Assembly: GCF_900106585.1 (NCBI RefSeq)
Contig: NZ_FNWH01000006.1
Location: forward strand, 62,001-126,000
Direction: 5' to 3'
Origin: Acidaminococcus timonensis
GTDB lineage: Bacteria > Bacillota > Negativicutes > Acidaminococcales > Acidaminococcaceae
DNA: 64,000 nt
Under the pieces are notes generated by a model. The model saw only the letters and a list, made by a program, of their open reading frames with translations, ran no database searches and was not told the DNA's origin. This document shows, piece by piece, positions 1 to 64,000 of this stretch; the first letter of the stretch is position 1, and each line of letters opens with the position of its first letter. A program made the translations under genes and the position numbers.

Positions 1-60
1 CCGGGGCTCACAGCCAGCCTGGCCATTGCATCGTATGCAGTGGATCAGGTGAAGGACTGA
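1..60 (+). CDS. C-terminal end of an unidentified protein (partial)
   Basis: The reading frame that enters at base 1 ends with TGA at 58-60 and gives the last 19 residues of a protein (ending AVDQVKD). It is followed at once by a terminator-like hairpin, which supports a real gene end. Too little is present to name the product. Confidence 0.5.
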   Translation, partial: PGLTASLAIASYAVDQVKD

Positions 61-68
61 AAGCGGGA

Positions 69-106
69 AGAGGGAGCGGTCGCATATGCGGCAGCTCCCT
101 CTTTGT
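69..106 (+). terminator. Intrinsic terminator after the partial upstream gene
   Basis: AGAGGGAGC (69-77) pairs with GCTCCCTCT (94-102), with an inner palindrome GCATATGC in the loop. The following T-rich stretch is short, so this is a moderate terminator separating the upstream gene from the gene at 154. Confidence 0.6.
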
Positions 107-153
107 GTTATACTATACCCGTAATCCTGCAGTGAAAAAGGAGCGTGTGACCC

Positions 154-774
154 ATGTTGAAAAAAACAATGCTGGCGGCTCTGGCCTTTTGCCTGAGCCT
201 TTCCGTACCGGCTTTTGCCAAAGTAGAAAGCGAACAGGCCCGGATCGCCGATCTGGAAATGACCTGGCCCGTGGTGGAAACCAAAAACAAAAAGGCAGAC
301 GGCCTGATCAATAAAGACATCAAATCCTTCATGGATGACTTCCGTGCCGGTTTTGTGGATCGGAAATTCACCTCCGGACGCACCTGGTATGAAACCAAAT
401 ATGAGGACAACCAGCTGGTCTCTCTGGTCCTCAGTGACCTGCGTTCGGAAGGCAATGAAAATAAAGTCAGGACCCGGGGTGTGGTCTATGAACTGGATAC
501 CGGTTCCCGGCTGCCCCTGTCTGCCTTTGTGCGGGTGACGGTGGCCGACCTGAACGGCTATCTGGCCAGCCAGTGCTACAACAGCAGTGATGTGAAGATC
601 CATCCGGATAAGCAGGTCACCCGGGTGCCGGAAGACTTTTTCCTGAATCCGGACGGCAGCATCTCCATCCTGTTCCAGACCAGCGAAGTGGGCGGCCTGC
701 TGGATGGCCCGGTGTACATCCGCCTGAGCCAGTCGGATCTTCGGGAACTGAATGCCCGGAACCCCAGAGCCTGA
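154..774 (+). CDS. Secreted DUF3298/RsiV-like protein
   Basis: A 206-residue protein with a clear signal peptide (basic MLKK, hydrophobic core, cleavage after PAFA near residue 22). The start has an AAGGAG site at 138-143, 10 bases upstream. The mature part carries the pattern of DUF4163/DUF3298 domains (GVVYELDTGSRLPLSAF near residue 112), known from RsiV-type anti-sigma factors and PdaC-like proteins, where the domain may bind lysozyme or act in the cell envelope. No transmembrane anchor is seen after the signal peptide, so it is probably periplasmic rather than an anti-sigma factor. It is followed one base later by the lipase gene, so the two are probably cotranscribed. The family call comes from pattern memory and is moderately sure. 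Confidence 0.7.
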   Translation: MLKKTMLAALAFCLSLSVPAFAKVESEQARIADLEMTWPVVETKNKKADGLINKDIKSFMDDFRAGFVDRKFTSGRTWYETKYEDNQLVSLVLSDLRSEGNENKVRTRGVVYELDTGSRLPLSAFVRVTVADLNGYLASQCYNSSDVKIHPDKQVTRVPEDFFLNPDGSISILFQTSEVGGLLDGPVYIRLSQSDLRELNARNPRA

Positions 775-775
775 G

Positions 776-2197
776 ATGGGTTTGGGCAAGGCTCTCCCAA
801 AGGGGTACAGGTTCCGGCAGGGCCTGCTCCTGGTCTTACTGGCAGTGCCCCGTTTGTGTCTGGGGGCCGGAGCGGACCAGCCTGTGAAACGGGCTTCCAT
901 GACGGCTATGGCTGCCGCGGTCTGTGCCGGCAGCTACAGTCCGGACAGCAGCCTGGAAAGCCGGTATCTGGCCGATTACGGCTGGAAGATAACTCCCTAT
1001 ACGGTGAAGGACGGGGATACAGAAGTCCATTTTACCCTGGCCCGCAGTGACCGGCCTCTCCATGGGAAGAACTGGACGGTGCTGGCCCTGCGGGGCAGTG
1101 CCTCCAAAAAGGACTGGCAGCTGAACCTGAAGACCCGGAAGGTCACTTTCCCCGGGGGAAAGCCCCTGGCGGACAACAAAGAGACCTCAGGACCGGCGGT
1201 CCACCAGGGATTTCTCCGGTATGCCCGGGCGGTCCTTTCCCAGCCAGTGGATGTAGACGGGGACGGAAGACCGGAGGACCTGGTGGCCTTTTATCAAAGC
1301 CATCCCAAAGAAAAACTGCTGCTCACCGGCCACAGCCTGGGCGGGGCCGGTGCAACCCTGCTGGGCAGCGAACTGGTGGAGCGGGGAGTAGATCCATCCC
1401 AGCTGCCTGTGATCACCTTCGGGGCTCCGGCTGTGGGAAACGGAGCCTTTGCCCGGCAGGTGGGCAGCCGGCTGCAGCTGGAACGGGTGGTCACTTCCCT
1501 GGATCCGGTACCCGGCGCGCTCCAGACCTTCTACAAAGGGTACGAACAGTTCGGCCGGCAAAAGGAATACGCGCTTTCCGGAACCTACACCGATTACCAG
1601 CACCCCATCTCCTATTATCTGGATCTGGCGGTGAAGGATTATTATGCAGAACGGGAACAGGCAGAGAAAAACGGGATCTGGCAGCCGGTGCCCTTGGAAA
1701 AACGGGAAGGCAAGGGTCCGCTGGTGGCCCTGGTGCTGATCAGTCAGGACCATGGGGCCGATACCCGGTATTCCCCGGACCTGGGGAAATTCCTGCTGGA
1801 TGAATACCGCAGCCTGCTGCCCCGGTATGTGGTATTGGACTACCAGCATCGGGCGGAGGGCAATGCACCCTGGCCTCAGGAGGAGCTAAGGCAGAAGGCC
1901 CGGCAGGCCGGCGCCGACCTGCTGGTGGTGACGCAGATCGACCGGCAACGGGTGGGGCAGACGGACAAATGGTCCATTCAGCTGGCCCAGGATATAGTGG
2001 GGCTCCATCCCGGTGGTATCCGTGTGGTGGGCGCCGGCAGTACCCGAGTGCGGTTCCAGCAGGGAATCCTGCAGAGCACCCTGTCCCTGTGGGAGGAACA
2101 GAAAAAGATTCTGCAGAAGGTGCTGCCGGAGGAGAGCCGACAGGAGCCTTTATGGATATTTTTACGAGAAGAGGGGAACGCAAATGAAGATCATTGA
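776..2197 (+). CDS. Class 3 lipase, secreted
   Basis: An alpha/beta-hydrolase of the lipase 3 family (triacylglycerol lipase or esterase). The nucleophile elbow GHSLGG lies near residue 186. It is followed by the conserved ITFGAPAVGN stretch, a probable catalytic Asp in SLDPVPGA and a candidate His in YQHPISYY. Residues 1-30 form a signal peptide with a long basic lead (MGLGKALPKGYRFRQG, then a Leu-rich core), so export is expected. ATG 776, one base after the previous stop, is preferred over an in-frame ATG at 752 because it places the signal peptide at the N terminus; neither start has a strong ribosome binding site. The C-terminal 170 residues after the lipase fold (from about residue 310) are unassigned. 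The 3' end overlaps the amidohydrolase gene by 14 bases. Confidence 0.8.
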   Translation: MGLGKALPKGYRFRQGLLLVLLAVPRLCLGAGADQPVKRASMTAMAAAVCAGSYSPDSSLESRYLADYGWKITPYTVKDGDTEVHFTLARSDRPLHGKNWTVLALRGSASKKDWQLNLKTRKVTFPGGKPLADNKETSGPAVHQGFLRYARAVLSQPVDVDGDGRPEDLVAFYQSHPKEKLLLTGHSLGGAGATLLGSELVERGVDPSQLPVITFGAPAVGNGAFARQVGSRLQLERVVTSLDPVPGALQTFYKGYEQFGRQKEYALSGTYTDYQHPISYYLDLAVKDYYAEREQAEKNGIWQPVPLEKREGKGPLVALVLISQDHGADTRYSPDLGKFLLDEYRSLLPRYVVLDYQHRAEGNAPWPQEELRQKARQAGADLLVVTQIDRQRVGQTDKWSIQLAQDIVGLHPGGIRVVGAGSTRVRFQQGILQSTLSLWEEQKKILQKVLPEESRQEPLWIFLREEGNANEDH

Positions 2198-3080
2198 TGC
2201 CCATATGCATTTCTTCCGCTGTGCGTCGTTTGACGAAGATGCCAGGGCCGCAGGCCATGAAAATACGGTGGAGAACTATCTGAAGTCCTGTAAGGAAAAC
2301 AATGTGGTCATGAGCGTGGCCATGGGGAATGCACCGATCTGGCCGTCGTTTTTTGGGGGTGTGACCCCCCGGGTACCGGATCTGGCCGGGGATTTTTCCC
2401 TGACGGAATACAACCAGCCCAAAGAGATCGCATATTGCGCCGGGGTGGAAAGCGAAGCCCTGAATGACGGAAACTGCCAGCAGACGGCCCTGGAATTCGA
2501 ACAGCTGCTGAAGACACCCCAGTGCGTGGGCATTAAGATCTACACCGGGTACTGTCAGGTGTATGCCTATGACCCGGTCCATTTTCCCTTGTATGAACTG
2601 GCGGAAGCCTACGATGTACCGGTGGTATTCCATACGGGGGATACGGCCGGGGGCCATGGGATGCTGAAATATGCCCATCCCCTGACCATCGACGAGGTGG
2701 CCAGCCAGTTCCCCCGGGTGAAGTTCGTCATCGCCCACTGCGGCAATCCCTGGATCCTGGACGCCATGGAAGTGGTGGCCAAGAACCCCAATGTGTATGT
2801 GGATCTGTCGGGCCTTCTGGAAGGCAAGTTCGACGGGGCCCAGTTCTATGAGAAACATCGGGACTATTTCCGCTACCTGCGCATGTGGCTGGATTATGTG
2901 GACCGGTACGACAAAGTGCTGTATGGCACCGACTGGCCCCTGATCAACATCCGCAGCTATATCGATACCATGAAGCTGGTGGTGCCGGCAGAACACCATC
3001 AGGAATTCTTCTATGACAATGCCCTGCGGGTGTACAGCAAACTGCAGGCGCTGCTGCCCCAAGAGGAGGAAACCAAATGA
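2184..3080 (+). CDS. Amidohydrolase-family metal-dependent hydrolase
   Basis: A 298-residue TIM-barrel amidohydrolase (Amidohydro_2 type). Metal-binding signatures are visible: the HxH pair in DAHMHF (H7, H9), a His in VVFHTGD, a His in VIAHCG and the Asp in YGTDWP near the end. The frame is open far upstream, but the real start is ATG 2184: GAGGGG at 2171-2176 is well placed and the protein begins right at strand 1 (MKIIDAHMH). It overlaps the lipase stop and shares ATGA with the next gene, so lipase, hydrolase and YhcH-like protein probably form one operon. The substrate cannot be told; relatives act as decarboxylases, lactonases or amidases. Confidence 0.85.
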   Translation: MKIIDAHMHFFRCASFDEDARAAGHENTVENYLKSCKENNVVMSVAMGNAPIWPSFFGGVTPRVPDLAGDFSLTEYNQPKEIAYCAGVESEALNDGNCQQTALEFEQLLKTPQCVGIKIYTGYCQVYAYDPVHFPLYELAEAYDVPVVFHTGDTAGGHGMLKYAHPLTIDEVASQFPRVKFVIAHCGNPWILDAMEVVAKNPNVYVDLSGLLEGKFDGAQFYEKHRDYFRYLRMWLDYVDRYDKVLYGTDWPLINIRSYIDTMKLVVPAEHHQEFFYDNALRVYSKLQALLPQEEETK

Positions 3081-3541
3081 TTACTGGAAACCTGGCACAA
3101 CTGGATCGTCTGCTGCCCCAGGTGGCAGGCAACGTGAAGAAAGCCCTGGAACTTCTGAAAGAAGTGGATGTGATCTCCCTGCCCAATGGAAAGACCCCGC
3201 TGGACGGAGAGGCTGTCTTCGCCAGCGTGAATACCTACCAGACGGAGCCTGTGGCGGACCGGCGGCCGGAAAAGCATTTCAGGTACATCGATATCCAGAT
3301 CCTGGGCGCCGGCCGGGAATCCATCGGGTACACGGATGTGGAAAACGCCAGCGACCTGACGGAGGACCGCCGGGAAAAGGACGATGTGGTGTTCTATGGC
3401 AGCATCCGAAAAGAGAACTTTGTGAAGCTGGAGAAAGGAGATTTCGCCATTTTCTTCCCCTGGGAAGTCCATCGGCCCAACTGCTGGTTTGGAGAGGGAC
3501 CGGAAACGGTGAAGAAGATCGTGGTGAAGGTACAGGCGTAA
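3077..3541 (+). CDS. YhcH/YjgK/YiaL family protein (DUF386)
   Basis: A 154-residue protein with the cupin-like pattern of the YhcH/YjgK/YiaL family: MITGNL at the start, EAVFASVNTYQT, KHFRYIDIQIL and the metal-site-like FFPWEVHRPN near the C terminus. Members lie near sialic acid, alginate and other sugar-acid genes and are thought to bind metal and act on sugar-like ligands, though few have a proven reaction. The start overlaps the previous stop (ATGA), indicating translational coupling. Full length compared with family members (about 150 residues). Confidence 0.85.
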   Translation: MITGNLAQLDRLLPQVAGNVKKALELLKEVDVISLPNGKTPLDGEAVFASVNTYQTEPVADRRPEKHFRYIDIQILGAGRESIGYTDVENASDLTEDRREKDDVVFYGSIRKENFVKLEKGDFAIFFPWEVHRPNCWFGEGPETVKKIVVKVQA

Positions 3542-3545
3542 GTTG

Positions 3546-5483
3546 ATGCGGAAAAGGAAGCTGCTGTGGGGAGGGGTCCCCGCTCTGGTGCTGCTGGTTT
3601 GTACGGCGGTCCAGGCGGCACCTCAGGAAATCGTGATCACGGCCACCCGGAACGCCACCGGGGAGGACCGGGTGCCGGCCGGGGTGACGGTGCTGACGCC
3701 AAAAGACTGGGAAAAGACCGGGGCCCTGACGGTACGGGATGCCCTGGAGCGGGTTCCGGGCCTGAACGTGGTGGAAGGGGGCATGACCGGCAACAAGGTG
3801 TCCCTGCGGGGTATGGGCAATGGCAGTACCCTGATCCTGGTGGACGGACGGCGACTGGCCGGCGAAGATTCGCCACAGACCATGAATGTGTACGAACTGA
3901 ACCGGCTGAACCTGGATCGGGTGCGACGCATCGAAGTGGTGCGGGGTGCGGCTTCAGCCCTGTACGGCAGTGATGCCATGGGTGGCGTCATCCAGATTTT
4001 CACCCGGAAACCCGGCCGGGCGGGGGGCTATGCCGGCACCCGGATCGGTACCCGGGAAAAAACGGTGTACGGTGGCGTGTCCACGGGCAAGGTGGGCAAG
4101 CTGGACCTTTCCGTCGACGCCAAGCTCCAGGACCTGCGGAAAATGACCAACGGGGGTTATTCCAATTTCTACGGACCCCGGCGGTTCCTGGACATTACGG
4201 GGACGTATCGGTTCGACAGCAGTCGCAGCCTGGAATTCGGGGCTTCGTACCTGCGGGAGCAGTTGCGCCAGGATACGGCGGCGGGAAAGTTGCCCATGCA
4301 CGGCTACAGCTCCGTGGCCAGCCGGGAATGGAATGACAACAACCGGCAGGACTACCACCTGCGCTACAGCGGTAGCGATGCCCGGAATGATTACAATGTA
4401 CTGTTGTACACCAACCGGCTGGGAAAGGAGTCCCACACGGCCACGCCCCTGCTGGGACGGGATTTCGACCACAGTGAATACCGGACCTGGGGTGCGGAAT
4501 TCAAAAATGCCTATACGGCCAGTGACCGGCACACCCTGACCTACGGGGCGGAATACAGGAAGGAAAAGGCCGGGGGCACCCGCATGGGCCGGGGCACCGG
4601 GGACTACCGGCTGGAATGGTCCGGCGGCCAGGCCAAGCCCTGGTCTTCGGCCCAGGTGGAGACCAGCGGGGCCTACCTGCAGGATGAGTGGGACCTGGGC
4701 GGCAATGTGTATTTCGTGCCCGGGCTCCGGTACGACCATTATCAGAGCTTCGGTGGCCGCTGGTCGCCCAGGGCCGGGCTCACCTGGAAGGTGACACCGG
4801 GCCTGTCCGTGAAGACCAATTACGGCTGGGGCTACCGGGCGCCCACCATCTTCGAGCTGTACGCCCGTATGGAACGGGCCATGGGCATGGTATACGAGGT
4901 GGATGGCAATCCGGACCTGCGGCCGGAAAAATCCCGGGACTTCGATTTCGCCCTGGAGATGCAGCGGGGCAAGAGCAGCGGCAGCGTGCGGTATTTCCAC
5001 AATAAAATCGACGATATGATCCGGACCCATCTGCTGGGGTTCTACGGCGGCCGGCTGCGGTATCAGTACGAAAATATCGACAAGGCACAGACCCAGGGGA
5101 TGGAGGCCGAGGGGAAGTACGCCTTCGACCGCCACTGGAGCCTGGGGGCCGGGTACACGTATCTGGATGCGCGGAACCGGAAGGACCACAGCCGGCTGAC
5201 GGGGGACGCCCGCACCAGCGGCAATGTGGAACTTTCCTGGAAGGACGGCGGGGCCCATCCCTGGACCCTGATCCTGGACAACCGGTGGTACCGGGATTAC
5301 CTGAACGACGACGGCAGGCAGTATACGTACAGCCTGACCGGGTTCCACGCCGTGAAGGACCTGGGGCACCGGACCACCCTGCAGCTGGGGGTGGACAACC
5401 TGTTCGACAAGAAGTTCGGACGGGAGGACCTGATGGGGCTGTACGGCCGCACCTGGGAAGCCGGAATCGAGCTGAAATGGTAA
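3546..5483 (+). CDS. TonB-dependent outer-membrane receptor
   Basis: A 645-residue gated outer-membrane channel. It has a signal peptide (MRKRK, then a hydrophobic core ending AVQAA) and a TonB box-like EIVITATR directly after it. The plug domain follows at about residues 40-150 (TVRDALERVPGLNV, SLRGMGNGSTLILVDGRR, ASALYGSDAMGGVIQI), then a beta-barrel ending in an aromatic residue (EAGIELKW). The length and plug motifs match BtuB/FepA-type receptors for cobalamin, haem or siderophores; the ligand cannot be read directly. ATG 3546 follows the previous stop by 4 bases. A strong terminator follows. The remnants downstream (ABC transporter, ExbB, HutW-like) suggest a former haem/iron system of which this receptor is the only intact part. 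Confidence 0.9.
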   Translation: MRKRKLLWGGVPALVLLVCTAVQAAPQEIVITATRNATGEDRVPAGVTVLTPKDWEKTGALTVRDALERVPGLNVVEGGMTGNKVSLRGMGNGSTLILVDGRRLAGEDSPQTMNVYELNRLNLDRVRRIEVVRGAASALYGSDAMGGVIQIFTRKPGRAGGYAGTRIGTREKTVYGGVSTGKVGKLDLSVDAKLQDLRKMTNGGYSNFYGPRRFLDITGTYRFDSSRSLEFGASYLREQLRQDTAAGKLPMHGYSSVASREWNDNNRQDYHLRYSGSDARNDYNVLLYTNRLGKESHTATPLLGRDFDHSEYRTWGAEFKNAYTASDRHTLTYGAEYRKEKAGGTRMGRGTGDYRLEWSGGQAKPWSSAQVETSGAYLQDEWDLGGNVYFVPGLRYDHYQSFGGRWSPRAGLTWKVTPGLSVKTNYGWGYRAPTIFELYARMERAMGMVYEVDGNPDLRPEKSRDFDFALEMQRGKSSGSVRYFHNKIDDMIRTHLLGFYGGRLRYQYENIDKAQTQGMEAEGKYAFDRHWSLGAGYTYLDARNRKDHSRLTGDARTSGNVELSWKDGGAHPWTLILDNRWYRDYLNDDGRQYTYSLTGFHAVKDLGHRTTLQLGVDNLFDKKFGREDLMGLYGRTWEAGIELKW

Positions 5484-5488
5484 GGAAA

Positions 5489-5517
5489 ACAGGGGTGTGG
5501 AAGTTCCACACCCCTGT
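5489..5517 (+). terminator. Strong hairpin after the TonB-dependent receptor gene
   Basis: A perfect 13-bp stem (5489-5501 with 5505-5517) and a 3-base loop lie 5 bases after the receptor stop codon. There is no long T-tract, but position and strength fit a transcription end or 3' stabiliser. Confidence 0.7.
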
Positions 5518-5546
5518 CATACGTCATAGGTTATACGCCGAAGGAT

Positions 5547-5700
5547 AAATTTGCCGGGGCAAATTTTAACAGAATATACCCTCCGGGATACCTGGATTCG
5601 GACGTTCCTACGCATAAAAACGGAATTCGCAAAATCATGCGTAGGGTCTACCCGTAAGGGGAGACCGTCGCCAGGTCACCCGGAGGGTCATATTTTTTTT
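5547..5700 (+). ncRNA. Structured RNA element, Moco-riboswitch-like
   Basis: A nested multi-stem RNA can be drawn. P1 is a perfect 10 bp (5578-5587 with 5679-5688). P2 is ACCTGG with CCAGGT (5590-5595, 5671-5676). One arm is a perfect 9 bp (5607-5615 with 5637-5645). A second arm, 5646-5665, is closed by CCC-GTAA-GGG, a GNRA tetraloop. The 3' strand of P1 runs into a T-tract (5691-5700). A separate hairpin AAATTTGCC/GGCAAATTT precedes it (5547-5566). The CUCCGGG...ACCUGG / GCCAGGUCACCCGGAG framework with a GNRA arm resembles my recollection of the molybdenum-cofactor (Moco) riboswitch; that name is a guess. The next gene downstream is a pseudogene with its own promoter region, so the RNA may be orphaned. 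Confidence 0.5.
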
Positions 5701-5739
5701 GATATTTTTTCTATGTGATGGTATAGTTATATCATATTT

Positions 5740-5757
5740 AGTTAGATTATACTAACT
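5740..5757. promoter_or_regulatory. Palindromic operator GTTAG-N6-CTAAC overlapping a promoter
   Basis: GTTAG (5741-5745) and CTAAC (5752-5756) form an inverted repeat with 6-base spacing, extended by one pair to AGTTAG/CTAACT. A -10-like TATACT (5748-5753) lies inside it, so a bound protein would block RNA polymerase. The same GTTAG-N6-CTAAC arrangement recurs at 6174-6189, ahead of the exbB remnant. The A+T-rich stretch 5701-5815 otherwise holds only half-sites and the AGGAGA ribosome binding site (5808-5813) of the broken gene at 5823. Confidence 0.55.
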
Positions 5758-5822
5758 TATAGATAATGACGAATGAATAAGCCACTAGATTATGCTACTG
5801 TATAGTTAGGAGAAATTAATTT

Positions 5823-6160
5823 ATGGGTAAAAAATGGATGGTATTGGGGGCGCTCTGCCTGCTGGCCCTGGGCCTGGGCAGCACTTGGATTTCACTGTAC
5901 GGGATCTGGTGAGCTTTGGACGTGTACCCTACCAGAACTGGCACGGGGGCAATACGGAGGAAGATGACCGGGTGGTGGACTGGGCCATGGAAGTCAGCGA
6001 CCGGATCGTAGTCATCAAGGACGGGAAAAAGTATGCGGAAGGGCCACCGGAAGAAATTATCACGCCCCGGATGATGAAGGAAGTCTACCAGGTGGACTGT
6101 GATGTGGTCAAACTGCCGGGACGGAAACGACCTGTCCTGGTGTATGGAGAAATCCTGTAA
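5823..6160 (+). pseudogene. Fusion remnant of a FecCD permease and a FecE-type ABC ATPase
   Basis: ATG 5823 has a good AGGAGA site and opens a frame that looks like the N terminus of a BtuC/FecCD permease (MGKKWMVLGALCLLALGLGS) but stops after 29 codons (TGA 5910-5912). Within this stretch another frame takes over with clear FecE/BtuD ATPase sequence: TVRDLVSFGRVPYQNWHGG, then DRIVVIKDGKKYAEGPPEEII at the C-terminal end. Walker A lies upstream of the retained part in normal ATPases, and the region with the ABC signature and Walker B, between VVDWAM and SDRIVV, is missing. At least two deletions have therefore joined the permease start to fragments of the ATPase. No active transporter can be made. 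Confidence 0.85.
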
Positions 6161-6173
6161 ATGGTACCTATTG

Positions 6174-6189
6174 GTTAGCTAAAACTAAC
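6174..6189. promoter_or_regulatory. Second GTTAG-N6-CTAAC operator, ahead of the exbB remnant
   Basis: GTTAG (6174-6178) and CTAAC (6185-6189) are spaced by 6 bases exactly as at 5741-5756. The site lies 28 bases before the start of the broken exbB gene and just after the ATPase remnant. Two identical palindromes in front of two neighbouring remnants suggest a shared regulator of the former uptake locus; which protein binds is unknown. Confidence 0.55.
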
Positions 6190-6216
6190 GTTAAAAATAC
6201 AGGAGGAACGACGTCT

Positions 6217-6869
6217 ATGAATCTGTTTGCAGCAGGAATCGATTATTTCATCAAAGGGGACTGGGTCATGTAGCCCCTGCTGGTCTGCTCCATCGCTGCA
6301 CTGGCCATTGGGGTGGAACGGACCCTGTACTTCCGGAAAACGGACAGCGGACGGGGATTCACCAAGAAGTTCTGTACATATATCGAAGAAAACAACTGGG
6401 ATGCGGCCAAACAGCTGGCGGATACCACCCGGGGAGAAATTGCCAAACTGGCCACCATTGTCATGGAACGCCATGGAAATTATGAGTTCCTGGAAAACTT
6501 CATCAGCTACCGGGCAGAGCGGGCCCTGGACAAATTTGAACAGAACCTGCCCTATTTGAATATCATTGTGACCCTGGCACCGGTACTGGGACTTCTGGGC
6601 ACGGTCACCGGGATGATGGGAGCCTTCAACCACATCACCCAGCGGATGGAAAATCCCATGGGGGTCACATCTGGCCTGGCCGAAGCCCTGATTACCACCG
6701 TATTCGGGCTGTGCATTTCCATTGTGGCCGTGTGCTTCCATGGATACTTTGAACGGCGGATGAAGATCATCACCTGAACATCGAGGAAATGGGCAATACC
6801 CTGCTGGAAGCCGTCCGCAAGAAGGAAATCTGCAGCGTATGCTGCCATCCGGAACGGAGGCGGGCATGA
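6217..6869 (+). pseudogene. exbB: exbB (TonB energizing proton channel), broken
   Basis: ATG 6217 follows AGGAGG (6201-6206) and encodes the ExbB/TolQ start, but codon 19 is TAG (6271-6273), probably from a Tyr codon in VM(Y)PLL. The frame then reads on as typical MotA/TolQ/ExbB sequence: NIIVTLAPVLGLLGTVTGMM and SGLAEALITTVFGLCISIVA. It hits TGA at 6775-6777, where the reading frame should shift by one base; the other frame continues HHLNIEEMGNTLLEAVRKKE, the usual ExbB C terminus, to TGA 6867-6869. Two independent lesions make it a pseudogene. ExbB normally forms an inner-membrane complex with ExbD and TonB to energise outer-membrane receptors such as the one at 3546. Confidence 0.9.
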
Positions 6870-7309
6870 TCAAGCTGAAGAAGCGGGGGAATCTGTCACC
6901 GGCAGCTACCACAAAGAAGCAGACCGCCATGTTCGCCTTCGGGAAGAAATACCTGGATGCCCTGGGGTACAAGCGGCTGAGCTTCTGCCACTGGGCCCGG
7001 AACAACCGGAAGCGGAGCCTGTACAATACCATGGCCCGGATCGCGGACCGGATCCAGGCCCAGATGAACCAGTGCCGGCTGGATATTGCCGGCCTGGGAC
7101 AGGAATATCCCAAATTGGCAGCCCTGGCATGGCTGGGCAGGCTGTGGGAAGACTACGGGCTGTGGCAGGACAATGGCTGGGTCTACCAGCTGACGGAAGC
7201 CGGGCAGTTCTGGCAGGTGAACATGACCCAGACCCTTCTGGAATGTGTGGAATACCTGCTCAGCGGAAAAAACGGCATTGTGGATGACAAAATTGCCCAA
7301 CAGGGATGA
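6866..7309 (+). pseudogene. Composite remnant: exbD-like start joined to HutW/ChuW-like radical SAM C-terminal parts
   Basis: The open frame begins with ATG overlapping the exbB remnant stop (ATGA), where exbD would be expected, and the first residues (MIKLKKRG) fit an ExbD start. The usual ExbD membrane segment is missing. Instead the sequence resembles parts of anaerobic haem-degrading radical SAM enzymes (HutW/ChuW): SFCHWARNNRKRSLYN and, at the end, LTEAGQFWQVNMTQTLLECV. No radical SAM CxxxCxxC motif is present. I read it as a deletion fusion that may still be translated but should lack both parent activities. The HutW assignment is from memory of the family's C terminus. Confidence 0.6.
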
Positions 7310-7325
7310 AACTCCTTAGGGCGGA

Positions 7326-7370
7326 CAACAGGGAAATGGGATTTTTAAAAAAAATTCCATTTCCCTGTTG
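7326..7370. terminator. Long hairpin between the remnants and the tRNA operon
   Basis: A perfect 14-bp inverted repeat (7326-7339 with 7357-7370) extends into an A/T-rich inner stem. It closes transcription from the decayed locus before the tRNA genes. Its 3' arm overlaps the -35 box of the tRNA promoter by three bases. Confidence 0.65.
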
Positions 7371-7396
7371 ACATTTTGTAGCAGATTTAATATAAT
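7368..7396 (+). promoter_or_regulatory. Consensus promoter of the tRNA operon
   Basis: TTGACA (7368-7373), a 17-base spacer and TATAAT (7391-7396), a perfect sigma-70/sigma-A promoter, 31 bases before the first tRNA gene. This strength is typical for stable RNA genes. Confidence 0.85.
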
Positions 7397-7426
7397 AACA
7401 CTCGCAGCGCATGAGCGTCGCAGAAT

Positions 7427-7501
7427 TCCCCGATAGCTCAATGGTAGAGCACTCGACTGTTAATCGAGTTGTTGTAAGTTCGAGTCTTACTCGGGGAGCC
7501 A
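7427..7501 (+). tRNA. tRNA-Asn (GTT)
   Basis: Full cloverleaf with acceptor TCCCCGA/TCGGGGA, anticodon arm CTCGA-CTGTTAA-TCGAG (anticodon GTT), TTCGAGTC T-loop and an encoded CCA end. First of six tRNA genes transcribed from the promoter at 7368. Confidence 0.95.
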
Positions 7502-7504
7502 AGT

Positions 7505-7579
7505 GGCCGGATGGTCAAGCGGTTAAGACACCGCCCTTTCACGGCGGTATCGAGGGTTCGATTCCCTCTCCGGTCACCA
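7505..7579 (+). tRNA. tRNA-Glu (TTC)
   Basis: Cloverleaf with acceptor GGCCGGA/TCCGGTC, anticodon arm CCGCC-CTTTCAC-GGCGG (anticodon TTC), TTCGATTC T-loop and encoded CCA. It lies three bases after tRNA-Asn. Confidence 0.95.
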
Positions 7580-7587
7580 CTTCTTTT

Positions 7588-7663
7588 GGGCGCTTAGCTC
7601 AGCTGGGAGAGCGTCTGCCTTACAAGCAGAATGTCAGCAGTTCGATCCTGTTAGCGCCCACCA
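7588..7663 (+). tRNA. tRNA-Val (TAC)
   Basis: Cloverleaf with acceptor GGGCGCT/AGCGCCC, anticodon arm TCTGC-CTTACAA-GCAGA (anticodon TAC) and encoded CCA. The next 50 bases, up to tRNA-Pro, are a T-rich spacer without a clear hairpin, so transcription may run on. Confidence 0.95.
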
Positions 7664-7714
7664 TATTTTTTTTATCTTTTTTTTGTTTATGATCAGGTTG
7701 GCCTGTATGTGCGA

Positions 7715-7791
7715 CGGGGCGTAGCTCAGTTTGGTAGAGCACCTGCCTTGGGAGCAGGGGGTCGTAGGTTCAAATCCTGTCGCTCCGACCA
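7715..7791 (+). tRNA. tRNA-Pro (TGG)
   Basis: Cloverleaf with acceptor CGGGGCG/CGCTCCG, anticodon arm CCTGC-CTTGGGA-GCAGG (anticodon TGG), TTCAAATC T-loop and encoded CCA. Confidence 0.95.
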
Positions 7792-7802
7792 ATGTTTACT
7801 TT

Positions 7803-7876
7803 GCGGGTGTAGCTCAATGGTAGAGCCCTAGCCTTCCAAGCTAGTTACGTGGGTTCGATTCCCATCACCCGCTCCA
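7803..7876 (+). tRNA. tRNA-Gly (TCC)
   Basis: Cloverleaf with acceptor GCGGGTG/CACCCGC, anticodon arm CTAGC-CTTCCAA-GCTAG (anticodon TCC), TTCGATTC T-loop and encoded CCA. Confidence 0.95.
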
Positions 7877-7884
7877 TTTTATTT

Positions 7885-7961
7885 GGCCCCGTAGCTCAGC
7901 TGGATAGAGCAACGGCCTTCTAAGCCGTGTGTCGAGCGTTCGAATCGCTCCGGGGTCACCA
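7885..7961 (+). tRNA. tRNA-Arg (TCT), integration target of the mobile element
   Basis: Cloverleaf with acceptor GGCCCCG/CGGGGTC, anticodon arm ACGGC-CTTCTAA-GCCGT (anticodon TCT) and encoded CCA. The 3' part, from the anticodon arm through CCA (7916-7962), is repeated perfectly at 24644-24690. An integrative element has entered here and kept this gene whole by supplying an identical 3' end. Confidence 0.95.
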
Positions 7962-7962
7962 A
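7916..7962 (+). repeat. attL: left 47-bp direct repeat
   Basis: It covers the 3' part of tRNA-Arg from within the anticodon arm to one base past CCA. It is identical over 47 bases to 24644-24690; the two flanks diverge on both sides. Confidence 0.95.
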
Positions 7963-7971
7963 GGTAATATC

Positions 7972-7999
7972 AGCCTTCCCGAGTTCGGGAAGGCTTTTT
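7972..7999 (+). terminator. Terminator just inside the left end of the element
   Basis: AGCCTTCCCGA (7972-7982) pairs with TCGGGAAGGCT (7985-7995), followed by TTTTT. It ends tRNA operon transcription inside the inserted element, replacing the displaced original terminator. Confidence 0.9.
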
Positions 8000-8011
8000 G
8001 TTTGCCATTTT

Positions 8012-8034
8012 TAGTAGTTTTTCTAGTAGTTTTT
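8012..8034. repeat. Direct repeat near attL, candidate integrase arm sites
   Basis: Two copies of TAGTAGTTTTT (8012-8022 and 8024-8034) lie 50 bases inside attL. Tandem short repeats close to att cores are usual arm-binding sites of tyrosine recombinases. No experimental support. Confidence 0.5.
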
Positions 8035-8046
8035 ATTTTGAACGAG

Positions 8047-8082
8047 AAAAGGACCATGGAATACAAGTTGATTCCATGGTCC
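8047..8082 (-). terminator. Terminator of the mobilization/integrase operon
   Basis: A perfect 12-bp stem (8051-8062 with 8071-8082) and an 8-base loop. Read on the minus strand it is followed by TTTT and lies 8 bases after the integrase stop codon. Confidence 0.9.
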
Positions 8083-8090
8083 TTTCGATT

Positions 8091-9326
8091 TTAAATTCCA
8101 AGGTCATCCAATGCCCTGACAGCAGCCTTCTGGATATCAGGGACAAGGTGGGAATAGGTGTCCAGGGTCAAGGTGATGGTGGAATGGCCAAGCCGTTCCT
8201 GCACAATCTTCGGATTGACTCCTTTGGCCAGTAACAGGGTGGCATGGGTATGGCGCAGGTCATGGAAGGAAAAATCATGGATACCCAGTTTTGCCAGGAC
8301 TGGCAGGAAGTAACGGGCTTTGAAATTGCTGGTGGACAGGATGTTGCCAAACAGGCCGGTAATCAATGCATTCCTGACATTGTGCCAATGGTCTCCCAGG
8401 CGGGCTGCATACTGTTCCTGGAAAGAACGGTACTCTTTTAGCTCTGTTGCCAAGTCAGTACTGATCCGGATTAATCGCCGGGAATGTTTGGTCTTTGTGG
8501 TCTGGAAAACGTTGAGCTTACCACCGGTCTGGATGGACCTTCGGACAGAAATGGAACCATCTTCCAAATCTACGCAGTCCCAGCAAAGACCGAAGACTTC
8601 TCCCAGACGCATCCCCGTACTGGCAGCCAGTTGAACAGCGATAAAGGAAGAATAATAAAGCATTTCATGGGGATCTCCTAAATGGTCCATGGCCTGGGAT
8701 TTCATGGCCTGAAGCAGGCAATGGAGTTCTTCGATGGACAGGACATGGATTTCTTTTACTTCCAGAAGAGGGGCTTTAGTCAGTTCCACAGGATTTTTGG
8801 TCAGAAGATTCACCTGGACCGCATATCGAAAGGCTTCCGAAAGATATCGGCGGATGCACCGTACTGTGCTGGAAGAAAGAGGCTTCCCTTTGGAACCAGT
8901 CCTTTGCCCAGAACTGTAATCATTGATCAGGTTCTGCACGTCCACGGAAGAAATTTTGGCAAGATTTTCATCGTTCCAAACTGGCAGCAGGTAAGTGGAA
9001 AATGTGGTGACATATTTCTGATAGGTCTTTGGCTTTACACTCATCTTTTTGTGTTGGACAAGCCAATAGCGGATAAATTGGCCAAAGGTAGCTTTTCCCG
9101 GTGTAAGGGGAAGAGAAGACTGTACGACACATTTCATCCATTCCCGGCCTTTTTCCAACAGTTCCAGTTTAGTGTCAGCGGTGAAGCCTTTCCGGATCAG
9201 TTTGTGGTTTTGGGTTATACTGAATTGTCCATACCAGGTATTTCCTCTTTTGATGGTGAATCCTTCACCGTTCCCACGTCTACAGTGACCTTTCTTTCCC
9301 GTCAGGACGCTTTTTTCTTCTTCCAT
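8091..9326 (-). CDS. int: Tyrosine recombinase (integrase) of the element
   Basis: A 411-residue phage/Tn916-type integrase that would catalyse integration into and excision from tRNA-Arg. Order: an N-terminal AP2-like arm-binding region (GEGFTIKRGNTWYGQF), a SAM-like core-binding domain (residues 75-180) and a catalytic domain with Arg in TGMRLGE (near 240), Lys in TKTKHSRR, HxxR in HDLRHTHA (near 360), His in RLGHST and the nucleophile Tyr in DTYSHL (near 389). All catalytic residues are present, so it should be active. The start overlaps the relaxase gene by 47 bases and has its own GGGGGA-like site, so it is the last gene of the minus-strand mobilization operon. Confidence 0.95.
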   Translation of the reverse strand: MEEEKSVLTGKKGHCRRGNGEGFTIKRGNTWYGQFSITQNHKLIRKGFTADTKLELLEKGREWMKCVVQSSLPLTPGKATFGQFIRYWLVQHKKMSVKPKTYQKYVTTFSTYLLPVWNDENLAKISSVDVQNLINDYSSGQRTGSKGKPLSSSTVRCIRRYLSEAFRYAVQVNLLTKNPVELTKAPLLEVKEIHVLSIEELHCLLQAMKSQAMDHLGDPHEMLYYSSFIAVQLAASTGMRLGEVFGLCWDCVDLEDGSISVRRSIQTGGKLNVFQTTKTKHSRRLIRISTDLATELKEYRSFQEQYAARLGDHWHNVRNALITGLFGNILSTSNFKARYFLPVLAKLGIHDFSFHDLRHTHATLLLAKGVNPKIVQERLGHSTITLTLDTYSHLVPDIQKAAVRALDDLGI

Positions 9327-11913
9327 GACTCATTCCCCCTGTCTTTACTTTTTTCTGCTCTAAACTTGATTTTGGAGGCTCTTTTTTCTTGCCTTTGATG
9401 AAATCTTCGTAGGAGTATTTTTTCTGGAAGGACTTGGTCTGACGGATTAGGGCCTCTTTGTCATTCGTATAAATCTTCACATCTTTCTTTGCCCGGCTGA
9501 CGTCCACATAGAATTTATTTCGGCTGTTCAGGCGTTTTTGTTCTGCATCATGATAGATCAGCGCATAATCCATAGTAATCCCCTGGGCCTTATGGGACGT
9601 CAGAGCATAGGCGTAATCCATGTGGACAGCACTGTCTTTGGGAATGGAGAACAGATGACCATTGCTTTCCACCATGATTCCCTGGGAAGAGGTTTCCACC
9701 ACTTGTCCCAGCTGTCCATTTTTGACGGGACAGCTTTTGCCCTGAAAATCCCGGCTTTTATAATCGTTTTGCTCAAAAATGATTTTATCCCCAGCGGAAA
9801 ATTCCTTTTCCACTTTATCTCCGTAATGATTGATGACCTGGACAGCTGTGCCCGGACGGAGTTTTTCCTGGGAAAGAAGCCGTTTCCGTACTTTATTATT
9901 TAAATCGTCTTTGTCTTTATTTTGGGCTACCAGGATGATAGCCTTTTTTTGTTCCTCTTTGGAATAAGAGCAATAATCACGAACGATACTGTTGAACAGG
10001 GATTTTCGCATATGGTTTTCTATGATTTTATCGTTGAGGTATTTTTCGATGGGATGTTTTTCCCCTTTGGGGAATTTTCCGGAAAGAGCTTCTACGGCTT
10101 TTCGCAGTTCTGAATCTTTTTCCTGTCGGGTGATTTCCTTCATACAGATTACGGGCAACTTGTTTTCCCTGACCATTCGTTGAAAGGCATTTCCTGTGCC
10201 GATGGGCAGCAACTGATTGGTATCTCCTAGGAATACCACTTTGCTTTTCTTTTGTTCCGCCGCTTCTAATATTGCGGCCGTCAGTCGGTCATTCAGCATG
10301 GACGATTCATCCACTATCCATACTTCTGGTTTTTCTGCTTTTTTTACCCGGGAAAAATCCCAGTGAGGATCCTTCAAATTCTTTTGCGGCTGATTGGTCA
10401 GGGCTGTGAAAAATTTATGGATGGTGGTGGAATCCACCTGGGCTTCTGTTTCCATAGATTCAGCTGCTTTTCCGGTGAATGCCATTCCCTTTACAGTAAC
10501 ATCTTTTGCTTCCAGAAGGTCTGATACATATTTTAAAGCGGTGGTTTTCCCGGCTCCGGCAATCCCTTCAATGGCAATGTATTTTTCTTTGCTGGTCAGT
10601 ATGGAATAAATAGCATCCTTCTGTCCTTTGGTCAACTCCCAGCCAGCCTTGTCTTTCAGCTTTTGATTTTCTTTGTCAATGGATTTTTGGGCCTCTTCCG
10701 GAGTATAGCTGTTGTAGGAAAAATCCATTTGATTCAACAAAATACGGTCGATTTCTTTTGCTTTTTCCAGGTTGTTTTTGGTTGTGAAATTTTCCGTCAG
10801 GTTGTGGGACAGGTGCCCCATTGGCTGGAAAAGGCGATAAAGATTTTCTTTGTATAGAAGATTGAAATCTTCTCCAGTGGCCCCCAGAGGGATGGTCTTT
10901 TCGAAGAAAGCCACCTGCATATCTTCTTTGGTAAAAGAAAAATTCTGAACTTCCAAGTCATGGATGGCTTCCATAAAAAGAGAATCCAGTTTCTCAAGAT
11001 AACGGGTTCGTCTTTTTAAAGGATCACGGGATACCTGTATACCGCCTTTTTCCTGGATTTCCTTGCGCCAGGCCTCTTCCAGCAGGGGAAGATTGATTTC
11101 CGGTTTCGCCTGCCGGGAGGCTTTGGCTGCATAATGGGAACCCAGCCAGCTATCTGCAATCTCATTCTTGGTTTGGTAACTTCTCAGTTGCTGTTCTCTT
11201 TTGGAATAGAACTGGATCAACTCAGGAGAAACGCCTTTCAGCTCAAAGGATTCATAGCGGGCACGGGGATTCTTTTTGACTGTTTCTAGGTCGTAGCCTT
11301 GCTTCATCAGTTGGTTGGCCAGCTCGTTATCATAAAGCAGGGAGTACAGATAACGTCGATTGTACAGAAATTTGTCCTCCATGGTCCCATAGCCGTTAGG
11401 CGTCTTGATTTTTCGGAAAATGATTACATGGGTATGGAGCTGTGGATCCAGTTCCCGGGAAACCCGGTGTTGGATACAAGCTGCCAGCATATGGTGGGTA
11501 TTGATATAACTGGTCTTTTTCCCTTTGTGTTCACGCCAGATCATGCACTCTGCTTCCACCCGATGCAGGACCTTTTTCATGGCAATGTTATGAGCCTGGA
11601 TCAGGTCCTGTTGGAAAGCCGGATCCAGGGCAGCCAGGGAAATGGATTTAGGCGGAGAGAAAGTTAGGTCAAGAGCCAGTTTCGTAGAGTCGTAAGGCAT
11701 ATCGCCCCGTATGGAAGCCACAGTGTTGAGATAGTCTTCCATTTTCAAAGGAGCTGTTCCATTTATTACGGGAGTGGCGATATGGGCGGCGTCTTCCTGG
11801 GTGAGCGCAGAGCCCACCCAGAAGTCCTCATTGCTGATGGTCCGGGCATAGTAATCGTCCTTCCGGTAATAATCGTTGGTTTGACGGGGCGAAATGGCAG
11901 TCAGTGTGACCAT
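9280..11913 (-). CDS. MOBF-type relaxase with helicase domain (TrwC/TraI-like)
   Basis: An 877-residue conjugative relaxase. The N-terminal TrwC domain (residues 1-300) shows the DLTFSPPKSISL motif near 85 and the metal-binding His cluster in LDPQLHTHVII near 155; candidate catalytic Tyr residues lie in the N-terminal YY pairs (NDYYRKDDYYAR). The C-terminal part is a superfamily 1 helicase with Walker A IAGAGKTTA (near 447), Walker B VWIVDESSM (near 532) and a final motif YALTSHKAQG. It would nick at oriT and unwind the transferred strand. It starts 3 bases after the coupling protein, with AAAGGAGG upstream. Shorter than F TraI (1756 residues) but close to the size of other compact MOBF enzymes. 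Confidence 0.9.
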   Translation of the reverse strand: MVTLTAISPRQTNDYYRKDDYYARTISNEDFWVGSALTQEDAAHIATPVINGTAPLKMEDYLNTVASIRGDMPYDSTKLALDLTFSPPKSISLAALDPAFQQDLIQAHNIAMKKVLHRVEAECMIWREHKGKKTSYINTHHMLAACIQHRVSRELDPQLHTHVIIFRKIKTPNGYGTMEDKFLYNRRYLYSLLYDNELANQLMKQGYDLETVKKNPRARYESFELKGVSPELIQFYSKREQQLRSYQTKNEIADSWLGSHYAAKASRQAKPEINLPLLEEAWRKEIQEKGGIQVSRDPLKRRTRYLEKLDSLFMEAIHDLEVQNFSFTKEDMQVAFFEKTIPLGATGEDFNLLYKENLYRLFQPMGHLSHNLTENFTTKNNLEKAKEIDRILLNQMDFSYNSYTPEEAQKSIDKENQKLKDKAGWELTKGQKDAIYSILTSKEKYIAIEGIAGAGKTTALKYVSDLLEAKDVTVKGMAFTGKAAESMETEAQVDSTTIHKFFTALTNQPQKNLKDPHWDFSRVKKAEKPEVWIVDESSMLNDRLTAAILEAAEQKKSKVVFLGDTNQLLPIGTGNAFQRMVRENKLPVICMKEITRQEKDSELRKAVEALSGKFPKGEKHPIEKYLNDKIIENHMRKSLFNSIVRDYCSYSKEEQKKAIILVAQNKDKDDLNNKVRKRLLSQEKLRPGTAVQVINHYGDKVEKEFSAGDKIIFEQNDYKSRDFQGKSCPVKNGQLGQVVETSSQGIMVESNGHLFSIPKDSAVHMDYAYALTSHKAQGITMDYALIYHDAEQKRLNSRNKFYVDVSRAKKDVKIYTNDKEALIRQTKSFQKKYSYEDFIKGKKKEPPKSSLEQKKVKTGGMSHGRRKKRPDGKERSL

Positions 11914-11916
11914 GCT

Positions 11917-13779
11917 TTATTCCTCCTTTTTTGTTTTCCGGAAATGCGCAACGAAATCTTCTTTTCTTGATTTCATAGGTCTCAGTTGATCGATGATGGT
12001 CTCTGCTGGAACTGGATCGAAATTGGGAACCCGATCCGGATAGTGGATGTTGGGGACGGTGACTGGGCAGATTCCGTATTCTGTCATTTTCAGAAATCCG
12101 TGGAACTGGGGCAGGTTCAGCAGTTCACTGGGGGTGACCACGGGATACGTCTTACGGTCTTGGGAATACGTTGTTGTTGGGCCCTCGTTTTTTGTAGTCT
12201 GGGAACTGACGTGAGTTTCCCGGAATTCTCCTTCCCCGAAGTTTTTAGCGATATCCGCGGCGGATGTTGCTTCGTTGATCCGAAGGGACAAGAACGTACT
12301 AAAGTTATTAGTCATGGACTGGGTCACTTCGGGGCCGTATTTTTCTTTGATACGGCCGCTGTCCTGGCTCATAGCGATGATGGACGCGCCGTAGCTGCGT
12401 CCTTTGGTGATCAGGTCCGGCAGCATCTGGATTTTATTCATGTTGCCCAGTTCGTCCAGGAAGAAATAAATCCGTCTTGTTGGATCTGGGGACAGGGACA
12501 GAGTGGCCGTCATCATGATGTTGGTGGCCAGGGTGATGAGTGGCGTCATCAGTTCGCTTTTGTTGGCAGGACTTAAAATGTAAAGGTTGGGGATGGTGCC
12601 GTCCGGTCGGCGATATTCTCCTTGGATGTACTTCCGGAAGGAGAAGGATTCATTGGGATCTGAGGTGAGATAGTCAAAAACGGCTGTATTGACGTTTAAG
12701 GTGGCCAGGATGGATTGAATGGTGTTGTCCGGACTATCCAAAAGGGAATTGGATTTGAACTGTTCCAGAGGAAGAGCTGCCAAAGTGCCGCGAAGTTCAT
12801 CCACGTCCATGTGCAGCGTTGAACGAAGATTCTCTAGAGTTGCTTTGTCTTGCAGCTGCAATGCCTTCAGAATGTCGCCCAGGATACGGGCAGCAGCTTC
12901 TTCCCAGAAGGGATCCTTTCCCTTGAAGAAGAAAAGGGAACGTGCAAATGAATCGTAATCCGTCATGTCGTTGATGTCGTTGAAGGGGTTCCAGGCCACG
13001 CCTCGTTTGTCGAAGGGGCAGAAGATGATATCCCCTTTTCGATAGAACTTCCCGATGAATTCTGGCTTCACATCGATAAGGACGTAAGGGCGGGGTTCTT
13101 TTGTCTTTGTCACATAAGCATTGATGGAATGGAGCATCTGGGCCAGCAGGGTAGATTTCCCGGAACCGCTGGCACCGTACACCAGGATGTGACGGCTTTC
13201 CAGTTCCGTGGGGATACGGACGGGGCCGATGTGCATGATTGCTTTCTTCTTTCCGGTGGACAAGGCTACTTCTTTTGTGGGCAGCAGCCGGGAACCACGG
13301 ATAAACCCAGTATCTTGTTGTTCTTTTCGGTATTTTTGATAGATGTTTTTCCCGAGAAAGATAGCCGTTCCCAGAAAGAAGAACCAAAACAGCGCTTTTC
13401 CCTGGGCAGCGATGGAGGAGGCCTGTCCATCCAGCACCAAATTGACACAGTTGTCATAGACGCTTTTGGGAATCTGGAGAGCCGGAGATACATCCGTAAA
13501 ATATTTTGCCAGGGCATTTCCCAGTGTCATATTATGGTTAGAAGGGATAAACGGATTGATGAAGTTCCAGGCAACTGCGCTGGGCAGATGGTCACCCTGG
13601 ATGGTTGCCTGACGAGTAATCCGCTGGATGGTAATCCAGACGGAAAGGAGTCCTTCGGCAGAACCTAAAACGAAAAGCTTTTGAGCATACTCTTTCAGAT
13701 AGCAACGATAGTATTCCCATAGAGCAGTCCGCTGCCGTTCCTGATAGATTTTTCGAAGCTGGGATTGGGAATTAATCAT
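11917..13779 (-). CDS. Type IV coupling protein (VirD4/TraD-like)
   Basis: A 620-residue membrane ATPase that links the relaxase-DNA complex to a secretion channel. One or two N-terminal membrane segments are visible (the clearest is ALFWFFFLGTAIFLG, near residue 125), followed by Walker A VYGASGSGKSTLL (near 201) and Walker B YFFLDELGNM (near 443), then GRSYGASIIAMSQD, typical of TraD/TrwB. The frame is open further upstream, but ATG 13779 is preferred: it overlaps the stop of the small upstream gene by 8 bases, and the longer N terminus would be a shadow of that gene. The element brings its own coupling protein but no other transfer genes. Confidence 0.9.
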   Translation of the reverse strand: MINSQSQLRKIYQERQRTALWEYYRCYLKEYAQKLFVLGSAEGLLSVWITIQRITRQATIQGDHLPSAVAWNFINPFIPSNHNMTLGNALAKYFTDVSPALQIPKSVYDNCVNLVLDGQASSIAAQGKALFWFFFLGTAIFLGKNIYQKYRKEQQDTGFIRGSRLLPTKEVALSTGKKKAIMHIGPVRIPTELESRHILVYGASGSGKSTLLAQMLHSINAYVTKTKEPRPYVLIDVKPEFIGKFYRKGDIIFCPFDKRGVAWNPFNDINDMTDYDSFARSLFFFKGKDPFWEEAAARILGDILKALQLQDKATLENLRSTLHMDVDELRGTLAALPLEQFKSNSLLDSPDNTIQSILATLNVNTAVFDYLTSDPNESFSFRKYIQGEYRRPDGTIPNLYILSPANKSELMTPLITLATNIMMTATLSLSPDPTRRIYFFLDELGNMNKIQMLPDLITKGRSYGASIIAMSQDSGRIKEKYGPEVTQSMTNNFSTFLSLRINEATSAADIAKNFGEGEFRETHVSSQTTKNEGPTTTYSQDRKTYPVVTPSELLNLPQFHGFLKMTEYGICPVTVPNIHYPDRVPNFDPVPAETIIDQLRPMKSRKEDFVAHFRKTKKEE

Positions 13780-14059
13780 GTTGGATGCCTGCCTTTCTTT
13801 TGCATTGTCCCACGACGGCCTTGAATTCGTTTTCATCATCAAGCAGCTGATGAGCCTGCCAAAGCAGGAGGGCTTCCACAAAGTAGAGATGACGAAAGTC
13901 GTTCGTGGATATTCCAGAATTTTTGGCGGAGAGTCCCGCTTCCACAGCGTCCTGAATGAAAGCGGAAACGGATTTCCCTTCCAGGGCTGCCAGACGGGAA
14001 ATTTTCTGCTTCCATTCGGTTGTGCAGTACAGTTTGATTTCCTCTTTTGATGTCGTCAT
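13772..14059 (-). CDS. Small mobilization accessory protein, ribbon-helix-helix-like
   Basis: A 95-residue protein starting MTTSKEEIKLY. ATG 14059 is chosen because GAAAGGAG (14068-14075) is ideally spaced. The N-terminal part (KLYCTTEWKQKISRLAALEGKSVSAFIQDAV) looks like a ribbon-helix-helix DNA-binding fold of the MobC/TraY kind, which helps the relaxase at oriT. The rest (FVEALLLWQAHQLLDDENEF) is helical and unassigned. It is the first gene of the tightly packed minus-strand unit with coupling protein, relaxase and integrase. Function is inferred from size, fold guess and position. Confidence 0.65.
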   Translation of the reverse strand: MTTSKEEIKLYCTTEWKQKISRLAALEGKSVSAFIQDAVEAGLSAKNSGISTNDFRHLYFVEALLLWQAHQLLDDENEFKAVVGQCKRKAGIQHD

Positions 14060-14510
14060 TTTGGTTACTCCTTTCATTGAACAGTAGAATAAAAATTGCT
14101 AGGACGGAAACAAACCTTTTCCGTCCATACGCTGTCTCACCGGTGGTGTATCCCTGCCGGTAATCAAAACTCTTGGAAAGATGGGAATCTGAAACAGGGA
14201 CAGGATAAATGAATAGTAGGGATATTTGGAAAGATGGGGGAGGGATGGGGACAGAGTCGAAGACGGATTTAATGGCTTTTGCCATGTTCCTGCTCCCATA
14301 TCCCTATTGTGATGACCTCCTTTCAACAGAAAAGGCACCAAACCGATGCCCATATGGGCTTCGATCTGGCGCCTCACGCTGCACAGACAATGTCCTATTT
14401 ACTTTTTGTTTTTGCCTGGCGGAAAGAAATTCGATCTCTTATGTACTTGATTTTTCCGTTTGGCATTTTGACGGGAAAATATTTTCGCTTTTCCCTTTCC
14501 AGAAATTTCA
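14060..14510. other. Non-coding stretch, candidate oriT region
   Basis: About 450 bases without a convincing gene between the accessory protein and the putative excisionase. It contains a direct repeat TTGGAAAGATGGG at 14173-14185 and 14226-14238, with GGGACAG (after the first copy) and GGGGACAG (after the second) at similar offsets. Such direct repeats next to a relaxase operon are common in origins of transfer, but no nic site can be named. Short open frames on both strands lack ribosome binding sites or family resemblance. Confidence 0.35.
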
Positions 14511-14720
14511 TCAAACCACTTCCTTTTCACGACTATTTACGGTGCTGTTCAACTGGCAAAAACTATCCAAGGAACTCTCTGGAATGAGAATCCTTTTTCC
14601 AACGTGAATGCTCTCAATCTGGTTTTGTTGAACAAGCTGATAGATTTTGGCACGGCTAATTTTTCCACCAAAGTATTCTCTGGCGGCCTGCTGCACCGAA
14701 AACAGTTTTTGCTCAATCAT
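14511..14720 (-). CDS. Putative excisionase / helix-turn-helix protein
   Basis: A 69-residue protein (MIEQKLFSVQQAAREYFGGKISRAKIYQLVQQNQIESIHVGKRILIPESSLDSF...) with the winged helix-turn-helix pattern of the excisionase/MerR-like HTH_17 family: a first helix with QQAAREYF, then KIYQLVQ and a hairpin HVGKRILIP. AAGGAGG precedes the start. These proteins steer integrase towards excision or activate transfer genes. It is divergent from the repressor-like gene at 14876, a usual switch arrangement. Confidence 0.8.
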   Translation of the reverse strand: MIEQKLFSVQQAAREYFGGKISRAKIYQLVQQNQIESIHVGKRILIPESSLDSFCQLNSTVNSREKEVV

Positions 14721-14875
14721 ATCTCGACAACCTCCTTTTAGAATGGTAAAATTAAAGCAATAAGGAACAGATAATATAAATCGAAATTAATTTAACTTAA
14801 ATTCCAAATTTAATTTCTAGGCATAGTGTATCACATAGAATCTCTAAAATCAATAGCATTTTAAAGGAGATTATC
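14721..14875. promoter_or_regulatory. Divergent A+T-rich control region with an inverted repeat
   Basis: The 155 bases between the excisionase-like gene and the XRE-family gene are very A+T-rich. Around 14783-14817 there is an imperfect palindrome (GAAATTAAT... with ...TTTAATTTC), a likely operator for the repressor encoded to the right. The site AAAGGAG just before 14876 serves that gene. Confidence 0.5.
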
Positions 14876-15751
14876 ATGAATTTTTTACCCAAAAGTAAAT
14901 CTGAACCCAATGCAAGAACCAATTCTCAGGAAACCATCAATGCTTTTGTAGAACGGTTTGGCAATCTTTTTGCTCAGACTGGCATGACAAAGGTAGAGTT
15001 TGCCAATGTGTTGGGAATTAAATCGGCTGGCATCGGTAATTATTTGAAAGGGAAGGGGCTGCCATCTATACCGGTTCTTTGTGACATTGCCGATTACTTC
15101 CATGTAAAGCTTGATTATCTGTTGGGACGGGATCCCTGGCCTATGAAACGGGAACATTTTGTTTTTTATTACCCGGAAGGGGAATTCCCATATTCCATAA
15201 AACGGCCAAATAGTGAAGAAAACACAAAAAATGGACTGTTGACCGGAAAATTGCGATATTCTTTCGGAATGAATGTTGTGGATATTCAGGACTTCCGTGA
15301 TCATAAAGGGACACAGCCATTTCTCTGTTTCTATTTTGGTGAATCTGATGATGACCAGACTTTATTACGATATTTTTTAAACGGTGGTATCAAATATGCC
15401 TGTTTCCTTCTTCAGGTATCTGCCTATCTGGGTGTTCAATTTGTGGGGATGAGAAGTCCGTTTCTCAATGAATATAATGCATTTGCCACCCGGTTGATCA
15501 TATCTTCCTGTAAGGAGCTGCCAACGGATTGCCTGCTTTCCACTCAAAAAAAAGAAAAATATTTTGCAGTAGAACCGGAAGACAATACCCTCAATTGTAA
15601 TAAGCCCAAAATCAGTGTGTGTGGAGGACCTGTAACGGGTGTTGTGGAACAATGGTTGTCTTTTTCTGAAGAAGAAAAGAAAGCTTTCTTGATGAATTAC
15701 ATTAGAGATTATGGGAATTTGCCTGGCATTGCACCGGCATTTTTCAAATAA
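14876..15751 (+). CDS. XRE-family transcriptional regulator, likely element repressor
   Basis: A 291-residue protein with an N-terminal Cro/CI helix-turn-helix (about residues 25-80: LFAQTGMTKVEFANVLGIKSAGIGNYLKGKGLPS, then CDIADYFHVKLDYLLGRD). The remaining 200 residues have no fold I recognise. A Cro/CI domain ending in DYLLGRD is typical of phage- and ICE-type repressors. It is transcribed away from the excisionase-like gene, so it probably controls the switch between the integrated state and transfer. ATG 14876 has AAAGGAG 7 bases upstream. Confidence 0.8.
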   Translation: MNFLPKSKSEPNARTNSQETINAFVERFGNLFAQTGMTKVEFANVLGIKSAGIGNYLKGKGLPSIPVLCDIADYFHVKLDYLLGRDPWPMKREHFVFYYPEGEFPYSIKRPNSEENTKNGLLTGKLRYSFGMNVVDIQDFRDHKGTQPFLCFYFGESDDDQTLLRYFLNGGIKYACFLLQVSAYLGVQFVGMRSPFLNEYNAFATRLIISSCKELPTDCLLSTQKKEKYFAVEPEDNTLNCNKPKISVCGGPVTGVVEQWLSFSEEEKKAFLMNYIRDYGNLPGIAPAFFK

Positions 15752-15771
15752 AATGGTATAACGCAACAAAA

Positions 15772-15801
15772 GCCTTTGGAAATTGATGACTTCCAGAGGC
15801 T
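15772..15801 (+). terminator. Terminator after the repressor gene
   Basis: AGCCTTTGGAA (15772-15782) pairs with TTCCAGAGGCT (15791-15801) with one G-T pair; a T-rich run follows after a few bases. Confidence 0.7.
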
Positions 15802-15917
15802 ATTGTATTTTCATTCCGAATTTTCTCTGCCTCTAGGAATCAATAAATGATAAAATAAGAAACACATAAAATCCATGGGAACCAGAGTTCCATTTATTTA
15901 TATTATGGGGGAATATC

Positions 15918-18900
15918 ATGTCTTTTGCATCAATCCTTGAATCCTATCGCAAAATGTCCCGGAATGAACGGGAAAAAGGACAGCGGTTTGAAATACTAAT
16001 GAAGCATTTCCTGAAAACAGCGCCGCTTTACAAACAGGATATAGAAGAAGTATGGCTGTGGAACGAATTCCCGTTCAGAAAAGACTTTGGAGGAACGGAT
16101 TTGGGGATTGATCTGGTGGCCAAAACCTATGCAGGAGACTATTGGTCCATCCAATGTAAATTCTATCAGGAAAATACCACCATCCAGGAAGCGGCTGTCA
16201 GCAATTTTGTAACCAATTCCAGCCGGAGCTTCCAGGATGAACAAGGGATGACACGGCATTTTTCTCTGATGCTTTGGATTGATACCAAAAGCAGCTGGAG
16301 CCGGAATGCAGAAAAAGTCACCAGGAACCAAAGCATTCCTTTCCAGCGGCTGGGCTATTATGACCTGCGGGATGCAGAAGTAGATTGGGATGCCCTGGCG
16401 GACGGATTGGAAGGGGCAGAAGCTAGACCGTCTGCCAAGAAGAGTCCCCGGGAACATCAGGTGGAAGCCATCCAGGCGGCCCATGCCTATTTCAAGAATC
16501 ATGACCGTGGCAAGCTGATCATGGCTTGTGGTACTGGTAAAACCTATACAGCACTGAACATCATGGAAACGGAAACCCAGAAAAACGGGTTTGCGCTGTT
16601 TTTGGTGCCTTCCATTGCCCTTTTGTCCCAAACCTTGCGGGAATGGATGAATGACACCACGACTACCATTTATCCGGTTTGCATCTGTTCTGATCCCAGT
16701 GCCAGTGAAACACCGGCTCAGAAACGGAAAAGAGTGGAAGCGGATGCCGAAGATGCTTCTACAGTTGATTTGCCTTTTCCGGCGACTACGGATGTGGAGA
16801 AAGCCCGGCGCATCCTGCACCAGCGTTTCGAACAACAGAAAAAGAACGGCGGGATTGTGGTGATCTTTTCCACTTATCAATCCATCGACGTGGTTCACCA
16901 TGTGATTTTCCACACGACCAAAAATGATCCGGAAGGGGATGATTTGTTCCTGGAACGGAACCAGCAGCCGGAAGAAAATAATCAGGAACCGCCTTTTGAT
17001 ATCATTGTATGTGATGAAGCCCATCGGACGGCCGGATATGTGGTGAAGGGGAAAAAACAATCTCCTTTCATCAAAGTCCATGACAATGGTTTCCTGCCTT
17101 CCCGGCGCCGTCTTTATATGACGGCCACCCCGAAACTGTATACGGAGGCGGCCAAGAGTAAAGCGGATCAGGGGTATGCGGTCCTCTGTTCCATGGATGA
17201 TGAAAAGCTCTACGGGCAGGAAATCTATCATATCGGTTTTGGGAAAGCCGTGGAAAAGGGATTGCTGGCAGACTATAAAGTATTGGTGTTCTCCATTGGG
17301 GAAGACCAGATTTCGGCTGCCATGCAGATTGCCGTCAAGAATAACCAGGAAGCCATTGAAACCGATGATGCAGCCAAACTCATCGGCTGTATCAATGCCC
17401 TTTCCAAACGGATGATCGATGACGAAACGTCCCAGATCTTAAAAGAAGTAGACCCCAATTTCATGCATACGGCGTTGGCGTTCTGCTCCAAAATCAGTGC
17501 CAGCAAGAAAATTGCCCAGATTTTTAACGAATACTCCGATGACTATTACGAAAGCCTGACGGATGCTCAAAAGGAAGAAGTCGTCCATGTCCAGGCAGAT
17601 CATGTGGATGGATCCATGCCGGCTTCCCTGCGGGAAAAGAAACTGGAATGGCTGAAAGAAACGGATACCAATGGATCCGACTGCCATATCCTGTGCAATG
17701 TGCGGTGCCTGTCAGAAGGGGTGGATGTACCTGCCCTAGATGCCGTTATTTTCCTTTCTTCCCGGAATTCTGAAGTGGATGTGGTCCAATCAGTGGGCCG
17801 TGTTATGCGGACCGCCAAGGATAAAGGGAAGAAGTTCGGCTATATCATCATACCGGTGGTGGTTCCTTCTGGGGTCAAACCGGAAGAGGCCTTGAATAAG
17901 AGCAAAGATTTCAATATTGTCTGGTCCGTACTCAACGCTCTCCGTGCCCACGATGACCGGTTCAATGCCCATGTGAATCAATTGAATCTGAATGATAAAC
18001 CATCCGATCGGATTATTGTGACCACGGCTCCAGTTACTTATGACGGCGCATATGAAGGACTTGATTCTCAAATCAAAGAAAATCACCTTCCAGTTACGTA
18101 TCAACAGCTGACCATGGATTTTGGCAATCTCCAGCAGGCTATCTATGCCCGCATGGTGGAAAAGGTAGGAACCCGCCGGTATTGGGAAACCTGGGGGAAA
18201 GAAGTGGCGGATATTGCCCGGCGTCATGTGGAACGGATCCGGGAACTGGTCCAGGGCGATAAAAAGTACAGGCAGCCTTTCGATAAATTCGTAGCCGGAC
18301 TGCGGAAAAATCTGAATCCCTCCATCCAACAGGAGGATGCCATCAATATGCTGGCCCAGCATATCATTACCCGGCCTGTGTTTGATGCTTTGTTCAAGGA
18401 TGCCAAATTCATTGAACAGAACCCGGTGTCCCGGTCCATGGAAAAAATCCTGGGGGTATTGGATGATGTGAAGGACAGCAACGAAGCAGACCGGAAAACC
18501 CTCCAGGGCTTTTATGATGAAATCCGGCAGGGCTGTGAAGGTATTGATAATGACAAAGGCCGGCAGAAAATCATTACCGACCTGTATGAGACGTTCTTCA
18601 AAGTGGCTGCCAAAACCACTGTGGAAAAACTGGGTATCGTTTACACGCCCATTCCGGTGGTGGATTTCATCCTACGCAGTGTGGATGCTTTGCTGGGGAA
18701 AGAATTCTATTGTCATCTGACGGATAAGAACATCCATATTTTGGATCCATTTACGGGAACCGGGACGTTCATCGTCCGGCTGCTGCAGCTGGGACTGATT
18801 TCTCCGGAAGATTTGCTGCGGAAATATCGGGATGAAATCCATGCCAATGAAATCGTCCTGCTGGCCTATTACATTGCCAGCATCAACATTGAAAGTACCT

Positions 18901-19790
18901 ATCATGCCCTGGCTCCTCAGGAGCCCTATACGCCTTTTCAAGGAATCTGTCTAACAGATACCTTCCAGTTGGGCGAAAACGGCAGCAGCACCATGTTTAC
19001 GGAAGAATTCCCGGTGAATTCCAAGCGGGTGGAACACCAAATGCAGCTGCCCATACGGGTCATCATTGGCAATCCTCCATATTCGGTGGGGCAAAAGTCT
19101 GCCAATGATAATGCACAGAACGAAACATATCCTCTTTTGGAGGAAAGAATTGCGGATACTTACGCAGCTAATACGAAAGCTACATTAAAAACTGCTCTTT
19201 ATGATAGTTATATCAAAGCTTTTCGATGGGCCAGTGACCGTTTGGGAAAGCAAGGCGGTATTATTGGTTTTGTATCCAATGCTGGTTGGTTGGATGGAAG
19301 TGCCATGGACGGGATGCGGAAATGCCTGGAAGAAGAATTTTCCAGTATTTATGTTTTCAATCTTCGGGGAAATGCACGTACACAGGGAGAAATCAGAAGA
19401 AAAGAGAGGGATAATGTTTTTGGACAAGGAACCCGCACTCCTGTTGCCATTACTCTTTTGGTGAAAAATCCCAATGCAAAAAATGTGAAAGCTGATATCT
19501 TCTATCATGATATTGGGGATTACCTCTCCCGGGAAGACAAACTGGATATCATTAATCAGTTTGGAAAAGTGTCCAATCCTAAAATGACATGGACAGCCAT
19601 TCATCCTAATGAAAAACATGATTGGTTAAATAAGAGAAGCAATGTTTTTCAAGATTTAATCGTGTTGGGTGACAAAAAAAATAAAACTATAGATCAAACA
19701 GTATTTTGTAATTTTTATACGAATGGAGTTAAAACCAATAGGGATGTTTGGTGCTTCAATTTTTCCCGAAATTCTTTGTGTGAATGCTAA
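15918..19790 (+). pseudogene. Type ISP-like restriction-modification enzyme, 5' part (split by IS21)
   Basis: The first 1287 codons of a single-chain restriction-modification enzyme, then three codons from the insertion (Cys-Glu-Cys) and a stop. Domains in order: an Mrr-like PD-(D/E)XK nuclease (E25, D65 in GIDLVA, Q79-x-K81 in IQCKF); a superfamily 2 helicase/translocase with Walker A GTGKT near 205 and DEAH near 365; a helical coupler; and an N6-adenine methyltransferase with LDPFTGTGTF near 942 and the catalytic NPPY near 1051. This order matches the LlaGI/LlaBIII type ISP enzymes. The target-recognition part lies beyond the insertion (22188-23267). Nuclease, motor and methylase motifs are intact, but without the recognition region the truncated chain should not bind its site. 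Confidence 0.88.
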
Positions 19791-19792
19791 TA

Positions 19793-19841
19793 TAAAAGTG
19801 AGCCATTTAAGATCTAAATGCTCATGAAAAAGTGAGCCACT
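19793..19841. repeat. Left multiple terminal repeats of the IS21 element
   Basis: AAAAGTGAGCCA occurs twice here (about 19796 and 19830). These correspond in inverted form to TGGCTCACTTTT copies at the right end, the usual transposase-binding repeats of IS21 elements. Confidence 0.8.
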
Positions 19842-19901
19842 CTGAAACAAGTTCCCCTATACTAGAGTCAGTAATTTGATTCTAAGGGGATTGATGTTAG
19901 G

Positions 19902-21344
19902 ATGGTCATCACTATGAAAGATTATGGTCAAATTCGCCAGATGTACATTCGCGATGGAAAATCTATCCGCCAGATTGCCAGAGAAATGCATATCTCCCGT
20001 AATACTGTGGCCAAGTATTGCAAAGGAAATGCACTCCCGGGCATCCGCTGCGAATATCATCGGACATCTGCAGTGATTACAGAGGAGGTGACTCGATTCA
20101 TCCAGAGCTGTCTGGATGAAGATGCGAAAGAACCCAATAAGAAGCAGCACCACACAGCCAAGCGGATTTATGACCGCCTGGTAGAAGAAACTGGATTTAC
20201 AGGAGGTGCAAGCACAGTCCGGCGCTGCGTTCATCTGTTACGTGGCAATCTTCAGGAAGCCTTCGTCCCTTTGGCTCACCTTCCAGGTGATGCGATGCAG
20301 ATTGATTGGGGTGAAGCTGTGGTTTACCTCAAAGGAGTGCGTACTAAAGTCAATTTCTTTTGTGCCCGCCTTTGCTACAGCTGTGCTCCTTTCGTGGTCT
20401 GTTTCCGCAGGAAGAATACGGAAGCTTTACTTGAAGCATTGAGAAAAGCTCTGGAATTCTTTGGGGGCGTCCCTGCTAAGGTCATTTTTGACAATGACCG
20501 GGTAGCCGTTAAGGAAAAAGGTGGCAAAGAAGCCATTGCCCAGGAAAAGTATGAAGCATTTGCAGCCCATTATTGCTTCCATACCGTTTTCTGCAATGTC
20601 CGGAGTGGAAATGAAAAAGGACTGGTGGAGAATCTCGTAGGCTGGGTCCGCCGGAATGTCTTTGTCCCTGTACCCAGAGTAGATGCGCTGGACGAATTGA
20701 ACAGACTCCTGCTGGATAAATGCAAGGTGTATGCGAATACGCATAAAATCCCTGGACGGGAGAACCCTGTAAAGGATCTGCTCCTGGAAGACCAGAAACG
20801 TCTCTGCCCACTGCCGGGCAGCCCTTTTGATGCAAGCAGAGCAGCAGTCTGCCGAGTAACACCCTTTTCTGTTGTCCGATTCGTCGCTAACGATTATTCT
20901 GTGCCCGTGAAATATGTGGGACAGGAGGTCACGGTGCGAGCCTATGCTGAACAGATTCGGATCTTTGCCAAGGGGGAACTGATTGCTGAACACGCCAGAA
21001 ACTATGGGCAAAACCAGCAGATTCTGAAACTTGCGCATTATCTGCCGTTGCTGGAATACAAGCCGCGCAGCATCCTGGAAGCAAAACCGGTACGGCAGAA
21101 CCTCAGTGCTGCCCTGCTACAGTTCCTGGAGACCAATGCATTCAGCAGCGAACAGCTGGTTGAGATTCTGCGGCTATGTGCTGCCGACGGAGAGAACGCT
21201 TTTTGGGAGCACAAAGAGCAATTTATGGTTTCCGACAGGAAAGCGCATATCCTTACCGACCCGGTAAAAGTGCAGCAGACAGATCTTTCAATGTATGACC
21301 AGCTTTTACAGGAAGGAGGCACTATGTGCAGGACGCAGGTGTAA
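19902..21344 (+). CDS. istA: IS21 transposase IstA
   Basis: A 480-residue DDE transposase. An N-terminal helix-turn-helix (SIRQIAREMHISRNTVAKYCKG) is followed by the rve core with the first Asp in MQIDWGEA (near 134), the second in IFDNDR (near 197) and the Glu in NEKGLVENLVGWVRR (near 240). It joins element ends to target DNA together with IstB. ATG 19902 was taken; ATG 19914 (MKDYGQIRQ) is an alternative start. The 3' end overlaps istB by 19 bases, as usual in IS21. Confidence 0.93.
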   Translation: MVITMKDYGQIRQMYIRDGKSIRQIAREMHISRNTVAKYCKGNALPGIRCEYHRTSAVITEEVTRFIQSCLDEDAKEPNKKQHHTAKRIYDRLVEETGFTGGASTVRRCVHLLRGNLQEAFVPLAHLPGDAMQIDWGEAVVYLKGVRTKVNFFCARLCYSCAPFVVCFRRKNTEALLEALRKALEFFGGVPAKVIFDNDRVAVKEKGGKEAIAQEKYEAFAAHYCFHTVFCNVRSGNEKGLVENLVGWVRRNVFVPVPRVDALDELNRLLLDKCKVYANTHKIPGRENPVKDLLLEDQKRLCPLPGSPFDASRAAVCRVTPFSVVRFVANDYSVPVKYVGQEVTVRAYAEQIRIFAKGELIAEHARNYGQNQQILKLAHYLPLLEYKPRSILEAKPVRQNLSAALLQFLETNAFSSEQLVEILRLCAADGENAFWEHKEQFMVSDRKAHILTDPVKVQQTDLSMYDQLLQEGGTMCRTQV

Positions 21345-22081
21345 AGGAAGCACTCCGTTTCTATGCGAAACAGCTTAAACTTCCCACTTTCAAAGACGTC
21401 GGTGAACCAGCGGAAAAATTCCGCCCCGGACAAAGCCTGGAAGAATTCGTGCTCGGGTTGATGAAGCGGGAATATGCATCCCGTCAGGAAAAACAGCAGC
21501 AACGCAGGCTGAAGAGAGCGCACTTTCCCATGCTCAAGACCCTGGAAGAGTTTGATCTCACAAGGCTGGAACATGTTCGGCCTGAATATGTGAAGCAGCT
21601 GGCAAGCTGCGATTTCATAAAGAGGCATGAGAACCTGGTGATGATCGGTAATCCGGGGACGGGGAAAACACATCTGATGACAGCCCTTGGAGTGAAAGCC
21701 TGTCTGCTGGGCTGGAAGGTCATTTTCTGCAATGCCACAACGCTGGCAACTGAGCTATGTGAAGCCCATGATGATTACCAGTTGCGCAAGATGGAAAAAA
21801 CTTTGAGCGGAGCAGACCTGCTGCTCATAGATGAATTAAGTTATGCAAGATTCAACCAGGAAGAATCTGAAATGTTGTTCAAAGTGATTGCCGAAAGGAG
21901 TGAAAGAGCCAGTACAGTGATTACGACAAACCTGGAGTTTTCCAAATGGACGGAGATGTTTGCCAGCGAGACGCTGGTTGCCGCATTGGTCGACCGGCTC
22001 ACCTACCACTCCAGTGTTTTAAATATGAATGGACAGTCTTACCGTTTGCACAGCAGCAAACAGAAGATGACGAATGCTTAA
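21326..22081 (+). CDS. istB: IS21 helper ATPase IstB
   Basis: A 251-residue AAA+ ATPase that assists IstA in target selection. Walker A is GNPGTGKTHL (near 111) and Walker B LLLIDELSY (near 170); the N-terminal helical IstB region precedes them. The start is GTG 21326 with GGAAGGAGG at 21311-21319, inside the end of istA, implying coupled translation. Full length for the family. Confidence 0.93.
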   Translation: MQDAGVKEALRFYAKQLKLPTFKDVGEPAEKFRPGQSLEEFVLGLMKREYASRQEKQQQRRLKRAHFPMLKTLEEFDLTRLEHVRPEYVKQLASCDFIKRHENLVMIGNPGTGKTHLMTALGVKACLLGWKVIFCNATTLATELCEAHDDYQLRKMEKTLSGADLLLIDELSYARFNQEESEMLFKVIAERSERASTVITTNLEFSKWTEMFASETLVAALVDRLTYHSSVLNMNGQSYRLHSSKQKMTNA

Positions 22082-22167
22082 GTGGCTCAAAAATTCGTGA
22101 GCAGGTGGCTCACTTTTTCATGAGCATGAGTGGCTCAAAAATTCGTGAGCAAGTGGCTCACTTTTTG
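22082..22167. repeat. Right multiple terminal repeats of the IS21 element
   Basis: A 22-base unit GTGGCTCAAAAATTCGTGAG.. occurs at 22082-22103 and 22130-22151, each followed by GTGGCTCACTTTTT. The repeats end 13 bases before the element boundary. Confidence 0.85.
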
Positions 22168-22184
22168 GTTGACATTCACATTCT

Positions 22185-23267
22185 TTGGAAAAAAATATTG
22201 ATACAACGATAGAATTCTATAATCAACAAACCCGGTTGTATCAAGAAGGCAAAATAACAGATTTCCTTAGGGATTCTTCGAAAATAAATTGGGTCGCAGA
22301 CACTATCCAAGATGCCAAAAAAGGAAAAGTCTATCAAAAAAACCATGGAAGTTTTAGAATGTCTATGTATCGTCCATTTAGTAAAAAATGGCTTTTCTTT
22401 GATACAAATCTCAATCAAAGAACATATCAACTGCCTAAGTTATTTCCGACAGTAGATTCTAAGAATTTGTTAATTTGTGTGCCGGGAATAGGAAATTCAA
22501 AAGCTTTTAGACCATTTATTGTTGATGAAATACCATGTCTTGATATGATTGAAAAGGGACAATGTTTTCCTCTTTACTATTATCAGGAAAAAGATAAATT
22601 GGAGACTAGCTTGTTTGATCCGGAAGCTCCTAAAATGGAACGGAAGAGCGCTATTACACCTTTTGCTCTGAAAGAGGCTCATAACCGGTATGGAAGTGAC
22701 ATTACGGCGGAAGACATTTTCTTCTATGTATATGGCTTCCTGCATCTGCCCAATTATCGGAAGCAATTTGCTGCGGATTTGAAGAAATCCCTGCCCCGGA
22801 TCAGTTTTGTGGAGAAACGGGAAGATTTTGTGCAGATCATGAAAATCGGCCGTGCCCTGGCCAAGCTCCATTTGGACTATGAAACCCAGAAACCGCCGGA
22901 AGGGGTGGTTGTGGAAGGAGCGGAAAAGGGAAACTTTACCGTGGAGAAAATCCGTTTTGGCAAGAAAGACAGTAAAACTGCCGATAAATCGGTGCTCCAG
23001 TACAACGAATCCATTACCATCCGGAACATTCCGGAAAAGGTGTATGGGTATGTGGTCAACGGGCGGAGCCCGGTGGAATGGATCATGGACCAGTACCAGG
23101 TGAAAGTGGACAAGGCTTCTCAATTGAAGAACGATCCCAACGACTGGTGCCGGGAACAGGGGAATCCCCGGTATATCCTGGATCTTCTGCTGTCCGTCAT
23201 GACCGTGAGCATCAAAACCCAGGAGCTGGTTGCGCAGCTTCCAGATATACAGTTCATGAAGGAATGA
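22185..23267 (+). pseudogene. Type ISP-like restriction-modification enzyme, 3' part
   Basis: Codons 1288-1646 of the gene interrupted by the IS21 element, continuing in frame from the target duplication (Leu codon TTG 22185-22187, then EKNIDTTIEFYNQ). It should hold the target-recognition domain: LPKLFPTVDSKNLLICVPGIG and AEDIFFYVYGFLHLPNYRKQF are typical of the C-terminal region of such enzymes. TTG 22185 could in theory start translation, but no ribosome binding site is visible. This part alone has no catalytic motif. Confidence 0.85.
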
Positions 23268-23345
23268 AGGGGGATGAGGACGGAGAATTAGAATCTTTGG
23301 GGAAAGTTGATCGTTGTTATTGACGCAAGAAAAAAGGGAGTGTTT

Positions 23346-24014
23346 ATGATGAAATTTGGAAAGAAAACAATGGGATTACTCTTATCCGTAGGTTTGTTGC
23401 TGGGTACTGGCGTTGGGGTAACACCGGCCCATGCCTATGTGGAAGATGCAGGGGTGTTGAATAACTTCCATACTGACAGGCAACAGCCTATGTGGGATTA
23501 CATTAATTCTCACAACTACCGCTTCTTTAATAAAGATAGCGGGTCTGACTATTACATTACTAAGGATAATACTACGTTCATGGCTATTTCAAACGGAAAT
23601 ATAGTCTATGGTTGGGCTCCTGGGGTACTGCAATATTTGATTTTCCTGAAACCAGGTCCCAAAACAGATTTGGGCATACAGGTGGGGGATTCTGTGAAAA
23701 CATTGATTGCAACTTATGGCTCAGCGCATCCGACTACAGATGCTAACTTTGTCGACAATCAACCGCGTATGGGTTATTATCAACAAAGCAGTGCATATAA
23801 AATCCAAACAAGAAGTGGCTGGAAGCCAGTCTATATCGTTACCTATTTTGATCGCAACAGGCATCATCTTGATTTTATGGTGGGGACTAGCAATAATCGG
23901 ATCATGGCAATTCTTTATCGTACAAGTGGGAGTACAACGGTTATCGGAGACATGTACGATGCCGATAATTTTAGGATTTACATGAATAGAAGTGGGTTGG
24001 GGTATTATCTCTAA
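23346..24014 (+). CDS. Secreted protein of unknown function (element cargo)
   Basis: A 222-residue protein with a clear signal peptide (MMKFGKKTMGLLLSVGLLLGTGVGVTPAHA, cleavage near residue 30). ATG 23346 is chosen since AAGGGAG lies just upstream and the signal peptide starts there; the frame is open 13 codons further up. The mature protein is rich in Tyr, Asn and Gly, with GIQVGDSVKTLIATYG, a pattern seen in small secreted proteins that measure out a short repeat domain, but I cannot name a family. It follows the restriction-modification gene inside the mobile element. Confidence 0.75.
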   Translation: MMKFGKKTMGLLLSVGLLLGTGVGVTPAHAYVEDAGVLNNFHTDRQQPMWDYINSHNYRFFNKDSGSDYYITKDNTTFMAISNGNIVYGWAPGVLQYLIFLKPGPKTDLGIQVGDSVKTLIATYGSAHPTTDANFVDNQPRMGYYQQSSAYKIQTRSGWKPVYIVTYFDRNRHHLDFMVGTSNNRIMAILYRTSGSTTVIGDMYDADNFRIYMNRSGLGYYL

Positions 24015-24073
24015 ATTCTGTTTTATGGGATAATCTGGCAAGGATAAAGAGGCATATTTAGGAGAATCTAAGG

Positions 24074-24493
24074 ATGAAAAATTTTGAAGACTATCCAAGT
24101 TTTATACAAGGCTTTTTGGGAATTATCGCTTTTCTTGGCGTTTACTTTGGTGCGGGGGCTCTATTCTTTCTTCCATGGCTTTTATTTGAAAAAAGAATTA
24201 TTGGCGTATGGGTGCTGGAAGGTTGGGCTAGTTTAAGTATAGTCATTGCAGTGGCCTTTTATTTTAAAATGAAGGAAAAAAATAAATACATTCAATACTT
24301 GGTTTATATGGTAGAAGGAAATTTAGCTCATAAGAGAACGTTAAGCATAGTGCTAGAAGAAGAAGCAATAAAAAAAGGCACGACAATAATGGATCAAGCA
24401 CTGGCCAATACTAATTGGGTACAATCTATGCAAAATGAAAAAGAACTTGGTGATGTAATTTTCTATCTGGTGAACAAATATGGAGTTCACTGA
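24074..24493 (+). CDS. Small two-helix membrane protein of unknown function (element cargo)
   Basis: A 139-residue protein with two N-terminal membrane segments (about residues 12-36 and 45-65) and a charged cytoplasmic C-terminal part (KMKEKNKYIQYL...). TAGGAG lies about 12 bases upstream of ATG 24074. A+T-rich codon use unlike the surrounding chromosome fits recent arrival. No family recognised. Confidence 0.65.
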   Translation: MKNFEDYPSFIQGFLGIIAFLGVYFGAGALFFLPWLLFEKRIIGVWVLEGWASLSIVIAVAFYFKMKEKNKYIQYLVYMVEGNLAHKRTLSIVLEEEAIKKGTTIMDQALANTNWVQSMQNEKELGDVIFYLVNKYGVH

Positions 24494-24570
24494 ATAAATA
24501 AGGAAACTATTATTAAAGGAATTGAAGTTGCAGTACTGGATAAAATTAGCTGACAGTCTGGAAACTATAT

Positions 24571-24615
24571 ACTATATATAGCAAGGCAAATAACAAAAAA
24601 CACTATATATAGCAA
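24571..24615. repeat. Direct repeat near attR, candidate integrase arm sites
   Basis: Two copies of ACTATATATAGCAA (24571-24584 and 24602-24615) lie about 30 bases inside attR, in the otherwise gene-free stretch 24494-24643. Likely arm-type sites for the integrase or sites for the excisionase. Confidence 0.55.
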
Positions 24616-24643
24616 ATAAAACCGAGAAAAAGCAATAATCATT

Positions 24644-24690
24644 CCTTCTAAGCCGTGTGTCGAGCGTTCGAATCGCTCCGGGGTCACCAA
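24644..24690 (+). repeat. attR: right 47-bp direct repeat
   Basis: A perfect copy of 7916-7962. It lacks the 5' half of a tRNA, so it is not a gene. It marks the right boundary of the element. Confidence 0.95.
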
Positions 24691-24701
24691 TTGAAAAGAT
24701 T

Positions 24702-24737
24702 GAGGGTGTTGCACCTTGTGTGCGACACCCTCTTTTT
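24702..24737 (+). terminator. Original terminator of the tRNA operon
   Basis: GAGGGTGTTGCA (24702-24713) pairs with TGCGACACCCTC (24721-24732), followed by TTTTT. Before insertion it would have lain just after tRNA-Arg. Confidence 0.88.
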
Positions 24738-24808
24738 GGTTCCTGATTTACCCCCCTTGTTGAACGGTATAGAAATAACGAAAATTTTAGATTACAATAG
24801 AAGTTCTT

Positions 24809-24838
24809 TTAGACATTCATAATTATATGTGATACAAT
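24809..24838 (+). promoter_or_regulatory. Promoter of the 3H-domain regulator gene
   Basis: TTAGAC (24809-24814), 18 bases, TACAAT (24833-24838). The rest of the 24739-24935 gap is A+T-rich without another clear signal. Confidence 0.5.
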
Positions 24839-24935
24839 ACAAATGAATTGCTTCTGACAAAATGCAGTTATGAATAGATAGAGAAAACAGGCTGGAGAGG
24901 AGCGGAGAAGGCCTGCAGTGTGGGGGGAACAATAT

Positions 24936-25469
24936 ATGAAGAATCAGCAGCGGAGAGAAAAAATATTAGAAATCCTGAGGAGTTCAACCGGACCCATTAC
25001 AGGGGACCAGCTGGCCAAAGATCTGAATGTATCCCGCCAGGTCATTGTCCTGGACATGGCCCTTCTGCGGAGTGCCGGTACGGCCATCGTCTCCACCCGG
25101 AGAGGGTATCAGATCAATGGACGGAGCCTGACGGCCAGCTTCGACTGCCAATATAAAGAACTGACACCGGAAAGCGCTCAGGAAGAAATGAATGCAGTGG
25201 TGGACAACGGCGGCATGGTTTCCAGTGTGACCATCCTGCCGGATTTCAGTGGTCCCATCCAGGCCTACCTGAACCTGAAGAACCGGAGAGATGTGAAGCA
25301 GTACATCGAAAGCTTCCAGAAATACGAAATTCCGCTGATTGCCACCCTTTCCCATGGGCATCACACCCTGACGGTTGCCGCCGATTCCCAGGAGGAACTG
25401 GGAGCCATCCGGGAAGCCCTGAAGGAACTTGGAGTGCTGACGGAAGAGGGAGAAGAGACGGAAAAATAA
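24936..25469 (+). CDS. 3H-domain transcriptional regulator (NiaR-like)
   Basis: A 177-residue repressor with an N-terminal winged helix (KILEILRSSTGPITGDQLAKDLNVSRQVIVLDMALLRSAG) and a C-terminal 3H domain. Proteins of this kind (NiaR/YrxA) sense nicotinate and control NAD synthesis or niacin uptake. The three conserved His of the family, which bind metal, are only partly kept: the first is replaced in ILPDFSGP, and the usual GVHxHT is HGHHTLT here. The ligand may therefore differ. ATG 24936 is preferred over GTG 24918 because GGGGGGAAC sits at the right distance. No NAD gene is adjacent in this window. Confidence 0.8.
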   Translation: MKNQQRREKILEILRSSTGPITGDQLAKDLNVSRQVIVLDMALLRSAGTAIVSTRRGYQINGRSLTASFDCQYKELTPESAQEEMNAVVDNGGMVSSVTILPDFSGPIQAYLNLKNRRDVKQYIESFQKYEIPLIATLSHGHHTLTVAADSQEELGAIREALKELGVLTEEGEETEK

Positions 25470-25617
25470 ACAACAGGGAGGTGCGCATGGGGGGAACCGT
25501 TCACAGCGATGACCGTAAATGCGCATTTTTTGTGAAATTCCTCTTTCTTTTCCTGCCAAAAATAGATATAATATCTTTCGACTGTTGAAGGAGAACGCTG
25601 AAAGAATAGGAGGCCGT

Positions 25618-26088
25618 ATGGCATTGTTGGATCAAATGAATGCAGGGAAGAACGAGAGGCTGTCGCCCTATCAGTGGATGGAGCGTCATTTTTTTGCCCG
25701 GCAGATTCCCCGGGACTGGGCTTCCCTGCTGGAACTGTACCTGAATTTCCACGGCCGTCTGGGCCGGGTGGAAATGGCTCTGCGGGGGGCCTTGCTTCTG
25801 GCAGGGACCGGCTTGGTGACCTTTTTCCTCATGGGCTGTGTATGCCTCTTCACCCTGTTTGAAAGCGGAGTGGGGGCCATTGCCCTGCTAGGACTGTGGA
25901 TGCTGACCTATCTGGTGATGATGGTCTGTGGAATTTCTCTGTTCGTCCGCCGTTTCCATGATATGGACCGGAGCGGCTGGTGGGTTCTGCTGCTTTTCAT
26001 CCCGGTGGTCCATCTGGCTGTATATATCTATCTGCTGATCCGCAAGGGAACAGAGGGAGACAACCGCTTCGGAGCTGTTCCGGAGTGA
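25618..26088 (+). CDS. DUF805-family inner-membrane protein
   Basis: A 156-residue protein with three to four membrane segments (about residues 60-80, 85-110 and 125-150) and the DUF805 signature FVRRFHDMDRSGWW followed by LIRKGTEGDNRFG at the C terminus. AGGAGG (25608-25613) supports ATG 25618. The function of DUF805 proteins (YhaH/YhaI) is unknown. It is monocistronic: a terminator follows. The stretch 25470-25617 ahead contains TATAAT (about 25570) as a possible -10 box. Confidence 0.85.
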   Translation: MALLDQMNAGKNERLSPYQWMERHFFARQIPRDWASLLELYLNFHGRLGRVEMALRGALLLAGTGLVTFFLMGCVCLFTLFESGVGAIALLGLWMLTYLVMMVCGISLFVRRFHDMDRSGWWVLLLFIPVVHLAVYIYLLIRKGTEGDNRFGAVPE

Positions 26089-26121
26089 AGAGGGGCGGTT
26101 GTCCGGCCCATGATCTGGCGG

Positions 26122-26150
26122 GAGCGTCGCGCAAGCGGCGCTCTTTTTTT
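26122..26150 (+). terminator. Terminator after the DUF805 gene
   Basis: GAGCGTCGC (26122-26130), GCAA loop, GCGGCGCTC (26135-26143), then seven T. Confidence 0.92.
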
Positions 26151-26207
26151 GTGCTATAATAAACATGATTCAAAGAGTGTGAAATTGTCCTTGGAGGGGG
26201 CCGTGTG

Positions 26208-27122
26208 ATGCTGGAATTTTTGGAAAAAGAACAAATCAGTGAAGAACTGATCAAGGGAATCGAAGGGTACCGGAAGGAATTCCCCACGCCGCCGGAACTG
26301 GCGGACCGGGTACCGGAGCCCCATTTCCATTATTATGGGAAAGATGTGTGGGAGGAAGCCATCGCTGCCCTGCTGTGCGGGCAGAACCTGCTCCTGGCCG
26401 GGCACAAGGCTACCGGCAAGAACGTGCTGGCGGAAAATCTGGCCTGTGTCTTCGGCCGCCCCATGTGGAACGTTTCTTTCCATATTAATATGGATGCGAC
26501 GGGTATGCTGGGCACGGATACATTCAAGAACGGGGAAGTGGAATTCCGGCCGGGCCCGGTGTACCAGTGCGCCGTCCATGGCGGCTTCGGAGTGTTCGAT
26601 GAAATCAACATGGCCCGGAACGAAGCCATGGCCGTACTCCATTCTCTGCTGGATTTCCGTCATACGGTGGACATCCCAGGCTATGACCGGCTCCATGCCC
26701 ACAAGGCCTGCCGGTTCATTGCCACCATGAACTACGGGTATTCCGGTACCCGGGAACTGAATGAAGCGCTGGCCTCCCGGTTCGTGGTGATCCAGCTGCC
26801 TGCCATTTCCACGGAGTCCCTGGGTCGGCTGCTGAAGGATGAATTCCCCACCATCCGCCAGGATGCCATGAAGGCTTTCTGCCAGATCTTCAAAGACCTG
26901 GAAAAGAAATGTGCGGAAAGCGAGATTTCGGAAAAAGCGCTGGATCTGCGGGGGATGCTGGATGCCATCCACCTGATGCAGGCCGGCCTGGATCCTCACA
27001 AGGCCCTGGATATGGGCATTGTGAACAAGTCCTTTGATGAATACGAACCGGGCCTGATCCGGGATGTGATCAACCTGCACATCCCCGGCAACTGCAAAAA
27101 GCAGGATATCTTTGAGGGATGA
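26208..27122 (+). CDS. MoxR-family AAA+ ATPase
   Basis: A 304-residue AAA+ chaperone of the MoxR/CbbQ/NorQ group. Walker A is GHKATGKN (near 65), Walker B GVFDEIN (near 130), and sensor regions FIATMNYGYSGTRELNEALASRF follow. ATG 26208 is preceded by TTGGAGGGGG. It is followed after 6 bases by a VWA-domain gene, the classic MoxR-VWA pair, in which the ATPase remodels a partner enzyme for cofactor insertion or activation. The client is not evident in this window. Confidence 0.9.
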   Translation: MLEFLEKEQISEELIKGIEGYRKEFPTPPELADRVPEPHFHYYGKDVWEEAIAALLCGQNLLLAGHKATGKNVLAENLACVFGRPMWNVSFHINMDATGMLGTDTFKNGEVEFRPGPVYQCAVHGGFGVFDEINMARNEAMAVLHSLLDFRHTVDIPGYDRLHAHKACRFIATMNYGYSGTRELNEALASRFVVIQLPAISTESLGRLLKDEFPTIRQDAMKAFCQIFKDLEKKCAESEISEKALDLRGMLDAIHLMQAGLDPHKALDMGIVNKSFDEYEPGLIRDVINLHIPGNCKKQDIFEG

Positions 27123-27128
27123 TGGATC

Positions 27129-28853
27129 ATGGCAAAACTGAAATACGATGCCAGGCGCCGGCGGGCACTGAATATCGTATGGGATGTTTCCTGGGACTAC
27201 CATTTTGACCCGGACTTTGTGGCCTACGGGGAAAATGGGGTACCGGATCTGTACCTGAATGCGGTGGTGGGCCTGACCCGGAAATATTACGATGTAACGC
27301 TCATCCACCAGATGTTCCAGGAAATGGAAAACAGCGCCCTGGTGGATACCTTTACGGATCTGTTCTGGCTGGGGCTGGAATATTGTACCTATGCCAGGGA
27401 AATCCCTGTACGGCCGGTGCTGAAGTATCTGCGGGAACAGCACGCCAGGGCCTATTTCAACGGGACGAAGCTGGATAAGCAGGGGGTGGCCCACGAAATG
27501 CAGGCCGCCCGGTGGCACGAAGTGCTGGGAGAGAAACGGGACCTGCACGACCCCTGGGCCAGGGGCCTGTATGAAGGGCTATGCTTCGACCCTGCCTGGA
27601 CTACCCAGCAACTCTGTGATCATTTCCGGAAACTGACCAAAAAGTACTTCGTGTCCCATTTCCTGGTGCGGGAAAGCCTGGAAAAGGTCATCATCAGCAA
27701 GGGTCTGGGCGATCTGATCGACTGGCTGCTGCCCCACATCAGCCGCAGGCAGGAAAGCGTGTTCAATTTCCTGTACTCCAAAAAGCAGGCACTGGACATC
27801 CTGTCCGGGAAAAAGGCCCACAACAGTCTGATGGAAATCATTACCGGCCAGACCCAGGCGGAGAACTACCAGTATATCGTGGACTGTTTCGGGGCCAGCA
27901 TCTATCCGCCCAGGAAGATGCTGGACATCGACCAGGCCTGGTGCAGCGGGCCTCACAGAGGATGCCATCTGCATTTTACCCGGGGGCGCCTGGGAAGCAA
28001 AGGGACCACGGGCGAAGCCTCCCGCTGGCTGGAAGGGGCCCATCAGCAGCGGGTGAAGAATCTGGCCTACTACAAGGATCATGGGGAGCAGTGCCGGAAG
28101 AGCATTGCCAGGCTTACAGGACAGCTGCGCAGCGTCATGCGCATGAGCCGGACCCGGCTGCCCATTCCCTCCAAAGAGGGTGAACTGGTGCCCGGCCTGG
28201 TGTGGCGGGCCCTGAAGGTGAACGACGACAGGGTGTTCTTTGAAAATGAGACCGTGTCCACCCCGGACTTTACCATAGACCTGATGCTGGATGCTTCGGC
28301 CAGCCGGGGGGAATACCAGCAGGTCATTGCCTCCCAGGCCTATGTAATCGCCGAGAGCCTGCGCCAGTGCGGCATTCCCTATCAGGTGTATTCGTTCTGC
28401 ACCCTGCGGGATTACACGGTATTGACCCTGTTCAAGGAGTACAGCGACAAGAAACGCTGCACCAGCATCTTCAACTATGTGGCCACCGGGTGGAACCGGG
28501 ACGGGCTTGCCCTGCGGGGTGCCCGGCAGCTCATGGGGGATTTCACCCACACCCGGAAGATCCTGATTATGCTCACCGATGCGGAACCCAACGATGACAA
28601 GCCCCTGATGGGAGACGGATTGTTCAGCTCTGCAGAATACCGGGATGAAAAAGCAGTGGCCAATACGGCGGACGAGGCTGCCAGCCTGCGCCGGGAGGGA
28701 ATCCGGGTCATTGGGCTGATCAATGGGGAAAACAGGCACATCATGAGCGATGCCCGGAAGATCTTCGGCAGGGATTGCGTGGAGGTCAGGGACCTGGACA
28801 AAATGGCCGACAGCGTGGGGAAGATCCTGTGCCGGCATATTGAGGCGCTGTAG
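27129..28853 (+). CDS. VWA-domain protein partner of MoxR ATPase
   Basis: A 574-residue protein. The C-terminal von Willebrand factor A domain (about 385-574) has an intact MIDAS site: DASAS near 388, a downstream Thr in the FNYVATGWNRDG segment, and LTDAEPND near 481. The N-terminal 380 residues are helical, as in NorD/CobT-like proteins. It is expected to bind metal and a protein client and to work with the ATPase encoded just upstream. ATG 27129 follows GAGGGATG. The region after it carries the valS control elements. Confidence 0.85.
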   Translation: MAKLKYDARRRRALNIVWDVSWDYHFDPDFVAYGENGVPDLYLNAVVGLTRKYYDVTLIHQMFQEMENSALVDTFTDLFWLGLEYCTYAREIPVRPVLKYLREQHARAYFNGTKLDKQGVAHEMQAARWHEVLGEKRDLHDPWARGLYEGLCFDPAWTTQQLCDHFRKLTKKYFVSHFLVRESLEKVIISKGLGDLIDWLLPHISRRQESVFNFLYSKKQALDILSGKKAHNSLMEIITGQTQAENYQYIVDCFGASIYPPRKMLDIDQAWCSGPHRGCHLHFTRGRLGSKGTTGEASRWLEGAHQQRVKNLAYYKDHGEQCRKSIARLTGQLRSVMRMSRTRLPIPSKEGELVPGLVWRALKVNDDRVFFENETVSTPDFTIDLMLDASASRGEYQQVIASQAYVIAESLRQCGIPYQVYSFCTLRDYTVLTLFKEYSDKKRCTSIFNYVATGWNRDGLALRGARQLMGDFTHTRKILIMLTDAEPNDDKPLMGDGLFSSAEYRDEKAVANTADEAASLRREGIRVIGLINGENRHIMSDARKIFGRDCVEVRDLDKMADSVGKILCRHIEAL

Positions 28854-28856
28854 CCA

Positions 28857-28885
28857 TTGACTTTTCCCGTCCCCCTTGTTACAAT
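28857..28885 (+). promoter_or_regulatory. Promoter of valS
   Basis: TTGACT (28857-28862), 17 bases, TACAAT (28880-28885), starting 4 bases after the VWA gene. Confidence 0.8.
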
Positions 28886-28889
28886 GACT

Positions 28890-29130
28890 CCATACAGCTA
28901 CAAACTGACAAAGGCGGGGAACGGAAGGAGTACAATGCCGCTTGCACAGCAGAGAGGATGCGGCTGGTGGAAGCATCTGTGCAATGCATGGGAAGTCGTC
29001 CGGGAGCCGGCGGGGTGGAGAGCCCTGCCCGGAGAAGGCACGTTACGTCTTTGAAGGTGCTCAAGCAATTGAGAATGTAGGTGGTACCGCGAACAACTCG
29101 TCCTATAAAACAGGGCGAGTTTATTTTTTT
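28890..29130 (+). ncRNA. T-box riboswitch of valS
   Basis: The leader carries the T-box sequence GAATGTAGGTGGTACCGCG (29072-29090), whose GGTGG.. core pairs with the uncharged tRNA CCA end. It is followed by the terminator stem AACTCGTCC (29095-29103) with GGGCGAGTT (29113-29121) and a T-tract (29121-29130). An upstream Stem I region has a candidate Val specifier GTC (28995-28997) after GGAA. Binding of uncharged tRNA-Val should prevent termination and raise valS expression. The exact specifier was not proven by folding. Confidence 0.93.
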
Positions 29131-29143
29131 AAGGAGGCAGAAC

Positions 29144-31798
29144 ATGGCAGAAGAAAACAACATCCCCAAGGTCTATGATCCGGCCGCGGTGGAAAAGAAA
29201 TGGTATGCATACTGGATCGAGAACGGGTTCTTCCATCAACCGGTGGACAAGAGCCGCAAACCGTTCAGCGTGGTGATCCCGCCTCCCAACATTACCGGGA
29301 AACTCCACATGGGCCATGCCCTGGACAATACCCTGCAGGATATCCTGGTGCGCTGGCATCGGATGATGGGGGACAACACCTGCTGGCTGCCCGGCTATGA
29401 CCATGCAGGTCTGGCGACCCAGATTAAGGTGGAAGAGGAACTGAAGAAAAAAGAAGGGCTGACCCGGTATGACCTGGGCCGGGATGAATTTGTGAAACGG
29501 GTCTGGAAATGGAAGGAAGAATACGGTGATACCATCGTTACCCAGCTGAAATCCCTGGGCATTTCCTGCGACTGGGACCGCCAGCGTTTCACTATGGACG
29601 AAGGGCTGAGCCGTGCTGTGCGGGAGGCTTTTGTGAGCCTGTACGAAAAGGGCCTGATCTACAAAGGGACCCGGATGATCAACTGGTGCGTGAACTGCCG
29701 TACGGCCCTGTCCGATGTGGAAGTGGAACACCAGGATGACCCGGGTGCCCTGTGGTACATCAAATACCCCATCGTGGGCGAAACGGACAGCTATCTGACC
29801 ATTGCCACCAGCCGTCCGGAAACCATCCCCGGGGATACGGCCGTAGCCGTGAACCCCAAAGATGAACGGTATGGCAAGCTGGTGGGCAAGAAGATCCTGC
29901 TGCCCACCACCAACCGGGAAATCCCCATCATCGCCGATGAGTATGTAGACCTGGAATTCGGTACCGGCGCTGTGAAGATTACTCCGGCCCACGATCCCAA
30001 CGACTATGAAGTGGGCGAACGGCACAATCTGGAAAAAATCGTGGTCATCGGCCTGGACGGCAAGATGACGAAAGCCGCTGGCAAGTATGAAGGCCAGGAC
30101 CGCTACGAATGCCGGAAGCAGATCGTCCAGGATCTGAAGGACATGGGCCTGCTGGTGAAAATCGAAGATGCGCCCCACGCGGTGGGCCACTGTCAGCGCT
30201 GCCACCACGTGGTGGAACCCATGGTCTCCACCCAGTGGTTCGTCAAGATGAAACCTCTGGCAGAAGCGGCCATCAAATGCGTCACCGAAGGCCATACCCA
30301 GTTCGTGCCCAGCCGGTTTACCAAGACCTATCTGCAATGGATGGAAAACATCCATGACTGGTGCATTTCCCGGCAGATCTGGTGGGGCCATCGGATCCCG
30401 GTTTGGTACTGTGATGACTGCGGCGCCGTGTCCGCCTCCCGGACGGATCTGACCACCTGCCCGAAATGCGGCAGTACCCACATCCATCAGGACGAAGATG
30501 CCCTGGATACCTGGTTCAGCTCTGGCCTGTGGCCGTTCTCCACCTTCGGCTGGCCGGACAAAACTCCGGAACTGGAACAATGGTATCCCACCAGCGTGCT
30601 GGTTACCGGCTATGACATCATCTTCTTCTGGGTGGCCCGGATGATCACCATGGGTGAGGAATTCATGGGCAAAGAACCCTTCAAGCATGTATTCATCCAC
30701 GGGCTGGTGCGGGACGAACAGGGCCGCAAGATGAGCAAATCCCTGGGCAACGGCATCGATCCCCTGGACGTAATCGGCAAATATGGCGCCGATACCCTGC
30801 GGTTCATGCTGATCACCGGCAATACCCCGGGCAATGACATGCGGTTTTACTGGAACCGGATCGAAAGCACCCGGAATTTCGCCAACAAGATCTGGAACGC
30901 TTCCCGGTTCGCCCTGATGAACCTGGACGGCTACGATAAAAACGCGGAAAAAGCGCCTCTGACCCTGGCGGATCAATGGATCCTGTCCCGGCTGCAGCAC
31001 ACCATCCAGGCCGTATCCGATTACCTGGAGAAATTCGAACTGGGAGAAGCCGGCCGTCTGATCTACGATTTCATCTGGGGCGAAGTATGCGACTGGTACA
31101 TCGAACTGGCCAAACCCCGTCTGTATAACAAAGAGGATGCGGCCCAGCGGGCCACGGCCCAGAGCGTGCTGTGCCGGGTACTGGGCGATGCCATGAAGCT
31201 GCTGCATCCCTATATGCCCTTCATCACGGAAGAAATCTGGCAGCACCTGCCCCATGAAGGTAAGAGCATCATGATCGCTCCCTGGCCGAAGGCAGATGAT
31301 GCCCTGATCGACGACACGGTGGAAAAACAGATGACCGTCATCATGGATTCCATCAAGTCCATCCGGAACATGCGGGCAGAAGTGAATGCCGCTCCGGGTC
31401 ACAAGGCTCCGGCTACGGTGCTGGTGGACGAGGACCTGAAGGACGTGTTCAAGGCCCATGCTTCCTATATCCAGCAGCTGGGTACGGTGGACAGCCTGAC
31501 TATCGGTGGCATGGACGATGTGGCTCCGGAAAACGCCATGGCTGCTGTGGTCAACGGTGCCAAGGTGTATCTGCCTCTCAAGGGCCTGATTGATGTGGAA
31601 AAGGAACTGGCCCGTCTCCAGAAAGAACTGGACGGGGCCGAAAAAGAGGCCAAACGGGCTGCCGGCAAGCTGAGCAACCAGAACTTCCTCTCCAAGGCTC
31701 CGGCTGAAGTGGTGGAAAAAGAAAAGACCAAACAGACCGAAGTGCTGGCCCGGATCGATGGCCTGAAGGAACGGATGGAGACTCTCCGGAAACTGTGA
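29144..31798 (+). CDS. valS: Valyl-tRNA synthetase
   Basis: An 884-residue class I aminoacyl-tRNA synthetase attaching valine to tRNA-Val. The HIGH motif is HMGH within PPPNITGKLHMGHALD (near 50), the CP1 editing domain follows, KMSKS is in GRKMSKSLGN (near 528), and the C-terminal coiled coil of ValRS (KELARLQKELDGAEKEAKR) closes the protein. AAGGAGG at 29131-29137 fixes ATG 29144. It is controlled by the T-box leader and followed after 19 bases by folC, as in many Firmicutes. Confidence 0.97.
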   Translation: MAEENNIPKVYDPAAVEKKWYAYWIENGFFHQPVDKSRKPFSVVIPPPNITGKLHMGHALDNTLQDILVRWHRMMGDNTCWLPGYDHAGLATQIKVEEELKKKEGLTRYDLGRDEFVKRVWKWKEEYGDTIVTQLKSLGISCDWDRQRFTMDEGLSRAVREAFVSLYEKGLIYKGTRMINWCVNCRTALSDVEVEHQDDPGALWYIKYPIVGETDSYLTIATSRPETIPGDTAVAVNPKDERYGKLVGKKILLPTTNREIPIIADEYVDLEFGTGAVKITPAHDPNDYEVGERHNLEKIVVIGLDGKMTKAAGKYEGQDRYECRKQIVQDLKDMGLLVKIEDAPHAVGHCQRCHHVVEPMVSTQWFVKMKPLAEAAIKCVTEGHTQFVPSRFTKTYLQWMENIHDWCISRQIWWGHRIPVWYCDDCGAVSASRTDLTTCPKCGSTHIHQDEDALDTWFSSGLWPFSTFGWPDKTPELEQWYPTSVLVTGYDIIFFWVARMITMGEEFMGKEPFKHVFIHGLVRDEQGRKMSKSLGNGIDPLDVIGKYGADTLRFMLITGNTPGNDMRFYWNRIESTRNFANKIWNASRFALMNLDGYDKNAEKAPLTLADQWILSRLQHTIQAVSDYLEKFELGEAGRLIYDFIWGEVCDWYIELAKPRLYNKEDAAQRATAQSVLCRVLGDAMKLLHPYMPFITEEIWQHLPHEGKSIMIAPWPKADDALIDDTVEKQMTVIMDSIKSIRNMRAEVNAAPGHKAPATVLVDEDLKDVFKAHASYIQQLGTVDSLTIGGMDDVAPENAMAAVVNGAKVYLPLKGLIDVEKELARLQKELDGAEKEAKRAAGKLSNQNFLSKAPAEVVEKEKTKQTEVLARIDGLKERMETLRKL

Positions 31799-31817
31799 TC
31801 TGGAAAGGAGTAACGCG

Positions 31818-33098
31818 ATGGAATATACGGATGCGGTAGCGTACGTAGAAAGTCTGGGTAAATTCGGCATCCATCTGGGGATGGAGCGGATCCAGGGCCT
31901 GGCGGCCCTTCTGGACCATCCGGAGCGGAAAATCCGGACAGTCCATGTGACCGGCACCAACGGCAAGGGCAGTGTAACGGCTTTTTTGACCAGCATCCTG
32001 AAGGAAAGCGGCAGACGGGTGGGGACCTATACCTCGCCCCACTTTGTCCGCTACAATGAACGGATCTGCCTGGATGGGCAGGAAATCTCCAATGAAGATT
32101 TCGCCGCTGTCACGGAAAAAACAAAGGACGCCCTGGACAAGTGGCTGGCCGGCGGGGGTGAGCAGCCTACCCAGTTCGAATTCCTCACGGCCATGGCTTT
32201 CCTGTACTTCGCCGAGAAACAGGTGGACCTGGCTGTAATCGAAGTGGGTATGGGAGGTCTGTGGGACTCCACCAACATCATCACGCCGGAAGTTTCGGTG
32301 ATCACCAATGTGACGTTGGAGCACACGGAACGGCTGGGCAAGACCATCGAAGCCATCGCTGCCCAGAAGGCCGGGATCATCAAACCTGGGGTACCGGTGG
32401 TGACAGCGGCTGAGGGGGCGGCTCTTGCCGTCATCCGGGATACGGCGGAAGCCAATCATTCCGCACTGTACATCCTGGGCAATCAATTTTCAGCGGAGGT
32501 GCTGTCCAGTTCCATGGGCGCACAGGAATTCCTGTACCGGGACGGGGAAAAGGAACTGGATGTGACCATCCATCTGCCCGGGGAACACCAGGTGCTGAAC
32601 GGGGCCGTGGCCCTGAAGGTGGCCGAACTGCTGGCCGCCAGGGACAAGGCCATCACGGAAGCTGCCATCCTGAAGGGGATGGAGGAGACCCGCTGGCCGG
32701 GACGATTGGAACGGATCCACCAGAAGCCGGACATCATCCTGGACGGGGCCCACAATCCCTCTGGCGTCACCGTGCTGCGGAAGGCACTGGACGAGTATTA
32801 TCCCAAGGCACACCGTTACTTCGTATTCGGCATGATGGCGGATAAGGACGTGAGCCAGGTGTCGGACATCCTGTTCCGGCCGGAGGACACCATCTACACG
32901 GTGCTGGCCCATGCGGGGGACCGGTCGGAAACGCCGGAAAAGCTGGCGAAGCGGCTCCACAAGAATGCGGTTCCCATGGATGACCTGACGGCTGCCTACA
33001 GAAAGGCGGTCGGTGAGGCCGGCCCGGAGGATGTGGTCATCGTCTGCGGCTCTCTGTACCTGGTGGGGACCTTTAAGGAACTGGGACTGGACCGGTAG
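31818..33098 (+). CDS. folC: Folylpolyglutamate synthase / dihydrofolate synthase
   Basis: A 426-residue Mur-ligase-type ATP enzyme adding glutamate to dihydropteroate or folates. The P-loop VTGTNGKGSV lies near residue 47, with the conserved YTSPHFVRYNERI after it, the Mg site region VIEVGMGGLWDSTN, and LDGAHNPSG in the C-terminal domain. AAAGGAG is upstream of ATG 31818. Cotranscribed with valS. Confidence 0.95.
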   Translation: MEYTDAVAYVESLGKFGIHLGMERIQGLAALLDHPERKIRTVHVTGTNGKGSVTAFLTSILKESGRRVGTYTSPHFVRYNERICLDGQEISNEDFAAVTEKTKDALDKWLAGGGEQPTQFEFLTAMAFLYFAEKQVDLAVIEVGMGGLWDSTNIITPEVSVITNVTLEHTERLGKTIEAIAAQKAGIIKPGVPVVTAAEGAALAVIRDTAEANHSALYILGNQFSAEVLSSSMGAQEFLYRDGEKELDVTIHLPGEHQVLNGAVALKVAELLAARDKAITEAAILKGMEETRWPGRLERIHQKPDIILDGAHNPSGVTVLRKALDEYYPKAHRYFVFGMMADKDVSQVSDILFRPEDTIYTVLAHAGDRSETPEKLAKRLHKNAVPMDDLTAAYRKAVGEAGPEDVVIVCGSLYLVGTFKELGLDR

Positions 33099-33102
33099 AG
33101 CC

Positions 33103-34371
33103 ATGGACCGACCAAGAGACTGGGGCCTTCCCACATCCTGGAACCTGAACCAGTGCACCTTTGCGGTGCTGTGTGTCCTGTTCTTCATCCTGCCCCTGAA
33201 TCAGCTGGCGGCAGGCATCGTATTCAGCATCTGTTTCCTGATGAACCTGGTGAACTGCTGGCGGACCCGGCAATTCTGGCCAGCCATCCAGGTTCCCAGG
33301 GTCATCAGCCGGCCCTTGTGGGCCCTGTTCCTGCTCAGCGCCGTCAGCGTGCTCTGGTCGCCGAACCCTCTGTCCTGCGGCCTGAACTGGCTGTGGGTGG
33401 TGGGGCAGGAGGCCGGGCTGTTTTACCTGGTGCTGCGCTATGCCAGCACCGGCCGGCGGTCCCTGTTCCTGATCAAAATGTTTATGATCTCGGCGGGCAT
33501 TGTGGCGGCTTATGGCATCTGGCAGTACTTCTTCGGTACCAGCCTGCAGAACGCCGAATGGATCGATCATGAGGCGTTCAAGGACCTTTCCAGGAGGGCC
33601 ATATCCACCCTGGTGAATCCAAACCTCCTGGGGGCCTTCCTGGTGACCACTGTGGCCTACTGTGAAGGGATCTTCGCCCCTCTGAAGGGGGGGAAGACCC
33701 GCTGGGCCCTGGTGGGCATTTTCCTGCTGGCCACGGCCTGCCTGATCCTGACCTTCTCCCGGGGAAACTGGGTGGCCTATTTCTGGGTGCTGTTCGTGTT
33801 TGCCGGGGCCTTCTACCACAAGGCCTTCCTGCCCTTCATCGGAGGGGGGCTGGGAGTTCTGTACGTAGGCTGGAGCCGGCTGGCTGCCCGGATCATGTCC
33901 ATCTTTTCCATCCATGATACGTCGGCGGAGCTGCGGTTCTTCTATCTGCAGAGTTCCCTGGACATGATCGAAGACCATCCTTTCGGGGTGGGGTGGTATG
34001 GCTACGGCTATGCCTTCCCCGATTACAACTTCTTCATTTCGGAAGATGTGTTCATGTACCACAGCCACAACCTGTTCCTGAACATCACGGCGGAACTGGG
34101 GATTGAAGGGCTGTTGCTGTTTTTGTTCCTGATGGTTCAGATGTTCAAGCTGGCCCGGGAGATCCGGCACCGGAAACGGACCCGGCCCTGGATCCGGGGT
34201 GTGGCCTGCGGCTATATGGCCTCCCTGGTGGGAATCTTCATTGGCGGCCTCACGGATCATACCCTGTTCAACAGCCAGCTGGGCATGCTGTTTTGGGCTG
34301 GGAACGCGATTGTGCTGATCATGGACCAGTTGAGCAGGCCCAGAGAAAAAGACGCTCAGAACGAAAAATAG
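33103..34371 (+). CDS. O-antigen ligase/polymerase-like membrane protein
   Basis: A 422-residue protein with about ten membrane segments and the Wzy/WaaL pattern: FSRGNWVAYF in the middle, a large periplasmic loop (residues 290-330) with HSHNLFLNITAELGIEG, which is typical of O-antigen ligases. It would polymerise or ligate lipopolysaccharide glycans at the outer face of the inner membrane, consistent with a diderm. ATG 33103 starts 5 bases after folC; the longer open frame upstream is a shadow of folC. Whether ligase or polymerase cannot be decided. Confidence 0.8.
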   Translation: MDRPRDWGLPTSWNLNQCTFAVLCVLFFILPLNQLAAGIVFSICFLMNLVNCWRTRQFWPAIQVPRVISRPLWALFLLSAVSVLWSPNPLSCGLNWLWVVGQEAGLFYLVLRYASTGRRSLFLIKMFMISAGIVAAYGIWQYFFGTSLQNAEWIDHEAFKDLSRRAISTLVNPNLLGAFLVTTVAYCEGIFAPLKGGKTRWALVGIFLLATACLILTFSRGNWVAYFWVLFVFAGAFYHKAFLPFIGGGLGVLYVGWSRLAARIMSIFSIHDTSAELRFFYLQSSLDMIEDHPFGVGWYGYGYAFPDYNFFISEDVFMYHSHNLFLNITAELGIEGLLLFLFLMVQMFKLAREIRHRKRTRPWIRGVACGYMASLVGIFIGGLTDHTLFNSQLGMLFWAGNAIVLIMDQLSRPREKDAQNEK

Positions 34372-34407
34372 GAGGCACTGTGCAAATGCACAGCGCCTCC
34401 TGTTTTT
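34370..34407. terminator. Bidirectional terminator between the O-antigen ligase-like gene and citMHS
   Basis: A perfect 14-bp stem except one A/C mismatch (34370-34383 with 34388-34401), AAAT loop, T-rich 3' flank and A-rich 5' flank. It serves both converging genes. Confidence 0.9.
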
Positions 34408-34423
34408 TACGTATGGAAGCCAA

Positions 34424-35758
34424 TCAGAGGTGGAACAGACCCAGCATCAGACCGCAGGCCAGAGAGATCCAGGACAGGACCCACAGGCGCGGTGCGCAGA
34501 AGGTCAGCAGCTCTTTCAGGGAGATGCCGGCCAGGCCGCAGGCCAGGAAGGTGGTGGCAGCATGCGGAGTCACCATGACGCCGTAGTTCTTGCCGATCAG
34601 CATGGCCATGGCCATGTTGTGAGGATCTACGCCGAACTGTTGCCCCACACCGATGGCCAGAGGCAGCAGGCCGAAGAAGTAGGAGTCGGTGCCCAGCATC
34701 ATGCCGATGGGCACTGCGAAGAATCCGAACACATCCTGCAGATGGGGACCCAGGGCGGCCGGTACGATGGCGATCAGCATCTGGGCCATGGCCTTCATCA
34801 TGCCGGTCTTGGACAGCACACCCAGGAACACGCCGGAAGCCAGCAGGATCATGGGCATGGTCAGAGCGGTGGCAGCGTGCATCTTAATGGCACGAGCCTG
34901 GTCTTTGGCGGAATGGAAGTTGGCAATCAGGGCCACAGCCAGACCGAACATGAAGGCGCCGTACAGAGGAATCTTGGTGAAGCACAGCAGGCCGATGACG
35001 AACAGGGTCAGCAGGCCGTTGAACCAGATCATCTTGGGCCGTTTCATGAATTCTGCATCTTCAGAGGACAGATCATCGTCAGCGGATTTGTCTTCATCAT
35101 CATCCTGCAGCTGGGCAGCTTTGCCAGTGGGGACCAGGCCGGCGCCACGGCGTTTTTCCACCAGGCCCATATAGCCGGCGAAGATCATCAGGATCACCAG
35201 GCCTACCCCCTGCAGGGGAATCAGTTCCTGCCACAGGGCGTTTACATCCGCGTTCAGCACCACGCCGGTACGGGCCACAGGACCGCCCCAGGGCAGCAGG
35301 TTCATGATGGACATGGCAGCACCGATGATGCAGACCAGGACCACCGGACGCATATGCAGCTTCTTGTAGATCGGCAGCATGGCGGGGATGGTGATCAGCA
35401 GGGTGGAAGCCAGAGCGCCATCCAGGTGGGAGATAACGGCGATGCAGGCCGTTGCGATGGTGACCAGCATGATGTTGGAACCGGCTTTTTTCACCAGCCA
35501 GTTTACCATGGGGTCGAACAGCCCCATATCACCCATCATGGAGAAGTATACGATGGAGAAGATGAACAGTACAGCCGTGGACCAGGTCTTGGAGACACCG
35601 GCCTTCACGAAATCAAAGATCTGGACAGGGGTAAACCCGCAGATCAGCGCCGCGATCACAGGTACCATGACGAACAGAGGTACCGGGTTGGATTTCCCAC
35701 GGATCAGGGCGGCTACGATGATGACAACCATCAAGAAACCAACAATGCCCAAGAACAT
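34424..35758 (-). CDS. CitMHS-family citrate transporter, copy 1
   Basis: A 444-residue secondary transporter with about 12 membrane segments, of the CitMHS family (metal-citrate:proton symport; conserved NLLPWGGPVART and GDMGLFDPMV). A charged cytoplasmic loop (QDDDEDKSADDDLSS, near 228) lies in the middle. ATG 35758 has GGGGGAAA upstream; the longer frame would run into the promoter. It is almost identical to copy 2 at 36106-37440, and each copy has its own promoter and terminator. With citrate lyase next door, it should import citrate for fermentation. Confidence 0.92.
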   Translation of the reverse strand: MFLGIVGFLMVVIIVAALIRGKSNPVPLFVMVPVIAALICGFTPVQIFDFVKAGVSKTWSTAVLFIFSIVYFSMMGDMGLFDPMVNWLVKKAGSNIMLVTIATACIAVISHLDGALASTLLITIPAMLPIYKKLHMRPVVLVCIIGAAMSIMNLLPWGGPVARTGVVLNADVNALWQELIPLQGVGLVILMIFAGYMGLVEKRRGAGLVPTGKAAQLQDDDEDKSADDDLSSEDAEFMKRPKMIWFNGLLTLFVIGLLCFTKIPLYGAFMFGLAVALIANFHSAKDQARAIKMHAATALTMPMILLASGVFLGVLSKTGMMKAMAQMLIAIVPAALGPHLQDVFGFFAVPIGMMLGTDSYFFGLLPLAIGVGQQFGVDPHNMAMAMLIGKNYGVMVTPHAATTFLACGLAGISLKELLTFCAPRLWVLSWISLACGLMLGLFHL

Positions 35759-35844
35759 AATGCATTTCCCCCTTTTTTGTCTGTTTTTCCGGGGCGGGCC
35801 AGCCACCGGAAGGATAAAGGATAAGACCTTGAACTTACAAACAC

Positions 35845-35876
35845 ATAGTACCATAGAAATATTCAGAAAACGAATA
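35845..35876 (-). promoter_or_regulatory. cit-type promoter of citMHS copy 1 (TATTCG-N20-TACTAT)
   Basis: On the minus strand TATTCG (35876-35871), 20 bases, TACTAT (35850-35845, -10 box). The same arrangement with exactly 20 bases precedes citMHS copy 2 and citD. Around the 5' part of this copy there is an imperfect inverted repeat ATATTC...GAATAT. The remaining intergenic DNA (35877-36060) shows no gene. Confidence 0.65.
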
Positions 35877-36061
35877 TAAAAGTTCCCATAAAATACATAA
35901 GAAAAAACTTATAGAATAGGCGTAACTCCAGACAGAATGCGGCTGCAGAGGGAGTACGGATGATATTTGAATTGAACTTCAATTAAAACAACTCAAAAGA
36001 TTTTTTCATACATGGTTCACAAATGAAGCCCTGGCCCGGAGAGCTTCCCATCTGCGCCCAT

Positions 36062-36096
36062 AAAAAAAGACTGTCGCCGAAGCGACAGTCTTTTTT
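36062..36096. terminator. Bidirectional terminator between the two citMHS genes
   Basis: GACTGTCGC (36069-36077), CGAA, GCGACAGTC (36082-36090), flanked by A7 and T6. It ends the transcript of citMHS copy 2. Confidence 0.93.
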
Positions 36097-36105
36097 GAGA
36101 TTGGA

Positions 36106-37440
36106 TCAGAGATGGAACAGACCCAGCATCAGACCGCAGGCCAGAGAGATCCAGGACAGGACCCACAGGCGCGGTGCGCAGAAGGTCAGCATTTCTTTCA
36201 GGGAGATGCCGGCCAGGCCGCAGGCCAGGAAGGTGGTGGCAGCATGCGGAGTCACCATAACGCCGTAGTTCTTGCCGATCAGCATGGCCATGGCCATGTT
36301 GTGCGGGTCAACGCCGAACTGTTGCCCCACACCGATGGCCAGAGGCAGCAGGCCGAAGAAGTAGGAGTCGGTGCCCAGCATCATGCCGATGGGCACTGCG
36401 AAGAATCCGAACACATCCTGCAGATGGGGACCCAGGGCGGCCGGTACGATGGCGATCAGCATCTGGGCCATGGCCTTCATCATGCCGGTCTTGGACAGCA
36501 CACCCAGGAACACGCCGGAAGCCAGCAGGATCATGGGCATGGTCAGAGCGGTGGCAGCGTGCATTTTAATGGCACGAGCCTGGTCTTTGGCGGAATGGAA
36601 GTTGGCGATCAGGGCCACAGCCAGACCGAACATGAAGGCGCCGTACAGAGGAATCTTGGTGAAGCACAGCAGGCCGATGACGAACAGGGTCAGCAGGCCG
36701 TTGAACCAGATCATCTTGGGCCGTTTCATGAATTCTGCATCTTCAGAGGACAGGTCATCGTCGTGGGACTGTTCATCGTCCTCGTCATGCAGCTGGGCAG
36801 CTTTGCCAGTGGGAACCAGGCCAGCGCCGCGGCGTTTTTCCAGCAGGCCCATATAGCCGGCGAAAATCATCAGGATGACCAGACCCACACCCTGCAGAGG
36901 CAGCAGTTCCTGCCACAGTTCGTTTACGTCCGCGTTCAGCACCACGCCGGTACGGGCCACAGGACCGCCCCAGGGCAGCAGGTTCATGATGGACATGGCA
37001 GCACCGATGATGCAGACCAGGACCACCGGACGCATATGCAGCTTCTTGTAGATCGGCAGCATGGCGGGGATGGTGATCAGCAGGGTGGAAGCCAGAGCGC
37101 CATCCAGGTGGGAGATAACGGCGATGCAGGCCGTTGCGATGGTAACCATCATGATGTTGGAACCGGCTTTTTTCACCAGCCAGTTCACCATGGGGTCGAA
37201 CAGGCCCATATCACCCATCATGGAGAAGTATACGATGGAGAAGATGAACAGTACAGCGGTAGACCAGGTCTTGGAAACACCGGCCTTTACGAAATCAAAG
37301 ATCTGGACAGGGGTGAACCCGCAGATCAGCGCCGCGATCACAGGTACCATGACGAACAGAGGTACCGGGTTGGATTTCCCACGGATCAGGGCGGCTACGA
37401 TGATGATAACCATCAAGAAACCAACTACGCCCAAAAACAT
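36106..37440 (-). CDS. CitMHS-family citrate transporter, copy 2
   Basis: A 444-residue protein nearly identical to copy 1 in tandem. Differences cluster in the charged cytoplasmic loop (HDEDDEQSHDDDLSS here) and the residues just before it (ELLPLQGVG, GLLEKRR), while the flanking halves differ at only a few positions even in DNA, suggesting gene conversion or a recent duplication. ATG 37440 follows AAGGAGG. It has a promoter of the shared cit type. Doubling may raise uptake capacity, or the two may differ in metal-citrate preference. Confidence 0.92.
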   Translation of the reverse strand: MFLGVVGFLMVIIIVAALIRGKSNPVPLFVMVPVIAALICGFTPVQIFDFVKAGVSKTWSTAVLFIFSIVYFSMMGDMGLFDPMVNWLVKKAGSNIMMVTIATACIAVISHLDGALASTLLITIPAMLPIYKKLHMRPVVLVCIIGAAMSIMNLLPWGGPVARTGVVLNADVNELWQELLPLQGVGLVILMIFAGYMGLLEKRRGAGLVPTGKAAQLHDEDDEQSHDDDLSSEDAEFMKRPKMIWFNGLLTLFVIGLLCFTKIPLYGAFMFGLAVALIANFHSAKDQARAIKMHAATALTMPMILLASGVFLGVLSKTGMMKAMAQMLIAIVPAALGPHLQDVFGFFAVPIGMMLGTDSYFFGLLPLAIGVGQQFGVDPHNMAMAMLIGKNYGVMVTPHAATTFLACGLAGISLKEMLTFCAPRLWVLSWISLACGLMLGLFHL

Positions 37441-37518
37441 AATGCAATATCCTCCTTAAAGATAGTGATGCGTCCCTGACGGGCAGTCAGGGAACCGAGA
37501 TATAAGTACGGTATGGTT

Positions 37519-37550
37519 ATAGTACCACATCCCAAAAGTGAAAACGAATA
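37519..37550 (-). promoter_or_regulatory. cit-type promoter of citMHS copy 2 (TATTCG-N20-TACTAT)
   Basis: TATTCG (37550-37545), 20 bases, TACTAT (37524-37519) on the minus strand, followed by a leader of about 70 bases. The stretch 37551-37721 is A+T-rich with no gene seen. Confidence 0.65.
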
Positions 37551-37721
37551 GAAAAATCAGTATGAATCACATAATTTTTTACTTATGATATATACATAGA
37601 GCAAGGATACATGCGGGTCTGCGGCTTTATATAAATTTTCTCATTTTCCCTACAAAAGAGATAACTTAATAATTTTTATTTCATTTGAAACGGTTTGGAA
37701 CGGTGGATGCCATTCAGACAC

Positions 37722-37758
37722 AAAAAGGACCCCGGGAGTTATACGACTCTCGGGGTCC
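37722..37758 (-). terminator. Terminator of the citDEF operon
   Basis: A 13-bp stem (37727-37739 with 37746-37758) with one mismatch and a TTTTT tail on the minus strand, 28 bases after the citF stop. Confidence 0.9.
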
Positions 37759-37785
37759 AGGATCTGTTCCGTTCAGAAAGCCGGA

Positions 37786-39348
37786 TTAGAATTCAGCTTT
37801 CTTCACTTGACGGACCACGTCCATCACAGAACCATCCCGTGCTTCGATGATGCCTACGATCCGGTCACCGAATTGTACAGGATCCGGTTTGCCCACCATC
37901 TTGTAGGCGGTATCCCGCAGTTCTTCGATGGTGCAGATGGGCAGATCCGTGTCTTTCACAGCATCGATGATATCCTGGCGACGGGGGTTGATGGCAATGC
38001 CATAATCCGTTACCACCACATCGACCGTTTCACCCGGAGTGGTAACGGTGGTGCAGTCGGTGCAGATGGCCGGGATACGGCCCTGCAGCAGAGGAGCGAT
38101 GACGATGGTGCATTTGGCACCGGCAGCAGTATCCGGATGGCCGCCCTGGGCACCGGTGATCACGCCGTCAGAGCCTACCACAACGTTGACGTTGAAGTGG
38201 GTATCCACTTCCAGTGCGCCCAGGATGACGTAGTCCAGCTTATTGACATAAGCGCCCTTGTTGAAGGGATCGGCATACTGGGAAGTGGTGATTTCGTAAT
38301 GGTTGGGGTTGGTCTTGATGTCTTCGATGGAAGCCATATCGAAATCCTGGGTATCCGCAATCTTGTCGATCAGGCATTCATGCTGCAGTTCGCAGATGGC
38401 CTGGGCAATACCACCCATGGCAACGCCGATGTGGATGTTATCCTTGCGCAGATGTTCGGCCAGGTATTTGGTGGAAGCAATGGAAGCACCGCCTACACCG
38501 GTCTGGTACACAAAGCCGTCCTTATACCAGGGGGTATGTACCATGAAATCAGCTGCATATTTGGCCATCAGCAGTTTCCGCTGGTCCGTGGTGGGTTTGG
38601 CAGCGCCGGTGGCAATCTTGGTGGGATCGCCGATGGCGTCCACTTTGACCACATAGTCCACGTTGGTCATGTCGATGGAAGCCGGAACGTTGGGGAAGGG
38701 AACCAGGGTATCGGTGATTACCACCACTTTGTCAGCATATTGGGCATCTACAGCAGCATACCCCAGTACGCCGCAGTCGCTGCCATTCTGGCTGCCGAAA
38801 GCACGGCAGTTGCCCATGTCGTCAGCGCAGGGAGCGCCGATGAAGGCAATGTCGATATGGGTTTCGCCGGATTCGATGGCACGGACACGGCCGCCGTGAC
38901 CGCGCATGATGGCCAGGCCCTTCAGTTTCCCATTGGAAATGGCTTCACCGATTTTGCCCCGGACGCCGGAAGCCTGGATGTTGGTGATGGTGCCATCTTC
39001 GATCATGGGAACAATCGGAGTCTGGGCTTTGCCCAGGGAAGTGGCGCAGATGGTCAGATCTTTGATGCCCATTTTGTGGACAGCTTCCATGACCATGTTG
39101 ACCACATAGTCCCCTTCACGGAAGTGATGGTGGAAGGACAGGGTCATACCATCTTTGATGCCGCATTTCTTCAGTACGTCTTCGATGGAATCTACCACTT
39201 TGCTGTAGTTCGGATCGATGACAGGAGCTACCGTATGGGTAGCGGCCTTATAGGCAACCAGATGTTTCGCATAGCTGCCGGAAAAAGGTTCTTTCCCGGT
39301 CAGTTTCAGGATCTCTTCAGGAATCTCTCTACCTACTGCGTTCTTCAT
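37786..39348 (-). CDS. citF: Citrate lyase alpha subunit (citrate:acetyl-ACP transferase)
   Basis: A 520-residue CitF, which exchanges acetyl for citryl on the acyl carrier protein. Family features: TLSFHHHFREGDYVVN, IQASGVRGKIGEAIS, FIGAPCADDMGNCRA and the Gly-rich VGGASIASTKYL. ATG 39348 (MKNAVGREIPEEI) has AAGGGGGA upstream and starts one base after the citE stop; the longer frame would overlap citE. Last gene of the minus-strand citD-citE-citF unit. Full length for the family (about 510). Confidence 0.96.
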   Translation of the reverse strand: MKNAVGREIPEEILKLTGKEPFSGSYAKHLVAYKAATHTVAPVIDPNYSKVVDSIEDVLKKCGIKDGMTLSFHHHFREGDYVVNMVMEAVHKMGIKDLTICATSLGKAQTPIVPMIEDGTITNIQASGVRGKIGEAISNGKLKGLAIMRGHGGRVRAIESGETHIDIAFIGAPCADDMGNCRAFGSQNGSDCGVLGYAAVDAQYADKVVVITDTLVPFPNVPASIDMTNVDYVVKVDAIGDPTKIATGAAKPTTDQRKLLMAKYAADFMVHTPWYKDGFVYQTGVGGASIASTKYLAEHLRKDNIHIGVAMGGIAQAICELQHECLIDKIADTQDFDMASIEDIKTNPNHYEITTSQYADPFNKGAYVNKLDYVILGALEVDTHFNVNVVVGSDGVITGAQGGHPDTAAGAKCTIVIAPLLQGRIPAICTDCTTVTTPGETVDVVVTDYGIAINPRRQDIIDAVKDTDLPICTIEELRDTAYKMVGKPDPVQFGDRIVGIIEARDGSVMDVVRQVKKAEF

Positions 39349-39349
39349 C

Positions 39350-40264
39350 TTATAAATCCCCCTTATAGACACCGGCAGCCTTGGCCATAGCGATGGTTCT
39401 CTTGGCGCCGTCATAGAAGGCGATATCCAGCATCTTGCCGTTCAGCTGGAATACACCGATACCCATGGCTTTCTTGGTGTCGATTTCCCGTACAACGGCT
39501 TCAGCCCAACGGATCTGTTTTTCGGTCGGGGTGAATACGTCATGGCAGACAGGGATCTGACGAGGGTTGATGATGGATTTGCCATCGAAGCCCATTTGTT
39601 TGATCATTTCCACATCCTTGCGGAAGCCTTCCATGTCGTCCAGGTCGGTGTAAACGGTATCGAAGCACATCCGGCCGGTAGCCCGGGCGGTGATGACCAT
39701 TTGCTGACGGGCACCCATCAGTTCCACGCCGCTCTTGGAGATGCTGGTCTGCAGGTCACGGGTGTAGTCGCCGCCGGACAGGGCGATACCGAACAGACGA
39801 TCAGAAGAAGTGCAGATGTCGTACAGGTTCAGCATGCCTTTGGTGGATTCGATGGCAGCCATGATCAGCGTGCTGCCGATGGGACGATGGAATTCTTTTT
39901 CAGCAGCCAGGATGTGTTCTTCCACGGTCTTGATGTCCTTGCCGGATTCAGTCTTGGCCAGACGGATGGCATCGCAGCCGCCGGCGACGGAAACGCGGAT
40001 ATCTTCTTTCCAGTGGGGAGTTTCCAGACCGTTGATCCGGACAACTCTTTCACAACCATGATAATCGATTTCTTTCAGAGCATGGAACAGGGAATAACGG
40101 GCAGCATCCTTCTGGTTTTCAGCTACGGCGTCTTCCAGGTCCAGCATGATGGAATCGGGTTTGTACACATACGGGTCTTTTACCAGGCTCGGTTTTTGTG
40201 CGTTCAGGAACATCATGGATCTTCTCAAACGCTTGAAGTTCGGATTCGTATTGATTACTTCCAT
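39350..40264 (-). CDS. citE: Citrate lyase beta subunit (citryl-ACP lyase)
   Basis: A 304-residue HpcH/HpaI-type TIM-barrel lyase that splits citryl-ACP into oxaloacetate and acetyl-ACP. Visible: RRSMMFLNAQKPSL at the start, MLDLEDAVAENQKDAAR (Mg ligands), VRINGLETPHW, AAIESTKGMLN and FDGKSIINPRQIPV. It begins one base after the citD stop codon, so tight coupling is expected. Confidence 0.96.
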   Translation of the reverse strand: MEVINTNPNFKRLRRSMMFLNAQKPSLVKDPYVYKPDSIMLDLEDAVAENQKDAARYSLFHALKEIDYHGCERVVRINGLETPHWKEDIRVSVAGGCDAIRLAKTESGKDIKTVEEHILAAEKEFHRPIGSTLIMAAIESTKGMLNLYDICTSSDRLFGIALSGGDYTRDLQTSISKSGVELMGARQQMVITARATGRMCFDTVYTDLDDMEGFRKDVEMIKQMGFDGKSIINPRQIPVCHDVFTPTEKQIRWAEAVVREIDTKKAMGIGVFQLNGKMLDIAFYDGAKRTIAMAKAAGVYKGDL

Positions 40265-40265
40265 G

Positions 40266-40565
40266 TTATAAGACCTCCCAGGGATTCGGCGTATCGGGGT
40301 CCTCGTTGATAGAACGGAACACAGCGCCTTCCACGCGTGCTTTTAAAGTGCAGTCCAAAGCGCCCTTGTCAACAACAGAAACCTTTGCGTTGGTTACGTC
40401 CAGTTTCTTCAGGGTTTCCAGGACAACAGCCTTGATCTGCCGTCCATATTGATGGATGACGCTGCTTTCAATGGTGAGCTCGATGCCGTTGGTACCGGGT
40501 TCAACGGTGATCTGGGCATCGGAAGACTCAACAGTGCCAGCCATGGCTGCCTTCTTCAATTCCAT
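40266..40565 (-). CDS. citD: Citrate lyase gamma subunit (acyl carrier protein)
   Basis: A 99-residue acyl carrier protein. The prosthetic-group Ser is in AGTVESSDAQI (near Ser14/15), which carries the phosphoribosyl-dephospho-CoA arm attached by CitX. AAGGAGTGATTTTAC precedes ATG 40565. First gene of the lyase operon, driven by the cit-type promoter at 40618-40649. Confidence 0.95.
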   Translation of the reverse strand: MELKKAAMAGTVESSDAQITVEPGTNGIELTIESSVIHQYGRQIKAVVLETLKKLDVTNAKVSVVDKGALDCTLKARVEGAVFRSINEDPDTPNPWEVL

Positions 40566-40617
40566 GTAAAATCACTCCTTCTGAAATAGTAAACAATATA
40601 CAGTTTGGTACACTTTG

Positions 40618-40665
40618 ATAGTAACACAGGAAAAATTGGAAATCGAATATAAATAATGATATAAT
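40618..40665. promoter_or_regulatory. Divergent promoters of citD and the LysR gene, with shared cit element
   Basis: Minus strand: TATTCG (40649-40644), 20 bases, TACTAT (40623-40618) for citD. Plus strand: TTGGAA (40636-40641), 18 bases, TATAAT (40660-40665) for the LysR gene. The CGAATA element lies inside the plus-strand spacer, so one bound regulator could control both directions, as is usual for LysR proteins. Confidence 0.65.
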
Positions 40666-40813
40666 CTTTATAAGTTGAACCTTATTAATGCGGAAGAAGC
40701 CCCGTGGAATGCGGATTCCCGGGACTTGAAAAATTGTGTCAAAATATAAGAAATTAAAACTTCTTCTAATAAACGGCGACAATCAGGGAAGAACCGAAAA
40801 ACTGGAGGGGTCT

Positions 40814-41737
40814 ATGAATCTGAAACACGCGCAATATATAATGGAAATCATCAAGCAGGGCAGCATCACCAATGCGTCCAAAACCATGCACGTTTCACAG
40901 CCGGCGCTGAGCCAGACCATCAAAGCAGTGGAAAAATATCTGGGTGCGCCCATCTTTTTGCGGAATACCAATCCCATCGTACTGACGGAAGCGGGGAAAA
41001 AATACATCGCTGCGGTGAAGCAGGTGATTACCATCAGCTCCAACCTGCTCCATGAAGTGGCGGATATCCAGTATGAAGGATATGGGACCCTTCGGCTGGG
41101 GATTCCCATCCAGCGGGCCATGCAGATGCTTCCTTCCGTAATGCCGGTGTTCCGGCAGCGCTATCCCCACATCAAGCTGAAGATCATGGAAGCAGGCAGC
41201 AACATCACGGAAAATGAGGTGCTGAACGGCGGTGTGGATCTGGCTGTGCTCACCACCACTCCCACCAACGACGAACTGAAGTATGAGCTGGTGGAAACGG
41301 AAGATGTGGTGCTGGTGGCCAATAAGATGACCACCCTGGCCCAGCGCATCAAGGGAGGAACCCCCATCCATATCACTGAGGCCAGGAATGAGGAATTCGT
41401 CTCCATTACCGAGGGCCACAATGTGCGCCGGGTGCAGGATACCCTGTTCAGCGTGTACGAGATCAAGCCCAATGTGATCCTGGAAACTTCCAGCATCGAG
41501 GTGGGCAAACGGCTGGTCTCTGCCATGGAAGCCGTATTCATCTGCCCGGATGTGTATCTGGACGATTACTTCTTGTCACAGGACAAGTGTGTGTTGTATC
41601 CTTTATTGGGCGTCGCCAACAAACGGTACTGCTACATCTGCTGCCGCAAGGACGCCTATCTCAGCCCCTATGCCCGGGCCTTCATTGAACTGATCCGGAC
41701 GCTGGGCAAGAAAAGAAAGGAACCTTATAGCAAATGA
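40814..41737 (+). CDS. LysR-family regulator of citrate genes
   Basis: A 307-residue LysR regulator: winged helix-turn-helix at residues 1-65 (SITNASKTMHVSQPALSQTIKAVEKYLGAPIFLR), then a periplasmic-binding-like effector domain (RLGIPIQRAMQMLPSVMPVFRQRYPHIKL). ATG 40814 has GGAGGGG. The gene diverges from citDEF and overlaps citXG by ATGA, so it is cotranscribed with the gene that activates the lyase. It is the natural candidate to bind the TATTCG elements; the inducer may be citrate. This link is inferred from position. Confidence 0.9.
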   Translation: MNLKHAQYIMEIIKQGSITNASKTMHVSQPALSQTIKAVEKYLGAPIFLRNTNPIVLTEAGKKYIAAVKQVITISSNLLHEVADIQYEGYGTLRLGIPIQRAMQMLPSVMPVFRQRYPHIKLKIMEAGSNITENEVLNGGVDLAVLTTTPTNDELKYELVETEDVVLVANKMTTLAQRIKGGTPIHITEARNEEFVSITEGHNVRRVQDTLFSVYEIKPNVILETSSIEVGKRLVSAMEAVFICPDVYLDDYFLSQDKCVLYPLLGVANKRYCYICCRKDAYLSPYARAFIELIRTLGKKRKEPYSK

Positions 41738-43113
41738 AAGATGTTGTGATCCGTCTGGCAGGCCCCGGGGTGGAAGTGCCGGATATGCTGATGGCACGGG
41801 ATGGCCGTGCGGCTGCCCAGCGGAAACTGCTGGACCATTTCCATAAACCCCTGCTGTTCTTTACCCAGAACATCCCCGGGCCGGTGAAGACCTCCGCCCT
41901 GATCCACCTGGGCTTCCTGGAAGGGATCCGCCGGCTGGAGAAAGCCCTGGAGGAAGCCGGCATTCCTGTCCTGTATCAGAAAACCATAGACTACAAGACG
42001 GGTTACGAAAAATATTATGTGCTGGACGGAGAGGCTCTGGCCATCAAGAAGATCGCCTGTGCCATCGAGAACGGCGACCGGCTGGGGCGGCTGTACGATA
42101 TGGACGTGCTGGCGGAAGACGGGCATAAGATTTCCCGGACGGATATCGGGCTGCCCGGGCGGCTGTGCCTGGTATGCTCCCAGCCGGCTCAGGCCTGCGC
42201 CCGCAGCCGGAAGCACAGCGTACCGGTGCTGGTGCGGAATGTCCACCGGGTGCTGGAAACCTTTCTGCTGGACCGGGTGGAGCAGGCCCTGCGGGCCGGG
42301 CTCCAGGGGGAAGTGGATGCCACCCCCAAACCGGGACTGGTGGACAGGGACAATGCCGGGGCCCACAAGGACATGGACTGGCACACTTTTGCGGCCAGCA
42401 CCGATGCCATCGTTCCCCATCTGCGCCAGATGGCGGAAAAAGGCTGGGACTGGGAAGGAAATGGGGAAGGGCTGTTCGCAGCCCTGAGGCCCATGGGGGC
42501 TGCGGCGGAAAAGGCCATGTTCCGGGCCACGGGCAATGTGAACACCCACAAGGGCATCATCTTCTCCCTGGGCCTGGTGACCAGCTTCACGATGTGGCTG
42601 CTGGCCCGCACCGGGACCGTGGACAGCGAGAAGACCCTGGCCACCATTGCGGAGGCCGTGACACCGCTCCTGGAACGGGACTTTGCCAAAATCGACCCCT
42701 ACCATCCCCATACCCACGGGGAGGTCCTGTACCTCGAGCAGGGGTGCCGGGGTATCCGGGGCGAAGCCATGGACGGATTCCCGGCGGTGGGCGATATCGC
42801 TCTGCCGGCCCTGCGGAAGTTTCGGGAAGAAGGGAAGCCGGACAACGAGGCCTACATCCAGACCCTGCTGCTGCTGCTCTCCCAGGTGGAGGACACGAAC
42901 ATTTTGAGCCGCAGCGATGCCGCTACGTTGAAGCAGGCCCAGGCCGATGCGAAAGCCGTGCTGGAAAAAGGCGGGGCCTTTACCCCGGAAGGGCTCCAGG
43001 CCGTGTGGGACCTGAACGAAAAATTCATCAGGCAGAACATCAGCCCGGGAGGCTGTGCCGATTTATTGATCCTGGCCATCTTCATGGAGAAGATGGAAGG
43101 ATTGGTGGAATGA
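41734..43113 (+). CDS. citXG: Fused CitX-CitG (apo-citrate lyase activation)
   Basis: A 459-residue fusion. Residues 1-175 match CitX, the transferase that attaches the prosthetic group to CitD (GRLYDMDVLAEDGHKISRTDIGLPGRLCLVC, then ACARSRKHSV). Residues 180-459 match CitG, which makes triphosphoribosyl-dephospho-CoA from dephospho-CoA and ATP (TPKPGLVDRDNAGAHKDMD, YHPHTHGEV, SPGGCADLLILAIFM). Putting both steps on one chain is known in other bacteria. The start overlaps the LysR stop (ATGA). The ligase CitC, which acetylates the prosthetic group, is not in this window. Confidence 0.93.
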   Translation: MKDVVIRLAGPGVEVPDMLMARDGRAAAQRKLLDHFHKPLLFFTQNIPGPVKTSALIHLGFLEGIRRLEKALEEAGIPVLYQKTIDYKTGYEKYYVLDGEALAIKKIACAIENGDRLGRLYDMDVLAEDGHKISRTDIGLPGRLCLVCSQPAQACARSRKHSVPVLVRNVHRVLETFLLDRVEQALRAGLQGEVDATPKPGLVDRDNAGAHKDMDWHTFAASTDAIVPHLRQMAEKGWDWEGNGEGLFAALRPMGAAAEKAMFRATGNVNTHKGIIFSLGLVTSFTMWLLARTGTVDSEKTLATIAEAVTPLLERDFAKIDPYHPHTHGEVLYLEQGCRGIRGEAMDGFPAVGDIALPALRKFREEGKPDNEAYIQTLLLLLSQVEDTNILSRSDAATLKQAQADAKAVLEKGGAFTPEGLQAVWDLNEKFIRQNISPGGCADLLILAIFMEKMEGLVE

Positions 43114-43154
43114 AAAAGAGTGGGGTTGTGATTTTTCACAGCCCCACTCTTTTT
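43114..43154 (+). terminator. Terminator after citXG
   Basis: A long inverted repeat AAAAAGAGTGGGG.../...CCCCACTCTTTTT with inner TTGTGA/TCACAG pairs and a terminal T5. It begins in the stop codon of citXG. Confidence 0.93.
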
Positions 43155-43348
43155 CAGTGGCTGGTGGGTAGTGAGCAGGGGGCAGGGCAGGACCAGGCAC
43201 GTAACATGAGTAGGGACGCCCCATCAGGGGCGTCCGGTCCCAGGTCTGTAAGCGGGCGGTTCACCGAACCGGACCTGCGTTCAAAAATCCGTCCTGCAGG
43301 AAGGATTTGATCCGGTCTCAATCACTATTCACTACCCACTAGCCACTA
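43155..43348. repeat. Structured intergenic element flanked by inverted heptamer arrays
   Basis: The left edge (43155-43175) has three minus-strand heptamers of the form TAGTGNN or close; the right edge (43321-43348) has four plus-strand NNCACTA heptamers (ATCACTA, TTCACTA, CCCACTA, GCCACTA). Between them are hairpins: GGACGCCCC-ATCA-GGGGCGTCC (43214-43235), CAGGTC/GACCTG around CGGTTC-ACC-GAACCG (43241-43277), and AAATCC/GGATTT (43285-43308). It could be a small non-autonomous mobile element or a structured RNA. The rest, up to 43514, holds no gene. Confidence 0.55.
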
Positions 43349-43514
43349 AAAAGAGCCGTAAGGCCGAACTCTCAGATTGGACAGGATGCTCCAAATTACG
43401 GGAAAATTGCAGATAATGACCTTCTTTTTGCAGGCATGCAGGAAAGATTCTTTTCTTGTCGAATGGGGGACAGTATGGAGCCCTTACAAAATTTGACAGG
43501 AAAGGTGTGACGGA

Positions 43515-44567
43515 ATGAATACACAAACGACCATGGCACAGGATCTGGACACCTGGCAGGAGGAACGGAAACTGGATGAAGCCTGCTGCCGGCTTGTTGC
43601 CAACAAAGTGATTCTGGCCCGGCTGCTTCAGGCTGTGGTCCAGGAATACCAGGATTGTTCCGCAGCAGAATTGGAGCACAAATATTTGGAGGGGGAGCCT
43701 GCGATTCTATCCTCTGCAGTGGATCAGGATGCCCCGGACCCCGGGCGCATCAAGGGTGAAACTACGGTGGACAAGAGCCAGACGGAAGGAACGATTGCGT
43801 ATGATATCCTTTTTTCTGCCTATTCTCCCAAACGGAAACAAAATAGCCAGGTCATCATCAATGTGGAAAGCCAGAATCAATGGAATCCAGGATATTCTTT
43901 GACGAAAAGAGCCGCCTACTATGCGGCCCGGATGCTTTCCCGGCAAAAGGGAACGGTGTTTACCGGCTCGGATTACGGGAAACTCCAAAAGGTCTACACC
44001 ATCTGGATTTGTCTGGAACCGCCCAAAAAGAAACAGGATACCATCACCGTGTTTTCCATGGAACCGGAGCATTTGGTCGGAAATGCAGAATATGGTAAAA
44101 TGAATTATGACATGGCAACGGTGATCATGGTCTGTTTGGGGGAAACGGAGCGCAGGGAGAAGGATATTCTCCGGCTGCTGGGAGTCCTGTTATCCCCGGA
44201 AATCCGTCCCGGTACGAAGAAAAAGATATTGGAACAGGAATACGGGATTCCCATGACGGTGGAGATGGAGAAGGAGGTGGAAAATATGTGCGATTATGGC
44301 AGAGGCCTTGCCAGGAAATATGCGGAAAAAGGACTGGCAGAGGGGCTGGAAAAGGGAATTGCAGAGGGACTGGAAAAGGGGATTGCAGAGGGCTTGGAAA
44401 AAGGCTTGGAACAAGGTCTGGAAAAAGGCATCCAGCAGGAACGCAAGAATAACATCCTCGGCATGCTGCGGGAAAAGATTCCCATGGAGACCATTGCCCG
44501 CATCACGAAAGTATCGGTGGAGCAGATCCGGGAACTGGGAAAATCAAACGGAGTGTTGCAGGAATAG
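43515..44567 (+). CDS. Rpn/PD-(D/E)XK nuclease-family transposase-like protein
   Basis: A 350-residue protein of the recombination-promoting nuclease group (Rpn/YhgA-like). The nuclease core is around residues 80-150, with Asp in IAYDILF and the ExQ active pair in VIINVESQNQ. The C-terminal part has tandem AEGLEKGI-type octapeptides (near 275-312), coded by near-identical 24-base units, a hallmark of this family and prone to slippage, then a small helix-turn-helix-like tail (MLREKIPMETIARITKVSVEQIREL). GGAAAGGTGTGACGG precedes the start. These genes are often present in many diverged copies per genome. Confidence 0.82.
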   Translation: MNTQTTMAQDLDTWQEERKLDEACCRLVANKVILARLLQAVVQEYQDCSAAELEHKYLEGEPAILSSAVDQDAPDPGRIKGETTVDKSQTEGTIAYDILFSAYSPKRKQNSQVIINVESQNQWNPGYSLTKRAAYYAARMLSRQKGTVFTGSDYGKLQKVYTIWICLEPPKKKQDTITVFSMEPEHLVGNAEYGKMNYDMATVIMVCLGETERREKDILRLLGVLLSPEIRPGTKKKILEQEYGIPMTVEMEKEVENMCDYGRGLARKYAEKGLAEGLEKGIAEGLEKGIAEGLEKGLEQGLEKGIQQERKNNILGMLREKIPMETIARITKVSVEQIRELGKSNGVLQE

Positions 44568-44572
44568 GAAAA

Positions 44573-44760
44573 GGGCTGAAGAAATGAGGATTCATTTCTT
44601 CACAGCCCCTTATCCTTGTATACAGCCTATGACATAGGACAAAAAAAGGCGCTGTGAAAAAATCATTCACAGCGCCTTAAATTTGCCTGCGTAAGCTGGC
44701 TTCCATCGGCTAGAGACTAGTGACGGGGATATGAAAATCATTTTTTCACATCCCCTTTTT
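44573..44760. other. Convergent intergenic region with three hairpins and a 40-bp repeat
   Basis: It holds a hairpin at 44573-44610 (GAAGAAATGA arms plus GGGCTG/CAGCCC), the perfect AAGGCGCTGTGAA/TTCACAGCGCCTT stem at 44647-44679, a 40-bp repeat copy at 44685-44724 (see 55438) containing TAGAGAC-TAGTGAC heptamers, and the stem GGGGATATGAAAA/TTTTTCACATCCCC with a T-tract at 44726-44760. The outer hairpins terminate the converging genes at 43515 and 44763. Confidence 0.7.
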
Positions 44761-44762
44761 GC

Positions 44763-45611
44763 TTACTTGTCCTGAGCAACCACCTTGTCCACGATGGCAT
44801 CCAGGGCCTTGCGGCTGGCTTCGCTGAGGTTTTCCAGAGGATCGCCGGCATCTTCGGCAGCCACCACCTGGGGATCGATGGGAATCCGGCCCAGGAAGGG
44901 CAACCCTTTTTCTTCGGCCAGGGCTTTGCCGCCGCCGGCTTTGAAAATGTCCACTTCCTGCCCGCAGTGGGGGCAGACGAACCCGCTCATGTTCTCGATG
45001 ATGCCGCGGACTTTGATGTTGCCCAGCTTGCAGAAGTTCAGGGATTTCCGCACATCGGCCAGGGCCACTTTCTGGGGGGTGGTGACGACGATGGCTTCTG
45101 CGTCCTTGATGGTCTGGACCACGGTCAGAGGTTCGTCACCGGTGCCGGGGGGACAGTCGATGATCAGGTAATCCAGAGGATCCCATTGGGTGTCGCTCAT
45201 GAACTGCCGGATGGCACCCACCTTCAGAGGGCCTCTCCAGATCAGGGCATCGTCCTGCTGGGCCAGGAATCCCTGGGCGGACAGGAATTCCAGGTTGTCG
45301 CTGTACTTGAAGGGTACCAGCTTTTCGTTTTCCACCTGGACATGTCTGTCCATGAAACCCAGCATACCGGCTACGCTGGGGCCATGCAGGTCCACGTCCA
45401 TCAAGCCCACGTGATAGCCGCGCTGGCTCAGCAGCAGGGCCAGGTCCACGGAGACGGTGCTTTTGCCCACGCCGCCCTTGCCGCTCATGACCACGATTTT
45501 ATGTTTGACATGGCCCAGGAAATCGGCAATGGCCACGTCCTGGGGATTCTGCTTCGGATTGGATGCGCAGCCGGAGCAGTGAGAATGATCGCAATGATCA
45601 CATTCGCTCAT
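44763..45611 (-). CDS. mrp: Mrp/NBP35-type Fe-S cluster carrier ATPase
   Basis: A 282-residue P-loop protein with the deviant Walker A GKGGVGKST (near 44), switch region DVDLHGPS, CPPGTGDEPL (DCPPGTGDE near 150) and the Fe-S-binding CPHC pair in GFVCPHCGQEV near 215. The N terminus is unusually rich in Cys and His (CDHCDHSHCSGC), as in anaerobe Mrp proteins, and may bind a metal or a second cluster. It carries Fe-S clusters to apoproteins. Monocistronic between terminators. AGGAGG overlaps the leader at about 45620. Confidence 0.92.
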   Translation of the reverse strand: MSECDHCDHSHCSGCASNPKQNPQDVAIADFLGHVKHKIVVMSGKGGVGKSTVSVDLALLLSQRGYHVGLMDVDLHGPSVAGMLGFMDRHVQVENEKLVPFKYSDNLEFLSAQGFLAQQDDALIWRGPLKVGAIRQFMSDTQWDPLDYLIIDCPPGTGDEPLTVVQTIKDAEAIVVTTPQKVALADVRKSLNFCKLGNIKVRGIIENMSGFVCPHCGQEVDIFKAGGGKALAEEKGLPFLGRIPIDPQVVAAEDAGDPLENLSEASRKALDAIVDKVVAQDK

Positions 45612-45703
45612 TGATAAAACCTCCTCAATTGAACCACAATATTGTAACCCATCCTATTATATGAAAAAAGTCAACTGAATGCAAATAAGTTACATTTTAA
45701 AAA

Positions 45704-45733
45704 CTGACTATAAAGTCAAAAAGTGTGTATAAT
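45704..45733 (+). promoter_or_regulatory. Promoter of the secreted protein gene at 45778
   Basis: CTGACT (45704-45709), 18 bases, TATAAT (45728-45733). Confidence 0.6.
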
Positions 45734-45777
45734 ACTAAAGAAATACAACGGGGCAAGCCCCATAAGGAGTGAACAGT

Positions 45778-46386
45778 ATGCAATCCAACTGGAAAAAAAC
45801 GGCGGTGCTGGCGCTTCTGGCCGCAGTGTGCGCAGTACCGGCCTATGCCGAAGAACGACCCAAACTGGCCGATGGAGAATTGTTCGTGAACGAACGGATT
45901 GTGAAGAATGGCAGGGTGCTGTACAAGGCTCTGGATCTCCATGATGACTGGGAACACGATCCGGAAAAACAGGTGCCGGGGCTGGTGTGCACGGCTTTCA
46001 TCCCGTCGAAGGATGAGAAAGTGGGGCCGGAACTGGCCAGTGTGAAGAAACTGACCACCAAACAGGAAAAGATCCTGGCAGCTTGCCGCCATTATTCCGG
46101 TGGGGACTATGCCAACAAGCTGGTGCTGCTTGCGGCCATGGATACCCGCGGACAGAACGGCAAGCTGGATATCGTGAAGGCGGAGCTGTTCGGTCGGCTG
46201 CTGAATGTGACTGTGGCCATCCAGGATCCCACCGGGGTCCAGGATGACGGCTCCGAAGCCCTCAGCGAAGAACATGTGATCACCCTGCCTGCAAAGGATC
46301 TGCCCCGATATGGCAATCTGAGGGTCCGGTTCTCCGATGCCACAGGCCATGCCCTGGACGATATGGACGTGGCGCTGGATCGGTAA
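45778..46386 (+). CDS. Secreted protein of unknown function
   Basis: A 202-residue protein with a signal peptide (MQSNWKKTAVLALLAAVCAVPAYA, cleavage near residue 24) and a soluble mature part without recognised motifs. ATG 45778 has AAGGAG at 45764-45769. A strongly charged, soluble periplasmic protein is expected. It sits alone between its promoter and a small hairpin (GGGCGG/CCGCCC, about 46402-46420). No family recognised. Confidence 0.78.
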   Translation: MQSNWKKTAVLALLAAVCAVPAYAEERPKLADGELFVNERIVKNGRVLYKALDLHDDWEHDPEKQVPGLVCTAFIPSKDEKVGPELASVKKLTTKQEKILAACRHYSGGDYANKLVLLAAMDTRGQNGKLDIVKAELFGRLLNVTVAIQDPTGVQDDGSEALSEEHVITLPAKDLPRYGNLRVRFSDATGHALDDMDVALDR

Positions 46387-46489
46387 GGGGGTCCAAAGCG
46401 GGCGGGTCATTGATCCGCCCCTGTGCTGACTACCACCTGTAACTTCCGATACACTCTGGACTTTTTCTTCCCCAATCTGTCTCTCCCCG

Positions 46490-46518
46490 TTGACGAATTT
46501 TCCTTCAGGGAGTATGAT
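46490..46518 (+). promoter_or_regulatory. Promoter of the aromatic amino acid operon
   Basis: TTGACG (46490-46495), 17 bases, TATGAT (46513-46518). Start of transcription expected near 46525, some 28 bases before the leader peptide. Confidence 0.82.
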
Positions 46519-46552
46519 TAAACCATTCCAATGTGTAAAGGCGGTTTTCATC

Positions 46553-46678
46553 ATGACTTTGTCCAGTATGACCTGGGGAACTGCATATGGCTTCTATTTT
46601 ACCCAGAGCTTCTATTATGGCTTTGGGTACTTTAGCTGCTCCAAAACTCCATGCAATTCCACCGGTAAGAGAGACTGA
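46553..46678 (+). CDS. Aromatic-rich leader peptide of the aro operon attenuator
   Basis: A 41-codon open frame between the promoter and the terminator. Residues 8-27 contain Trp8, Tyr12, Phe14, Tyr15, Phe16, Phe20, Tyr21, Tyr22, Phe24, Tyr26 and Phe27: 11 aromatic residues in 20. AAAGGCGG at about 46537-46544 is suitably spaced from ATG 46553; a later ATG at 46568 is an alternative. Such a codon run makes ribosomes stall when charged Phe, Tyr or Trp tRNA is scarce, allowing read-through of the terminator ahead of aroF. The peptide itself needs no function. Confidence 0.88.
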   Translation: MTLSSMTWGTAYGFYFTQSFYYGFGYFSCSKTPCNSTGKRD

Positions 46679-46680
46679 GA

Positions 46681-46748
46681 TTCCAGGATTTCCTGGAAAG
46701 CGACCTTGATAAGACCGTTAGCAGACTCCTTGCGAGTCTGCTTTTTTT
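46681..46748 (+). terminator. Attenuator region of the aro operon
   Basis: A small hairpin TTCCAGG-ATTT-CCTGGAA (46681-46697) follows the leader stop. Then comes the terminator AGCAGACTC (46720-46728), CTTGC, GAGTCTGCT (46734-46742) with a T7 run. I could not identify the alternative antiterminator pairing by eye; it should involve leader codons around 46600-46680. Confidence 0.85.
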
Positions 46749-46815
46749 GTGCAGAAGAAGCAAGGAAGCAAAGTAGGAAACAAAAGCAGGAAATGAAGAA
46801 TGGGAGGAAAGAAAC

Positions 46816-47829
46816 ATGATCATTGTATTGAAGAAAGGTGCACCCAAAGAAGAAAGCGAGAAACTGAAGAAGAGCTTGGAGGCCCGTGGCTTTACCATCC
46901 ATGACAGTATCGGTGAAAACCAGGAAGTCCTGGGCATCGTAGGGGATACCAGTGTGCTGGATCCGGAAGATTTCATGGTCAATGAATGGGTGGAAAAGGC
47001 CCTGCGGGTGCAGGAACCCTTCAAACGGGCCAACCGGATGTTCCATCCAGACGATTCCATCATCGATGTAAATGGCGTCAAGGTGGGCGGTAAGAAACTG
47101 GTGGTCATCGCCGGTCCCTGTTCTGTGGAAGGCCAGGATCAGATGGACACCATTGCGGCTTCGGTGAAAGCCTCCGGGGCCGACATGCTCCGGGGCGGGG
47201 CCTTCAAACCCCGTACTTCTCCCTACTCCTTCCAGGGACTGGGAGACAAGGGTCTGGATATGATCCGCCAGGCCGGCACGGCCAACCACCTGCCCATTGT
47301 CACAGAAATCATGAGCGCCGACAAGATCGATGAATTCGTGGAAAAAGTGGACCTGATCCAGGTGGGGGCCCGGAACATGCAGAACTTCACCCTGCTGAAG
47401 GAACTGGGCAAGCTGGACAAACCCATCCTGCTGAAACGGGGCATGTCCGCCACCATCGAGGAATGGCTCATGAGTGCCGAATACATCATGTCCGAAGGGA
47501 ATGAAAACGTAATCCTGTGCGAACGGGGCATCCGGACCTTTGAAACCTATACCCGGAACACTCTGGATCTGTCCGCCGTGCAGGCAGTGAAACGGCTGAG
47601 CCATCTGCCGGTGATCGTAGATCCCAGCCACGCCACAGGCAAAGCCTGGATGGTGCCCACCATGAGCAAGGCGGCCATTGCTGCCGGGGCTGACGGACTG
47701 ATCATCGAGACCCATAACGATCCCAAACATGCCTGGTGCGACGGGGCCCAGAGCCTGTCCCTGCCGGAATTCGCCAAACTGATGAAAGACCTGAAGGTAT
47801 TGGCTCCGGCCGTAGGAAGGGAATTATAA
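46816..47829 (+). CDS. aroF: 3-deoxy-7-phosphoheptulonate synthase (DAHP synthase, type I beta)
   Basis: A 337-residue enzyme joining phosphoenolpyruvate and erythrose 4-phosphate, the first step of aromatic synthesis. An N-terminal ferredoxin-like regulatory domain (residues 1-70, MIIVLKKGAPKEESEKLKK) precedes the barrel with GPCSVEGQDQ, RGGAFKPRTSPYSFQG, LLKRGMSATIEEWLM and VDPSHATGK. This domain layout is the I-beta type, which feedback-inhibits through the N-terminal domain. GGGAGGAAAG precedes the start. First gene of an eight-gene operon under attenuator control. Confidence 0.95.
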   Translation: MIIVLKKGAPKEESEKLKKSLEARGFTIHDSIGENQEVLGIVGDTSVLDPEDFMVNEWVEKALRVQEPFKRANRMFHPDDSIIDVNGVKVGGKKLVVIAGPCSVEGQDQMDTIAASVKASGADMLRGGAFKPRTSPYSFQGLGDKGLDMIRQAGTANHLPIVTEIMSADKIDEFVEKVDLIQVGARNMQNFTLLKELGKLDKPILLKRGMSATIEEWLMSAEYIMSEGNENVILCERGIRTFETYTRNTLDLSAVQAVKRLSHLPVIVDPSHATGKAWMVPTMSKAAIAAGADGLIIETHNDPKHAWCDGAQSLSLPEFAKLMKDLKVLAPAVGREL

Positions 47830-48701
47830 TGAAGAAACTGCAGGATACTGTTGTTGCCATCATCGGGCTGGGCCTGATCGGCGGTTCTTACGCCAAGGCC
47901 CTGAAGGCCCAGAAAGTGAAGCGGGTGATCGGTTCGGACCGGAACCACATCGTTTCCCTGATGGCAAAGGATGAAGGATATGTGGACGAACTGGCAGATG
48001 ACAAACCGGAATTGCTCCGGGAGGCGGATGTGATCATCTGCTGCATGTATCCCAGTGCCTTCGTCCCCTTTGTGAAAGCCAACATGCAGTATTTCAAACC
48101 GGATGTGCTGCTGACGGATGTGATGGGCATCAAGGGATCCATTCCCGACCAGATCGATGCCCTGCTGGGACCGGAAATGGACTTCGTGTCCACCCATCCC
48201 ATGGCAGGTCGGGAGGGAAAGGGCTACAGCCAGAGCACCTCCCAGATTTTCCAGGGGGCCAACTTCATCCTGATCAAACGGGACAGCAACAGACCGGAAC
48301 ATGAACAGTGGCTGCGGAACATGGCCTATGAGCTGGGCTGTGCCCGGGTGGTGGAGCTGACGGTGGAGGAACACGACAGCATCATCGCCTATACCAGCGA
48401 CCTGCCCCATGTGCTGGCTGTTTCCCTGATCAACAGCGATTCCATGCAGGAAAACACCAAGTACTTTGTAGCCGGTTCCTTCCGGGATGCCACCCGGGTG
48501 GCTGACATCAACGCCACCCTGTGGAGCGACCTGTTTTTATTGAACAAAGGACCGGTGATCGGAGAAATCAACAAAATGGAACAGCAGCTGGAACGGTGGA
48601 AGAACGCACTCCAGCAGGACGACCGGGAAGAACTGGTCACCATGATGGACCAGGCGAAAAAGAAAAGAAGGGATATGTTCTATGGAAAAAATCTTCGTTG
48701 A
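47829..48701 (+). CDS. tyrA: Prephenate dehydrogenase
   Basis: A 290-residue NAD-dependent enzyme making 4-hydroxyphenylpyruvate for tyrosine. Rossmann motif GLGLIGGSYAKAL near residue 14, then the conserved HPMAGREGKGYSQST (near 128) of the active site and HDSIIAYTSDLPHVLA with the catalytic His. ATG 47829 overlaps the last base of aroF (TAATG); the longer open frame is a shadow of aroF. No ACT or chorismate mutase domain. It overlaps aroB by 20 bases. Confidence 0.93.
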   Translation: MKKLQDTVVAIIGLGLIGGSYAKALKAQKVKRVIGSDRNHIVSLMAKDEGYVDELADDKPELLREADVIICCMYPSAFVPFVKANMQYFKPDVLLTDVMGIKGSIPDQIDALLGPEMDFVSTHPMAGREGKGYSQSTSQIFQGANFILIKRDSNRPEHEQWLRNMAYELGCARVVELTVEEHDSIIAYTSDLPHVLAVSLINSDSMQENTKYFVAGSFRDATRVADINATLWSDLFLLNKGPVIGEINKMEQQLERWKNALQQDDREELVTMMDQAKKKRRDMFYGKNLR

Positions 48702-49746
48702 TCTGGGAAAGAAATCCTACGATATCGAAATCGCCGTCCATTCCTTTCCGGAAATGGGTCAAAAGATCCGGGCCCTGTCCAAAGCGGACAAAGTGGCCAT
48801 CATCACGGACCATACTGTGGATGCCCTGTATGGTCCGCAGCTTCAGCAGCAGCTGGAGACCCAGGGCTTTTCCGTACGCCGGCTGGTGATGGAGGCCGGG
48901 GAGGACCACAAGAACCTGGAGACCTTCGGCCGGATGGTCCGGGCCTGTGCCGATTTCGGCATGACCCGCAGCGACCTGGTGATTACCCTGGGGGGCGGCG
49001 TGCCCGGCGACCTGGGCGGCTTTGTGGCGGCCAGCTTCCTGCGGGGCGTCGCTTTCATCCAGGTGCCCACCACCCTGCTGGCCCAGATAGACAGCAGTGT
49101 GGGCGGCAAAGTGGCCGTAGACCTGCCGGAGGGCAAGAATCTGGTGGGGGCTTTCTACCAGCCCAAAGGGGTGCTCATGGATCCGGAATTGCTGCGCAGC
49201 CTGGATCCCCGGTATCTCCATGATGGTCTGGCAGAAGTGATCAAATGCGCTGCCTTCGGGGATCCGGACCTGTTTGCCGCCCTGGAACAGTGGAGCACTG
49301 ATGAGGACATTCTCCACCATGTGACGGAGATCAGCGCCGCCTGCTGCCGGCTGAAAGTCAAGGTGGTGGAGGAGGACGAACGGGACGTGGGTGCCCGGAT
49401 GGTCCTGAACTTCGGCCACACTATCGGCCATGCGGTGGAACGGTACTACCATTATGAAAAATATACCCACGGGGAAGGTGTGGCCATCGGCATGGTGCGC
49501 CTGACCCGGAACACGGAAAAACTGGGGCTGACCCGGCCGGGGACGGCGGATCGGATCCAGCGCCTGCTGGCCCGGTACCACATCCCCACGGAAGATCCCA
49601 TTCCCGATTCTGCCATCCTGGAAGGCATCCAGATGGATAAGAAGAAACGGGGCAATCAGATCACCCTGGTGATTGTGCCGGAAATCGGGAAGAGCCTGCT
49701 GAAGAAAGTGGCCTTCGCCGATCTGGAACCCTATGTGAAAGGATGA
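48682..49746 (+). CDS. aroB: 3-dehydroquinate synthase
   Basis: A 354-residue enzyme of the shikimate pathway (DAHP to 3-dehydroquinate). NAD-binding GGGVPGDLGGFVAASFLRGV and IQVPTTLLAQIDSSVGGKVAVDL, metal ligands in LAEVIKCA and the His in NFGHTIGHAVE and KYTHGEGVAIGM. Full length. Its start lies within the 3' end of tyrA. Confidence 0.96.
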   Translation: MEKIFVDLGKKSYDIEIAVHSFPEMGQKIRALSKADKVAIITDHTVDALYGPQLQQQLETQGFSVRRLVMEAGEDHKNLETFGRMVRACADFGMTRSDLVITLGGGVPGDLGGFVAASFLRGVAFIQVPTTLLAQIDSSVGGKVAVDLPEGKNLVGAFYQPKGVLMDPELLRSLDPRYLHDGLAEVIKCAAFGDPDLFAALEQWSTDEDILHHVTEISAACCRLKVKVVEEDERDVGARMVLNFGHTIGHAVERYYHYEKYTHGEGVAIGMVRLTRNTEKLGLTRPGTADRIQRLLARYHIPTEDPIPDSAILEGIQMDKKKRGNQITLVIVPEIGKSLLKKVAFADLEPYVKG

Positions 49747-49750
49747 AAGT

Positions 49751-51043
49751 ATGACTACGCTACGCATTGAACCCCTGTCTCTTACAGGAACGATCCGGGT
49801 TCCCTCCTCAAAGAGTCTGGGGCACCGGGATCTGATCTGCGCCGCCCTGGCCCGGGGTACCAGCCAGGTGGAGCAGGTCAGTGTCAGCAGGGATATCCTG
49901 GCCACCTGTGAATGCCTGCGCCGCCTGGGGGCCCTGATCAGCCCGCTGGAGGAGGACGGAGGACGGACCGGCTTTACGGTGGAAGGGTGCCGACCCCATC
50001 AGGTGGGCAGCCTGCTGGACTGTGGAGAATCCGGGTCCACCCTGCGTTTCCTGATCCCCCTGGCAGCCCTCAGCGGGGAAAAATTCACCTTTACCGGTTC
50101 CGGCAAACTGGGCAGCCGGCCCCTGGACCCTTATGAAGCCATCTTTGCCGAGCAGGGCCTGACCTTTGAAAAGGGCGGTCCTGAAGAGAATTTCCCCCTG
50201 GTGGTACAGGGACCTCTCCAGCCCGGCCATTTTACCCTGCCGGGGGATGTGAGCAGCCAGTTCATCAGCGGTCTGCTGTTCGCCCTGCCCCTGCTGCCGG
50301 GGGATTCCACCCTGGAAATCACCGGGAAACTGGAAAGCCGGAGCTACATCGCCCTGACCCTGTCTGCCCTGCAGAAGTACGGCATTACCATCGAACATCA
50401 GGATTTTCTGACGTACCGGATCCCCGGGAATCAACAGTACCAGCCCCGTACCGGAGCCGTGGAGGGGGATTATTCCCAGGCAGCGTTCTGGCTGACGGCA
50501 GGCATGCTGGGGCGGAGTATCGGCCTGTTGGGCATGGATCCGGAGTCTCTCCAGGGAGACAAAGCCATCATCCCCATCCTGCAGCGGATGGGGGGGCAGG
50601 TGGTCTTTGAAGGGGATACCCTGATCAGCCGGCCGGTTACGGCCCTGGGCACCACCATCGATGCCGCGGACTGCCCGGATATCATCCCGGTGCTTACCGT
50701 GGCAGCGGCCCTCAGCCAGGGCCATACGGAAATCATCCACGCGGAACGGCTGCGGTTGAAGGAGTGTGACCGGCTGAAGGCCATGACTACGGAACTGAAC
50801 AAGCTGGGCGCCCGCATTACGGAAAAACCGGACGGCCTTTCCATCGAGGGAGTGGAAGAACTGAACGGGGGCATCGTGGACTGCTGGAATGACCATCGTA
50901 TCGCCATGAGCCTGGCGGTGGCCAGCATCCTGTGCCGGGAACCTCTGACCCTGGTGGGGGCCGAATGTGTTTCCAAATCCTATCCGGAATTCTGGCAGGA
51001 TTTCAAGACCTTAGGAGGACAGTATGAGCAGTGTAATGGGTGA
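49751..51043 (+). CDS. aroA: 5-enolpyruvylshikimate-3-phosphate synthase
   Basis: A 430-residue EPSP synthase. Visible: SKSLGHRDLICAALARGTS, DCGESGSTLRFLIPLAAL (phosphoenolpyruvate loop; the usual Gly-Asn-Ala-Gly-Thr is GESGS here, a class II-like form) and the RLKECDRLKAM signature. ESGSTLRF-type loops are found in glyphosate-tolerant enzymes of other bacteria, but sensitivity cannot be predicted here. It overlaps aroC by 20 bases. Confidence 0.95.
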   Translation: MTTLRIEPLSLTGTIRVPSSKSLGHRDLICAALARGTSQVEQVSVSRDILATCECLRRLGALISPLEEDGGRTGFTVEGCRPHQVGSLLDCGESGSTLRFLIPLAALSGEKFTFTGSGKLGSRPLDPYEAIFAEQGLTFEKGGPEENFPLVVQGPLQPGHFTLPGDVSSQFISGLLFALPLLPGDSTLEITGKLESRSYIALTLSALQKYGITIEHQDFLTYRIPGNQQYQPRTGAVEGDYSQAAFWLTAGMLGRSIGLLGMDPESLQGDKAIIPILQRMGGQVVFEGDTLISRPVTALGTTIDAADCPDIIPVLTVAAALSQGHTEIIHAERLRLKECDRLKAMTTELNKLGARITEKPDGLSIEGVEELNGGIVDCWNDHRIAMSLAVASILCREPLTLVGAECVSKSYPEFWQDFKTLGGQYEQCNG

Positions 51044-52112
51044 GCGGGTCAAGCTGACCATTTTCGGAGAATCCCATGGCCCCTCCATCGGAGTGGTCAT
51101 GGACGGTCTGCCGGCCGGGGTGGAACTGGATCTGGCGGCCATTGAGAAAGAAATGAAACGGCGGGCACCGGGCAGCAGCAAGCTGGCTACGCCCCGGAAG
51201 GAACCGGACAGCTTCACCATCGAAAGCGGGTTCTTCAACGGAAAGACCACGGGCATGGCCCTGTGCGCCCGGATCGTGAATACCAATGCCCATTCCAGGG
51301 ATTACAGCAAAATGAAGGAAATCATGCGGCCGGGCCACGGGGATTACCCGGGCTATGTGAAATTCCACGGTTGCAACGATTACCGGGGCGGCGGCAGTTT
51401 TTCCGGCCGCCTGACGGCACCGCTGGTGTTTGCCGGCGCCGTGGCCAAGCAGCTGCTGGCGAAAAAGGGTGTGACCGTGGGGGCCCATGTGGCGGCCCTG
51501 GCCGGGATCAGGGACGACCGGTTCAATCCCCTGGGAGAAACGGCGGAGACCCTGCGCTCCATGGGGGAAGAGACCCTGCCGGTGCTGAATCCAGACGTGC
51601 GGGAAACCATGGCCCAGGCTGTGACTGCTGCCCAGAAGGAAAAAGACTCCGTGGGCGGGCTTATCGAATGTATGGCCATCGGCCTGCCTGTGGGGTTGGG
51701 GGAACCCTATTTCGACTCTGTGGAAAGCCGGTTGAGCCACGCCCTGTTCTCCGTACCTGCGGTGAAGGGTATTGCCTTCGGGGATGGTTTCGGCCTGGCG
51801 GAGATGCGGGGCAGTGAATCCAATGATCCCATGGAGTACCGGGACAACAGGGTGGTGTGTACCACCAACCACAACGGCGGTGTCACCGGAGGAATCACCA
51901 ACGGCATGCCTCTGGTCTTTACGCTGGTGATCAAACCCACGCCTTCCATCGGCAAGACCCAGCATACGGTGAACGTGGTGACCCGCGAAGACACCACCCT
52001 GGAAGTCACCGGTCGTCATGATCCCTGCATCCTGCCCCGGGCCATCCCGGTGGTGGAGGCCGTAACGGCCTGGACCCTGCTGGATCTGTTCTATATGGCG
52101 GAACGGGGGTAG
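51024..52112 (+). CDS. aroC: Chorismate synthase
   Basis: A 362-residue FMN enzyme making chorismate. Signature stretches: FGESHGPSIGVVMDGLPAG at the start, RPGHGDYPGYVKF and YRGGGSFSGRLTAPLV, and the C-terminal RHDPCILPRAIPVVEA. Standard length. Cotranscribed with its neighbours. Confidence 0.96.
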   Translation: MSSVMGERVKLTIFGESHGPSIGVVMDGLPAGVELDLAAIEKEMKRRAPGSSKLATPRKEPDSFTIESGFFNGKTTGMALCARIVNTNAHSRDYSKMKEIMRPGHGDYPGYVKFHGCNDYRGGGSFSGRLTAPLVFAGAVAKQLLAKKGVTVGAHVAALAGIRDDRFNPLGETAETLRSMGEETLPVLNPDVRETMAQAVTAAQKEKDSVGGLIECMAIGLPVGLGEPYFDSVESRLSHALFSVPAVKGIAFGDGFGLAEMRGSESNDPMEYRDNRVVCTTNHNGGVTGGITNGMPLVFTLVIKPTPSIGKTQHTVNVVTREDTTLEVTGRHDPCILPRAIPVVEAVTAWTLLDLFYMAERG

Positions 52113-52116
52113 GCAT

Positions 52117-52968
52117 ATGACACAGGAATCCATCCCTGTAGGCTATATGGGGGTGCCGGGGGCCTACGGCCACCTGGCCCTGCAGCAGTACTTCTCTGGT
52201 CAGCCGGTGGAAGCCCGGAACTTCATGCTTTTTGAAGATGTGGTGACGGCAGTCATGGACGGTACTGTCCGGTATGGGGTGCTGCCCATCGAGAATTCCT
52301 CCACCGGCGGCATTACGGAGGTCTATGACCTGGTGCGCCGGTATGGGGCCAGCATCGTGGGCGAGAAAATCGTGAAAGTGGAACACTGCCTGCTGGGCCT
52401 GCCTGGAGCGAAGCTGGAGGATATTACAGAAGTCTATTCCCATCCCCAGGGCTTTTCCCAGTGCCGGGCCTTTTTCAAAGCACATCCGGCCATGCAGCAG
52501 TTCAATTATTTCAATACGGCCAAGGCGGCGGAAATGGTGGCCCGGAAAAAGGACATCCATAAGGCGGCTGTGGCCGGGGCTCAGGCGGCCGGACCCTATG
52601 GCCTTACCATCCTGGCCCGGGGCATCAATACCAACCAGAGCAACTACACCCGGTTCATCATCATCAGCCGGCAGCAGGAACTGGCCGCAGATGCGGACAA
52701 GATTACCCTGATCGTCAGCCTGAAACACCAGCCCGGGTCCCTGTACCGGGTCCTGTCCCATTTCGCCCGGTATCAGATCAACATGACCAACATTGAATCC
52801 CGCCCCATCCCCGGGCGGCCCTGGGAATATTATTTCCACATGGACATCACCGGCCATCTGACGGATCAGGCCGTGCAGAATGCTCTGGCGGACCTGCCGG
52901 AGGATACCACGGACTGCAAGATCCTGGGGAATTATCGGGCGGATCACGGAAAGGAAACCAGATCATGA
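52117..52968 (+). CDS. pheA: Prephenate dehydratase with ACT domain
   Basis: A 283-residue enzyme making phenylpyruvate for phenylalanine. The catalytic domain (residues 1-185) has GYMGVPGAYGHLAL, LPIENSSTGG and the catalytic SNYTRFIII. The ACT domain (195-275; KHQPGSLYRVLSHFARYQINMTNIESRP) binds Phe for feedback control. There is no chorismate mutase domain; that enzyme must be encoded elsewhere. It overlaps aroE by 4 bases. Confidence 0.94.
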   Translation: MTQESIPVGYMGVPGAYGHLALQQYFSGQPVEARNFMLFEDVVTAVMDGTVRYGVLPIENSSTGGITEVYDLVRRYGASIVGEKIVKVEHCLLGLPGAKLEDITEVYSHPQGFSQCRAFFKAHPAMQQFNYFNTAKAAEMVARKKDIHKAAVAGAQAAGPYGLTILARGINTNQSNYTRFIIISRQQELAADADKITLIVSLKHQPGSLYRVLSHFARYQINMTNIESRPIPGRPWEYYFHMDITGHLTDQAVQNALADLPEDTTDCKILGNYRADHGKETRS

Positions 52969-53789
52969 AATTCGGATTGTTAGGACGGGTACTGGGGCAC
53001 AGCCTGTCGCCCCAGATCCATGCAGCCATCTTCCGGGCCCTGGACAGCCAGGATACCTATACCCTGCTGGAACGGGAGCCGGACCAGGTGGCAGCCTTTG
53101 TACGGGAAAACCGGGAGGGGCTTACCGGCAGCAATGTGACCATTCCGTATAAAGAAAAAGTCATTGCCCATCTGACGGACATTGCCCCGGAAGCAGAAAA
53201 GATCGGAGCGGTGAATACCCTGTTTTTCACGCCGGAAGGGGTGAAAGGCTACAATACGGACTATATGGGCTTCGACCGGATGCTCCAGGCAGCTGGTATC
53301 TCCCTTGCCGGGAAACGGGTGACCGTGCTGGGCAATGGAGGTGCGGCCAAGGCCGTGCTGCAGGTGGTGGCCGACCGGAAGGCGGAGACGGTCCAGATCC
53401 TGTCCCGCCACCCTCAGCAGGCGAAAGAGAGCCTGCAGCATTTCCTGGTCCAGCGGCCGGATGCCCAGGTGCGGCTTTATGCCGATGCACAGCCCGGCAG
53501 CCAGGTGGTCATCAACACCACTCCGGTGGGTATGTCCCCCAAAGTGGGAGTGAGCCCGGTGCCGGCAGACTTTACGGCGGGAGCCGAAGCGGCAGTGGAC
53601 ATCATCTACAATCCCAGGGAAACCCAGTTCCTGGCTGACGCCCGCAAAAACGGGGCGAAGACCTGCAATGGAATGTACATGCTGGTGGCCCAGGCTGTGG
53701 CTTCGGAGGAAATCTGGCAGCAGAAGAAACTGGATCCGGATCTGATACCGGAAATCATGAAACAACTGGAGGCTTCATTTCATGGCTAA
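52965..53789 (+). CDS. aroE: Shikimate dehydrogenase
   Basis: A 274-residue NADPH enzyme reducing 3-dehydroshikimate. Substrate motif GRVLGHSLSPQIH at the start, GLTGSNVTIPYKEKV with the catalytic Lys, GAVNTL, GNGGAAKAVLQVV for the cofactor, and the C-terminal NGMYMLVAQAV. Overlaps aroK by 8 bases. Confidence 0.95.
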   Translation: MKFGLLGRVLGHSLSPQIHAAIFRALDSQDTYTLLEREPDQVAAFVRENREGLTGSNVTIPYKEKVIAHLTDIAPEAEKIGAVNTLFFTPEGVKGYNTDYMGFDRMLQAAGISLAGKRVTVLGNGGAAKAVLQVVADRKAETVQILSRHPQQAKESLQHFLVQRPDAQVRLYADAQPGSQVVINTTPVGMSPKVGVSPVPADFTAGAEAAVDIIYNPRETQFLADARKNGAKTCNGMYMLVAQAVASEEIWQQKKLDPDLIPEIMKQLEASFHG

Positions 53790-54282
53790 TATTGTACTGA
53801 TCGGTATGCCCGGAGCGGGCAAGACCACCATTGGAAAGAAACTCAGCAAGGTGCTGGGGCGTCCGGTCATAGACGCGGACGATGTGGTGGTGCAGCAGAC
53901 CGGACGGACCATCAAGAGCCTGTTCCAGGAAGGAGAGGATGTGTTCCGGGACGCAGAGACGGCAGCCATCCGCAGCCTGGCCGCCAAAGATGGCATCATC
54001 ATCTCCTGCGGGGGTGGCGTGGTGAAGCGCCCGGAGAACATGGCCTATCTCCAGGAAACAGGGAAAATCTTCTTCCTGAACCGGGACCTGGCAGCCATCG
54101 CCGGGTGCGTGGACAAAGTGAGCCGGCCCCTGCTGAATTCTGCAGAAGACCGGTTGACCCAGCTGTACAGGGAACGGATGCCGTTGTACCTGAAATATTG
54201 TGATTATGCCATTCCTGTGGACGAAGATTTCGACAAAACCACAAAGTATATCATCGACCTGATCAGGAAGCTGGGGATCTGA
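53782..54282 (+). CDS. aroK: Shikimate kinase
   Basis: A 166-residue kinase phosphorylating shikimate. Walker A is GMPGAGKTT at residue 8, the DAD shikimate site is VIDADDVV, and the lid/adenine region SRPLLNS follows. Last gene of the operon. Confidence 0.94.
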   Translation: MANIVLIGMPGAGKTTIGKKLSKVLGRPVIDADDVVVQQTGRTIKSLFQEGEDVFRDAETAAIRSLAAKDGIIISCGGGVVKRPENMAYLQETGKIFFLNRDLAAIAGCVDKVSRPLLNSAEDRLTQLYRERMPLYLKYCDYAIPVDEDFDKTTKYIIDLIRKLGI

Positions 54283-54315
54283 AAGACTGGAAGTCCTCGG
54301 ATTGGTGTACAGCCG

Positions 54316-54350
54316 ACCACCAACCACTAACCACTAACCACCAACCACCA
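54316..54350 (+). repeat. Heptamer array, five units of ACCACTA/ACCACCA
   Basis: Exactly five 7-base units (ACCACCA, ACCACTA, ACCACTA, ACCACCA, ACCACCA) end where the adjoining terminator begins. Same NNCACTA family as at 43321, 55464 and 59614. Confidence 0.85.
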
Positions 54351-54386
54351 AAAAACGGGAGTGTGCTTATCACACTCCCGTTTTTT
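54350..54386. terminator. Bidirectional terminator between aroK and mscS
   Basis: A perfect 16-bp stem AAAAAACGGGAGTGTG (54350-54365) with CACACTCCCGTTTTTT (54371-54386). It serves the aro operon and, on the other strand, the mscS gene. Confidence 0.95.
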
Positions 54387-55419
54387 CAATATACACACTG
54401 GTGCTGGGGTAGGCGGCACTGGTGCCTGTCTCTTCCAGCAGCTTCAGCAGCTCCAGGTTGATCTTTTCCTTGCTCTTCATGTATTTGGTGTAGCTGGTGT
54501 GCCGACAGTAGCATACGATGCTGATGTCCAGGCTGCTGGCCCCCATGTTGGAAAAGGCCACGGTGATGCCCTCGTCCAGGATGTCCGGGTCAGACTTCAG
54601 GTAGGCGGTGATCTTTTCCACCAGGGCCTGCAGCTGTTCTCTGGTGGCATCGTAGGTGACCCCCAGGGTCATTTCCAGCCGGCGCATATCCCGATTGGTG
54701 AAGTTCTGGATGGGGGTACTGATGATCAGGGAATTGGGGATGTACACCAGGGCCTGGGTGAAGGTCCGCACATTGGTGCTGCGGAAGGAAATGGATTCCA
54801 CAATGCCTTCGATGTTATTGCAGATGATCCAGTCCCCTACGTGGAAGGGCTGGTCCATAAGAATCACCAGGCAGGCGAAGATGTTGGCCAGGGAATCCTT
54901 GGCCGCCAGAGATACGGCCAGGCCGCCGATGGACAGCCCGGCGATGAAGCCGCTGATGTTGAAACCCCAGGTGCTGAGCACGGTGGCCAGGGCGAAGAAG
55001 ATGATCAGGGCGTGGAAAAAGGAGGAGAACAGGCCGCTGATGGCCGGGTCCAGCTTTCTGCCAGCCTTGGTGAAGAAGTGGCTGAACAGGACGTTGGTGG
55101 TGGAACTGAAATTGTACAGGATCCAGTAAAAGGCGATGACCAGCAGGCTGGACATGGAGTTGGAAAGGAAAGCGGTCTGGGCCAGCCGTTCCCAGGGAGA
55201 ATTGGCCAGGGCGGTATAGCCCCCGAAGACGGCAATGGCCATCCTGCCGGGCCGGTACACCGCTGCCGCGATACTTTCGTCTGCGGCAAAAGGCAGTTTG
55301 TCCAGAATGAAGCGGATGATCCGGATGCTTACGATCCGGAAACCGATGTAGAACAGGATGGTAAAGGCCAGGATGAAAAGTGCCGGCAACCAGGCCAGGA
55401 ATTCGTTGTATAAAGTCAT
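54370..55419 (-). CDS. mscS: Small-conductance mechanosensitive channel (MscS family)
   Basis: A 349-residue channel that opens under membrane tension to release solutes. Four or five membrane segments are visible (residues 8-30, 60-75, 85-110, 130-150), then the pore helix with the Gly/Ala pattern GFIAGLSIGGLAVSLAAKDSLANIFA and the beta domain PFHVGDWI. A cytoplasmic C-terminal domain follows. AAAGGAGCAGCT precedes ATG 55419. Single-gene unit. Confidence 0.92.
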   Translation of the reverse strand: MTLYNEFLAWLPALFILAFTILFYIGFRIVSIRIIRFILDKLPFAADESIAAAVYRPGRMAIAVFGGYTALANSPWERLAQTAFLSNSMSSLLVIAFYWILYNFSSTTNVLFSHFFTKAGRKLDPAISGLFSSFFHALIIFFALATVLSTWGFNISGFIAGLSIGGLAVSLAAKDSLANIFACLVILMDQPFHVGDWIICNNIEGIVESISFRSTNVRTFTQALVYIPNSLIISTPIQNFTNRDMRRLEMTLGVTYDATREQLQALVEKITAYLKSDPDILDEGITVAFSNMGASSLDISIVCYCRHTSYTKYMKSKEKINLELLKLLEETGTSAAYPSTSVYIEKTGV

Positions 55420-55437
55420 AGCTGCTCCTTTATTTTA

Positions 55438-55491
55438 GCCAGCGTCAGCTGGCTTCCTTCGGCTAGTGACTAGTGACTCGAGACTAGTGAC
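55438..55491. repeat. 40-bp intergenic repeat copy plus TAGTGAC heptamers
   Basis: Bases 55438-55477 match 44685-44724 at 36 of 40 positions. The 3' part consists of TAGTGAC units (55464-55470, 55471-55477, 55485-55491), i.e. NNCACTA on the minus strand. It lies between mscS and the glycerate kinase gene. Confidence 0.8.
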
Positions 55492-55587
55492 TATTATTGG
55501 TTTCCATTGTACCATTCCTGCCGCAGAGGGTGCAAGAATATGGTATAATGAGACGAATTTGTAAATTCGTCTGAGGGGGAAATGGAA

Positions 55588-56823
55588 ATGTCTTTACGTG
55601 CAGATGCAGAAACCATCATGAACAGTGCCATCCGGGCTTCTCTGCCGGATGCGGCTGTGGCAAAGGCTTTGGAACATAAAAGATTCGGCAGGGGAAAGAT
55701 CGTGGTGGTGGCCATCGGCAAGGCAGCCTGGCAGATGGCCAAAACGGCAACAGGCATCCTGGACGGCCGGATCTCGGCAGGCATTGTGATCACCAAATAC
55801 GGTCACAGCAAGGGGGAACTGGCCCCTCTGGAAATCTGGGAAGCCGGGCACCCGGTACCTGATGAGAACTCGCTGAAGGCCACTGAACGGGCCATCGAAC
55901 TGGTGAAGGAGCTGGGGGCCGATGATACCGTCCTGTTCCTGATCAGCGGCGGCGGCTCCGCTCTGTTCGAGAAACCCCTGATTTCACTGAAGGAACTTCA
56001 GGGCATCACTTCGGACCTGCTGGCCAGCGGAGCGGATATCGTTTCCATGAATACGGTACGGAAACGTCTGAGCAGCGTCAAGGGCGGAAAGTTCGCCAAA
56101 CTGTGCGCTCCGGCGAAAGTCTATGCCATTGTTCTCAGCGATATCATCGGGGACCCTCTGGATATGATCGCCTCCGGTCCGGCGTATCCGGATTCCTCCA
56201 CCTGTGAGGAAGCCCTGGACGTGATCCGCAAATACAAGATCATGCTGCCGAAGGATGCGGAAAAAGCCCTGCGGGAAGAGACTCCCAAACAGCTGGACAA
56301 TGTGGAGACGGTGATTACAGGCAGCGTGACGGAGCTGGCGGCTGCCGGTCAGAAGGCGGCAGAAGCCCTGGGCTATGAAACGGTGCTTTTGACCACCAGC
56401 CTGAACTGCCAGGCCCGGGAAGCCGGGAGTTTCCTGGCGGCCATTGGGCGGCAGTATGCCGGGAGCGGCAGGAAACTGGCAGTCCTGGCCGGAGGAGAAA
56501 CGGTGGTGCATCTCCACGGCAGGGGTAAGGGCGGACGGAACCAGGAAATCGCTCTGGCAGCGGCTGATGGCATTGCGGGTCTGGACAATGTGGCGGTATT
56601 CTCCTTTGGCAGCGACGGGACGGACGGTCCCACCGATGCAGCCGGCGGGTTTTCAGACGGGTATACGAAAGAAGAACTGGCCCGGGCCGGTGTGGAAATC
56701 TCTGAGGTGCTGGAGCAGAACGACGCCTACCACGCCCTGGAAAAGACAAAGGGACTGCTGATTACCGGTGCCACCGGGACCAATGTCAATGATCTGAGTG
56801 TGCTGCTGATTGCCGGAAAATGA
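55588..56823 (+). CDS. Glycerate 2-kinase (MOFRL family)
   Basis: A 411-residue GckA/TtuD-type kinase phosphorylating D-glycerate at the 2 position. Landmarks: GKIVVVAIGKAAWQMA, LFLISGGGSALFEKP (near 121), RLSSVKGGKFAKL, SDIIGDPLDMIASGP, and the C-terminal MOFRL domain with GRGKGGRNQEIALAA and GSDGTDGPTDAAGG. ATG 55588 is preferred to 55582 because GAGGGGG at 55573-55579 is then 8 bases away. Glycerate use would feed glycolysis through 2-phosphoglycerate. Confidence 0.92.
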   Translation: MSLRADAETIMNSAIRASLPDAAVAKALEHKRFGRGKIVVVAIGKAAWQMAKTATGILDGRISAGIVITKYGHSKGELAPLEIWEAGHPVPDENSLKATERAIELVKELGADDTVLFLISGGGSALFEKPLISLKELQGITSDLLASGADIVSMNTVRKRLSSVKGGKFAKLCAPAKVYAIVLSDIIGDPLDMIASGPAYPDSSTCEEALDVIRKYKIMLPKDAEKALREETPKQLDNVETVITGSVTELAAAGQKAAEALGYETVLLTTSLNCQAREAGSFLAAIGRQYAGSGRKLAVLAGGETVVHLHGRGKGGRNQEIALAAADGIAGLDNVAVFSFGSDGTDGPTDAAGGFSDGYTKEELARAGVEISEVLEQNDAYHALEKTKGLLITGATGTNVNDLSVLLIAGK

Positions 56824-56845
56824 ATCCCATCCCCGTAGGGGGAAA

Positions 56846-56884
56846 GAAGGGGCTGTGAAGACTGTTCACAGCTCCTTCCTTTTT
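56846..56884 (+). terminator. Terminator after glycerate 2-kinase
   Basis: A 14-bp stem (56846-56859 with 56865-56878, one mismatch) followed by T5. Confidence 0.92.
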
Positions 56885-56933
56885 ACAGAAAATGTAACAA
56901 TACACAATAAATATGTAAAATAAAAATACATTG

Positions 56934-56962
56934 TTGATAAAATTGTGAAAAGAGCGTATTAT
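56934..56962 (+). promoter_or_regulatory. Promoter of the M20 peptidase/DUF3100 operon
   Basis: TTGATA (56934-56939), 17 bases, TATTAT (56957-56962). Transcription would begin near 56969, which rules out a translation start at 56945. Confidence 0.7.
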
Positions 56963-56992
56963 AAGGGCGTACACAAATTTTATTTAGGGGGA

Positions 56993-58321
56993 GTGGTTAT
57001 CACGGATAAAGAGGCGTTGAAACAAAAAGTATTTTCCATGATTGACGATTCGGAGGCAGAGTTGCGTGCCTATGCGGCAGATGTGGCTTCTGAACCGGAA
57101 TATGGTTTCAAGGAATTCAAGACCTCTGCCAAACTGGCGGCCCAGTTCGACAAACTGGGGATCCCTTACCGCAAGGGGATGGCTGTGACGGCTGTCAAGG
57201 GTGTCCTGAAGGGCGGTCAACCAGGGCCTACGGTAGCCATCCTGGGAGAGCTGGATGCCATCGGCTGTCCGGACCATCCCAAGGCGGATCCGGATACAGG
57301 CGCAGCCCATGCCTGTGGCCACCATATGCAGCAGTCCTCCATGCTGGCCGCTGCCTACGGCCTGGCCAAAAGCGGTGTCATGAAGGAATTGTGCGGCAAT
57401 GTGGTGTTCTTCGGGGTACCGGCGGAGGAATATATCCAGCTGGCCTATCGGAAAAAGCTGCGGAAAGAGGGCAAGATCCACTTCCTGTGCGGCAAGGGGG
57501 AGCTGATCTACGAGGGCGAATTCGATGACATCGATATGGCCATGATGATCCACTCCCGGAAAAAATCTCCGGAACCCCTGGTGGCCGTAGGCTCCAGCAG
57601 CAACGGCTTCATCGGCAAGACCATCCAGTATGTGGGGAAGAGCGCCCATGCGGCCGACGCACCGGATCAGGGTATCAACGCCCTGAATGCCGCCATGCTG
57701 GGGATTATGGGCATCAACGCCCTGCGGGAAACCTTCCGGGATCAGGATTCCGTCCGGGTCCATCCCATCATCACCAAGGGCGGCGACCTGGTGAACAACG
57801 TACCTGACGACGTGCGGATCGAAACCTACGTACGGGCCAAGACCATGGAAGCCATCGACTCCACCAACGCCAAGGTGGATGCGGCCTTGAAAGCCGGGGG
57901 CATGGCCATCGGTGCCAGGGTGAACATCGACACCCTGCCCGGGGAACTGCCTCTCATCTGCAACAAAGAAATGAATGACCTGTTCGTGGAGAACGCCAAG
58001 GATGCCTTTCCCGGTGTGAAGATCACCGATGCAGGCCACTTCAGCGCTTCCACGGATATGGGGGATGTTTCCCATCTGATGCCTGCCATCCATCCTTTCA
58101 TCGGCGGCGTGGACGGACTGCTTCACGGACCGGATTTCAAAGTGGTGGATTTCAAATCGGCAGCCCTGATGCCGGGCAAAGCCTTTGCCGGAGTCGTCAT
58201 CGATCTGCTCAGTGACGATGCCAAAGAAGCCAGAGCCATCCTGAAAGACTTCAAGCCGGCCCTGACCAGGGACCAGTACATTGCCAAAATGGATGGATAT
58301 TTTAACGGGGAGGAACCATGA
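56993..58321 (+). CDS. M20-family metallo-amidohydrolase
   Basis: A protein of about 442 residues of the M20 aminoacylase/AbgB-type group. Metal-binding stretches: GELDAIG, AAHACGHHMQQSSML, VPAEE, and the dimer-domain HAADAPDQGINALNA; a late His lies in GGVDGLLHGPDF. The start is uncertain. The promoter at 56934 excludes the far upstream GTG 56945; GTG 56993 is taken, but AGGGGGAG lies directly before it, and a rare start at ATC 56999 would fit the spacing better. It overlaps the following transporter gene by ATGA, so the substrate (probably an N-acyl or aminobenzoyl-type amide) is likely imported by the two proteins downstream. Confidence 0.85.
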   Translation: MVITDKEALKQKVFSMIDDSEAELRAYAADVASEPEYGFKEFKTSAKLAAQFDKLGIPYRKGMAVTAVKGVLKGGQPGPTVAILGELDAIGCPDHPKADPDTGAAHACGHHMQQSSMLAAAYGLAKSGVMKELCGNVVFFGVPAEEYIQLAYRKKLRKEGKIHFLCGKGELIYEGEFDDIDMAMMIHSRKKSPEPLVAVGSSSNGFIGKTIQYVGKSAHAADAPDQGINALNAAMLGIMGINALRETFRDQDSVRVHPIITKGGDLVNNVPDDVRIETYVRAKTMEAIDSTNAKVDAALKAGGMAIGARVNIDTLPGELPLICNKEMNDLFVENAKDAFPGVKITDAGHFSASTDMGDVSHLMPAIHPFIGGVDGLLHGPDFKVVDFKSAALMPGKAFAGVVIDLLSDDAKEARAILKDFKPALTRDQYIAKMDGYFNGEEP

Positions 58322-59118
58322 TTAACTGGAAATTACACATTACGGCCATGGCCCTGGTGGTCATCGCCGAACTGATCGGAACGAAATCCTTCAATCTGGG
58401 GCCTGGGAAAGTGGTGTTCGTCCCCATGCTGTATGCCCTGATCCTGGGCATCCTGACCACCCCTAACTTCTTTAAGATCTCCAAACAGAAAGAAATGGAA
58501 GATGCCGGTTCCCTGGTGGGTGTCACCCTGATGCTGCTCATGGCCCGGTATGGTACCCTGGTAGGACCCACCCTGCCCAAAATCATCAGCGCCAGCCCGG
58601 CCCTGATCCTGCAGGAATTCGGCAACCTGGGGACGGTGTTCCTGGGGGTCCCTCTGGCTGTGGCCTTCGGGCTAAAGCGGGAGACCATCGGCGCCGCCCA
58701 TTCCATCGCCCGTGAACCCAATGTGGCCCTGATCGGTGAACGGTACGGCCTGGACACTCCGGAAGGCCGGGGCGTCATGAGTGTGTACATTGCCGGTACC
58801 GTATGCGGCACCGTGTTCTTCGGGATCATGGCCTCCTTCCTGGCGGCCCTGAAGATCTTCCATCCCTATTCCCTGGCCATGGCCTCCGGGGTGGGGAGTG
58901 CCAGCATGATGTCCGCTTCTCTGGGAACCCTGACTGTCATGTATCCGGAAATGGCGGACCAGCTGGCGGCTTTTGCCACGGCGTCCAACATGCTCTCCGG
59001 CCTGGACGGGGTATATATGGCTGTGTTCCTGGCCCTGCCCCTGACGGAATGGCTGTATAAGAAATGCTGCATCATCAAATACGGCCATGTGCTGACCAAG
59101 GAGGAGGAAGGAAAATGA
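58318..59118 (+). CDS. DUF3100-type membrane protein (transporter part 1)
   Basis: A 266-residue protein with seven or eight membrane segments. It resembles DUF3100 proteins (SFNLGPGKVVFVPMLYALILG, GVGSASMMSASLGTL). The ending overlaps the next gene by ATGA. DUF3100 genes lie next to M20 peptidases in many anaerobes, which suggests a role in uptake of the peptidase substrate; direct evidence is lacking. AGGAGG ahead of ATG 58318 lies within the peptidase gene. Confidence 0.75.
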   Translation: MINWKLHITAMALVVIAELIGTKSFNLGPGKVVFVPMLYALILGILTTPNFFKISKQKEMEDAGSLVGVTLMLLMARYGTLVGPTLPKIISASPALILQEFGNLGTVFLGVPLAVAFGLKRETIGAAHSIAREPNVALIGERYGLDTPEGRGVMSVYIAGTVCGTVFFGIMASFLAALKIFHPYSLAMASGVGSASMMSASLGTLTVMYPEMADQLAAFATASNMLSGLDGVYMAVFLALPLTEWLYKKCCIIKYGHVLTKEEEGK

Positions 59119-59570
59119 AAAGCTACACCTTACCGCAGACTGCGCTGATCCTGGTGATTACGGCCATCCTTTCTCTGGTGGCCAACACCCTTTCCAGCAA
59201 GTTCACGTTCATGGAGGCCGTGCCCGGTATGGTCATCCTGATCCTGATTTCCCTGGCCGGCATCGTGGCCGCCCGGATTATCCCCGGAGGCATCCCGGCC
59301 GTGGCCTACATCACCACCCTGGGCTGCATCCTGACCTTCCCCGGGTTCCCCGGTTCGGAAATCATCAGCATGTATATGAAGAAAGTGGGCTTTTTGGCTC
59401 TGTGCACGCCCATCCTGGCCTATGCCGGTATCTCCATCGGCAAGGAAATGGATGCGTTCAAGAAGACCGGCTGGCGGATCGTGGTCCTGGCCTGCGTGAT
59501 CTTCATCGGGACCTACGTAGGTTCTGCTGCCATTGCGGAAGTGATCCTGAAAGTTCTGGGCCAAATCTAA
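59115..59570 (+). CDS. Small membrane protein, partner of the DUF3100 protein
   Basis: A 151-residue protein of four to five membrane segments (MKSYTLPQTALILVITAILSLVANTL..., then GMVILILISLAGIVAARIIP). ATG 59115 has GGAGGAAGG upstream; the longer open frame is a shadow. It looks like one half of a split transporter with the preceding gene. No specific family recognised beyond this gene order. A terminator follows at once. Confidence 0.7.
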   Translation: MKSYTLPQTALILVITAILSLVANTLSSKFTFMEAVPGMVILILISLAGIVAARIIPGGIPAVAYITTLGCILTFPGFPGSEIISMYMKKVGFLALCTPILAYAGISIGKEMDAFKKTGWRIVVLACVIFIGTYVGSAAIAEVILKVLGQI

Positions 59571-59575
59571 ATCAA

Positions 59576-59604
59576 AAAGCCGATGGCCCGAGGCCATCGG
59601 CTTT
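59576..59604 (+). terminator. Terminator after the DUF3100 operon
   Basis: AAAGCCGATGGCC (59576-59588), CGA, GGCCATCGGCTTT (59592-59604). Confidence 0.93.
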
Positions 59605-59613
59605 CCTTCACCA

Positions 59614-59674
59614 ATCACTTACTCACTTAACCACTTAACCACTTAACCACTAATCACTTACACACTACCCACTA
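59614..59674 (+). repeat. Heptamer/octamer array of the NNCACTA family
   Basis: Units ATCACTTA, CTCACTTA, ACCACTTA, ACCACTTA, ACCACTA, ATCACTTA, CACACTA, CCCACTA fill 59614-59674, i.e. the same unit as at 54316 with some copies expanded by one base. It lies between two terminators. Confidence 0.85.
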
Positions 59675-59704
59675 AAAAAAGGTGCCCCGAGGGCACCTTT
59701 TTTT
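59674..59704. terminator. Bidirectional terminator after thiC
   Basis: A perfect 14-bp stem AAAAAAAGGTGCCC (59674-59687), CGA, GGGCACCTTTTTTT (59691-59704), overlapping the last bases of thiC. Confidence 0.95.
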
Positions 59705-61010
59705 AGTGATTCTTCTTCGCCTTGACTTCTTCCATGTACTCGTTCATGATCTTCACGGCACAGTAGTCACCGCACATGGAGCAGTATTCCTCGCTGCTCT
59801 TGTTCTTGGCGGCGCGGACCTTGCGAGCTCTTTCGGGATCGATGGCCAGTTCCATCTGTTTGTTCCAGTCCAGCACCTTCCGGGCTTTGGCCATGGCCAG
59901 ATCCTGGGCGACAGCAGCGGGCAGGCCCTTGGCCACGTCAGCGGCATGGCCGGCGATTCGGGCTGCGATGACGCCTTCCTTGACATCATCGATGTCGGGC
60001 AGTCCCAGGTGTTCGGCCGGGGTCACATAGCACAGGAAGTTGGCACCGCTGACAGCCGCCAGGGTCCCGCCGATGGCGGAAGTGATGTGATCGTAGCCGG
60101 GAGCGATGTCGGTGACCAGAGGCCCCAGCACATAGAAGGGAGCTCCGTGGCAGATCCGTTTCTGCAGCTGCATGTTGGTGGCAATCTGGTTGTAGGGAAC
60201 GTGGCCCGGTCCTTCTACCATGACCTGTACACCCTTGGCCCAGGCCCGCTGGGTCAGTTCACCCAGGTTCAGCAGTTCCTGGATTTGGGTCCGGTCGGTG
60301 GCATCGGCCAGGCAGCCGGGACGGCAGCCGTCACCCAGGCTGATGGTCACATCATATTTGGCGCAGATATCCACGATTTCATCATAGAATTCATAGAAGG
60401 GGTTTTCCTTGCCGTTGTGCAGCATCCATCCGGAAATAAAGGAACCGCCCCGGCTGACGATGTCCATCACACGGCCTTCGTGGATCAGGTTGTGCAGGCA
60501 TTGGCGGGTCAGGCCGCAGTGCATGGTCATGAAGTCGGCCCCATCCCTGGCCTGTTTTTCCACGGTGGCCAGGATGTCGTCCTTATCCATTTCCGTCACC
60601 TTGCCATGGGCCTTGATGGCCTGCACGGTAGCCTGATAGATGGGCACAGTCCCCACCATGATGGTGGAGTGAGCGATGGTGGCCCGGCGGGAGGCATCGA
60701 TGTTGTTGCCCGTGGACAGGTCCATGACGGCATCGGCACCGGCGTCGATGGCAGCCTGCAGTTTCTTCAGTTCCGGTTCCGGATCCGGAAAAGCGGAAGA
60801 CGTACCGATGTTGGCGTTCACCTTGGTGGAAAGGCCTTCACCCACGCCCCGGGGAACCAGATTTTTGTGGTTGATGTTGGCAGGGATGCAAATGGTACCT
60901 TTGGCGATGCCATCCCGGATGAATTCAGGCGTTACCCCTTCCTGTCCGGCTACGGCCGTCATCTGGTCCGTAATGATTCCTTTCAATGCCGCTTGTCTCT
61001 GGGTCATCAT
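59703..61010 (-). CDS. thiC: Phosphomethylpyrimidine synthase
   Basis: A 435-residue radical SAM enzyme turning aminoimidazole ribotide into the pyrimidine of thiamine. Signatures: KVNANIGTSSAFPD, MDLSTGNNID, TMHCGLT, SLGDGCRPGC, MVEGPGHVPYNQI and the C-terminal Fe-S motif CSMCGDYC near residue 412. It is the shorter form without the N-terminal extension of proteobacterial ThiC. AAAGGAGGAG precedes the start. Expression is under the TPP riboswitch upstream. Confidence 0.97.
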   Translation of the reverse strand: MMTQRQAALKGIITDQMTAVAGQEGVTPEFIRDGIAKGTICIPANINHKNLVPRGVGEGLSTKVNANIGTSSAFPDPEPELKKLQAAIDAGADAVMDLSTGNNIDASRRATIAHSTIMVGTVPIYQATVQAIKAHGKVTEMDKDDILATVEKQARDGADFMTMHCGLTRQCLHNLIHEGRVMDIVSRGGSFISGWMLHNGKENPFYEFYDEIVDICAKYDVTISLGDGCRPGCLADATDRTQIQELLNLGELTQRAWAKGVQVMVEGPGHVPYNQIATNMQLQKRICHGAPFYVLGPLVTDIAPGYDHITSAIGGTLAAVSGANFLCYVTPAEHLGLPDIDDVKEGVIAARIAGHAADVAKGLPAAVAQDLAMAKARKVLDWNKQMELAIDPERARKVRAAKNKSSEEYCSMCGDYCAVKIMNEYMEEVKAKKNH

Positions 61011-61040
61011 GATTCAAAACTCCTCCTTTATCATACAACA

Positions 61041-61175
61041 AAAAACCGCTTTCCTCATAAGATCATAAGGAAAGCGGTCTTGCAGGCAAACCCACCACTT
61101 TCCTTCGTCGGTATTAACCGAATCAGGTTCAAAGGGTCGACCGTCAGGTCTCTCAGCGATAGCGCCCCTAGTGAT
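61041..61175 (-). ncRNA. TPP riboswitch of thiC
   Basis: On the minus strand (5' end near 61175) the THI-box sequences appear in order: GGGGCGC, GCTGAGAG, ACCCTTTGAACCTGAT, GGTTAATACCGACGAAGGAAAG. The terminator ACCGCTTTCC/GGAAAGCGGT follows (61045-61054 with 61069-61078, minus-strand T-tract 61044-61039). Thiamine pyrophosphate should favour termination and shut off thiC. Confidence 0.97.
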
Positions 61176-61262
61176 TGTTGTATTTCAACTTTAACAAAAA
61201 TCGCGCCAGAATGCAACAGGATTTTCAGGGATCGGTGAGGGATAAGTCACATCATAAGATGT

Positions 61263-61287
61263 TAGACAATTCACAATAAATTGTCTA
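61263..61287. promoter_or_regulatory. Palindromic operator candidate upstream of the oxidoreductase gene
   Basis: TAGACAATT (61263-61271) and AATTGTCTA (61279-61287) form a perfect 9-bp inverted repeat with a 7-base spacer, 20 bases before the -35 box. A redox or fermentation regulator could bind here as activator; it does not match the Rex consensus closely. Confidence 0.5.
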
Positions 61288-61306
61288 CAAATAAGAAAAA
61301 ATTTAT

Positions 61307-61335
61307 TTGAGATTCTGTTCAATTTGATATATAAT
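61307..61335 (+). promoter_or_regulatory. Promoter of the pyruvate:ferredoxin oxidoreductase gene
   Basis: TTGAGA (61307-61312), 17 bases, TATAAT (61330-61335). The 75-base leader then carries AGAGGGG (61394-61400) before the ATG. Confidence 0.8.
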
Positions 61336-61391
61336 GATAGACGACTAGGGGGACTATGGAAGTCTTACTCATCGTAGTCAGTATCTCTTAG

Positions 61392-64000
<2,609 letters not shown>

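Follow-up and report, generated by a model that had tools for sequence, protein, structure and literature searches.

The citrate lyase genes citDEF and both citMHS transporter genes of Acidaminococcus timonensis are preceded by the same control sequence, which is very probably the docking site of the LysR-type regulator encoded beside them. We read it as a two-part LysR operator joined to a promoter, through which one ligand-responsive LysR switch would turn on citDEF and both citMHS genes and limit its own gene; we give this reading a probability of about 0.72. At the level of sequence, comparison of genomes shows a composite element that is confined to cit units and keeps a fixed geometry, and, within the LysR clade, covariation of half-site base 4 with LysR residue 31. 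The first-pass annotation had proposed a shared element and a citrate regulon under the neighbouring LysR, and this proposal is supported by the composite element, its confinement to citD and citMHS in nine genomes, its conserved columns and the covariation. Acidaminococcus is a gut anaerobe and is reported to subsist on glutamate, citrate and trans-aconitate; for it the result amounts to a concrete citrate regulon whose regulator, operator and gene list are proposed here.

A composite element precedes citD and both citMHS genes

The window, the whole 64,000-nucleotide stretch of DNA that was analysed, carries lysR and a citX-citG fusion divergent from citD, with citD, citE, citF and two citMHS genes on the minus strand:

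40814..41737, plus strand: LysR-type regulator, 307 aa, the proposed reader of the element (HTH_1, LysR_substrate; recognition helix SQPALSQ)
41734..43113, plus strand: citX-citG fusion, downstream of lysR (protein models)
40266..40565, minus strand: citD, citrate lyase acyl carrier protein (protein models)
39350..40264, minus strand: citE, citrate lyase beta subunit (best model TIGR01588, below its cut-off)
37786..39348, minus strand: citF, citrate lyase alpha subunit (protein models)
36106..37440, minus strand: citMHS copy 2, citrate transporter (protein models)
34424..35758, minus strand: citMHS copy 1, citrate transporter (protein models)

Protein-family models bore out the names citMHS, citMHS and citDEF previously given to the three units. 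CitF (679.6 vs. a cut-off of 501.45) and CitD (114.3 vs. 63.5) scored above their cut-offs, and CitE scored below (345.2 vs. 443.4), though citE is its best model. The two CitMHS proteins reached 262.3 and 264.3 bits against the TIGR00784 cut-off of 259.7, copy 1 being searched with one additional 5' codon, to 35761. The regulator belongs to the LysR family by PF00126 (60.9 bits) and PF03466 (119.4 bits), both above cut-off, and is 96% identical to its counterparts in Acidaminococcus massiliensis and A. fermentans.

The pair TATTCG-N20-TACTAT, reported earlier before all three minus-strand units, was confirmed as an exact match at 35845-35876, 37519-37550 and 40618-40649. None of 100 shuffles of the window held any match. 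Genome-wide (2,297,059 bases, 6 contigs), the exact pair occurs three times, each before a cit unit, and the reversed control pattern does not occur. With up to two mismatches there were 80 matches vs. 70 for the control, so the pair is informative solely when exact, and we discarded the relaxed search as a standalone detector. Sites with one mismatch lie elsewhere in the genome at C6:62085 (window 85-116, plus strand) and C6:1077773.

When the sequences upstream of the three units were aligned without gaps, a dyad, ATAAG-N7-TTAT, appeared in register exactly 36 bp upstream of each TATTCG, counted from the start of the dyad. The shared element is thus real, but the earlier description had caught its downstream half only; its primary site is the dyad, which resembles a LysR recognition site and is putatively one. 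If TACTAT is the -10, the dyad is centred at about -66 to -66.5 and TATTCG falls at about -38 to -33 relative to the predicted start, where it would be a secondary box in the -35 region and a putative second LysR contact. A TGN directly before TACTAT makes an extended -10, again with start points predicted. The parts of the element are as follows:

40670..40685, minus strand: dyad ATAAGGTTCAACTTAT, putative LysR site of citD (and lysR), both arms invariant in 9/9 Acidaminococcus genomes
40644..40649, minus strand: TATTCG box of citD in the -35 region, TATTCG or TATTAG in 9/9
40618..40626, minus strand: extended -10 TGTTACTAT of citD (consensus reading, predicted start)
37571..37586, minus strand: dyad ATAAGTAAAAAATTAT of citMHS copy 2 (composite pattern)
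37545..37550, minus strand: TATTCG box of citMHS copy 2 (exact match)
37519..37527, minus strand: putative extended -10 TGGTACTAT of citMHS copy 2
35897..35912, minus strand: dyad ATAAGTTTTTTCTTAT of citMHS copy 1 (composite pattern)
35871..35876, minus strand: TATTCG box of citMHS copy 1 (exact match)
35845..35853, minus strand: putative extended -10 TGGTACTAT of citMHS copy 1

LysR operators usually contain an interrupted dyad of the form T-N11-A, a trait that does not define the protein family. The dyads here have eight bases between 4-base arms and are therefore T-N12-A; that of one other genome, G127, has seven and is T-N11-A. The general layout of a LysR operator, with a dyad near -65 and a second site near -35, is present at positions counted from the predicted start.

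The element is conserved in Acidaminococcus while its surroundings drifted

In nine Acidaminococcus genomes the composite pattern has 21 sites at zero or one mismatch, of which 19 are exact and 2 carry a mismatch; there are none at two and 20 at three, against 26 at up to three for the reversed control. All 21 lie before citD (9) or citMHS (12), and in all of them the distance from dyad start to box is 36 bp (by pattern). The pattern was partly derived from this set of promoters, before those of citMHS in G003, G006 and G007 had been looked at. Within the fetched regions, the element precedes 12 of 13 citMHS genes, the exception being a G002 gene that lies about 75 bp behind citF and is read the same way; for G008, coverage was one contig, beginning inside citD. 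The cit-linked LysR co-occurs with the element in 9/9 genomes.

The citD-lysR regions of the nine genomes can be aligned, and both dyad arms and most bases down to the -10 are invariant. Across the nine citD promoters 49 of 68 core columns are invariant; over all 21 promoters the figures are 27/68 for the core and 0/70 for the flank. The box itself varies, reading TATTCG in 4/9 and TATTAG in 5/9 of the citD promoters, and several citMHS promoters also carry TATTAG. The element does not extend to citC (C4:20675), for which the first-pass annotation had raised the question: its upstream region holds a terminator-like stretch and a TATAAT without the element. As a fourth target citC was rejected, with no composite site at zero to two mismatches outside citD and citMHS in the nine genomes.

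Could the element be a mere common core promoter, kept by duplication and serving no regulator? In favour of this, the box coincides in part with the -35 region and citMHS is present as two paralogues; upstream similarity by duplication alone had been named as grounds for abandoning the regulon. Run on the window copies, this comparison left the regulon reading standing: their coding sequences are 96.3% identical and their 260-nt upstream regions 59.6%, vs. a shuffled mean of 61.8%. Upstream identity at shuffle level despite such coding identity argues that the element is no duplication relic and was retained while its surroundings drifted. The flanks have diverged this far with the element still in register, and the dyad, located beyond the core promoter, varies symmetrically among genera in step with the protein (see below), leaving a regulator-free promoter very improbable. 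Among the five two-copy genomes, the citMHS copies are closest to each other in three (G000, G001 and G002) and not in G004 and G005; being mutually closest among the copies compared, those of the first three look homogenised.

The same layout recurs in other Negativicutes genera

A close relative of the LysR protein was found in 12 of 300 Negativicutes genomes, 9 of them Acidaminococcus, and a profile built from twelve sequences found one in 34 of 300. Among the profile matches examined, a LysR of this clade is divergent from citDEF in nine genomes outside Acidaminococcus (G155, G020, G099, G063, G167, G073, G127, G095 and G096), with one additional gene ahead of citD in G095 and G096. In G070 a clade member has no cit genes within the 15 kb fetched.

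In 7 of the 9, TATTNG is followed at exactly 20 bp by a -10-like hexamer (TANNNT in five, TANNNC in two); G155 has a spacing of 19 bp, and G020 has AATTTG with a spacing of 21. Of 2000 shuffled versions of these regions, 9 to 61 contained the exact pattern. A dyad of the form ATAN-N8-N'TAT stands at -36 from the box, perfect in five, with three of four pairs in two, and shifted by a single base in G020 and G127; the G095 and G096 dyads at this position are imperfect. The offset of -36 was the best of 81 (mean 3.22 of 4 vs. 1.14, sd 0.47).

A class-wide search with the composite pattern (300 genomes, up to two mismatches) gave, outside Acidaminococcus, a single match with one mismatch, in G070; scattered matches with two mismatches in other genomes were read as chance. 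We also surveyed 60 citF upstream regions, 7 of which were dropped because neither citD nor citE was recognised. Where a LysR-type gene is divergent, 4 of 19 regions held the exact TATTNG-N20-TANNNT; where there is none, 1 of 34 did. This outcome is less clear-cut than we had expected and counts against the reading; most of the 19 fall in a different, second LysR clade.

Half-site base 4 tracks LysR residue 31

The fourth base of the half-site varies with residue 31 of LysR, the variable position in QPxLSQ. Alanine goes with ATAA (Acidaminococcus, G020, G127), serine with ATAG (G155, G073, G096) and histidine with ATAC (G099, G063, G167); Tyr31 of G095 has an imperfect ATAT only. In G096 the right arm of the ATAG dyad at -36 is imperfect, whereas another ATAG dyad, over the box, is perfect, and two of the three His31 promoters (G099, G063) additionally have an ATAA dyad over the box.

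The match extends to clade members with no cit genes in the fetched flanks. Within 300 nt upstream, ATAG..CTAT was found for 7 of 11 Ser31 genes (0.33 expected) and was missing for the other four, compared with 0/11 for ATAA (1.55 expected) and 1/11 for ATAC; several of these genomes are related, so the counts overstate independence. The one Ala31 gene in this set has ATAA and also ATAC, and all three dyads are absent upstream of a Leu31 gene and a Thr31 gene. In the second LysR clade, 6 of 22 Ala31 genes have an ATAA dyad upstream (1.53 expected), and ATAG precedes 0 of 3 Ser31 genes. Alanine and serine each occur in both subclades of a FastTree phylogeny (59 sequences, midpoint-rooted, read without support values), which means that the match is not necessarily a single inherited state.

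Together with the non-cit Ser31 genes, the match between residue and base ties this LysR clade to the dyad, and at sequence level we regard the covariation as the strongest evidence that LysR, not another protein, reads it. A different LysR-type protein of the same genome might do so instead, for example the clade paralogue at C6:1207063, which sits beside a PrpF-like gene and a transporter in a trans-aconitate-type locus. The helix of this paralogue is QPTLSK, not QPALSQ, none of the three dyads tested lies upstream of it, and the match between helix and base applies to the cit-linked genes; we consider another LysR-type reader very unlikely.

Bacillus CcpC, whose helix SQPALSQ is that of the Acidaminococcus LysR and whose site has ATAA, fits the pairing as well. 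CatM of Acinetobacter, with proline at position 31 (QPPLSR) and ATAC, shows that it is not universal. We would give even odds that a one-residue code (Ala-ATAA, Ser-ATAG, His-ATAC) operates in the Negativicutes clade with the remaining promoter grammar nearly frozen, the fit of CcpC suggesting an old family of tricarboxylate-sensing LysR proteins with a common grammar. If true, the match would allow operator prediction in this clade and a simple specificity swap. A literature search for such a LysR residue-base code brought up none apparent from titles and abstract openings.

The citD operator overlaps a putative divergent lysR promoter

40636..40665, plus strand: putative lysR promoter TTGGAA-N18-TATAAT, overlapping the box and adjoining the dyad

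Across the nine Acidaminococcus genomes its -35 reads TTGGAA in five and ATGGAA in four, with an 18 bp spacer and TATAAT in 9/9, preceded by TGA or TGG. The lysR -10 columns are invariant in the nine citD regions and variable before citMHS. A scan for promoter consensus found 4 matches vs. 5.5 expected, so consensus matches alone do not exceed shuffles. The first-pass annotation had placed the box over the -35 area and inside the divergent lysR promoter; the former holds, and the latter applies at the citD site and not elsewhere. Overlap of operator and lysR promoter is the layout usual for self-repression. Since the same DNA carries both, LysR bound at citD would limit its own synthesis.

A proposed ligand-responsive switch compared with known LysR systems

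We propose that a LysR dimer would hold the ATAAG-N7-TTAT dyad near -66, and that a second dimer would touch the degenerate TATT(C/A)G, which covers the -35 region next to a poor -35 and an extended -10. The ligand is probably citrate and possibly another tricarboxylate; it would shift this second contact and thereby bring in RNA polymerase, and the citDEF lyase and both citMHS transporters would be switched on together. In this scheme we infer that LysR binds in vivo, that it activates instead of derepressing as CcpC does, which ligand it senses, where transcription starts, and that it represses itself. A. fermentans is reported to grow on citrate, and on trans-aconitate via citrate, which makes several tricarboxylates candidate ligands (PMC3035267, in the part available).

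A close parallel in operator design is CcpC at citB of Bacillus and Listeria, which has a full dyad at -66 (site I, ATAA-N7-TTAT) and a second site near -35 to -27 (site II, TATT-N3-TTAT) that citrate loosens (PMC8514465; PMC13288900; excerpts). Unlike the CcpC operator, with its spacer of 7, the Acidaminococcus dyad has a spacer of 8 (ATAA-N8-TTAT), and its box begins with TATT but has TTTC as second half; a TATT-N4-TTAT second site is present in G099, G063 and G155. CcpC also differs in acting on TCA-cycle genes, mainly by repression. Orthology to CcpC was rejected on score (84.1 bits vs. an NF058504 cut-off of 400). Similarity ends near residue 152 and the effector domain cannot be aligned by sequence, so the citrate-binding Arg147 and Arg260 of CcpC cannot be traced. 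By analogy, the Acidaminococcus LysR may resemble the CcpC, BenM or TarR type of LysR switch in how it works; we do not claim membership in CcpC.

The parallel raises the possibility that the same operator serves a LysR that is chiefly a repressor, blocking the promoter through both sites and leaving the -35 box as citrate rises, as CcpC does at citB with its ATAA/TTAT at -66 and TATT box near -35. Escherichia coli CitR (YbdO), likewise encoded next to citrate lyase genes, is described as a repressor: it represses ybdNM and its deletion raises citCDEF, the comparison with the Acidaminococcus LysR covering gene position (PMC9068703, in part). Here, by contrast, the poor -35 and extended -10 are what would be expected of a promoter needing help. 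Moreover, lysR diverges from a catabolic operon, a common arrangement for LysR activators. We therefore hold repression to be unlikely, if a serious contender, and prefer a switch that activates.

Two further LysR systems share parts of this arrangement. In Bacillus velezensis, a divergent LysR gene, tarR, acts through TTATAA palindromes to activate the import and utilisation of trans-aconitate, a tricarboxylate, with other enzymes and another operator than here (TarR-tarAB; PMC11495376, partial text). The paralogue at C6:1207063 is a likelier TarR counterpart than the cit-linked LysR. CatM and BenM of Acinetobacter use an ATAC-N7-GTAT Site 1 and a degenerate Site 2 near -35 and differ in serving aromatic catabolism (PMC6628147, partial text).

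Our literature search, mostly outside subscription journals, recognised no description of a citrate lyase regulon under LysR control in Negativicutes. The genome paper on A. fermentans, in the part available, notes that the order of citrate and trans-aconitate genes differs in A. intestini D21 and that this might mean different regulation (PMC3035267). The operator described here has moved along with each unit.

Conserved sequences in the cit promoters

Besides the dyad and box, the hexamer CCGCAT is a second conserved element of the Acidaminococcus cit promoters: 13 of the 21 carry it, 29 bp (citD) or 30 bp (citMHS) upstream of the dyad. In the window, its positions are:

40709-40714, minus strand: CCGCAT, citD promoter, 29 bp upstream of dyad
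37611-37616, minus strand: CCGCAT, citMHS copy 2 promoter, 30 bp upstream of dyad
35937-35942, minus strand: CCGCAT, citMHS copy 1 promoter, 30 bp upstream of dyad

In the lysR leader of some species, CCGCAT appears, by eye from the citD-lysR alignment, to lie within a hairpin.

Tandem citMHS copies

34424-35758: citMHS copy 1, coding sequence
36106-37440: citMHS copy 2, coding sequence

These coding parts are 96.3% identical, and the closest citMHS pair was formed by two copies of one genome in 3/5 genomes compared. On these comparisons, homogenisation seems to have reached the coding part of the tandem copies and spared their upstream regions.

citC and other LysR loci

The window's genome, G000, carries citC (locus L031, 1435-2481, contig C4) on a different contig from the cit cluster, and its upstream region lacks the element; the lyase-activating ligase therefore seems separately controlled.

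In many other Negativicutes, a different, second LysR clade is divergent from citDEF (most of 19 cases; survey loci L155-L214). These loci mostly lack the TATTNG-N20 layout, and a citMHS gene often lies on the far side of the LysR gene.

Finally, a LysR paralogue is divergent from two other genes:

L215 1792-5472 (G000:C6, about 1204291-1207971): LysR paralogue, PrpF-like isomerase gene, transporter gene

The transporter matched no NCBIfam model. This locus resembles the TarR-TarA-TarB trans-aconitate system.
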